The translations under genes and the position numbers were made by a program. From contig JALHYA010000008.1 in the NCBI GenBank assembly GCA_022868165.1, forward strand, positions 1 to 38,443: DNA of 38,443 nt. Direction: 5' to 3'. Positions 1-38,443 of the stretch are shown here, piece by piece (within the stretch, counting starts at the first letter, position 1; each line of letters starts with the position of its first letter). Under the pieces are notes generated by a model that worked only from the letters and a program-made list of their open reading frames with translations, did not search any database and was not told the origin of the DNA. Origin of the DNA: Patescibacteria group bacterium (GTDB lineage: Bacteria; Patescibacteriota; Microgenomatia; UBA8517).

Positions 1-1646
1 GCCGTTTCGGAAGCCCAAGGGGAGGTTTTCGGCTGCTGAAGAGTCACCAGCATAATAAACTTCGGCTTGTCGAAAGGAGCAAAACCTATAAAAGATGCAA
101 TCGTGTTTTCGGGATCGTAATGTCCAGCAATAGGAATTTGAGCAGTTCCGGTTTTGCCGGCAACTTTAAAGCCCGGCGTGTCCGTCCACTGGGACTCTCC
201 GTGTTTTGCCGCTTCAACCATCATCGCTGTTATCTCTTTTGCCGCCTTTTCTGAGATTATTCTTCCATCAATCTTGGGGTCTATACCTTCTTTCCACCCT
301 TCTCCCTGAAGTGCTCCCACAACTTGCGGAGCCACCAAACGCCCGCCATTGGCAATTGCCGCTCCTGCTCTAATTAATTGAATTGGAGTAATCGCTATAC
401 CCTGTCCGAAACTTGCCGTTGCCAAATCAACAATATTCCATGTGCCTTTATCTCGAAGGGGTGGAGTCGCTTCTCCCTGCAAATCTATTCCTGTTAATTT
501 CCCTATGCCGAATTTATTCAGGTAATCATAAAGCTTATCGGCACCCATTTTTTGTCCGACAAAGCTCATTCCGATATTGTCTGAATGCACAATTACATTG
601 GTCATTGTGGAATCCGGATAATATTTTCCGTCCCAAGTTTCTATATAGTATTTATCGACTTTCAAAGGACCGGAGCAAATGTCGCAGCGCGTTTCCGGCT
701 TGACGGCTCCGGCATCCAAAGCGGAGGCCATAATGATAATCTTAAAAACAGACCCTGGTTCGAAGCTTGAGGAAACAACGGGGTTTTTAAAAAGTGAAGT
801 ATCGAACTCGCTATATTTTGCCGGGTCATATGAAGGAAAAGAACTCATAGCCAAAATAGCACCGTTAGTTGGGTCCATAACAATTGCGCTTCCACCGCTT
901 GCACCATAGCGCTCGATTCCGTCCTTAAGTTTTTGTTCTACCGCCAACTGTATCGTTTTATCTATATGCGTAACCAAACCGACTCCGCCAATGGCGGAAA
1001 CTTGGATAGAATCACCAAAGAGAATGGGAACTCCCTTCGCATCCTTTTCTCTTCCGACAAACCCCGGTTTTCCGGATAAAACCAGATTGTAATATCCCTC
1101 CAAACCAAAGTATCCTTGGTCGTTGCCGTCCTTATCCTTACCAACAAAACCTAAAAGCTGTGCGGCAACCGAAGCCTCGGGATAAATCCTCGTTTCCTCC
1201 GCCTGAAATCCTATTCCGGGGATCGTCAGAGCTTCAAGGCTTTTTTTTACATCGGTGGAAACTTTATGTCTTAATGGAACCCATACAACTTCTTTCTTGG
1301 AAAGCAGGCCAGTAATTCTGTCGACTTCATCCAGAAGACCTTTTTTATCATTTTTATCTTCGACAAAATAAGGGGCGAGTTCATTTGCGATGGTTTTGGG
1401 GTTGTCTTTCAGGTCCGGCAGGGAAGCAAAAACAAGCCAGGCATCTCCCCTTGCTGCAAGCCAACTATTATCGCTTGTCAGAATATTTCCCCTCGGGGCC
1501 GAAACCGCCCGCCCGCTTTCATACTGACTGCGGGCTGCAACCGAAAGCTCTTTTCCACGCAAAATTTGCCAAGAAAAAAGCTTGGCAATAAGACCGATGA
1601 AAACTACCAGAAAGACTAGCGTAAGTACTTTTATCCTTAAAGTCAT
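1..1646 (-). CDS. ftsI: Penicillin-binding protein 2 / FtsI-type transpeptidase (3' end truncated by window edge)
   Basis: Manual minus-strand translation from ATG at 1644-1646 (MTLRIKVLTLVFLVVFIGLIAKLFSWQILRG...). Contains SSFEPGSVFK (SxxK), SDN (SxN) and KTGTAQIP (KTGT). Lies directly downstream of an ftsL-like ORF. Absent from the ORF track because it runs off the window. Confidence 0.93.
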   Translation of the reverse strand, partial: MTLRIKVLTLVFLVVFIGLIAKLFSWQILRGKELSVAARSQYESGRAVSAPRGNILTSDNSWLAARGDAWLVFASLPDLKDNPKTIANELAPYFVEDKNDKKGLLDEVDRITGLLSKKEVVWVPLRHKVSTDVKKSLEALTIPGIGFQAEETRIYPEASVAAQLLGFVGKDKDGNDQGYFGLEGYYNLVLSGKPGFVGREKDAKGVPILFGDSIQVSAIGGVGLVTHIDKTIQLAVEQKLKDGIERYGASGGSAIVMDPTNGAILAMSSFPSYDPAKYSEFDTSLFKNPVVSSSFEPGSVFKIIIMASALDAGAVKPETRCDICSGPLKVDKYYIETWDGKYYPDSTMTNVIVHSDNIGMSFVGQKMGADKLYDYLNKFGIGKLTGIDLQGEATPPLRDKGTWNIVDLATASFGQGIAITPIQLIRAGAAIANGGRLVAPQVVGALQGEGWKEGIDPKIDGRIISEKAAKEITAMMVEAAKHGESQWTDTPGFKVAGKTGTAQIPIAGHYDPENTIASFIGFAPFDKPKFIMLVTLQQPKTSPWASET

Positions 1647-1648
1647 CG

Positions 1649-1957
1649 TTACCTAGCCTCCGCAACCGCCTCTTTTTGGGAAATGTAGACGATCCTTTCC
1701 GGTTGCGTGAATCCAAGCTCTTTTGCCTTCCGGTCGGCCGAATTTAAAGAGGAAGATTTCACCAAAGAGTCGGTAATTGAACTGTTTTCTTGAATTAACG
1801 ATGCTTGAGTTTTTTCTAATTTTGCAATTTCGGCACCCGAAGTGGCCGTATCGATTGTCAAAATTACCGAAGCAACCAAAAGAATCCCAACCAAAATCCA
1901 AAGGCTATAGCCTTTTAGGTTTCCAAATCTTGCGACTTTTCTTTTCCTGTTTGCCAT
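1649..1957 (-). CDS. FtsL-like septum protein (short N-terminal TM plus coiled coil)
   Basis: 102 aa, single TM then coiled-coil-like region; lies between rsmH and ftsI as expected for ftsL in a dcw cluster. Confidence 0.65.
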   Translation of the reverse strand: MANRKRKVARFGNLKGYSLWILVGILLVASVILTIDTATSGAEIAKLEKTQASLIQENSSITDSLVKSSSLNSADRKAKELGFTQPERIVYISQKEAVAEAR

Positions 1958-2814
1958 TTTTCGATTATTCTTAGTTTTGCGCTACGGGCTTTCGGATTTT
2001 GAGCTATTTCTTCCGGGCTTGGCCTTATCGGCTTCTTTGTTTCCAGGCCTCCAACCCTTTTTCCGAAATGCTTAACTATTGCATCTTCGCCGGAGTGGAA
2101 AGTTATTACTGCCAACTTTCCACCCTTTTTAAGAAGCACGTATGCTTTTAAAAGTCCCTCTTCCAAATTCTCAAGCTCGCTGTTTACGGCTATGCGCAGT
2201 GCCAAAAACGGCAAAGTTGCCGGATTCAGCCTCTCTTTCCCTCCGACTCTGGCAATTTTCAGAAAATCATCGACAGTTTGGAAGGGCTTAACCAGTCTTT
2301 CGGTAACCACCCTCCTTGCCAGCCTTTGGCTATCGTGCCAACCCAATACTCTTCCGAAAAGAACTCTTAGCTGGTCTTCCCTTAAGCCGTTTAATAAGTC
2401 CGAACCCTTAACTCCCTGTTCTTCGGGTTCAAACCTCATGTCCAAAGGCGCTTCGGGATTTGCGAAAGAAAAACCTCGTTCGGCCGAAGTCAGTTGCAAA
2501 TTGCTCGTTCCCAAATCGAAAATAATTCCGTCGACCTTGTCAAATCCGTTCTCTTTTGCGAGAATGTCGATATTCTTGAAATTACCCTTTGCAAACTTCA
2601 CTTTCTTGCCGAATTTTTTCAATCTTTCCTTGGCAATCTCCAGCATTTGCGGGTCCAAATCTATGCCTAAAACTTCGGCTCCTCTTTCCAAAATCGCCTC
2701 CGCATGCCCCCCGGTTCCGAGTGTTGCATCAATATATCGAGCTTGAGACTTTAAAAGTACGTTCAAGGCTTCCAGGACTTCACTAACCATTACCGTTTCA
2801 TGATAGTTATCCAT
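1915..2814 (-). CDS. rsmH: 16S rRNA (cytosine(1402)-N(4))-methyltransferase RsmH (MraW)
   Basis: HETVMVSEVLEAL, DATLGTGGHAEAIL, GIIFDLGTSNLQL, RGFSFANPEAPLDMRF, ITFHSGEDAIVKHF are RsmH motifs. Track start is 2892; MDNYHETV at 2814 is the likelier start next to the mraZ stop. Confidence 0.95.
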   Translation of the reverse strand: MDNYHETVMVSEVLEALNVLLKSQARYIDATLGTGGHAEAILERGAEVLGIDLDPQMLEIAKERLKKFGKKVKFAKGNFKNIDILAKENGFDKVDGIIFDLGTSNLQLTSAERGFSFANPEAPLDMRFEPEEQGVKGSDLLNGLREDQLRVLFGRVLGWHDSQRLARRVVTERLVKPFQTVDDFLKIARVGGKERLNPATLPFLALRIAVNSELENLEEGLLKAYVLLKKGGKLAVITFHSGEDAIVKHFGKRVGGLETKKPIRPSPEEIAQNPKARSAKLRIIEKWQTGKEKSQDLET

Positions 2815-3241
2815 TTTTCTTTGATAATCTTTCCAAAAGTTCTGCGGCTTCTTTCGCCACATATTCTTCTCTTGTTTTCCAGGCATTTTCATCCCAAATC
2901 TCTACCCTATCCCCAAGTCCTAAAAATACGGCCTCGTTTTTAAGCCCTGCATAAGAAGCAATTTGTTCCGGAATTATAATTCTTCCCTGTTTGTCCGGAA
3001 AAAGCTCATATGCAGATGCCAGAATGAATCTGTCCGTATCTCTCTGTGCCCTGGTAATCATTTTTTCCTCTCCCGTAAGCCTTTTTAAAAGTGCTTCCCA
3101 ACTTTTCCTTGCGACCAATACCAAGCAGCCTTCATACCACTTAGCCAAAATGGGCTTTAAACCTAACTGGTTCAAGAACTTTTTGGGAATGGCAATTCTT
3201 CTTTTGGGGCTTAAAATAGCCGTATAGCTTCCAATAAGCAT
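2807..3241 (-). CDS. mraZ: MraZ transcriptional regulator
   Basis: 144 aa with two MraZ/AbrB-like repeats (IGSYTAILSPKRRIAIPKKF; ...FPDKQGRIIIPEQIASYAGL); first gene of the dcw cluster. Confidence 0.93.
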   Translation of the reverse strand: MLIGSYTAILSPKRRIAIPKKFLNQLGLKPILAKWYEGCLVLVARKSWEALLKRLTGEEKMITRAQRDTDRFILASAYELFPDKQGRIIIPEQIASYAGLKNEAVFLGLGDRVEIWDENAWKTREEYVAKEAAELLERLSKKNG

Positions 3242-3288
3242 TATGTAGTCTTGGGCAGGACATGTTTTAGTAACTAGTGATTAGTATT

Positions 3289-3313
3289 CACCATTAATCA
3301 CCACTATACACCA
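3289..3313 (-). promoter_or_regulatory. Candidate MraZ operator: three direct TGGTG boxes with 10-bp period
   Basis: CACCA on + strand at 3289-3293, 3299-3303, 3309-3313 (TGGTG-N5-TGGTG-N5-TGGTG on minus), about 50-70 bp upstream of mraZ. Known MraZ boxes are G-rich pentamer/hexamer direct repeats with about 10-bp period. Confidence 0.7.
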
Positions 3314-3341
3314 TTTTGATAGGTTTTCACGCAAGAGTCAA
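3313..3341 (-). promoter_or_regulatory. Candidate mraZ/dcw promoter (TTGACT-17-CAAAAT)
   Basis: -35 TTGACT at 3336-3341, 17-bp spacer, weak -10 CAAAAT at 3313-3318 overlapping the distal TGGTG box. Confidence 0.4.
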
Positions 3342-3347
3342 GAGGAA

Positions 3348-3376
3348 TTGCAAACCTTGACATATTGTCCTATAAT
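3348..3376 (+). promoter_or_regulatory. Candidate sigma70-type promoter for the Tad-like genes (TTGCAA-17-TATAAT)
   Basis: TTGCAA 3348-3353, exact 17-bp spacer, consensus TATAAT 3371-3376; implies a leader of about 145 nt before ATG 3529. Confidence 0.6.
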
Positions 3377-3411
3377 CAGAAAGTTTCGCAACTAAGATAA
3401 GGGTAACGCCC

Positions 3412-3512
3412 CCTATTAATAGGCGAATTCAGATTGGTGTCCCTTAAGGGACGCTCGTTTACAAGGCAAGAGAGAAAAATCCGCGAACTCAGATTCTCTC
3501 CCTACTCGGGAG
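3412..3512 (+). repeat. Leader with duplicated 13-mer + hairpin module
   Basis: GCGAATTCAGATT (3423-3435) followed by hairpin GTCCC-TTAA-GGGAC (3439-3452); GCGAACTCAGATT (3483-3495) followed by CTCCC-TACTC-GGGAG (3498-3512). Preceded by palindrome CCTATTAATAGG (3412-3423). Confidence 0.7.
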
Positions 3513-3528
3513 GAAAGGAGCAAAGGCA

Positions 3529-4617
3529 ATGAACGCCTTGAAAAAGGCAAAGGCCTTCCTGCTGAGACGGGAGGGTGAACGTGGCCAGGTGATCGTACTG
3601 GCTGCTTTCCTTTTGGTGGTGATCCTCGTCATCGCAGGGTTGGGGATTGACCTCGGCCTTGCTGGAGTGTTCAACATCAGAGCCCACAATAGCGCCTCGG
3701 TCGGCTGCATCGCCGCTGCCGAAGCCTATCGACGCGGAGGAAGCCCCACAGCAGCATTCGCCAGTATCATGCAGGCCAACGGGATTGCCCCCCAAGATTA
3801 CTCTCCGAACCAAGGTACACGCCTTGCGCTTACGCGCGGCCTGGAGAACCAAGGTGACGGGAGTTGGCGGGCAGCAGTTACCTGGCAGCAGCCCACAACA
3901 GGGTTTCTGTCGGGGCTGGCTGGGATTCACGAGTACACCGTGCTTGGAAAAGCAAGGTGTGTTGGGCGGGATTCGGGAGGTTTGACGCCCATTGCCGTAA
4001 GGGAAAGTGCTGTTGAGGATTCCCTTTCGGGAGTTCCTCCAACGGACTACACCATTCTGGGAAGGGACCCCTCCTGGGATTTGGCGGACATTGAGTCCGG
4101 TACCAACTTCCGGGGAGCGGTTTTCGTCCACATGTGGTGTATTCCATCCGGTGACCCGAACTGCCCGAACATTCGGTATTTCTACCCGCTGACCGAAGCG
4201 CCTCCTTCAGCCCAGACTCAGAAGAGGCTGGTCGAGGACTGCTTCAAGGGCATCAACTGTTCTATCTGGCCCGATGTCAGCGAGCGGCTGCCGATCGTTT
4301 CGGGTACTTCCGACAACCAGCTTTGCCACGCTTTCCAGGATGGAGGCTGGGAGGTTGGAGACAAGATCGTGGTCATCGTCTTTGATGGGACCGTCTACAG
4401 CCCAGACCCGACATACGGCAACTGGGAGAATGTGGCCGTAGTGGGCTACGCGGTTTACGAGATCGTCTCGTTCGAACCTAACCCGCACAACTGCAACCAT
4501 GTGCTTGCGCGGTTGACGGGCGGGATATACGAATCCCTGGATGAAATCCCGGTGGACGTGATTTTGCTGCGTTCGAGGGAAATCCCCTGGGACTACACAG
4601 GAGCAATCCCATGGTGA
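3529..4617 (+). CDS. TadG-like pilus-assembly/secreted protein
   Basis: N-terminal RGQVIVLAAFLLVVILVIAGLGIDLG typical of TadG/Flp-pilus-associated proteins; paired with a TadE-like ORF; good SD (ggaggaaaggag). Confidence 0.75.
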   Translation: MNALKKAKAFLLRREGERGQVIVLAAFLLVVILVIAGLGIDLGLAGVFNIRAHNSASVGCIAAAEAYRRGGSPTAAFASIMQANGIAPQDYSPNQGTRLALTRGLENQGDGSWRAAVTWQQPTTGFLSGLAGIHEYTVLGKARCVGRDSGGLTPIAVRESAVEDSLSGVPPTDYTILGRDPSWDLADIESGTNFRGAVFVHMWCIPSGDPNCPNIRYFYPLTEAPPSAQTQKRLVEDCFKGINCSIWPDVSERLPIVSGTSDNQLCHAFQDGGWEVGDKIVVIVFDGTVYSPDPTYGNWENVAVVGYAVYEIVSFEPNPHNCNHVLARLTGGIYESLDEIPVDVILLRSREIPWDYTGAIPW

Positions 4618-5030
4618 AGAATCAGAAAGGACAGGGGCTGGTCGAGTTCGCGCTGGTGATTACCGTCCTTCTGCTGGCGGCCCTGGGGATAATGGACTTC
4701 GTCTTTCGCTTTGCGAATCAGGAGCTTGCCCAGTACTATTCGTTCCAGGCGGCTCGCGAAGCATCCATCTACCTCAACACCGGGAGCTACTCCTGCGACA
4801 GTTGGGTCCGCTCCCACATACCCCAACCCATCCTGCTCTTGGTGGATGACGGGGACTGGACTCTGACTCTGACCGGATGCCCAACGGATCCGTCTTGGAG
4901 CCAGAACTCAGGCTGGCCGGTGAGCGCCACCGTTACCTGGCATCAACGCACGGTTTGGTGGAGCGAAAGCGGCGCAATCGGCACGGTACTGGCCAACGGC
5001 TCAGTCACCATGCACGACGTCTATCAGTAA
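4611..5030 (+). CDS. TadE-like pseudopilin family protein
   Basis: KGQGLVEFALVITVLLLAALGIMDFVFRF is the TadE N-terminal signature; overlaps the upstream TadG-like ORF by 7 nt. Confidence 0.85.
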   Translation: MVKNQKGQGLVEFALVITVLLLAALGIMDFVFRFANQELAQYYSFQAAREASIYLNTGSYSCDSWVRSHIPQPILLLVDDGDWTLTLTGCPTDPSWSQNSGWPVSATVTWHQRTVWWSESGAIGTVLANGSVTMHDVYQ

Positions 5031-5035
5031 GTCAG

Positions 5036-5080
5036 GGAGGGTGCCTGTTTTTTGACCTTTCAAGGTCACAGGTACCCTCC
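5036..5080 (+). terminator. Long nested hairpin downstream of TadE-like gene (possible terminator)
   Basis: GGAGGGTGCCTGT (5036-5048) pairs with ACAGGTACCCTCC (5068-5080), 13 bp with one G-T; inner TGACCT-TTCA-AGGTCA (5053-5068). No strong 3' T-tract. Confidence 0.6.
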
Positions 5081-5113
5081 ACGCACTCTCTCTTGCCTTA
5101 TGTAATATACCTT

Positions 5114-5851
5114 CTATTTTGTACCTATGAAGATTCCCGGGGAAAAAGCATCTCCACTTTTATAATTAGTCCAAGAAGTCCCCGAAGAAAAGTAAATATT
5201 TTTAGCTCCCGAAAGGCTCAGCGAACCCGTCAGGCTTGTGCTCGATGAAGCAAAAAGGCCATATGGTCCAACAGCAACTTCTGCGGGAGGATTTGAATAA
5301 GCCCCGAAAGTCTGCATAACTACAAAGAACCCGGCCGGAACTGTAGAAAGGGTTGCGGTAAACTTGCCGTCCGATGTTGCCAGAGTTTTGGTTGCGGACA
5401 ATAGGGCAAAATCGGTTGAGAACTTGGCCAAAAGTTTCCCTTGAGTGTCCCTAAATCTCAAGGTCAAGGTTCCGCCTTTTACTCCCTCGTCGTATCTAAA
5501 TTTACCCGAAGATTCCGAGCCCAAAAGTAGTTTTCGTTCAATTTGGGTCTGACCCTTCAGGGTTATTGTTCCCGGCACACCCTGAGTCCTTCCATCTGGA
5601 AGTTGGTACAAAAGCTCATAGTCCATTGAGTCGGCAGAAATTTTTATCTTTTCTACCTTAAAATCCAACCAATGCCCGTCCGATGTTGGAGCTAGAGAAG
5701 CAATTGGCCTATCGGCAAGAGCAACTTCGGGAAGAGTGGTTGTTTCCTCACCGGGTGCCGTGGCATTTTTCCTGCTTCTCACAAACATTATTGCCCCCAC
5801 CACTACAATAATCCCTACGACAAAAAGAATTATGGGAAGAAATTTTTTCAT
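5114..5851 (-). CDS. Membrane-anchored extracytoplasmic protein of unknown function
   Basis: 245 aa, N-terminal TM (FLPIILFVVGIIVVVGAIMFV) then a beta-rich-looking domain; coupled to glyS (stop/start share 5851). Confidence 0.75.
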   Translation of the reverse strand: MKKFLPIILFVVGIIVVVGAIMFVRSRKNATAPGEETTTLPEVALADRPIASLAPTSDGHWLDFKVEKIKISADSMDYELLYQLPDGRTQGVPGTITLKGQTQIERKLLLGSESSGKFRYDEGVKGGTLTLRFRDTQGKLLAKFSTDFALLSATKTLATSDGKFTATLSTVPAGFFVVMQTFGAYSNPPAEVAVGPYGLFASSSTSLTGSLSLSGAKNIYFSSGTSWTNYKSGDAFSPGIFIGTK

Positions 5852-7149
5852 TAACTTAGCTTATTTTGAAAATAACTTAAGAGTTTGTCAACGGCCACTC
5901 TTTCTTGTTTGGCCGTATCCCTGTCACGAACGGTGACCGTACTATCCTCAAGGCTCTGAAAATCGACAGTAACGCACCACGGAGTACCTATCTCATCCTG
6001 GCTGAAATATCTCTTTCCGATGTTGCCTCTGGCATCCCAAGCCGTATAGTATTTAGTATTTAGTATCTGGTATATAGATCTTGCCTTTTTGACCAAATCT
6101 TCCTTATTCGCCAAAAGAGGAAATACGGCAACTTTGTATGGCGCAAGCCGAGGGTTTAATTTTAGATAAACCCGAGGTCCCGGACCTGTCGAAGAATCTT
6201 CGGTGTAAGCATCAATCATAAAGAATAAGGCCGCCCTATCCACTCCTCCGGAGGTTTCGATTACCCACGGAGTATATTCTTCACCCGAATCAGGGTCTTT
6301 ATAACTTAATTTGTGGTTTTTGAGATCGTAGTCTCCTCTGTGGTGAATTCCCTCTAACTCACTCCAACCAAACGGAGCTTTGTACTCAATATCTGTCGCT
6401 TTACGCGCGTAATGGGCCCTTTTGCTCTCTTCATGGTCCCTAAATCGAAGACTTTCTTTGTTCATTCCCAAGGAGATACACCAATTCATTCTTTGCTCTT
6501 TCCAATATTCAAATACTCTCTCTCCTTCTTTTTCGTCCGGCTTGATAAAGTATTCTATTTCCATCTGCTCGAATTCCCTTGAGCGGAAAGTAAAATTGCC
6601 GGGAGTAATCTCATTTCTGAAAGCCTTTCCTATCTGGGCAATTCCAAAGGGGATTTTGATTCGAGTCGAATCTATAACGTTTTTGAAGTTCACAAAAACT
6701 CCCTGTGTAATTTCTCCCCGAAGATAAGCCTTTTCTTTAGGTTCGGTGGTACCCAAATAAACTTCGGTCAAAAGATTGAAAGTTTTTGGCTCCGTCCAGT
6801 CACCTTTGCCTTCGTGTTCCTCTTCGTGCTTTTTAATAGCTTCTTCATCATCCGCACGGACTCTTTTGTGACAAATCTTACATTCAACAAGAGGGTCAGC
6901 GAGGGCTTTCGTATGTCCGGATACTTCCCATACTTTGGGATTCATAATAATTGCCGTGTCCAAGCCGACAATGTCCTCCCGGCCATAAACCATACTCTTC
7001 CACCATTCACGCTTAATGTTATTTTTAAGCTCAACCCCTAATGGACCATAGTCCCAAAAACCACCGAAGCCTCCATAAATTTCACTTCCGGGGAAAACAA
7101 AACCCCGCCTCTTGGCCATGGCGGAGATTTTTTCCATCACATTATCCAT
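5851..7149 (-). CDS. glyS: Glycyl-tRNA synthetase (alpha2 single-chain type)
   Basis: RGFVFPGSEIYGGFGGFWDYGPLGVELKNN, FRNEITPGNFTFRSREFEQMEIEYF, GVDRAALFFMIDAY, RYFSQDEIGTPWCVTVD; zinc-like CKIC insert. Confidence 0.95.
   Translation of the reverse strand: MDNVMEKISAMAKRRGFVFPGSEIYGGFGGFWDYGPLGVELKNNIKREWWKSMVYGREDIVGLDTAIIMNPKVWEVSGHTKALADPLVECKICHKRVRADDEEAIKKHEEEHEGKGDWTEPKTFNLLTEVYLGTTEPKEKAYLRGEITQGVFVNFKNVIDSTRIKIPFGIAQIGKAFRNEITPGNFTFRSREFEQMEIEYFIKPDEKEGERVFEYWKEQRMNWCISLGMNKESLRFRDHEESKRAHYARKATDIEYKAPFGWSELEGIHHRGDYDLKNHKLSYKDPDSGEEYTPWVIETSGGVDRAALFFMIDAYTEDSSTGPGPRVYLKLNPRLAPYKVAVFPLLANKEDLVKKARSIYQILNTKYYTAWDARGNIGKRYFSQDEIGTPWCVTVDFQSLEDSTVTVRDRDTAKQERVAVDKLLSYFQNKLS
6045..6079. 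repeat. Heptanucleotide tandem array inside glyS
   Basis: + strand in strict 7-nt phase: TATAGTA|TTTAGTA|TTTAGTA|TCTGGTA|TATAGAT. Confidence 0.75.
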
Positions 7150-7194
7150 ATCTAGGATTATACCTAGTTTTGATTATGGGTAAAAGACCGATTA

Positions 7195-7479
7195 TTATTT
7201 GCGAATTCTGTTCCAGATAAAGGCAAATATCCAACCCATTACGTATCCGGCAATAAAAGTAAATAGCACCAGCCACAAAGCGTTACCCCAGCTAAATGCC
7301 ATCATTTTGAACGGATTGCTCATAAAATGCAGTCCGTAAACCCAATCCAAAATTCCCTTTGCCCATCCGAAATAAACCATAATAGACCACAAGGCGTGCA
7401 TAACGGCCATAAACAACCCCAAAATAAGGCCTGTGTAGTGTAAATCCAGTTTCACTTCCCTCACCCCCTCTCTTTTCAC
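7195..7479 (-). CDS. Small multi-TM membrane protein of unknown function
   Basis: 94 aa with two to three hydrophobic segments; clean start and stop, divergent from the LCP gene. Confidence 0.65.
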   Translation of the reverse strand: MKREGVREVKLDLHYTGLILGLFMAVMHALWSIMVYFGWAKGILDWVYGLHFMSNPFKMMAFSWGNALWLVLFTFIAGYVMGWIFAFIWNRIRK

Positions 7480-7508
7480 AAAAACTCTTCTAATTAATCG
7501 TACTCAGA

Positions 7509-7535
7509 TTGTTCTCAGGAAGTCAAACTTATAAT
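7509..7535 (+). promoter_or_regulatory. Candidate promoter for LCP gene
   Basis: TATAAT at 7530-7535 with TTGTTC at 7509-7514 (15-bp spacer) in the divergent intergenic region. Confidence 0.35.
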
Positions 7536-7572
7536 AGAAGAAAACAGAAATACAGTTGTAGTAAACTAACTT

Positions 7573-8604
7573 ATGATAAAAATAAACAGGAAAGTCCTTC
7601 TCCATGGGCTACTTTATCTGGCAATATTTATTGTAGCCGCAACTATTTCTTACACGACGCTCACGCTTTCAAAAATCTTTGTCAAAAACACCCAACCCCA
7701 TTCCGCAAGCAGTCAAACACCTTTTCCCTCACAGCCTGTTCCGAAAGATGCCCCTTTTAACATTCTGCTTCTCGGCTACGGCGGAGGGAACCATGATGGA
7801 GCCTATCTGACCGATTCAATGATTATTCTAAGTGTTGACCCAAAAAACAAAAAGGTAGCCTTGATTTCGGTCCCCAGAGACATATGGATTGCCTCTTTAA
7901 ACGACAAAATCAATGCCGCCTATGTAAAAGGAGTCGATCAGGCAAAAAGCTCTCTTTTTCAGGTGACTGGCCTAAATATAAATTATTTCGTTTCCGTTGA
8001 CTTCTCTGGATTTGCCCAAATCATCGATGCTCTGGGCGGAGTCAACGTGAACATTCCCCAAACTTTTGACGACAATTTCTTTCCCATTCCCGGCCTGGAA
8101 AACGAATCCTGCGGTAAAAGCGGCGAAGAAATAGACGCGCTTAAGACCAAATTTACTGGATTTGATTTGGAAAAACAGTTCACTTGCCGCTACGAGAAGC
8201 TGCATTTTAACCTAGGGAATACCGTTATGAACGGGGACACGGCCTTAAAGTTCACCCGCTCGCGCCACTCGGACACCTATGGAGGAGACTTTTCAAGAAG
8301 CGAAAGACAATTTACCGTACTTAAGGCAGTTGAGGCAAAACTTATTTCTCTAAATGCCATTACCAAAGGCGGCAAAATTATAAACACGCTATCCCAATTG
8401 GTCAGAACCGACTTGGGTATGAACCAGATAAATACAATAATTGACCTTATGGGAAATCCCAAAGACTATAAAATAACCGAAATTCACTTGACGGATACCA
8501 ATGTTTTTGTTGATTCGGTAGGCCCGGGGGGTCAGTTTATTCTTACTCCGAAGGACGGAAATTTCTCAAGCGTGCAAAAATTTATTTCTTCTTCGGCTTT
8601 TTAA
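7573..8604 (+). CDS. LytR-CpsA-Psr (LCP) family glycopolymer transferase
   Basis: NILLLGYGGGNHDGAYLTDSMIILSVDPKNKKVALISVPRDIWI, INAAYVKG, ALKFTRSRHSDTYGGDFSRSERQ are LCP motifs; N-terminal TM. Confidence 0.93.
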   Translation: MIKINRKVLLHGLLYLAIFIVAATISYTTLTLSKIFVKNTQPHSASSQTPFPSQPVPKDAPFNILLLGYGGGNHDGAYLTDSMIILSVDPKNKKVALISVPRDIWIASLNDKINAAYVKGVDQAKSSLFQVTGLNINYFVSVDFSGFAQIIDALGGVNVNIPQTFDDNFFPIPGLENESCGKSGEEIDALKTKFTGFDLEKQFTCRYEKLHFNLGNTVMNGDTALKFTRSRHSDTYGGDFSRSERQFTVLKAVEAKLISLNAITKGGKIINTLSQLVRTDLGMNQINTIIDLMGNPKDYKITEIHLTDTNVFVDSVGPGGQFILTPKDGNFSSVQKFISSSAF

Positions 8605-9283
8605 AGAAGAAAAGTATTATCCCCAAAATTATCACGCCGGCCGCAATATAAATCCAGAGCTTCGTCATGTCCTGCAAAATAGGAGGTGCGATAATCCCCA
8701 AAAGGGCGTCTCCGGTCCAATTAATCCGTATTACCGTCAGAGACCCAATCAACAGAAAAGAAAATATTCCGCCAATGACCAAAGCAACCCCCAATGAGAT
8801 AAATCGCTTTCCTGTATCAGTGAGTGCATAGAGAAGAAAAAGGATAACTAAGGTAAAGGCCAAACTGGCTATCCAGGAAGATGTTGCATATAAACCGGTC
8901 CGGGAAATTTGAATTAAGGTGAAGGGGTCAACCAACGAGCTTACTCCGGGGCTTATTGTAGTCAACTCATCTATGGAAACCCTGCCGGAAGCAATCGGTA
9001 AACCTTTGGGGATGGAAACGAAAAGCTTATTTTCCCTACCGTTGGCAAAATCCAAAAAGTTTTTGAGGTTTTCTTCCAACACCGATTTTGTAATGTCTGC
9101 ATCTTTTTGCTGGGCACCTTTTTTCAGGGTCGAAACGAGCTGTTCATAAAAGCCCGGCTTATTGATAACTCCGTTCCAGAAGTCGAAATTCAAAAATTGA
9201 AACTTTGTCGAAGTGGCTACAAGAAAGGACAAAAATAGAGGAACGAATAAAATAATCAGGACAATTTTGCCTACTGTTTTCAT
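8582..9283 (-). CDS. Multi-TM membrane protein of unknown function
   Basis: 233 aa, N-terminal TM, extracytoplasmic domain, three C-terminal TMs; convergent with and overlapping the LCP gene by 23 nt. Confidence 0.75.
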   Translation of the reverse strand: MKTVGKIVLIILFVPLFLSFLVATSTKFQFLNFDFWNGVINKPGFYEQLVSTLKKGAQQKDADITKSVLEENLKNFLDFANGRENKLFVSIPKGLPIASGRVSIDELTTISPGVSSLVDPFTLIQISRTGLYATSSWIASLAFTLVILFLLYALTDTGKRFISLGVALVIGGIFSFLLIGSLTVIRINWTGDALLGIIAPPILQDMTKLWIYIAAGVIILGIILFFFKKPKKK

Positions 9284-9323
9284 TTTATCTTTTTAGTATA
9301 GCAATTACGGAACTATTTTTGCT

Positions 9324-10961
9324 TTATATGGACCGTTGTGTTTTTAACAAGCACGAATTTAGAAATGCTGTAAAAATAGGGTGGGGAGTTAAGGGACGGC
9401 TTATATACTCCGGATGAAACTGCGTTCCCACAAAAAACGGGTGGTCTTTAATTTCAATTGCTTCAACCAACTTCCCGTCCGGTGAAGTCCCGGAGATTAC
9501 GAAACCGGCCTTTAAAAATTCTTTCTTATATTTGTTGTTAAATTCGTATCTGTGTCTATGCCTTTCAAAAACCAGCTTGCGTCCTTTGTAGGCTTTTGCC
9601 AAAAGAGACCCTTTCTTAACAACACACGGCCAGGCGCCCAGGCGAATCGTCCCACCGTATTGCCTTTTGGCCAAATATTCGGCTTGATTGGGCATTATAT
9701 GAATTACCGGATATTTGGTTTTGGAGTCGGCTTCGGTTGTATTTGCTCCCTTTAGGCCCAGAACATTTCTTGCAAACTCAATCACTGCCATTTGCATTCC
9801 GAAACAAAGCCCCAAATAAGGAATTTTATTTTCGCGGGCGTGCCTTGCGGCCATTATTTTTCCTTCGGTTCCTCTTGAGCCCCACCCCTGAGGAACAATT
9901 ATGCCGTCGAACCCTGTTAAACTCGCCTTTCCTTTTTCTATTTCTTCGCTGTCTATCCAGCTCCATCTGACATCCGTTGCCGTTTCCCAAGAAGCATGCT
10001 TTAAGGCTTCAATTACCGAAACATAAGAATCCGCAAGTTTATAATCACCCGTAACAAAATATTTCCCGACGATGGCAATTTTTATGGTTTTTTTCTTGGG
10101 GGCACCGATTCTGTATATCAGCTTTTGCCAGTTTTTAAGAAGGGTGTGTTTGCGGGATTTAAGCGAAAGAAGCTTCAAAACTACGTCATCCAATCCCTTG
10201 CCGGAATTGGTCAAAAGCATAGGAACGGCATAAACACTCGGCATGTCGGGAGCGGAAAAAATACAATCAGGGTTTACGTTGCAAAAAAGAGCTAATCGTT
10301 CGAGTCGCCTTGTATCAACCGCCTTTTGGGAACGGGCCACAATTATATCCGGCTGAATTCCCATCCCGTTTAAAATATGGACCGAGGTTTGAGCGGGCTT
10401 ACTTTTAAGTTCCCCTATGTTGGCCAGATAAGGAAGATAGGTTACATGAAGCTGAATAACATCCGAAGGATTTTTAAGCTTCATTATGCGGGTTGCCTCA
10501 AAAAAGATCCCATTTTGATACTCCCCGACCGTTCCGCCTAGTTCGACGATGACGATATCGGCTCTGTGAGACTCTCCCGCCAGTTTTATTCTTCTTATTA
10601 TCTCGTCGGTGACATGGGGAATTGCTTCCACGTCTTCACCGTTATAATCAAATGCCCGCTCTTTGCGGATAACTTCCTGATAAATTTGACCCGTTGTAAT
10701 GTAATTTTCTCTGGATAAATTTTCGTGAATAAAGCGCTCGTAGTGGCCCAAATCCTCGTCCGTTTCAATACCGTCGTGGGTGACAAAAACCTCCCCATGC
10801 TCCTGTGGCCTTATGGTTCCCGCGTCAACATTAAGATACATGTCTATCTTGACCGGAGCAACTTTGTAGCCTTGAGATTTAAGAAGTAGGGCGAGCGAAG
10901 CCGATACGGTGCCTTTTCCTAGGCCCGATACAACACCGCCGGAAACAATGACAAACTTCAT
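9324..10961 (-). CDS. pyrG: CTP synthase
   Basis: SGGVVSGLGKGTVSASLALLL, NVDAGTIRPQEHGEVFVTHDGIETDEDLGHYERF, LGLCFGMQ, FERHRHRYEFNN, GTQFHPEY. Confidence 0.96.
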   Translation of the reverse strand: MKFVIVSGGVVSGLGKGTVSASLALLLKSQGYKVAPVKIDMYLNVDAGTIRPQEHGEVFVTHDGIETDEDLGHYERFIHENLSRENYITTGQIYQEVIRKERAFDYNGEDVEAIPHVTDEIIRRIKLAGESHRADIVIVELGGTVGEYQNGIFFEATRIMKLKNPSDVIQLHVTYLPYLANIGELKSKPAQTSVHILNGMGIQPDIIVARSQKAVDTRRLERLALFCNVNPDCIFSAPDMPSVYAVPMLLTNSGKGLDDVVLKLLSLKSRKHTLLKNWQKLIYRIGAPKKKTIKIAIVGKYFVTGDYKLADSYVSVIEALKHASWETATDVRWSWIDSEEIEKGKASLTGFDGIIVPQGWGSRGTEGKIMAARHARENKIPYLGLCFGMQMAVIEFARNVLGLKGANTTEADSKTKYPVIHIMPNQAEYLAKRQYGGTIRLGAWPCVVKKGSLLAKAYKGRKLVFERHRHRYEFNNKYKKEFLKAGFVISGTSPDGKLVEAIEIKDHPFFVGTQFHPEYISRPLTPHPIFTAFLNSCLLKTQRSI

Positions 10962-10994
10962 TATTGGCCCTCACTAAAATACTACAGGAGAGTT

Positions 10995-12053
10995 TTAATT
11001 GTCAATGACATCCTCCCATGGCAGGCCGTCTTTGCCGAAGTGTCCATAGGAGGCAGTTTGAAGATAAATTGGAGTTCTTAAATTCAGCCTTTCGATTATA
11101 GCCAAGGGTCTAAAGTCGAAGTTTTTCCTGACCCAAGATGAAAGGTTTCTTCCTTTTTCGTCCCTCGCTTCAACCATTAAGGGTTCTGCCTTTCCGATTG
11201 CATAAGCTACGGAAACAAAACATTCCTTAGCCAATCCTTTGGCTACAACATTTTTGGCTACATATCGGGCCATATAGGCGCCAGAGCGGTCAACTTTTGT
11301 GGGGTCCTTGCCGGAAAAACATCCTCCCCCGTGAGGTATTAGGCCTCCGTATGTATCAACCATAATTTTTCTACCCGTTAGGCCGGTATCGGCGGTAAAG
11401 CCTCCTACTACAAACTTTCCGGTTGGATTAACCAGAATATTTATTCCTTTTATGTTGCCAACCAATGGTTTAATAAGCTTCTCTATTAAGGTTTTTCTGA
11501 TTCGTTCCAGGGAAACCGACTTTTTGTGGTTGCAGGAAACAAGTATTGTTTCTATTTTGCCGTTTTTGACCGTAACCTGGGCTTTTCCGTCTGGAAGAAG
11601 CCATGGAATCTTTCTTTCTTTTCTAAGATTTTCCAGGCCTTTTGTTAATTTATGCACCATTACGACTCCTTTCGGCATAAATTCCTTGGTTTCATCCGTC
11701 GCATAACCGTACATTATTCCTTGGTCACCCGCTCCGCCCGTATCGACTCCCATGGCAATATCCGGCGACTGCTTAACAATGTTAGTCACAATTTTTAGCT
11801 TGTCTTTATAGCCTATCTGCTTATATATTTTCCCGGCTATTTTTGCCGCATCGAAGTCAGCCTTGGTTGTCACTTCTCCGCCAACAACAAATAGCCCGTG
11901 ACTTCCGAAACTTTCGATTGCAACACGGCTTTTGGGGTCCTGACGTAAGCATTCATCCAATATTGCATCGGAGACTTGGTCGCAAATTTTATCGGGGTGT
12001 CCGGAGGTTACCGATTCGACGGTATAAGTTTTGGCAATAAAAAAACTACCCAT
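10995..12053 (-). CDS. metK: S-adenosylmethionine synthetase
   Basis: YTVESVTSGHPDKICDQVSDAILDE, GAGDQGIMYGYATDET, GGLIPHGGGCFSGKDPTKVDRSGAYMARY. Track start 12074 lies inside riboswitch P4; MGSFFIAKTYTVESV at 12053 is preferred. Confidence 0.96.
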   Translation of the reverse strand: MGSFFIAKTYTVESVTSGHPDKICDQVSDAILDECLRQDPKSRVAIESFGSHGLFVVGGEVTTKADFDAAKIAGKIYKQIGYKDKLKIVTNIVKQSPDIAMGVDTGGAGDQGIMYGYATDETKEFMPKGVVMVHKLTKGLENLRKERKIPWLLPDGKAQVTVKNGKIETILVSCNHKKSVSLERIRKTLIEKLIKPLVGNIKGINILVNPTGKFVVGGFTADTGLTGRKIMVDTYGGLIPHGGGCFSGKDPTKVDRSGAYMARYVAKNVVAKGLAKECFVSVAYAIGKAEPLMVEARDEKGRNLSSWVRKNFDFRPLAIIERLNLRTPIYLQTASYGHFGKDGLPWEDVIDN

Positions 12054-12165
12054 ATTTTTTCCCTTCGATTTCACTCAGGGCTAGATTTGGCACCATCCAG
12101 GCGGTTTTTCCTGAGGTTGCCGGCGCTTCATCGGGCTAGTTCCCTCTGCGCTCTCTTTATATTGC
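12050..12165 (-). ncRNA. SAM-I (S-box) riboswitch upstream of metK
   Basis: Minus strand: AAGAGAGCGCAGAGGGAACTAGCCCGATGAAGCGCCGGCAACC...GGTGCCAAATCTAGC matches conserved S-box segments (GAGaGG..GAGGGA..GGCCC.AUGAA.CC.CGGCAACC..GGUGCuAAuUCC.GC); lies directly 5' of metK. Confidence 0.92.
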
Positions 12166-12205
12166 TCTTTTGAGCTCCTTAATTATAGGAAATGCTCCAG
12201 TAATG

Positions 12206-12751
12206 TCAACTGACGAGTTTTTTGCCCACTCGGGCAGAAAACATTCTGCGCTCCGTAACTTCTTCGAGCTTGGCATCTGGGTCCAAGAGAGGCTTTCCCC
12301 GGGGCCAAAAGCCCAAAACTGAGAGAAGATAATAGATAAATTCCAGGCGAAGCTTTTTTAAACTTGTTTCCCCTTTGAGATGGTTAAGGTATTCAAGAAC
12401 AAGACCAAAAAGTTCCCTGTTGGGCTCGCCTTCGTGCGTAGTGCGGCCTATTGCCTCCATAAAGTAGTAGGCAACCGAGACCTTTTTGAGATTCTTGCGG
12501 ACTTCTGAAAAAGCATCGATTACTTCCACCTCCGTCATCAAATCCAAGCTTTTTCCGTGGGCGGCGGAAAAATGGACATATCCGAAAACTTCAATGTGGC
12601 CTCTTTTGCGACTTGAAAGCTTACGAACACCTTTCGCGATTAAAGAAACACGACCATGATTGAGCGTATAAACAGAAAGAATCCTGTCGGCCTCCCCATA
12701 TGAACGGCGTGCCAAAACAATTCCTTCATCTGTATAATTTCTTGGGCGCAT
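12206..12751 (-). CDS. recO: DNA repair protein RecO (short form)
   Basis: YTDEGIVLARRSYGEADRILSVYTLNHGRVSLIAKGVRKLSSRKRGHIEVF is the RecO OB-fold N-terminus. Confidence 0.9.
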   Translation of the reverse strand: MRPRNYTDEGIVLARRSYGEADRILSVYTLNHGRVSLIAKGVRKLSSRKRGHIEVFGYVHFSAAHGKSLDLMTEVEVIDAFSEVRKNLKKVSVAYYFMEAIGRTTHEGEPNRELFGLVLEYLNHLKGETSLKKLRLEFIYYLLSVLGFWPRGKPLLDPDAKLEEVTERRMFSARVGKKLVS

Positions 12752-12757
12752 GCCCTA

Positions 12758-14812
12758 TTATATGCGGAGTTTGAGCTCCTTGTCTTCTTTGAGGAAAAAT
12801 TCCTGAGATTGTCTCCCTAAATTGATAGTATAAAGGGGGGCATCCGCTCCGGCCTGTTTCTGAAGGAACAGGTTGTATTCGCCTTTGCTGATTTTAAAAG
12901 GCAAACGATACTTAACGGTTATTTTTGATACTCCCTCGGGACGAAGCTGGAAGTATCCGGCAAAAACGGTTTTGCCCAAATCATCATACGGCGCTGCCTT
13001 TTCCTCAAATCCGTCAACCGACAAAAGCTGTGAGCCTTTGGGCACATAAATTCTGGTCCAATTGGGAAGAACCGAATTGAGCCATCCGTCCTGCTTCATG
13101 GGATTTTTGTAGGTAATGGTCAGGGTTTTTTCAACCGTTCCGTCACCCGACACTTTAATATCCTGCTCTACTTCCTGCGTTACGTAGAGATTTGATTTTC
13201 TTCCCCCCAAATTTGCATCGTTTATATGAAGATAGTCTCCGTTGTAATCGACAATGCGGCCCGCCAAGCCGAAAGCCTCAAGACCGGCCTGTGCTTTGCT
13301 ATCAAATACATAGAAAAGAACATGCTTTTCCGCCAAGGATTTAAAAGCTGCCGCAAAAAGACCGGGAAGCTTTTCTTTCGGCTGTCCCAATGCGTTGGCC
13401 AAAATTGAATTCATCAAGGGACCGATAATGGCTTTGCGATTGCCATAATTTGGCGGGGCAAAAACAATCTTGCCAGGTTCGTTCTCGCTCCAAACAACAG
13501 CTCCTTCTTGGTCGGCAAAGCTTTCAAGTTCATAAATTACCTGGGGACAGTTACACTTCGGTTCTATCTGGGTAGAGAAATTTCCAAATCCACCAACCCC
13601 AATCGGACCTATCGCATCAAGAAGATTTACCAAAAGCTGGGTATCTACGGCTATTACACCGTCAACCTCTGTAATTCCAACTTTTTCGGCCTCTTTGGTA
13701 AATACTTTCATGCTCACGGCAAAGTCGGGCGACCAGTTCATATCTCTAAGCCTTAACTTATCCGACAATACATATGGACCTTTCAGATACTTAATCATCG
13801 GTTCGGGAGCATCCAATGTTGGTAAATAGGAACTGTCCAAGTTATAAATGTCACTGGAAACGGTAGGCGAAAACTTTGCTTTATCTACGGTTACTATCGA
13901 ATATCCCGTCATAAATCCGCCGGTTGGTCTTATTTCCTTATCGTTTTGAAAAAGAACCAGATATGTCCTTTCTTTATCGACCCCCAATAAATATGGTGCC
14001 GCCTCCAAAAGAGGTTTTGCATTGGAAATGAAAGTTGCGGCCGTATCAAAAAGTTCCACACCGTTTCTCACTTGTTCTCTAAGGGGTTTTCCCCGAAACT
14101 TTGCAGGATATCTATCGGGGTTAATTTTGTCTATTTCTGCTTTTGCAAGATTTACTTTTTGGGCTATATCTCCGGCTTTCGGTGTAATTGACGGCAAGCT
14201 CTGAATTACAAAATCCAGCCTTTGCTGTGTAGTTTTTTGCCCGTCCCCTTGTTTATTGTCTCCAAAACCCAAAAGGTCGGCATAAGGCTCTACCGCTGAA
14301 ATTCCAATATCTGCGGCGTCAAAGGAATATCCCAAAGCATTTATTCCGTGTCCGGCATCCGAGACAAATCCACCGGCCCAGGGAATAATTCTCATCCATG
14401 AAATACCGCGATAAGCGCTTTTTAAATTGGTGTATGACTTTTTGGCATTAACAAGCTCAGATTTTATTGCCGGAATTTTCCCTCCTTTGGCAACATCGGA
14501 CAGCCTCCTGCCTTCGGCAGCAAACACCATCGCTTTGGAGTAAAAGTTCCTGGCGGGAAAGAAAATTAAAAGAAACATCAAAAGGAAAAATCCAAAGACT
14601 CCACCTGCAATATAGAGAGTCTTCTTTCCAAAATTTATCTTTGGAAGCTGGAAACTGGAAGCTGGAGGCTGGATATTTGAAGTTGGAAGTTGGCTGTTGG
14701 GAGCTGGCTGTTCGATCTCGGTTGATGCCGCTTGAGGGTCTATTTTAGGAATAAGAACGGATTCTTCAGGCTTGATTTGCGGAATTCCGGATTCTTCGGG
14801 CATATTATCCAT
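12758..14812 (-). CDS. DUF4012-family membrane-anchored protein
   Basis: LVLFQNDKEIRPTGGFMTGYSIV typical of DUF4012; one N-terminal TM after a cytosolic low-complexity linker. Confidence 0.85.
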   Translation of the reverse strand: MDNMPEESGIPQIKPEESVLIPKIDPQAASTEIEQPAPNSQLPTSNIQPPASSFQLPKINFGKKTLYIAGGVFGFFLLMFLLIFFPARNFYSKAMVFAAEGRRLSDVAKGGKIPAIKSELVNAKKSYTNLKSAYRGISWMRIIPWAGGFVSDAGHGINALGYSFDAADIGISAVEPYADLLGFGDNKQGDGQKTTQQRLDFVIQSLPSITPKAGDIAQKVNLAKAEIDKINPDRYPAKFRGKPLREQVRNGVELFDTAATFISNAKPLLEAAPYLLGVDKERTYLVLFQNDKEIRPTGGFMTGYSIVTVDKAKFSPTVSSDIYNLDSSYLPTLDAPEPMIKYLKGPYVLSDKLRLRDMNWSPDFAVSMKVFTKEAEKVGITEVDGVIAVDTQLLVNLLDAIGPIGVGGFGNFSTQIEPKCNCPQVIYELESFADQEGAVVWSENEPGKIVFAPPNYGNRKAIIGPLMNSILANALGQPKEKLPGLFAAAFKSLAEKHVLFYVFDSKAQAGLEAFGLAGRIVDYNGDYLHINDANLGGRKSNLYVTQEVEQDIKVSGDGTVEKTLTITYKNPMKQDGWLNSVLPNWTRIYVPKGSQLLSVDGFEEKAAPYDDLGKTVFAGYFQLRPEGVSKITVKYRLPFKISKGEYNLFLQKQAGADAPLYTINLGRQSQEFFLKEDKELKLRI
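14641..14710. repeat. Ten-unit degenerate heptanucleotide array inside the DUF4012 gene
   Basis: TTGGAAG CTGGAAA CTGGAAG CTGGAGG CTGGATA TTTGAAG TTGGAAG TTGGCTG TTGGGAG CTGGCTG in continuous 7-nt phase; encodes a 7-aa periodic peptide NSQLPTS/NIQPPAS/SFQLPKI. Confidence 0.9.
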
Positions 14813-14826
14813 ATTATCAGAAAAAA

Positions 14827-15465
14827 CTAAACCGCGCCCTTCCCGGAAATCATAGCCCAGGGAGTCTTAAGAAGAATCATAAGGTCAAACCAAATTGATT
14901 TTTTGCGGGCATACGTTGCATCCATTTCGAATCTCTTATCGAAATTTATCTCGCTCCTTCCCGTTACCTGCCAAAAGCCGGTAATTCCGGGGCGGACAGA
15001 CAACACAACATCGATATATTTCTTGGATTGGGGATATCTTTTGGTCTGCTGTTTAAGTTCGTCGGGAAAATAGGCACGCGGTCCCACAATGCTCATTTCG
15101 CCCCTAAGCACATTTACAAATTGGGGAATTTCGTCTATCGAATATTTTCTGATAAACCTGCCGATTGGAGTAACCCTAGGATCGCTGTGAAGTTTATAGT
15201 TTGTTTTTTTATACTCTTCGTACAACTTTTTAAATCTGGGGTCTCTTCGGATAAGCGAATGTGCATTAACAATCATCGAACGGAATTTATATAGCCTGAA
15301 AAGCTTTCCGTTTCTCCCTACTCTTTTCGGGATATCCGCAAGAACCGGTCCCTTTGAGGAAAGTTTAATAACTATAGTGGTGATAATTATTACAGGCGAA
15401 AAAAGAATCAGAAGAATAATTGAGCCGACGATGTCTATTATCCGCTTGGTTATTTCGTACAGCAT
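14827..15465 (-). CDS. Undecaprenyl-phosphate sugar phosphotransferase (bacterial sugar transferase domain only)
   Basis: ITKRIIDIVGSIILLILFSPVIIITTI, KRVGRNGKLFRLYKFRSM, DEIPQFVNVLRGEMSIVGPRAYFPDEL, RPGITGFWQVTGRS. Confidence 0.94.
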   Translation of the reverse strand: MLYEITKRIIDIVGSIILLILFSPVIIITTIVIKLSSKGPVLADIPKRVGRNGKLFRLYKFRSMIVNAHSLIRRDPRFKKLYEEYKKTNYKLHSDPRVTPIGRFIRKYSIDEIPQFVNVLRGEMSIVGPRAYFPDELKQQTKRYPQSKKYIDVVLSVRPGITGFWQVTGRSEINFDKRFEMDATYARKKSIWFDLMILLKTPWAMISGKGAV

Positions 15466-15487
15466 ACAGGCAGGAATTGTAACACAA

Positions 15488-16585
15488 TTAGAGAAGTTCC
15501 TTAACTTTCTCTTTTTTCAACTGCTCGACTATCTTTTTTACGTTTTGGGCGCGGCTTTTGGAGCAAATAAGAAGTGCGTCTTTCGTGTCCACCACTACCA
15601 CATCGTCAACATCAATTATTGCAATAAGCCTACCGTCCATGTGGATTAGAGCATCGGAAGTATCAATATTTATAACTCTCCCTCCGGGTTCGTCTCCGTC
15701 GATGATTACATTTCCCTTCGAATCTTTTGTCAAAGTTTCCCATACTTCTTTCCAATCCCCAATATCTTTCCATTGATAATCAGCGACTACCAAAAGAAAA
15801 TTATCGGCCTTTTCGGATATTGCGTAATCAACAGAAATCTCGGGAATTTTTTCGTAGGCTTTCTCAATGCTCCCACCCCTTCCTATCTCCTCTATTGCCT
15901 TAAATATGTCCGGCTGGTATTTCCGAAAAGCGGATAGAACAGAATCCGCACGCCAGATATACTGCCCTGCATTCCAAAAGTAATCTCCGCTTTTAAAATA
16001 CTCTTGGGCAACTTTAAGGTCAGGTTTTTCCGTAAACTTTTCCAGCTTATAAATATCTTTGCCCCCCATTTGCGAAAACTTGTCCCCTTGCTTTATATAT
16101 CCGTAACCGATATTGGCGTATGTGGGCTTAATTCCTATAGCAACAAGCCAATCACCGCGGTAGGCGGCATGTGCCGCAGCCTTTACAATGGCGACATAGC
16201 TTTCTTCCGGACTCATTAAATGGTCCGAATATTCGTTGATGATGACTGCATCAGGGTCCTTCTTCATAATTTCCGCCGCTCCCCATGCATGAGCCGGTGC
16301 AGTGTTTCTTCTCAATGGCTCGACAAGAATATTATCCGGTACCAGTTCGGGAACCTCTTTGATAAGCTCGTCTTTGTATCCTTTTGTTGTTGTAACAAGA
16401 TAAATTCTTTCCCAAGGAAGGAACTTGGAAAACCTATAAAGTGTAATTTGTGCCAGGGTCTTTTTGTTAAAAAGGGGAAGAAACTGTTTGGGTCTGGCGT
16501 TTCTTGAGCGAGGCCAAAGGCGGGTTCCTCCGCCGCCGATAACAACAAGCGCATATGTATGCTCAAGATAATTATCGTCCATCAA
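15488..16585 (-). CDS. manC: Mannose-1-phosphate guanylyltransferase
   Basis: VVIGGGGTRLWPRSRNARPKQFLPLF, FTEKPD, YFWNAGQYIWRADSVL, GDWKEVWE. Confidence 0.88.
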   Translation of the reverse strand: MMDDNYLEHTYALVVIGGGGTRLWPRSRNARPKQFLPLFNKKTLAQITLYRFSKFLPWERIYLVTTTKGYKDELIKEVPELVPDNILVEPLRRNTAPAHAWGAAEIMKKDPDAVIINEYSDHLMSPEESYVAIVKAAAHAAYRGDWLVAIGIKPTYANIGYGYIKQGDKFSQMGGKDIYKLEKFTEKPDLKVAQEYFKSGDYFWNAGQYIWRADSVLSAFRKYQPDIFKAIEEIGRGGSIEKAYEKIPEISVDYAISEKADNFLLVVADYQWKDIGDWKEVWETLTKDSKGNVIIDGDEPGGRVINIDTSDALIHMDGRLIAIIDVDDVVVVDTKDALLICSKSRAQNVKKIVEQLKKEKVKELL

Positions 16586-17673
16586 TTTATTCTACCAGCT
16601 AGCAGGTCCGATACAAAAGCCGCAAACTTTTTTTGGAAATTTTGTTTGGAAAATTTTTTGGCATTTTCCAACAAATCTCCGTGGTTAAACGTCATTTTCT
16701 CGAATCTCTTGACAGCTTTTACCAAAGACTTCTTGTCTTGCTTATCAAAGAAAATTCCTGTTTTTCCCTCTACCAATGTGTCTAATGCTCCCCCGCCCCT
16801 AAAGGCAATTACCGGAGTGCCGGAGGCCTGAGCCTCCAAAGAAACTATTCCGAAATCCTCAATTTGGGGAAAGATAAACGCCTTTGCTCTTTTATAGTAA
16901 CCTGCCAGTTCTTTATCCGTTAATCGGTCAATAAATGTGATGTTTCTTTTGGCAAATCTTCTCAATTTCCTTTCCTCGCTCCCCTCTCCAACAATAACCA
17001 AAGGCTTTCCCAGCTCGTTAAAAGCCTCTACCGCCAAATCCGCCCTTTTATATGGCACCAATCTTGAAACATAAAGGTAATAATCGCTTTTTTTAAGAGG
17101 CTTATGTTGTGCAAATTTATCAAACTCGATAGGCGAATGAATTACGGCCGATTCTCTGCCGTAAAACTTTTTTATTCTGTCCCTGACTTCGGTCGAAATT
17201 GCAATCAAGTAGTCCGGTCTGTGCGCCGAAACCTTATCCCATCTCCTGAGGTATTTGACTATCGGGAACGTTAGAGTTTTAAAGGTTGTTCCTTTAAAAT
17301 AATCCCCGTATCCGCTCCACAAATATCTTGTAGGCGTTAGCATATAGCAAATATGAACAGCATTCGGTCTGACCAATACTCCCTTTGCGGCCTCGCTGGT
17401 TACCGAAATCACCAAATCATAATCACTCAAATCCAGAGTTTCGAATGCCAATGGCATCAAATACGGCAAAAGCTCATGCCTTTCACGACCCAAAGGCAAT
17501 TTTTGTAAAAAAGAGGTAACTACTTTGGGAAAAACTTTAGCCCAAGAGGCTTTTTTGGCAGAATAAACCGAAGTGAAAAGGTGTGCATTCGGATAAATCT
17601 CATGAAGTGCCAAAAGAACTCTTTCGGCTCCTCCCCATTTGTTTACACGGTCATATACAATTGCTGTCTTCAC
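16582..17673 (-). CDS. Glycosyltransferase family 4
   Basis: N-terminal VNKWGGAERVLLALHEIYPNAHLFTSVY; C-terminal FIFPQIEDFGIVSLEAQASGTPVIAFRGGGALDTLVEGKTGIFF. Confidence 0.92.
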   Translation of the reverse strand: MKTAIVYDRVNKWGGAERVLLALHEIYPNAHLFTSVYSAKKASWAKVFPKVVTSFLQKLPLGRERHELLPYLMPLAFETLDLSDYDLVISVTSEAAKGVLVRPNAVHICYMLTPTRYLWSGYGDYFKGTTFKTLTFPIVKYLRRWDKVSAHRPDYLIAISTEVRDRIKKFYGRESAVIHSPIEFDKFAQHKPLKKSDYYLYVSRLVPYKRADLAVEAFNELGKPLVIVGEGSEERKLRRFAKRNITFIDRLTDKELAGYYKRAKAFIFPQIEDFGIVSLEAQASGTPVIAFRGGGALDTLVEGKTGIFFDKQDKKSLVKAVKRFEKMTFNHGDLLENAKKFSKQNFQKKFAAFVSDLLAGRIN

Positions 17674-18791
17674 TGTTTGATGGCCTCTTTATACACCGAA
17701 AGGGTTTCCCGCGCCATCTTTTCCCAAGAGTATCTGCTTACAAATTTCTGGCCGTTTTGGATATATTCTTCCCGCATCTGGTACGGCATGTTTAAAATCT
17801 CCCATAGGGTCTTTTCCATCGACGAAAAATCAAAAGGGTTAAAATACTTTGCATTCTCTTTATAGATTTCTTTAAAAACGGGTATATTGGATACTATGGC
17901 CAAAGTCCCGGCAGCCATTGCCTCGATGCCTGGAAGGCCGAAGCCTTCCGATATGGAAGGAAATACAAAACCTACGGAGTTTTTGTAAAGAGTAAACAAA
18001 TCGTTGTCTGGTACAAAACCCAAAAGCGCTACGTTCTTACTTGCTCCCATTTTGGAAACCAATTTCTCCAGTTTTTCGGAAAAAACGCTCCTGGAAGAAG
18101 CAATCAGCAGGGTCACATTTAGATTATGATTCTCGTTAAGCCGGACAATCGCCTTCACCAACCTCTCCAGATTCTTATGCGGATAGGCGTTGCCCGCATA
18201 AATGAAATATTTTTCCTTAATTCCGTATTTTTCAAGAACATTTGAAGAGGCAACCATCGGAAGTTCCACCCCTTCGTAGGTAACGGAAATTTTGTCAGGA
18301 TTCACATGATAATAATCCGCCAGTTCCCTTTTAACAAAGTTGCTGGGAACAATTATTCTTAACGAATCCTTGACTGCTTTTTTGAAAACATATTTATAGC
18401 CGAACCTTTTTATTAAAAACGCCGGAAGACTTAGCGTTGTCGTATCCTGTCCCTTCATTCTATGCATCAGCATATCGTGAATCGTGACTACAAATTTACC
18501 CGCGTAGGAAATGGGGATATTGAAATGCGGGAAGTGAACCAAATCGGGAAAGGTTTGTGTAAGAATCTTTGGTAACTTGACCTGCTCGGTGAAGCTGTAA
18601 TGTCTAAAATCGGCAAGAACTTTGGTCCAGTTTGGAGGCAACTCCAATTCATCAAAGTACTTTTTTCTTAACAAGATAGAATATTTGTTTCTCTTATCAA
18701 GCCTGGCAAGATATTCGACCAGCTTCATTACGTATCTTCCCAACCCGGCGTTTTCCAACCCGTATAGTCTTGCGTCGATAGTTATATTCAT
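17670..18791 (-). CDS. Glycosyltransferase family 4
   Basis: GLGRYVMKLVEYLARLD; FVFPSISEGFGLPGIEAMAAGTLAIVSNIPVFKEIY. Confidence 0.92.
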   Translation of the reverse strand: MNITIDARLYGLENAGLGRYVMKLVEYLARLDKRNKYSILLRKKYFDELELPPNWTKVLADFRHYSFTEQVKLPKILTQTFPDLVHFPHFNIPISYAGKFVVTIHDMLMHRMKGQDTTTLSLPAFLIKRFGYKYVFKKAVKDSLRIIVPSNFVKRELADYYHVNPDKISVTYEGVELPMVASSNVLEKYGIKEKYFIYAGNAYPHKNLERLVKAIVRLNENHNLNVTLLIASSRSVFSEKLEKLVSKMGASKNVALLGFVPDNDLFTLYKNSVGFVFPSISEGFGLPGIEAMAAGTLAIVSNIPVFKEIYKENAKYFNPFDFSSMEKTLWEILNMPYQMREEYIQNGQKFVSRYSWEKMARETLSVYKEAIKQ

Positions 18792-18796
18792 AGCAG

Positions 18797-18898
18797 TTTC
18801 AAGGATACCACGAATTTTTATTCGTGGAGGAATTGAACCTGATATATCATCCTTCCCTCAAGGGAAACCGCAAACCTTCGTTTGCGGAGGATGTTATA
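18797..18898 (-). other. Structured intergenic element with multiple hairpins (candidate cis RNA element or repeat)
   Basis: CCACGAAT-TTTT-ATTCGTGG (18808-18827), TGATATATCA (18840-18849), TTCCC-TCAA-GGGAA (18853-18866), CCGCAAAC-CTTC-GTTTGCGG (18868-18887), outer CATCC/GGATG (18848-18852/18889-18893). Confidence 0.7.
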
Positions 18899-19799
18899 GG
18901 AAAGCTACTTTGATAAATCTGACAAATTTGAGCGCTTTTATGCCGGCCAATACCATCAAATTTATTATCAACGGATAATGCTTCCACAATCTTTTCTTAT
19001 AAAAAATTTCCATAGAATTAACTCCGGACATTCTAAACCTTAACCTTGCCGCCAAAGGAACCTTGTGTTGTGTGGCTCTGTTCTTGCCTTTTGTTGCTCC
19101 TTTAAGATGCAAAATTGAGACCTCGGGATGGTAGATTATCTTGTAACCCAAAACCTTTATCTTCCAGCAGATGTCGATATCCTCCCCGTCCAGATAATAA
19201 TCTTCATCAAACCAGCCTACCCTGTCCAAAACTTTCTTTGGAGTCAGGAAAAATGCCCCCTGGATTACATCCACTTCTGCTTCTTGGTCCTCGGGCAAAT
19301 ATCCGTACCAGTATTTGGCAAAAAGTTTTGAATGGGTAAATATTCTGTCCAAAGGAAGGACCAGATGGGAGAAAGAAACCCAAGGTGTGGGAAAGGCCCT
19401 TCTTGTGTCTTTGTCCAACTCTCCGTTTGCCAATACGACTTTGCAGGTAAGCGCACCTATTTCCTTGTGATTTTCCAAATAATCTACGGTTTCCCTTAGG
19501 GTGTTGGGGTAAACAATCGTATCGGTGTTCAAGAAAAGAACGTATTTTCCCTTCGCAATCTTGCGGGCTTGATTATTGCCTTTGGCAAATCCCAAATTGG
19601 CCTTGTTCTCAACTATCATTACATTGGGAAATTCTTTCCTAATCATGGCAACACTCCCGTCCGTCGAGCCGTTATCCGAAACGATAATTTCAAAATCCAA
19701 TTCGTTTTCGACTTTTTTGAGTGAATTCAGGCAATCCCGAGTGAGATTTTCGGTATTGTAATTGAGAATAATAATCGAAAGTTTAGGCGCCATTTTCAC
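18894..19799 (-). CDS. Glycosyltransferase family 2
   Basis: LSIIILNYNTENLTRDCLNSLK, SDNGSTDGS, GKYVLFLNTDTIV, FFLTPKKVLDRVGWFDEDYYLDGEDIDICWK. Confidence 0.94.
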   Translation of the reverse strand: MKMAPKLSIIILNYNTENLTRDCLNSLKKVENELDFEIIVSDNGSTDGSVAMIRKEFPNVMIVENKANLGFAKGNNQARKIAKGKYVLFLNTDTIVYPNTLRETVDYLENHKEIGALTCKVVLANGELDKDTRRAFPTPWVSFSHLVLPLDRIFTHSKLFAKYWYGYLPEDQEAEVDVIQGAFFLTPKKVLDRVGWFDEDYYLDGEDIDICWKIKVLGYKIIYHPEVSILHLKGATKGKNRATQHKVPLAARLRFRMSGVNSMEIFYKKRLWKHYPLIINLMVLAGIKALKFVRFIKVAFL

Positions 19800-20991
19800 C
19801 TTTCAGGACATTATCGTATATCTCATCGTGGAGCTTTACAATCGATTTCCAATCAAAATTTTTTCCCACATGGCTTCGGCCGTTTTTACCGATTTTTTCC
19901 GCCAACGGCGGGTTTTTCAAAAGCCTTATTGCTTCTTTTGCCAAGCCTTTATAAGTATCGGAAATTAAAGCATGCACCCCATTTTTGATTGTTAAACCAG
20001 CCACCCCGATTGAAGTAGAAACAACCGGAAGCCCTGCCGCCATTGCCTCCAGTATTTTAAGTCGAGTTCCGCCGGCTCCTTTAATGGGAGCAACCATAAT
20101 ACTTGCACTTCTATACGCATCTCTGGCGTCGGGAATATTTTCGGTTATCTCAATGCTTTTGTCTTTTTCACTCAAGGATTTTATCCAGTCGGGAATTTTT
20201 CTCCCAACTATCCAAACTTTTGCTCCCGGAACTCCCTTTTTAACCAATGGCCATACGTTTCTGATAAGAAGCTCCGATGCTTCTTTGTTCTGAAGCCATT
20301 CAAAATTCGTAACTCCATAAAGTATCCGGGGAGGAGATTTTCTTTCAATTTTCTTTTCCAGGTAAAATTGTGTGTCAACCCCATTTGGAATAATATCGAC
20401 TTTTACTCCTGGAATTAGCTTTTGCATTTGCACCCTGTCTTCTTGGGATACCGCAACCAATTGCTGGGCTTTCGCCCAATAATGTTTTTCCCAAAACTTA
20501 AGTTTAATCACGTCGAGCATATAAAAAGGTTTCAAAAGAAGCGGAACTTCATTGTCTACATAATGTTTATAGACAAGATATTCAATCGTTTGCTCAACCA
20601 AGATTATCGGGACATCGGTGTCGGGGATGTGCGGCATAACATAAAACGCCTCGGCGTGAATTAAATCGTATTTCTCTTTCTCCAGCTCCTGTCTGACCGC
20701 TTCTCTCTCTACAATAGACAGGTTTCTAATAACTACCAACGGGTAGGGCCCAAACTCGGCCAAAATAACATTCTTGAAAGTCCATGGAGAGCGAGGCCGG
20801 CTAAATACACGTACTTTCCTGCAATATTTTTCAAGCTCCGGAATAAATCTCCTTTCCGATTCGTCCTTGAGCATGGAAAAGAGGGTAATATCGTGGTTTT
20901 TCGAAAGATACTTTATGATGTTGTACCAACGGGTTTGCCCGCCCGAAGTTTGAGCGTTGGGCAAAAAAGGAACAAGCATCAATATCTTCAT
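19783..20991 (-). CDS. Glycosyltransferase family 4
   Basis: PFLPNAQTSGGQTRWYNIIKYLS; MVAPIKGAGGTRLKILEAMAAGLPVVSTSIGVAGL. Confidence 0.92.
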   Translation of the reverse strand: MKILMLVPFLPNAQTSGGQTRWYNIIKYLSKNHDITLFSMLKDESERRFIPELEKYCRKVRVFSRPRSPWTFKNVILAEFGPYPLVVIRNLSIVEREAVRQELEKEKYDLIHAEAFYVMPHIPDTDVPIILVEQTIEYLVYKHYVDNEVPLLLKPFYMLDVIKLKFWEKHYWAKAQQLVAVSQEDRVQMQKLIPGVKVDIIPNGVDTQFYLEKKIERKSPPRILYGVTNFEWLQNKEASELLIRNVWPLVKKGVPGAKVWIVGRKIPDWIKSLSEKDKSIEITENIPDARDAYRSASIMVAPIKGAGGTRLKILEAMAAGLPVVSTSIGVAGLTIKNGVHALISDTYKGLAKEAIRLLKNPPLAEKIGKNGRSHVGKNFDWKSIVKLHDEIYDNVLKGENGA

Positions 20992-22460
20992 TTCGCGATG
21001 GGCTTTGTTAAATCCAGAATAATATAATCCGGAGTCTTCTCTACCGTCTTAAACCTTTTAGAAGAATTTAAGGTATCCGTATCGTTAAGTGAAATAGAAA
21101 CATAATAAGTCGCGCCCCTTTTAATAATTTCGTCGATTGAATTATCAACAACAGGCCAGCCTCTTCTTTTGGTGTAGTAAAGAAATGTTGTATCCCCGTT
21201 ATACGGGGCAACAATTATTGCGTTTTTTGGCGCTATTCTATCAATCGCCTTGCCTGCTTCAAATATTTCGGGATGATTGATTTTGTAGAATTCTTTAACC
21301 TGAAAAGCACCCATCCCTAACATAATGAGGACCGAAAAAATCAAAATAATTCTGGAGAGAACACGGTTAAAGTGTTCGGATTTCCACATATAAATAGCTC
21401 CTTGGGCCAAAAGCAGAGCAATCGCAGGAATCAGATATATCTGGTAGTAATCATGCCTGACATTGACTGTTGCGAAAATTGTCACATAAAAAAGCATTCC
21501 TATAAAAAACATTAAGTTGAATAAATTCTTTTTAACGGTAGCCAAAATTCCCAAGACAAAAGGAATTAAACCCCAGTAACCCAAAATAAGCTTTCCTATT
21601 CTCTCCACAAAAATCCAACGGAAGAAAGCGGGTCTAAAACGAATCCCGTCTCCGTTAAACATCCATTTCCATTCGGGAATTCCTGCAGGGAATCGACTCA
21701 TCCAGGCTCGCCACAAGATAAACGGAACAAGAATGATTCCTGAATAAACAAGAAGTTTGACAAGAAGTCTGCGGTTTTTAAAAATTCCTTTAAAACCGTA
21801 TTTTTGCAAAAGCAAATAAACCAATGGAATCGTGTAGAAAAGAATGACTGGTTTAATAAGAAGTCCTAAAGCGAACCAAATTCCGGATACATACAAAAAC
21901 AAATATCTCTCTTCGTCGAAATACTTGATAAAACAATAAACTCCTGCCAGAGAGAAAAAAACAGCCATTGGCTCCGGCAAAATCACTCTAGTGAAGTAAA
22001 CATTGTATGGCAAAAGAAGGAAAAAGAAGGAAGAAAGTACTCCTCCCCATTTGCCCAAAAATCTCTTTCCTATGAGAAAGACCAAGTACCCCGATCCAAG
22101 CGCAAAAAAGACAGAAACAAGCCTGCCCCATATCTCGAAAGGAATTGCCGTAAAGTATTTGGCTAAAATTGCATGAGTTGCATTGTAAATCGGAAACTCC
22201 ACAAATCTGTAACCCTGGGGGTTGAACATCCTGGATTGCGTTGAAGATAAGTCATAATAGCGTGGGAGAAGAAGATTTATTCCATTCTCAAGATAAAGTC
22301 GACTCACAGAGGCCGTGTCTGCCTGCCTGAAAGCATGCCAATCGGCAACGGGGTTGTTTATTTTGTAAAGCCTAACCAAAAAACCCGCAAGAAGTATAAT
22401 TGCTAACAAAATGTACTCAATATTTTGTCTAGTTTTGCTCCGAATAGTTTTATTGCTCAT
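20988..22460 (-). CDS. GT39/PMT-like membrane glycosyltransferase
   Basis: Multi-TM; NPVADWHAFRQADTASVSRLYLENG in first extracytoplasmic loop; typical ArnT/GT-C layout. Confidence 0.85.
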   Translation of the reverse strand: MSNKTIRSKTRQNIEYILLAIILLAGFLVRLYKINNPVADWHAFRQADTASVSRLYLENGINLLLPRYYDLSSTQSRMFNPQGYRFVEFPIYNATHAILAKYFTAIPFEIWGRLVSVFFALGSGYLVFLIGKRFLGKWGGVLSSFFFLLLPYNVYFTRVILPEPMAVFFSLAGVYCFIKYFDEERYLFLYVSGIWFALGLLIKPVILFYTIPLVYLLLQKYGFKGIFKNRRLLVKLLVYSGIILVPFILWRAWMSRFPAGIPEWKWMFNGDGIRFRPAFFRWIFVERIGKLILGYWGLIPFVLGILATVKKNLFNLMFFIGMLFYVTIFATVNVRHDYYQIYLIPAIALLLAQGAIYMWKSEHFNRVLSRIILIFSVLIMLGMGAFQVKEFYKINHPEIFEAGKAIDRIAPKNAIIVAPYNGDTTFLYYTKRRGWPVVDNSIDEIIKRGATYYVSISLNDTDTLNSSKRFKTVEKTPDYIILDLTKPIAK

Positions 22461-23832
22461 TTTTATTTAATCGTGCCAAGGATACCAAAATTCCCATCAA
22501 AAGCCAAAAAAGAATAGCAAATTTTGAAGCTTCAAAAATGTCAATAAAGGTTGCGTTAAGAAATAGCCCGGGCAAAGAGCCTATAAATCCCGCTACAAAC
22601 GCCTTCTCGTATTCGCCGTTAAATCTAAACGGCAAGGATTTAAGAATAACCTCGCCGATTCTAAGAAATATTAAAGCGAATGCAAGAAATCCCAATATTC
22701 CGGTTTCACCCAAAAGCCTCAAGTAATCATTATCCGTGGCTAGAGTAATTGATGAATAGCCAGTGCCCAATAAGGGATTCTTGGAAAGCGCCCTTATTGC
22801 CCTTGGCCATTCGATATTCAGGCGAATTGATGTTGAACGATCCTCGACAATTGCAATCGGTGTAGGAGTTGGTATATTATTATTGACTCTTCGCTCTAGC
22901 GAAGGCTCGTCTGCGGCATAAACAAACCGGCTTGAGTACCCGAAAAGCATCTTCTCGACCTTTTGAAGCCTAACTTTTGTCACATCTATTATCTCCGAAT
23001 AGCGCATGATAAGAGCGCCAGACAGGCTAAAAACAAACAAGCTTATGAACAAAACAACCGGTATGGCCTTGTATTTCTTCACAATCAGAAGCGCAAGGGT
23101 AACACCGATAAGGTAGGAAACGACCGAAATCCTGGACACTGCGCTTGATAGAAGCCACAATCCCGCAAGAAGCAGCAAAAAGAGCACGAATTTTGTCACC
23201 TTTTTCCGGGACAGTGCCATCAAAGTCACAAAAATCGGCAGAACCATTACCAAAAAACTGGCCAAATCATAATGGCCGGCAAAGCCTGCATTAATATGGC
23301 TTCCGGGCACCCAGCGAAGTGCAATCCCCTTTGCATATTCCTCGTTTTGGGTAATTATTATCGGCCAGCCGAAATATCTCTGCCCTAATCCGTAGATGAA
23401 AGTAATGACAACTACTATGCCCAAAAGCTTAACGAAATAAGACAAAAGTTCTTCGTCTTTCTTCTTAAATAAAATTCCGGCTGCCAAAAAGGGCACAAAA
23501 TATTCAATCCGGCGAATCCAGTGCAAAATGCCTATATGGAAAACGACTGAATGGGTTATGGCAATTGCCGAGACCAAAGAAACCAACCCCACGGCAAGAT
23601 AAATGAGCATTGCACGCTCGACATCGCGCTTCATAAACTCTATGGCCCTCGGTAAGACTCTAACAGCGATATAAACCGCTATCACAAAAATAAGAAAATC
23701 TTCAAGTCGTATAGAAACATATGTGCCCGGAATTCGTAGCAAAGGAAACTTGGGATATAAAGGCACCGCCAGCAATACCGCTGCGATTAAATATTTAAAA
23801 AGTCTGTCAGCCGATGATAATAGCTTTTGCAT
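22450..23832 (-). CDS. O-antigen ligase/polymerase-like membrane protein
   Basis: Multi-TM; ...RALSKNPLLGTGYSSITLATDNDYLRLLGETGILGFLAFALIFLRI resembles Wzy_C/O-antigen ligase. Track start 23886; MQKLLSS at 23832 preferred. Confidence 0.85.
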   Translation of the reverse strand: MQKLLSSADRLFKYLIAAVLLAVPLYPKFPLLRIPGTYVSIRLEDFLIFVIAVYIAVRVLPRAIEFMKRDVERAMLIYLAVGLVSLVSAIAITHSVVFHIGILHWIRRIEYFVPFLAAGILFKKKDEELLSYFVKLLGIVVVITFIYGLGQRYFGWPIIITQNEEYAKGIALRWVPGSHINAGFAGHYDLASFLVMVLPIFVTLMALSRKKVTKFVLFLLLLAGLWLLSSAVSRISVVSYLIGVTLALLIVKKYKAIPVVLFISLFVFSLSGALIMRYSEIIDVTKVRLQKVEKMLFGYSSRFVYAADEPSLERRVNNNIPTPTPIAIVEDRSTSIRLNIEWPRAIRALSKNPLLGTGYSSITLATDNDYLRLLGETGILGFLAFALIFLRIGEVILKSLPFRFNGEYEKAFVAGFIGSLPGLFLNATFIDIFEASKFAILFWLLMGILVSLARLNKNEQ

Positions 23833-24718
23833 AAATTCTGGCCGCTTGTGGCCCCTTGAGGATGCCCCAAATAAACATTCTGGCAATTGCTCCGGCCTTT
23901 AGAAATACACGCACAAATGGCAGCTGCCAGCCAGGCATGTTTTTAGAATAAAATATCTTTATTCCCTTATATTCGGAGAGTAAAGAATGCTCTGTTGTCC
24001 CGGAGGCCCCTCCATAGTGGGTAATACTCCACCTCGGCAAATACCATACTTCCCAATCTTTCCTTTTGGCTCTTAAACAGAAATCTACATCCTCGGTGTA
24101 CATAAAATATCCTTCGTCCAGCCCCTTTAATTTGTCGTAAACCTCTCTTTTTACAAGAAGAAACGCACCCGTAAGCCAATCCAGCTGCTTTTCTCTCCTA
24201 TAGAATTCTTCTCCTTTATAAAACGGAGATTGGGAATGCATCGGATGGAAAGGCTTAATTATTCCCGAAAGAACGGGTAAATCTTCCAGAAAAAACATCC
24301 AAGCAAAAACCTTAAATAATGTTGGGAAATAGCCCCCCGTTCCTTGCTGGCTACCGTCCTTGTTCTTTAAAGCGCAGCTTGCGATGCCGGCCTTGGAATG
24401 TTCGTCCATCCAGGCCACCATTTCTCCCAAAACGTTATCGTTTACAACGGTATCGGTATTAAGAAGAAGGAAATACCTTCCCGAAGATGCCCGAAATGCC
24501 TGATTGTTTGCCTTCGCAAAGCCTCGATTGTCCTTATTTGCTATAACTTTGGTCCTTTCTAGACCTTTAACTGCTTCTACCGAACCGTCTTGTGAATCAT
24601 TGTCAACGACTATAATTTCGTAATCTATCCCTTTTGTATAACGTAGGACAGAATGAATGCAATCCAAAGTAAGTTTTTTTGTATTGAAACTTATTATTGC
24701 AATAGAAAGGTCAAGCAT
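23807..24718 (-). CDS. Glycosyltransferase family 2
   Basis: LSIAIISFNTKKLTLDCIHSVLRY, VVDNDSQDGS, LLLNTDTVV, GAFLLVKREVYDKLKGLDEGYFMYTEDVDFCLRAK. Confidence 0.94.
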   Translation of the reverse strand: MLDLSIAIISFNTKKLTLDCIHSVLRYTKGIDYEIIVVDNDSQDGSVEAVKGLERTKVIANKDNRGFAKANNQAFRASSGRYFLLLNTDTVVNDNVLGEMVAWMDEHSKAGIASCALKNKDGSQQGTGGYFPTLFKVFAWMFFLEDLPVLSGIIKPFHPMHSQSPFYKGEEFYRREKQLDWLTGAFLLVKREVYDKLKGLDEGYFMYTEDVDFCLRAKRKDWEVWYLPRWSITHYGGASGTTEHSLLSEYKGIKIFYSKNMPGWQLPFVRVFLKAGAIARMFIWGILKGPQAARIYAKAIIIG

Positions 24719-25250
24719 TTTTCCTCCATCTAAGACTTGCTAGCTCCATGGCCAAAAGAACTATCAACATCAGCGTCGGAACCGCAACGGCAATGCGAAC
24801 CCAGGTAGGGCTTGGAACAAACTTGATAATTATCTTCTGTCGCCAATCTTTGTTATCTATAAAAATCGCGTCCTTTGCCAGCTTTGGCTCAAATCCGTTT
24901 ATGTAAATCGATTCTCTGAACGGATGAACGATTTCCTCCAAAAAAGTGCTTCTCGTTTGATCTCGGATTATTGTTCCTGCTTCCTCGGGGGGATAATTTA
25001 GTCTATAAGCCGGAAGCGAAATTCCCATGAACGAACTCCGGGAAAACTGGTTCTTGTAATATTCCATTACATCCTCGCGTGTGAAATTAGTAAAGTAGGC
25101 TCGCCTAAGCGGCGTTTCCGTATCCGCAGGCTCCTGTGACTGCAAAGCATCGGGCAAGGGTTTGGGGAATGGAGGGTTAGGAAGAACTAAATAGAAAAGC
25201 AGGGCTATCGAAAAGGCTAAAAACAAAATTTTTAGAAATTTTTTCATCAA
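24711..25250 (-). CDS. Bitopic membrane protein of unknown function within glycan cluster
   Basis: 179 aa; N- and C-terminal TMs flank an extracytoplasmic domain; 8-nt overlap with the GT2 gene. Confidence 0.75.
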   Translation of the reverse strand: MMKKFLKILFLAFSIALLFYLVLPNPPFPKPLPDALQSQEPADTETPLRRAYFTNFTREDVMEYYKNQFSRSSFMGISLPAYRLNYPPEEAGTIIRDQTRSTFLEEIVHPFRESIYINGFEPKLAKDAIFIDNKDWRQKIIIKFVPSPTWVRIAVAVPTLMLIVLLAMELASLRWRKNA

Positions 25251-25255
25251 GAAGC

Positions 25256-25852
25256 TTATTGGAAAAATCTGGCCCGGCCCAATTTATAGTTCGGATTTTT
25301 ATTCTTTCTCTCGCCAATCACCTTTGCCGGAACGCCTCCGACTATCGCAAAATCGGGGACATCGGTAGTTACTACGGCTCCGGCCGCAACCACAGCACCT
25401 TTGCCTATCTTGACTCCGGGTAAAATTATGGCTCTGGGGCCGATAAATACGTAGTCCCCTATTTCCACCGGCTCTTCCCTGGCAGAAAAATCTTCGGCTT
25501 CCAAATCGTGTTCCGAATTATAAATCAATACCTGCGAGGCAATATCTACATGGCTGCCAATCTTAATAGGTGCCCTGCCGTCCAAAAAAACATGATCGCC
25601 AATTATCGTATCGTCTCCTAATGATATCCTGCCGGGATAAAAAAAGTTCGCCCACATATGGAAAGTCGAGCCATTTCCAAGTTTTACACCGGCCAGAGTG
25701 TAAAAGAAGTTGCGGACCAGATGAAACGGAATATGACCAACCCATCGCAAAATCATAAGCTCAAAATCCAAGAAATAGTTAAAAACCCTGTTAACTCCCT
25801 TTTTTGCCGCTTCGGAGACGGTTAAATTTCTACCCATTTTGTCTTTAAGCAT
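25256..25852 (-). CDS. Hexapeptide-repeat acyltransferase (LbH fold)
   Basis: [39 protein letters not shown]...[48 protein letters not shown]. Track start 25909; MLKDKMG at 25852 avoids overlap with the upstream GT4 gene. Confidence 0.92.
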
Positions 25853-25857
25853 ATTTA

Positions 25858-26985
25858 TTATTTGGCGCTTTCCAACACTTTTAGGGTTTCTTGGGCTGTT
25901 TTGTTCCAAGTAAAACCTCTAACCTGCTTCAAACCCTTCTCGACTAGCTTATTATATTCTGTTTTGTCCGCAGAGAGAACTTTTATAATGCCGTCGGCGA
26001 TGCTATCTATATTGGCCGGGTCAACATATACCCCAGCCTCTCCGACAATCTCCGGAAGACTTCCCACGTTCGAAGTTACCACCGGAGTACCCACCGCCAT
26101 CGCCGACAGTGCGTCCAAACCGAACCCCTCCCAGAAAGAAGGAATGGCAAACACCCTGGCGCCCTTAATTATGCCCGGTTTGTCTTCCTCGGAAACAAAA
26201 TCCGTGAAGATTACCTCGCCTTTCAGGTTGAGTTCTTCAACTTTGTGGAAGATTGAACCGTATAGCCAGCCCTTTTTACCCGCAATTACAAGCTTCATAT
26301 TGGGAAAAACCGACCTAACCCTGCTAAAGGCTTCTATAAGCCCCTCAATGTTCTTGCTGGGCTTAAGGGTACCTAGAAACAACACATAGTCACTTACTAT
26401 GGCGTATTTGTTCTTAACGCGTCGCACATCTTCTTGGGAGACACTACTATTGAATCGACTTTCGTCGTAGGCTTCGTGCGTAACCACCACTTTATTCCTG
26501 GCAAACGGATAGTGTCGTACAATGTCATCTTTTGTACTAGTTGATACTGCTATGACCTTCTTTGATACAAAAATCGAATAAGCACTCCAGAGTAATAACT
26601 GCCAAAAGTCATATTTTTTAAATTGTCCCGAAAATTTGAGATAACCAAGGTCATGAATTGTGCATACCCGCGGAGATAGGGAAAAAGGCGCTACATAATG
26701 GCTAGGTGTGAAGATTACGTCGGGTTTGGGGCTTTTGAACATAAGATGTGGCGTCAAACGCTTGATAATCCAGTTTCCCGCTCCCGAAAGCACCTTGTAT
26801 TCAAAGCAGTTGGTGGCTTTTGGGAGCTCCAAGATGGGTTTTTTCTTCAGATAAACTATAATCCTATGCTTCTTTGACCATGTATCCTGTAGCTTGTATA
26901 TCCCCCGCAAGACTTCGAAGGCATATTGATTGACCCCCACCCGACTAACCTCGTTTGCCTCATTTCCGTCGATACCGATAATCAT
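25858..26985 (-). CDS. Glycosyltransferase family 4
   Basis: [66 protein letters not shown]. Confidence 0.93.
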
Positions 26986-28073
26986 TTCCTGGCCTCCTCG
27001 TACACTTTAAGTGTTTCTTCGGCCGTTTTATCCCAAGAAAATTTTTTGGCCTGTGCAAAACCACTTTTCACCAGCCCGACTCTCCCTCTTAAGGCCTTTT
27101 TTATTCCCTCTGCAATAGAATTGACATCCATTGGGTCAATCAAAACCGCAGCATTTCCGGCAACCTCGGGCAAACTGGATACGTTTGAAGTCACAACCGG
27201 TGTTCCGCAGGCAAAGGCCTGCAAAACAGGCAGTCCGAAGCCCTCATACAACGAGGGAAAGGCAAAGGTTTCAGCACCGCTCATCAGTGCCGGCAAATCC
27301 TTTTCCTCAACATGCCCCAAGAAGTTAAGTGCCCGGACGGAGCGCACATTGACAGTCTGTCTTCCAATCAAAACAAGATTTAGCTCCTCCCCCGCTTTGG
27401 CAAGCTCAAATGCCTTGATTAGTCTTTCGGTATTTTTTCTTCCTCCAACCCCGATTGTGAGAATATACTTTCTTCTGATTCCGTATTTTGCTTTGACTAA
27501 GATTACCTCCTCCGGACTCTTTGGGAAAAACTCTTCTCCGGCAGCCTCATAGATTACCCTAATTCTGGACTCCTCGATTCCATATTCAACCAAGTCCTTT
27601 TTTGTGGACTCAGAAGGAACAATTACCCTATCGGCCTCCTCCCTAACTCTCATTAGCCTGCGGCCTTGCACCTCGAAAATCTTGCGTGCGGTCAATCGAG
27701 GAAAACGCATGGCAGAAAGATCGTGTACGGTAGTAACTTTAAAAGCCCTGCTTGGAGGCTGAGACCAGTCGGACGAATGTAAAACGTCTATTTCTCCAAT
27801 TAAACGCTCTATTCCAAAAATATGAAAGCGGTTCCAAATAAAGTCGGCCATTGACGGAGGTATGGGATAAATTTTTGAGATGAAATTTCCTCTCAAACTC
27901 CCCAGAAAGTGCTCTAAATCTCCCTTGCGCCTCAAAGAGCCACCAAAGAGCACATATTGATTCTCTCTATCAACCTCGAGTAGCTTCCTCACAAGTTCTT
28001 TTGTATAAAAAGAAACTCCCGTCCCATAAATAGTCTGAGAAATATCAATGCCGATTTTCATATCTTCACCCAA
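26982..28073 (-). CDS. Glycosyltransferase family 4 (paralog of preceding)
   Basis: [66 protein letters not shown]. Confidence 0.93.
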   Translation of the reverse strand: MGEDMKIGIDISQTIYGTGVSFYTKELVRKLLEVDRENQYVLFGGSLRRKGDLEHFLGSLRGNFISKIYPIPPSMADFIWNRFHIFGIERLIGEIDVLHSSDWSQPPSRAFKVTTVHDLSAMRFPRLTARKIFEVQGRRLMRVREEADRVIVPSESTKKDLVEYGIEESRIRVIYEAAGEEFFPKSPEEVILVKAKYGIRRKYILTIGVGGRKNTERLIKAFELAKAGEELNLVLIGRQTVNVRSVRALNFLGHVEEKDLPALMSGAETFAFPSLYEGFGLPVLQAFACGTPVVTSNVSSLPEVAGNAAVLIDPMDVNSIAEGIKKALRGRVGLVKSGFAQAKKFSWDKTAEETLKVYEEARK

Positions 28074-29491
28074 TATCTTATCTGACCTACACCCCGAAAT
28101 GAATAAACATTAGTTTCCTGAAATCCATCTGCCTTAATTTCTTGAAATAATGTTCTTGATGGGTCGGTCAAATCGAGCAAATAATCAAAAGTATATAGCG
28201 CCCGTGAACTCATAACTAGCTTGCTTATATTTTTGTCAAACGGAATCCTTATGGCTTTGGCTGAATTGCGGCTGCTATACCACTGGTAAGGCGTGAATGG
28301 CTCAGGATAAACCATAAGAATTGGTTCATCACCATTAGCCTTCTTATCGACAAACGAAACCGCACTTCTCCAGTCCTCCCGCCAAAAATTTTGGTCAAAA
28401 AGATATATACCGGTAAATATCAAATTGAAGATAACGGCGGAAGATAAAAAAACATATCCATATTTCTTATTTGAAAGTCCAAAGGCCAGCAGGATATAGA
28501 AGGCTGGCAAAATGAACAAAAGTCTGAAATAGGAAAATCCCGGAATAAATATTGCTCCGACAAAGGCCAACACCAAAGGCACAATTAGCCAGAGCCAAAT
28601 AATAAGTGCCTCTTTGTATTTCTTTAACGAGTTAAACAAACCTACCACAAAGGCAATTGAGGCCAATAAAACAATAAAGCCGTAAAGTATATTTGGAGAA
28701 AAAGATATTCGTCCCAAAACAAACTTAATCCAAACAAGGGACAAGGATTGAAATGATGCCGTCCCCAAAACAGAAGCCCATGCAGGGAAAGCCAGCAGGT
28801 AATTCCTGGTACCCAGGGATTGGGCTCTAAAAATCGGTTCCCACAAGGACAAAAAAATGATGAGGGGGACGTGGGCAAGAAGAAAACTTTTCCACCAGCT
28901 CCAATGCTTCTTTAGCAAAAATCCCCAAATCCACAGCGCAGCAATAGCGAAAAGCGGAAGATAGTCGCTGACTCCAACCAATAACAGAGATAAAGAAAAA
29001 ATGAACCAGTCAGCTTTTTTTGCATTTTGGCCAATTTTCAAAAAGAAATAGATTGCCAAAGAAACCGCGAAGGTTGAAAGTGCGTACATTCTGGCCTCCT
29101 GTGAATAATAAACGTGTAATCCGGAAGTCGCTATCAGCAGTGCGGAAAAAATTCCGACTTTTTCCCCCGCTAGCCTCTTCCCAATCAAATAAACAACAGG
29201 AATCGTCGTCGCGCCCAAAATAACAGAGGGCAAACGCAAAGAAATTTCGGAATAGCCGAAGATTAGAGACCAAAACTTAAGAATAAAATAAAAAAGTGGA
29301 GGGTGGGTATCTCCTGGCGCAAATTTAGTAATTAAACCTAAAAAAGAATGTCCCTTGATTGCCAGTGCACTAATGGCTTCATCCATCCACAAGGATTGAT
29401 TAATGGCAAGCAACCTAAGCACTATTCCCAAAATGATGATTCCCGTTAAAAGCAGTTTTTTCGCAAGATTGTTATTTACAAGCTTGACCAT
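28058..29491 (-). CDS. GT39/PMT-like membrane glycosyltransferase
   Basis: LWMDEAISALAIKGHSFLGLITKFAPGDTHPPLFYFILKFW...VYYSQEARMYALSTF typical PMT_2. Track start 29536; MVKLVNN at 29491 preferred. Confidence 0.9.
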   Translation of the reverse strand: MVKLVNNNLAKKLLLTGIIILGIVLRLLAINQSLWMDEAISALAIKGHSFLGLITKFAPGDTHPPLFYFILKFWSLIFGYSEISLRLPSVILGATTIPVVYLIGKRLAGEKVGIFSALLIATSGLHVYYSQEARMYALSTFAVSLAIYFFLKIGQNAKKADWFIFSLSLLLVGVSDYLPLFAIAALWIWGFLLKKHWSWWKSFLLAHVPLIIFLSLWEPIFRAQSLGTRNYLLAFPAWASVLGTASFQSLSLVWIKFVLGRISFSPNILYGFIVLLASIAFVVGLFNSLKKYKEALIIWLWLIVPLVLAFVGAIFIPGFSYFRLLFILPAFYILLAFGLSNKKYGYVFLSSAVIFNLIFTGIYLFDQNFWREDWRSAVSFVDKKANGDEPILMVYPEPFTPYQWYSSRNSAKAIRIPFDKNISKLVMSSRALYTFDYLLDLTDPSRTLFQEIKADGFQETNVYSFRGVGQIRYWVKI

Positions 29492-29529
29492 AGAGAATAT
29501 TAGTATTATTTTACGATAAGTCGGGAAAA

Positions 29530-30963
29530 ATGACACTCACGCTCCCAAAAATAAAATATGCTGTTTTCTTTATTCTTTTTGTTACTTTGATTGTTTTTAC
29601 CCGCTTTTATAATCTCGACAAAACAGCAAGGTTTCTTTGGGATGAATCAAGCGACCTTGTGAGAATGCATCAGATATATGTGGAAAAGAAATTAACCCTA
29701 ATTGGTCCAATCTCAGAGGACGGAAATAAAGTATTCAGTTCCCTCACATACTATATGTTTATGCCTTTCGCCATACTCGGGCATTTCGATCCAGTCAGTA
29801 CCGCGTACGGTTCGGCTTTTTGGGGTATTTTGACAATATGTTTACTTTCTTACTTAACTTACAAAGTTAACACCAAAATGTTGTTTCTTGCCCTACCAAT
29901 TTTTATTTTTTGGTATCCACTTGTGGAAACCGGAAGATGGGCATGGAATCCTAATCTAATTCCTCTTTGGGTAACGTTGGCTTTAATTTTCTATTCGAGA
30001 AAAGGTTTGAATTCGAAGTTCCTTTCGGGACTTTTTATGGGACTCTCTATCCACCAGCATTATTTGGCCATTTTTGCTAGCGCCGGACTTGCACTGGTTA
30101 TTTTCGTTGAAGCTTTAAAGGAAAAAAATCTCAAGAAATTTTTCGTATTTATTCTTGGAATATTCATAACCTTACTGCCATTTGTTATTTTCGATTTAAC
30201 TCACCCTCCGGGACTTTTCCTTTCCAGAATTCTCTATTTCAACTATCTGGAAGGTACGGCAACCAAAACTACTTATCTTTCGAACTTTTTTTCGGTAATA
30301 AGTGGCTCTTTTCAGTACTTTACACAGTCGGTATTTCTTAAAATCATGCTATTTTTATCTATCTCATTGTTAGTACTAATAGATATTAAAAATCGTTCAA
30401 AGGCCCTTCCTTTTGTCGCTATTTTCTTTATGCAGATTCTTGGTCTCTCGTTGGTTAAGGGCTTTTCCAACCACTATATATTAGCCGGCATTCCTTTTTT
30501 TATTGTTTACTTAATTTATCCAAGGAAAAATGCCAGCAAAATATTATCCTTTATTTGTCTTGGAATAATTTTAATTTCATCGATTTTTAGCTTTCCTGAA
30601 CAAATAAAAAAGATTACCTGGGAGAGCGACATCGCATCTACTCGCTATATAACAAATATCATCCAGAAGACAATTCAAAAAAATGACCTTAAAAATGCAA
30701 ATCTTGCGGTTTTAGCCAGCGACGATCCAAATACCTACGGAAGAAGATACCGAGATTTGCTTTTGCTGCGAGGCTTAACTTTAAAAACTAAGGGGGAGTA
30801 CGACATATCCGACGCGCTATTTGTTATCTCCACCTCATCTTTAGATGCAGTACGAAAAGACAATGCCTATGAAATTGACCGTTTCCGCTCCGGACCCTTA
30901 GTTAACTCTTGGGAAGTTCCCGATTCCAATTGGAGAATCTTTTTATTCTCGAGGTCTATTTAA
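29530..30963 (+). CDS. GT-C-type membrane glycosyltransferase-like protein (only plus-strand gene in the cluster)
   Basis: 477 aa multi-TM; FLWDESSDLVRMHQIY, GRWAWNPNLIPLW, GLSIHQHYLAIF, LLPFVIFDLTHPPG; divergent from 28058-29491. Confidence 0.8.
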   Translation: MTLTLPKIKYAVFFILFVTLIVFTRFYNLDKTARFLWDESSDLVRMHQIYVEKKLTLIGPISEDGNKVFSSLTYYMFMPFAILGHFDPVSTAYGSAFWGILTICLLSYLTYKVNTKMLFLALPIFIFWYPLVETGRWAWNPNLIPLWVTLALIFYSRKGLNSKFLSGLFMGLSIHQHYLAIFASAGLALVIFVEALKEKNLKKFFVFILGIFITLLPFVIFDLTHPPGLFLSRILYFNYLEGTATKTTYLSNFFSVISGSFQYFTQSVFLKIMLFLSISLLVLIDIKNRSKALPFVAIFFMQILGLSLVKGFSNHYILAGIPFFIVYLIYPRKNASKILSFICLGIILISSIFSFPEQIKKITWESDIASTRYITNIIQKTIQKNDLKNANLAVLASDDPNTYGRRYRDLLLLRGLTLKTKGEYDISDALFVISTSSLDAVRKDNAYEIDRFRSGPLVNSWEVPDSNWRIFLFSRSI

Positions 30964-31816
30964 CAAGTTTTCCTAGAAATAGACGCTCCAATATTCCCAC
31001 AAAAATCCCAAAGTCGTAAACAATTTTGAAGACCAAGAAAGCGGGGTTTTGTGAAATAAGCGATCTGACTAAACCAACCGCCAGCGACATCGGCAAAGAG
31101 GCTCTGACCAGAGCAATAATATCTCCTACTGCTCCCAATTTATATGGTCTTTTCCCTATCCACTTTGCTTGAGGAAAAACTTCTTCTAAAGTACCCGGGT
31201 TTTCGTGGTAAAAAATTGCTCCATCCGCCGCCAATGCCCCATAGCCCAGTTTCTGACTGAGTGTCCAGTCATCCATATATCCCAGTTTGGGATCAAAACC
31301 CCCTACCCTATCAAATTCCTTCTTGAGAATTGCCCTAAAAACAAGTTGGGTGTCGGGGTAGCTTCTGGGGTGGCGTCTTTTTTCTTCCCAACCCTGATTA
31401 ATGTTCCAGCATCTCGCCCACACATTTTCCCAGTTGGAAACATATTCATATTTCGAGAAGGTGCCATTGGCTTTTCCGGCTATGATTGGTTTTATTAAAT
31501 TTCTTAAAAAGTTTTTGTCAAAAGTCATGTCCGCATCAACAAATACCAAGATTTCGCCGATTGAATGTTTTGCCCCCAAATTTCTCGCCATTCCAGGGCC
31601 TCTATGTTTCTGCTCCAACAGTTGGAAATTGGAAACGAGTAACCCGCTTCGCGGTGGAAATTGGAAATTCCGCAAGACCTGTTTGGTCTTGTCGAACGAT
31701 CCATCATCAACGACGATTATTTCGAAATCCTCGAGCGTTTGTCCCAGGAGAGACTTCAAGCAATTCGCTATGACTTTCTCCTCGTTATATGTTGGAATAA
31801 TTACCGATGCTTTCAT
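30956..31816 (-). CDS. Glycosyltransferase family 2
   Basis: ASVIIPTYNEEKVIANCLKSLLGQT, VVDDGSFDKTKQVL, EQKHRGPGMARNLGAKHSIGEILVFVDADMTF. Confidence 0.93.
   Translation of the reverse strand: MKASVIIPTYNEEKVIANCLKSLLGQTLEDFEIIVVDDGSFDKTKQVLRNFQFPPRSGLLVSNFQLLEQKHRGPGMARNLGAKHSIGEILVFVDADMTFDKNFLRNLIKPIIAGKANGTFSKYEYVSNWENVWARCWNINQGWEEKRRHPRSYPDTQLVFRAILKKEFDRVGGFDPKLGYMDDWTLSQKLGYGALAADGAIFYHENPGTLEEVFPQAKWIGKRPYKLGAVGDIIALVRASLPMSLAVGLVRSLISQNPAFLVFKIVYDFGIFVGILERLFLGKLVK
31623..31667. repeat. 13-bp direct repeats flanking a 19-bp hairpin core, inside a GT2 gene
   Basis: TGGAAATTGGAAA at 31623-31635 and 31655-31667; core CGAGTAACCCGCTTCGCGG (31636-31654) contains CCGC-TTC-GCGG. Confidence 0.85.
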
Positions 31817-33063
31817 TTTGTAATTTTATAAACTGCGTAGCTATTATCCAAATTCTTAAGCAGGGAAATTTTGTAAGGCAAAAGCGAACCTAATTCCCAA
31901 ACTTTTGGATTTTGAAAATCATAATCGTTACGAGAAAGCACATATAAGGCTTCTGCTTTCGGATAATCCTCAACTCCCATCGGCTTGAATCCATAAAGAT
32001 ATTCTATCGGATAACGAAGTATGTATCCCCGTGTATCAAAATCCAATAGTGCGGCTACTTCAAACTTATTCGGCTTTTCTTGGGCAATCGTTTTTGCCGC
32101 TTGGTCTATCTTTGCATAAGTAAGCCCCTGCGACATTCCAACGGCGCCGGTAAAGGAAACTATGTTTGAAGTCAAATTAATATACACATAAATCCCCAAC
32201 AAAAGCAGGGTTAAAACTTTATTCTTTTTATATAGATATTCGAAAACTAAGGCCACTATTAAAGCAAGAAGGGGCCAGAACTGCAAAAAGTGATAGTAAC
32301 TAACAGCTCCTTGAGAAGGATGGCTAAAAGTATCGACCAGATATTGCCAAAGAGTGCCAACATTATAGAAATTATGCTTAAGGTCAAAAATGACCATGGG
32401 TAAATTACCCAAAACGAAACCGCCAGCAAATAGTGAGAGATTTCTCCATTTCTCTTTCGCAAGAACAACCAGGAGGATTCCGACCAGAATCGCGGTAAAA
32501 AGATAAAGATATTCCAATCCAAATCCTACGCCCGAAATAACTCCAAGGAGCAGGGCAAAAATTAGTTTTCCTCTGTTGGCAAACTTGTAGAGCCAATAAA
32601 TTGTCAGTATTCCCACCAAGGGAAGGTAGTTTAGTATCCAAATAAACATTGAGTGGTAAATCATATAATTGTTAAACAGAAAAATAGCGGAGGAGAAAAT
32701 TGCAGTTCTTTCTCCGAATAGCTTTTTTGCAATAAAGAAAAGCAGTAAGCCGCTAATAATATTCAAAAGTGCAAAATAGGCCGTAATCGGTAGGGGCTGA
32801 TACCTAAATAGAATTAATAACGGCACAAGGCTATAAGTAAAAAATGCACCCGAAAATATTTGATGTCCGGCCGATGTAAAACGCTGCAAATTGGGAATTC
32901 CCAAGAGCAAAAACTTTTTGGTTATTAAATCTCCCGCCGAAATAAGACTTATCGCCTGCTCGGGACCAAAATTAATCCTCAGACTGAAGTTATAAAATCT
33001 GACTACAAAAGCACCAATAAAAACTGCTATAAGGATAAAAAACCAGAAATTTATTCTTTTCAT
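31813..33063 (-). CDS. GT-C-type membrane glycosyltransferase-like protein
   Basis: Multi-TM; FVVRFYNFSLRINFGPEQAISLISAGDL; NLPMVIFDLKHNFYN motif shared with the 34076 gene. Confidence 0.75.
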   Translation of the reverse strand: MKRINFWFFILIAVFIGAFVVRFYNFSLRINFGPEQAISLISAGDLITKKFLLLGIPNLQRFTSAGHQIFSGAFFTYSLVPLLILFRYQPLPITAYFALLNIISGLLLFFIAKKLFGERTAIFSSAIFLFNNYMIYHSMFIWILNYLPLVGILTIYWLYKFANRGKLIFALLLGVISGVGFGLEYLYLFTAILVGILLVVLAKEKWRNLSLFAGGFVLGNLPMVIFDLKHNFYNVGTLWQYLVDTFSHPSQGAVSYYHFLQFWPLLALIVALVFEYLYKKNKVLTLLLLGIYVYINLTSNIVSFTGAVGMSQGLTYAKIDQAAKTIAQEKPNKFEVAALLDFDTRGYILRYPIEYLYGFKPMGVEDYPKAEALYVLSRNDYDFQNPKVWELGSLLPYKISLLKNLDNSYAVYKITK

Positions 33064-34079
33064 TTAACAAAAGAGCTGAACAACTCTTCGTATTTCATTG
33101 CAATTTTGTCCCAATCGAACTTTTCGGCTTGCTTTCGGGGCGCATCTCCCCACTTTTTGTTGAGAGCGCCCTCAAGCGCCTTCGCGTATGCTTCCGCATT
33201 GGTCGGGTCGACCAAAATTCCTGCATCTCCGACAATTTCTTTCCTTATTGCGTCATTGTTTGCTACAACTGGAAGGTTAGTCGCCATAGCCTCGACTAAA
33301 ACTATCTCGAAGGAGCGGTACCAAGGCGAAGGCAGAGTAAATACATCTGCCGCTCTGTAAACTTTTGGCATTTCGCTAAAATCAAAAGAGACAATTTGGA
33401 ATCTTTCTCCTAAAAGTTTCCTTCCTAATTCTCCCAGTTCTTCTTTTAACGGCCCCTTTCCAACCAAAAGAAGACTGGCATTTCTTAGTTTTGCTACCGC
33501 CTTTATTACAAGATCCATCCTTTTATCCTCCGAAAGCGCTCCCACCGACAAAATTAGAGGTTTGGTAAGTTTGGTACTAATTTTTTCTCCGTCGGCTTTA
33601 AATTTATTAATATCAACACCATTGGGAATATACTCAACTCGTCTAAGGAACGGGTTTGCTCCCTTTGCCCACCTTTGAAGGAAAGACGAAAGAGCTACGA
33701 ATGCATCTGGGAAACACCAAAGATTATTCCTGTCGTCCCAGCCTTTACCAGACTGCCCAGAAATGACCATTTTGCCTCCATAAACCCAAGCAATCAATCT
33801 AATAAAGGCAGGCTGCCATCCACCATTAAGTGGTACCACTATGTCGTATTTTTCTCTCCAAATACTCGGAAGATTTTTAATCGTAAAAAGTGCAACGCCC
33901 ACACCCTGTGGATCTAAAAATGCTCTCCAGAGAACCGGCCATCTTGATTTGGGCAAAGCATTACCTGCAATTACATCTACTTTGTGATTCTTAGATAATC
34001 GCCGAGAAAGTTCGTAAACAAAAGTTTCCGCTCCCCTATTCACTTTCCCCTGATACAAATTTAGAAATGCAATTTTCAT
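33060..34079 (-). CDS. Glycosyltransferase family 4
   Basis: NRGAETFVYELSRRLSKNHKVDVI; FTLPSPWYRSFEIVLVEAMATNLPVVANNDAIRKEIVGDAGILVDP. Confidence 0.93.
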   Translation of the reverse strand: MKIAFLNLYQGKVNRGAETFVYELSRRLSKNHKVDVIAGNALPKSRWPVLWRAFLDPQGVGVALFTIKNLPSIWREKYDIVVPLNGGWQPAFIRLIAWVYGGKMVISGQSGKGWDDRNNLWCFPDAFVALSSFLQRWAKGANPFLRRVEYIPNGVDINKFKADGEKISTKLTKPLILSVGALSEDKRMDLVIKAVAKLRNASLLLVGKGPLKEELGELGRKLLGERFQIVSFDFSEMPKVYRAADVFTLPSPWYRSFEIVLVEAMATNLPVVANNDAIRKEIVGDAGILVDPTNAEAYAKALEGALNKKWGDAPRKQAEKFDWDKIAMKYEELFSSFVK

Positions 34080-35341
34080 ATTCTTTTAAGCTTATACAAA
34101 AATAAGTTTGCTCCAAGATCCTTTTTGAATTCGATTTTAAAAGGCCTCAAAGAAGATACTTCCCAAACGGTCTCGGTTTCCGGAGGTCTTTTCGAAGAGG
34201 TAACAAGATAGAGCACCGGGGCCTTGTCATATTGCGTCACATCCATAACTCTTACGTTTGCCATTCTTAACCACCAGCGCATATCCAAAGCTCTTGTGTC
34301 GGAGTTTATCGTTTCCGCTACCTCAAAATCTTTTTCTTTGTCTTGAATAATAAATTGTGCAGCTTCTTTTTGTCTTGAAATAGTCCAACCGGAAGGATAT
34401 ATAACCCTCTGCCCCTGCAGACCAAAATCGCCAATAAAAAAATAAACAGACAGTATTGCAAGAAGGGCAACAATTATGTTGAAGAAGCGGCTTTTCCTAA
34501 TTTTATCCAGTAAGAATGCTGCTAAAAATGCAGCAGCCGGCAAAAGAGGAATCGCATAGTACCACCAAAAACCGAAACCATAACCGCTGGACAAACTTCC
34601 ATATCTGACCTGAAATATTATCGTATTTAAATTATAGAAATTATGTCTAAGTTCAAAAAGAATAAGGGGGAATTCGGCCAGTGTTACTCCCAATATTAAT
34701 ATCAACCAACTTCTCAGGTGGAAGCGTTTCAGGCGAATATCGTCAATTACAAAGAAAGCGGCAATAGGTGCCCACAAAATCGTGGCATAATGAACATTCA
34801 GGCCCAGGCCCCAAAAAAATCCTGCGAGGAAATAATGAATGTTCTTTTTTCTCTCAACCAAAAATAACAAAAAGAGAATCCCAAACAGAGGAATAAAATG
34901 AGGATTCCATATTTGTCGAGAGATAGGTATAAAGAGAGGGAAAAAAGAAAGCAGGGTATATACCAAAATAGCAATTAGACCCCCAAATTTTTTATATAGC
35001 CAAGAGAAAAGAAGAATAAATGCAGCTAACCAAAGACTTGTAAAAAAACCGCTAATAATCAAAACATTCCAGTGAGTCAAAACCCCCAAGATAGCCAAAA
35101 CATAATAATAAAAAGGGCCTAGAAAGAATTCTCTTCCCATAACTTCCTTGCTGGTAATGTTCGGTCCGATTAAACTAATTTTTCCAGAATCCGCCATGTC
35201 CCTTGCTCCCATTAGATGTGCTGGCGGGTCGAGGTGAAAATTGACAAGAGTTTTGTAGTTCCAGAAGTGTGCAGCCAAAGACAACACAGTTATCAAGAAA
35301 AAGACAATTAAAACGACTTTGTGTTTTAAGATAGATTTCAT
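34076..35341 (-). CDS. GT-C-type membrane glycosyltransferase-like protein
   Basis: Multi-TM; RQIWNPHFIPLFGILFLLFL, GLGLNVHYATILW, EFPLILFELRHNFYN; paralogous in style to 31813 and 29530 genes. Confidence 0.75.
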   Translation of the reverse strand: MKSILKHKVVLIVFFLITVLSLAAHFWNYKTLVNFHLDPPAHLMGARDMADSGKISLIGPNITSKEVMGREFFLGPFYYYVLAILGVLTHWNVLIISGFFTSLWLAAFILLFSWLYKKFGGLIAILVYTLLSFFPLFIPISRQIWNPHFIPLFGILFLLFLVERKKNIHYFLAGFFWGLGLNVHYATILWAPIAAFFVIDDIRLKRFHLRSWLILILGVTLAEFPLILFELRHNFYNLNTIIFQVRYGSLSSGYGFGFWWYYAIPLLPAAAFLAAFLLDKIRKSRFFNIIVALLAILSVYFFIGDFGLQGQRVIYPSGWTISRQKEAAQFIIQDKEKDFEVAETINSDTRALDMRWWLRMANVRVMDVTQYDKAPVLYLVTSSKRPPETETVWEVSSLRPFKIEFKKDLGANLFLYKLKRI

Positions 35342-36699
35342 TTTAATATTAGGATAGAAAGATCTCCGATTTTATCTTTGACCCGATAATTGCGCGAAAT
35401 AAATTCGAGGATTTGCTTGGGTTTATAAACCCACTTCTCCATTTCACTGTACTGACCAACTACTATCATCTTTGGTCGATTTAGGGAAAGCTCCGAAACC
35501 ATTCTCTCTTGCACCCCCGGGATTTCGATATACCAAGAAAGCTGCGGTATCCAAGGCCGCGTAGCGGGAAGTCTATCCGAAAGAACATAAATATTATCCC
35601 AAGTGTTGAGAACATATATTTCACCATTGCCCGAAGTATTATTTTTAATGTAAGTCGAGGTTTGTAAAATTTGAGGTTCAAAAAATCTATCGGTTTGTTT
35701 CCATGCCCTTCCGGTCTGCCTGGCAATAATAATTAGGAAAAGCGCCAGAGCAATCAGTAAGACTGATTTTTCGACAACCTTCATTTTGGAAAAACTTAAA
35801 AGCATCAAAGCCAGCCCGATTGCCAAGAACGGAAGACCTGGCTGAAAATGAAAAAGTTCCCATCGGGGATACACACCAAAAATTCCGAAAACAGCCCACA
35901 ATATTAAAGTGGTTGAGGGCTTGTGCAACCGGAGCCTTGCAAGAAAAAGAAGAACGATAGGAAAAACGGCAACGAGCAGTTGCTTTATTGACGGGAAGAG
36001 GACCTGCCCCGAAGCCGTTGGCAATATTCCAATCGCGAATTTAAATGTCCAGTAGTAAAAGTCGGGATATATTCCCAAGAAATAAATTATCAACAAAGTT
36101 GGAACAAAAATAATAAGCACTCCCTTGCCGAAATCCTTCAGGCCTTTAAAAAGATTTTCTTTAACAAGCAAAATAAATACCGGAACTAAAAACCAAAAAG
36201 CGGTTTGCTTTGTCAAAAAGGCAATTGCCCACCAGATACCTGCCCATAAATATTTTTGTTTCCTAAGGCAATAATAAATAAGTAGAGCCAAGGGGGCCAA
36301 AACCAAGTCAAACCAAAGCCCGTTGCCGTCATAGAAAAGTTGAAGAGGAATATAAACAAGCAAGCTGACACGCGCAACCTTTATTCCCCAAAGTTTTTTT
36401 ACTACAAAGTAAAGTATGCCGTCGGTAAAAAGAATTATTATCCATGTGTAAATTTTTAACTGAAGTAAACCAAGACCGAAAAATTTATAAAAGACCGAAA
36501 GGTCCGTAAAAAGAAGAGGCGTGTGGGCTATAGCAATGTCTTTGTAGGGCAACCAACCTTTAAGGATTAGATAGGGCCAAAGAAGCATTTCCGGCCAAGC
36601 AGTAAATCTGGTTTGAGCCAGAATAATGGCTTGGAAAATTACGGCAAGAACGACCAATTTAAAGCGATATTTATTAACAAAATCGAGTAATTTTGTCAT
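35338..36699 (-). CDS. GT-C-type membrane glycosyltransferase-like protein
   Basis: Multi-TM; YLILKGWLPYKDIAIAHTPLLFTDLSVFYKFFG resembles bacterial GT-C/PMT_2 proteins. Confidence 0.75.
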   Translation of the reverse strand: MTKLLDFVNKYRFKLVVLAVIFQAIILAQTRFTAWPEMLLWPYLILKGWLPYKDIAIAHTPLLFTDLSVFYKFFGLGLLQLKIYTWIIILFTDGILYFVVKKLWGIKVARVSLLVYIPLQLFYDGNGLWFDLVLAPLALLIYYCLRKQKYLWAGIWWAIAFLTKQTAFWFLVPVFILLVKENLFKGLKDFGKGVLIIFVPTLLIIYFLGIYPDFYYWTFKFAIGILPTASGQVLFPSIKQLLVAVFPIVLLFLARLRLHKPSTTLILWAVFGIFGVYPRWELFHFQPGLPFLAIGLALMLLSFSKMKVVEKSVLLIALALFLIIIARQTGRAWKQTDRFFEPQILQTSTYIKNNTSGNGEIYVLNTWDNIYVLSDRLPATRPWIPQLSWYIEIPGVQERMVSELSLNRPKMIVVGQYSEMEKWVYKPKQILEFISRNYRVKDKIGDLSILILK

Positions 36700-36733
36700 T
36701 AGCTAATAGTATATCGCCATGAGGCTGAATTCC

Positions 36734-37516
36734 CTAGTTGATTTTATGTCCCACAATCAAAAGGTGTGGACCCCACAAGTTGAAAGGATATATCCCCATT
36801 TGTCCAAAAAACCTAAACATTCTTTGCAATAATCCTGCCGAGGGCAATTCTTGTTCCCAACAAGAAGAATAATATTCGGTTTTCAATCCTTCCGTTTTGA
36901 AGAATTTTATTAAAGACCCTAAATAGGGTTCGATTGTCGTGTCCCCATCAATATCATATTTTGATTTTGTTGCTATCGGACTGACTCTGTTCCACGAAAG
37001 ATCCCTATCAGGAAGAAAGTCAAAAAGAAATCCTTTTACCAGCTTTTTTATCCGGTTCCCCTTAAATGGCGGGGAAGCCCTATTGGGAGCGCCAAAGTTT
37101 GGTGCAACAACCAAGAACTTCCCGCCTTTTCTTAAAACCCTTATTCCCTCTTTAATTACCTTCTCGGGATTATCTAAATGTTCAAAGACAAAAGCGGAAT
37201 AGACCAAATCGAAACTCTCATTTTTGTAAGGCAAGGTTTCCAAGTCCCCTACTGTAAAATGCAATTTTGAATATTTTTTCTTAGCTAAACCTATGGCTTT
37301 TGAACTAATATCGATTCCATAACATTCTTTGCCCCTTGCCACAAAATTTAGCCGCGTTCCCTCTCCGCAACCCATATCAAGAATTTGATTAGCACCTTTT
37401 GCAAGTTTGGCCAATATTTTCATTGCGGGGTGATTAACATCTAAACTTCCTTTTGCGGCAATATCGTAGTAAATCTTTTTCGACCAAACACTTTTCGCAA
37501 GGTTATTTTTAGACAT
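36734..37516 (-). CDS. SAM-dependent class I methyltransferase
   Basis: ILDMGCGEGTRLNFVARGKECYGIDISSKAIGLAKKKY...GDLETLPYKNESFDLVYSAFVFEHLDNPEKVIKEGIRVLRKGGKFLV. Confidence 0.93.
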   Translation of the reverse strand: MSKNNLAKSVWSKKIYYDIAAKGSLDVNHPAMKILAKLAKGANQILDMGCGEGTRLNFVARGKECYGIDISSKAIGLAKKKYSKLHFTVGDLETLPYKNESFDLVYSAFVFEHLDNPEKVIKEGIRVLRKGGKFLVVAPNFGAPNRASPPFKGNRIKKLVKGFLFDFLPDRDLSWNRVSPIATKSKYDIDGDTTIEPYLGSLIKFFKTEGLKTEYYSSCWEQELPSAGLLQRMFRFFGQMGIYPFNLWGPHLLIVGHKIN

Positions 37517-38321
37517 GAAGGATGGCTCTTTTAATTTTTCGGAAAGGATATTCCATAGCTGACCTTAAAAAATATTTATTGCTGTAAACTGACCAAGGAG
37601 ATTTAACTATATTCGGTTTTGGTTTAAAGAAAACTTCCGGATAATAAAAATCTAGGGGAAAAGAGATTCCCAATTCAAATTTAGCCTTTCTCTTTCTCCC
37701 CATTACTTCTTCATCTCTTTTGGACCTTTTTAGATGTGTGAGATGAAGGTAGGGGGCATTTACAAATTCTCTTTTTACTCTTGCACTTTCCTGGATGGGT
37801 TTTCCAGTTTCATCAAAATAACCCTCCAATCCATAAGGATTTTCGACATGAAGCCCGGAAATATTCCTCTTAAAAGCTCTAATTGTAATATTGCCGACGC
37901 TCCCGTCTATCGAATACCTTCCCGCGCTTTCTTCCTGATAATGGAAAATATCTCCAACTAAATTGGTATATGGCGAAATAATCGCGTCGATATTTCCGTG
38001 ATTAATCTTTTCTACTACCTTCTCTATGGAATCATTCCACCAAACCTCATCACCGTCCAAAACCAAAATCCAATCTCCCTTAGATTCGTCGAGCATTTCC
38101 TGGCGCATCTTTGTGAATTCCTTTTTATCGACTACTCCGACCAGTTTAGGTTTTATCTTTGAAGGATATTTTTTTGAAAGCGCCTCGATAACTTTGGGTG
38201 TTAAATCCGTACTCCCCGTATCCCACAATAAAATTTCATCTACCCAATCGGCCACACTATTAACGGCAAACCACAAAAAACTTTCCTCGTTTCTAACTAT
38301 ACAATTTACGGAGATTTTCAT
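37509..38321 (-). CDS. Glycosyltransferase family 2
   Basis: ISVNCIVRNEESFLWFAVNSVADWVDEILLWDTGSTDLT; GDWILVLDGDEVW. Confidence 0.9.
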   Translation of the reverse strand: MKISVNCIVRNEESFLWFAVNSVADWVDEILLWDTGSTDLTPKVIEALSKKYPSKIKPKLVGVVDKKEFTKMRQEMLDESKGDWILVLDGDEVWWNDSIEKVVEKINHGNIDAIISPYTNLVGDIFHYQEESAGRYSIDGSVGNITIRAFKRNISGLHVENPYGLEGYFDETGKPIQESARVKREFVNAPYLHLTHLKRSKRDEEVMGRKRKAKFELGISFPLDFYYPEVFFKPKPNIVKSPWSVYSNKYFLRSAMEYPFRKIKRAILHV

Positions 38322-38443
38322 TTCTTGCCCCAGTAATATCTGATAACAATTATCCAGGTATAGATTGCTAGAATCGTATTTGTGACACCGAAGGAAATAG
38401 TTGGCCCGAATACTCCAAATTTCGGAATAAAGATGTAGTTGAT
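38318..38443 (-). CDS. C-terminal end of probable Wzx/MATE-like flippase (truncated by window edge)
   Basis: Manual translation ...INYIFIPKFGVFGPTISFGVTNTILAIYTWIIVIRYYWGKK*; INYIFIPKFGVFGP resembles NxxLIPxxGxxGA of polysaccharide transporters; ATGA overlap with the next gene. Confidence 0.7.
   Translation of the reverse strand: MNYIFIPKFGVFGPTISFGVTNTILAIYTWIIVIRYYWGKK

Follow-up and report, generated by a model that had tools for sequence, protein, structure and literature searches.

Two separable layers were found in a GT2 glycosyltransferase gene of a member of the Patescibacteria: a tandem array of 7-bp units and an 18-bp hairpin, CCGCGAAGCGGGTTACTC, which lies seamlessly in the centre of this array. 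We account for both layers by heptad arrays presumably born from slippage, and by a discrete, dispersed 18-bp element restricted to one bacterial family and inserted without target duplication, and we put the probability of this reading as a whole at about 0.72. The gene is located in a stretch of 38,443 nucleotides (hereafter the window) from an 821-kb genome (G000), which was compared with other genomes of its family, of its class and of a larger genome collection.

The GT2 locus

The host gene (30956..31816, minus strand, 286 aa) encodes a protein with a profile match to PF00535 (E=1.9e-32), and its orthologue is conserved across most of the family, where 33 of 50 genomes gave a match. On the plus strand, positions 31622-31669 read TTGGAAATTGGAAAC-GAGTAACCCGCTTCGCGG-TGGAAATTGGAAATT, and on the coding (minus) strand AATTTCCAATTTCCA-CCGCGAAGCGGGTTACTC-GTTTCCAATTTCCAA, with the hairpin CCGC-GAA-GCGG. 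An initial annotation of this DNA had reported 13-bp repeats with an offset of 32 bp around a CCGC-TTC-GCGG core, which matches the sequence exactly (TGGAAATTGGAAA at 31623-31635 and 31655-31667, flanking CGAGTAACCCGCTTCGCGG at 31636-31654), and had placed the encoded insert in a GT2 protein between DDGS and EQKHRGPG, with which both the profile match and the position of the peptide (NFQFPPRSGLLVSNFQLLEQKH, between DDGS and QKHRGPG) agree. Its proposal that repeat, hairpin and repeat together form the inserted unit had to be given up: the discrete unit is 18 bp long (31637..31654, minus strand; stem CCGC/GCGG, triloop GAA, 7-nt tail GTTACTC), and the flanks are the halves of one four-unit heptad array, AATTTCC AATTTCC A upstream in the coding sense (31655..31669, minus strand) and GTTTCC AATTTCC AA downstream (31622..31636, minus strand).

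Both halves were delimited by the sequence and an excision scan, and the hairpin by the same scan and by six codons in excess of the modal orthologue. The scan was applied to the GT2 gene and to a spermidine-synthase-like gene of G038, with lengths of 8-31 nt and offsets of -9 to +9, and was scored by the restoration of period 7 at the join. Removal of 18 nt at offset 0 ranked top in GT2 (19/21 lag-7 matches, tied with offset +1), where it turned the layout (AATTTCC)2-A^GTTTCC-AATTTCC into the array AATTTCC-AATTTCC-AGTTTCC-AATTTCC; it also ranked top, and uniquely so, in the G038 gene (18/21), where AAATCCG-AAATCCT-AAATCCG-AAATCCT was restored. The insertion point follows nucleotide 15 in both, which is the middle of the four-unit array. 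Perfect direct repeats surround the core at these two loci, 13 bp long in GT2 and 14 bp in G038, and no target-site duplication is needed for either, because the phase of one split heptad array yields both.

A search of the genome for repeat and core, which the initial annotation had proposed, was productive. TTTCCAATTTCCA occurs four times in the 821 kb and is missing from the reversed control, a recurrence that exceeds chance, and two further copies of the core besides that in GT2 were detected in G000 (at most 1 mismatch to the consensus; control 0), as well as copies in other genera.

Distribution and fold of the 18-bp element

Among the 50 genomes of the family, searched with the consensus CCRCGAAGYGGGTTAYTCG at up to 2 mismatches and with the reversed sequence as control, eight copies from four genera were recovered (three each in G000 and G005, one each in G023 and G038; control 0), with the consensus CCRCGNAGYGGGTTAYTC (CCRC-GNA-GYGG-GTTAYTC). 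A class-wide scan of 374 genomes, a draw from which G023 was absent, yielded seven copies in three genomes of the family, one match outside it and two control matches. From these counts the element is therefore, as far as searched, restricted to the family and patchy within it.

The stem of the unit spans 4 bp and shows compensatory changes (CCGC/GCGG versus CCAC/GTGG), and its GNA triloop is represented by GAA, GTA and GGA, each closed by C-G; a second G000 copy with matching stem changes, CCACGAAGTGGGTTATTCG, was located at C5:16098 in the core search of its own genome. Predicted folds of copies with a stem range from -1.7 to -3.2 kcal/mol and are weakly better than those of shuffles (z about -1.4 to -2.0), and in the copy of G038 the stem is disrupted (CCAC/GGGG) and no stable fold is predicted. 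The copies lie in different genes, in both orientations and in at least three reading frames, with PRSGLL, TTKWVI, TTKGVI and NNPLRG as encoded peptides, and at least five of the eight are intragenic. Two of them, the GT2 copy of G000 and the spermidine-synthase-like copy of G038, are embedded in tandem heptamers; the flanks of the other six are free of obvious heptads. Each of the four genomes holds one to three copies. In its behaviour the hairpin ranks with the tiniest dispersed DNA elements on record.

When the genome collection was scanned for exact matches to the core, 15 stretches were returned, two of which are, by their identical flanks, those of G023 (a Woesebacteria groundwater MAG, JACOZU010000005.1) and G005 (the Microgenomates MAG BS150m-G53, JADHUT010000004.1). 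Since these two MAGs come from different projects, a shared artefact is disfavoured. Apart from those in two Clostridiales MAGs, the remaining stretches look like chance matches, of which about 29 were expected by a rough estimate from collection size, and none of the five matches to the core in viral contigs was convincing. These two MAGs (L105, L107, L112, L113) carry a full 25-bp palindrome, GAATAACCCGCGAAGCGGGTTATTC, whose 3' part is the 18-mer; this may reflect kinship with the element or coincidence. In G023 (L068), a second tandem unit, CATT-TCTG-AATG-GGTTATTCG, with a different stem and the same tail, lies immediately downstream of the core and is possibly a diverged or nested copy.

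The conserved tail GGGTTATTC was also considered as the mark of a larger family and discarded, the 9-mer being common in the sampled sequence without hairpins. GNA hairpins are only modestly enriched across the sample. No known RNA family matched the element, the lone match being below threshold and meaningless. Other hairpin-bearing repeats of G000 were recorded as well: an element of about 90 bp with the hairpins CCGCAAACTTTAGTTTGCGG and CCACGAATAAAAATTCGTGG is dispersed over three places (window about 18800-18893, L081:6821-6915 and L083:9661-9765), that in the window being intergenic and upstream of a GT2 gene, and short hairpin-like sequences are repeated as GCTCAGCTCGGAGCAAGCAAAGCTTGCGGAG and CTTCGACTTCGCTCA (L087:6784 and 8287; L087:9291 and 12913).

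Precise inserts and empty sites

Comparison with empty-site orthologues covered five of the eight copies, and all five are exact inserts of six codons, in the genes for GT2, a PMT-like protein, FemAB, ribosomal protein L4 and a spermidine-synthase-like methyltransferase. The other three copies (L006, L068, L071) are located at the C-terminus of RecG in L071, upstream of a CutA-like gene in L068, and at C5:16098. The GT2 segment from DDGS to QKHxG is variable in length within the family (22-35 aa), and the distance from DDGS to H amounts to 35 aa in G000 versus a modal 29 aa among orthologues. The in-frame insertion of a micro-element proposed by the initial annotation is thus supported, and the empty sites that it had suggested looking for are present in relatives. 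The closest relative in the GT2 gene tree, G036 (support 99/93), has a loop of 27 aa without heptads. In G005, FemAB reads DNKK-KNNPLRG-KELF, and 12 orthologues are without the six residues; ribosomal protein L4 (rplD) of the same genome reads MKT-NNPLRG-KLYT versus MKAKIYT and similar sequences. The PMT-like protein of G000 has GLKNS-TTKWVI-LYFALS versus SLKNS-KYLVVS in G003, with varying loop lengths in other orthologues, and the methyltransferase of G038 exceeds those of G037, from the same genus, and of G011 by six codons. The FemAB, rplD and PMT-like inserts are net gains of 18 bp with no long duplication.

Selection at the peptide level, e.g., for NNPLRG as a motif, was examined and excluded: because frames and strands differ among the copies, conservation does not reside in the peptide. 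The loop that bears the element in G038 holds other extra segments in the spermidine-synthase-like orthologues of G019, G017 and G047 (L165, L163, L173), and at least two of these are hairpin-like, AGCTTGCCATCAGATGGTAAGCT in G017 and a segment containing ACAC-GAA-GTGT in G019.

Heptad arrays in the family

Period-7 arrays are a specific feature of this family of Patescibacteria. They were counted in 428 kb, made up of the window together with seven stretches of G000 and thirteen of ten relatives. Of the arrays reaching 18/21 matches or more, 19 had period 7 and eight period 14, and none of the remaining periods between 4 and 15 was represented more than once; some stretches had been picked around known genes, which biases array density and leaves the contrast between periods unaffected. 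Markov-resampled controls, one copy per sequence, contained 0-1 arrays. The units are diverse (AATTTCG, AGTACAR, GTATTTA, TCAAATC, AAAGGTA), many of the arrays read consist of four units, and 18 of the 19 period-7 arrays overlap open frames of 150 codons or more, about as dense coding predicts. Within the window, a coding array of the GTATTTA type lies in a glycyl-tRNA-synthetase-like gene (6045..6075, no strand assigned). The initial annotation had also claimed the heptad TTGGAAR for an array in a DUF4012 gene; a related heptad array is indeed present in the N-terminal linker of a DUF4012-type protein (14642..14673, minus strand), without a hairpin and with a different heptad, CTGGAAR on the plus strand.

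Heptad arrays recur at the GT2 loop of relatives without any hairpin, as (AATTTTC)n in G003, (AATTTAC)n in G020, (AAATTCG)4 in G044 and G016 and AAATCCG units in G002; the arrays of G002 and G003 differ, although both genomes are of the same genus. The array types are scattered over the gene tree, in which many inner branches are too weak to fix how often they arose independently. At the GT2 loop 6/29 orthologues reach at least 12/14 matches at lag 7, and residues 248-282 form a second hot spot, outside which the rest of the gene shows none; at the spermidine-synthase loop 5/30 orthologues do so at lag 7, one at lag 8 and none at other lags. At the same GT2 site, (AATTTTC)2 AAATTTC AATTTTC of G003 (L059) stands against (AATTTAC)2 AAATTTC AATTTAC of G020 (L056), with an identical T-to-A change in units 1, 2 and 4 and not in unit 3, which looks like concerted change or the independent origin of an equal layout.

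Alternative explanations

Ordinary indel noise in a variable loop, with hairpin and repeats side by side by coincidence, would suit the 22-35 aa range of this loop within the family, but it is refuted by the dispersed core copies with their zero control matches, and the exact gain of 18 bp in five genes and the specificity for period 7 also speak against it; we regard it as extremely improbable. The perfect direct repeats around the core, 13 bp in GT2 and 14 bp in G038, could suggest a transposon-like insertion of a repeat-hairpin-repeat with a 13-bp target-site duplication, yet they are phases of one array, from which removal of 18 nt leaves four units and nothing duplicated. Target-site duplication by a transposon or MITE is contradicted by the restored array together with a net gain of exactly 18 bp, as also seen in FemAB, rplD and the PMT-like gene, and the explanation, largely refuted by net length, retains very little probability.

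The element is short, palindromic and dispersed, as would be a palindrome of the REP/REPIN kind, mobilised by a RAYT (Y1 transposase) and occasionally landing in genes, and REPs inside ORFs are known from other bacteria (PMC3733652). Such an origin is nevertheless quite improbable, as no PF01797 match was obtained in G000, the one carrier searched, with control genomes positive, the consensus is devoid of a GTAG/CGTC tag, and one to three mostly intragenic copies were found instead of hundreds. Low copy number and the want of a mobiliser would also fit a one-off templated micro-insertion during repair, in which template switching brought in an 18-nt piece from elsewhere and no true element exists, and two other G000 loci with a like 18-mer are possible donors. 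However, chance switching would not give the same ends and the same length at five coding sites, spread over three genera, nor compensatory stem changes, which makes this explanation unlikely.

Proposed mechanism

Under the preferred reading of slippage-born heptad arrays and a discrete inserted element, 7-bp arrays would arise repeatedly, also in genes, and their likeliest source would be replication slippage in steps of 7 nt; three extra heptads make 21 nt and keep the frame, which perhaps favours four-unit arrays in genes. They would persist where the protein tolerates a change in length, as in the GT2 loop between DDGS and QKHxG. The 18-bp unit would enter the centre of such an array without target duplication, and because it is 18 bp long and its sequence is open in 5/6 frames, it adds six codons and the protein stays readable. 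That it is copied within genomes is suggested by dispersal and empty sites and not by a burst, since no genome is known to have more than three copies. Copying may pass through a single-stranded hairpin (DNA or RNA), which a putative enzyme would join at a nick or gap; a slipped heptad array might be one source of these, and joining of this kind without target duplication would yield a clean gain of 18 bp. C-GNA-G is a stable DNA mini-hairpin series, and because the loop varies only as GNA closed by C-G, a single-stranded DNA intermediate, if unproven, would be attractive. No mobilising gene was found for the element, and Y1 transposase is absent from G000 according to the PF01797 profile search.

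It is further conceivable, and put forward here with considerable doubt, that the 18-nt C-GNA-G mini-hairpin with its 7-nt tail is an independently spreading unit in Patescibacteria of the Microgenomates type, which inserts seamlessly at gaps such as those of slipping heptamer arrays and is tolerated in genes by way of exactly six codons. If true, few mobile elements described so far would be as small. Because sister genera, and conserved genes like rplD, offer clean empty sites, comparative genomics can directly test the rule of insertion (18 bp into the array centre, no target duplication). The case also shows how reduced genomes can gain protein segments in frame and, in the GT2 loop, how 7-bp repeats have reshaped one stretch of a protein again and again.

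Comparison with known systems

Rickettsia palindromic elements (RPE) measure about 100-150 bp. The present element resembles them in being palindromic and in-frame within functional ORFs, and differs in its 18 bp, its one 4-bp stem and in that no RAYT was found in G000. Palindromic repeats inserted within functional genes have been described (PMC3733652). REP/RAYT systems, RPE and target-duplicating transposons each fail in defining features. Heptamers are the most abundant class of longer SSRs, for which slippage was proposed (Mrazek et al., 2007, in the part reported in PMC4679880), and heptanucleotide repeats occur in Calothrix (PMC4692102). The period-7 arrays here are likewise in excess over other periods and form the dominant long class; they differ by diverse units within one family, by the position of 18/19 sampled arrays in long open frames, and by the same GT2 loop being struck by different units in different genera. 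The loops GAA, GTA and GGA closed by C-G recall the d(C-GNA-G) mini-hairpins (GCGAAGC family), a resemblance of structure only.

The small dispersed repeats (SDRs) of cyanobacteria have units of about 21-27 nt and are reportedly hairpins with compensatory changes, often inside tandem heptamers, in one cyanobacterial subgroup; to our knowledge, dispersed elements of such small size inside heptamer arrays have been described for one cyanobacterial group only. The element reported here is also very short and is dispersed over sites that are not orthologous and that are empty in relatives, with precise insertion, a hairpin backed by compensatory changes and 2/8 copies in heptamers. It differs by 18 bp versus 21-27, by belonging to another phylum, by few copies and by lying mostly in protein genes with the frame kept. 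SDRs are known from Nostoc and its relatives (Elhai et al., 2008, Genome Res 18:1484; cited in PMC3116915, PMC4390886 and PMC2884548), SDR5 inserts precisely between nucleotides 3 and 4 of HIP1 (PMC4390886), and repeats of some 20 bp might be mobile (PMC2884548). Because of its shorter unit and different phylum the element was not filed as an SDR, and the exact scan of the genome collection gave no cyanobacterial record with the core. By its features, and not by sequence comparison, it nonetheless appears to work like an SDR, which would make the cyanobacterial SDRs its closest known counterpart and the streamlined Patescibacteria an independent case of SDR-like elements nested in heptamer arrays.
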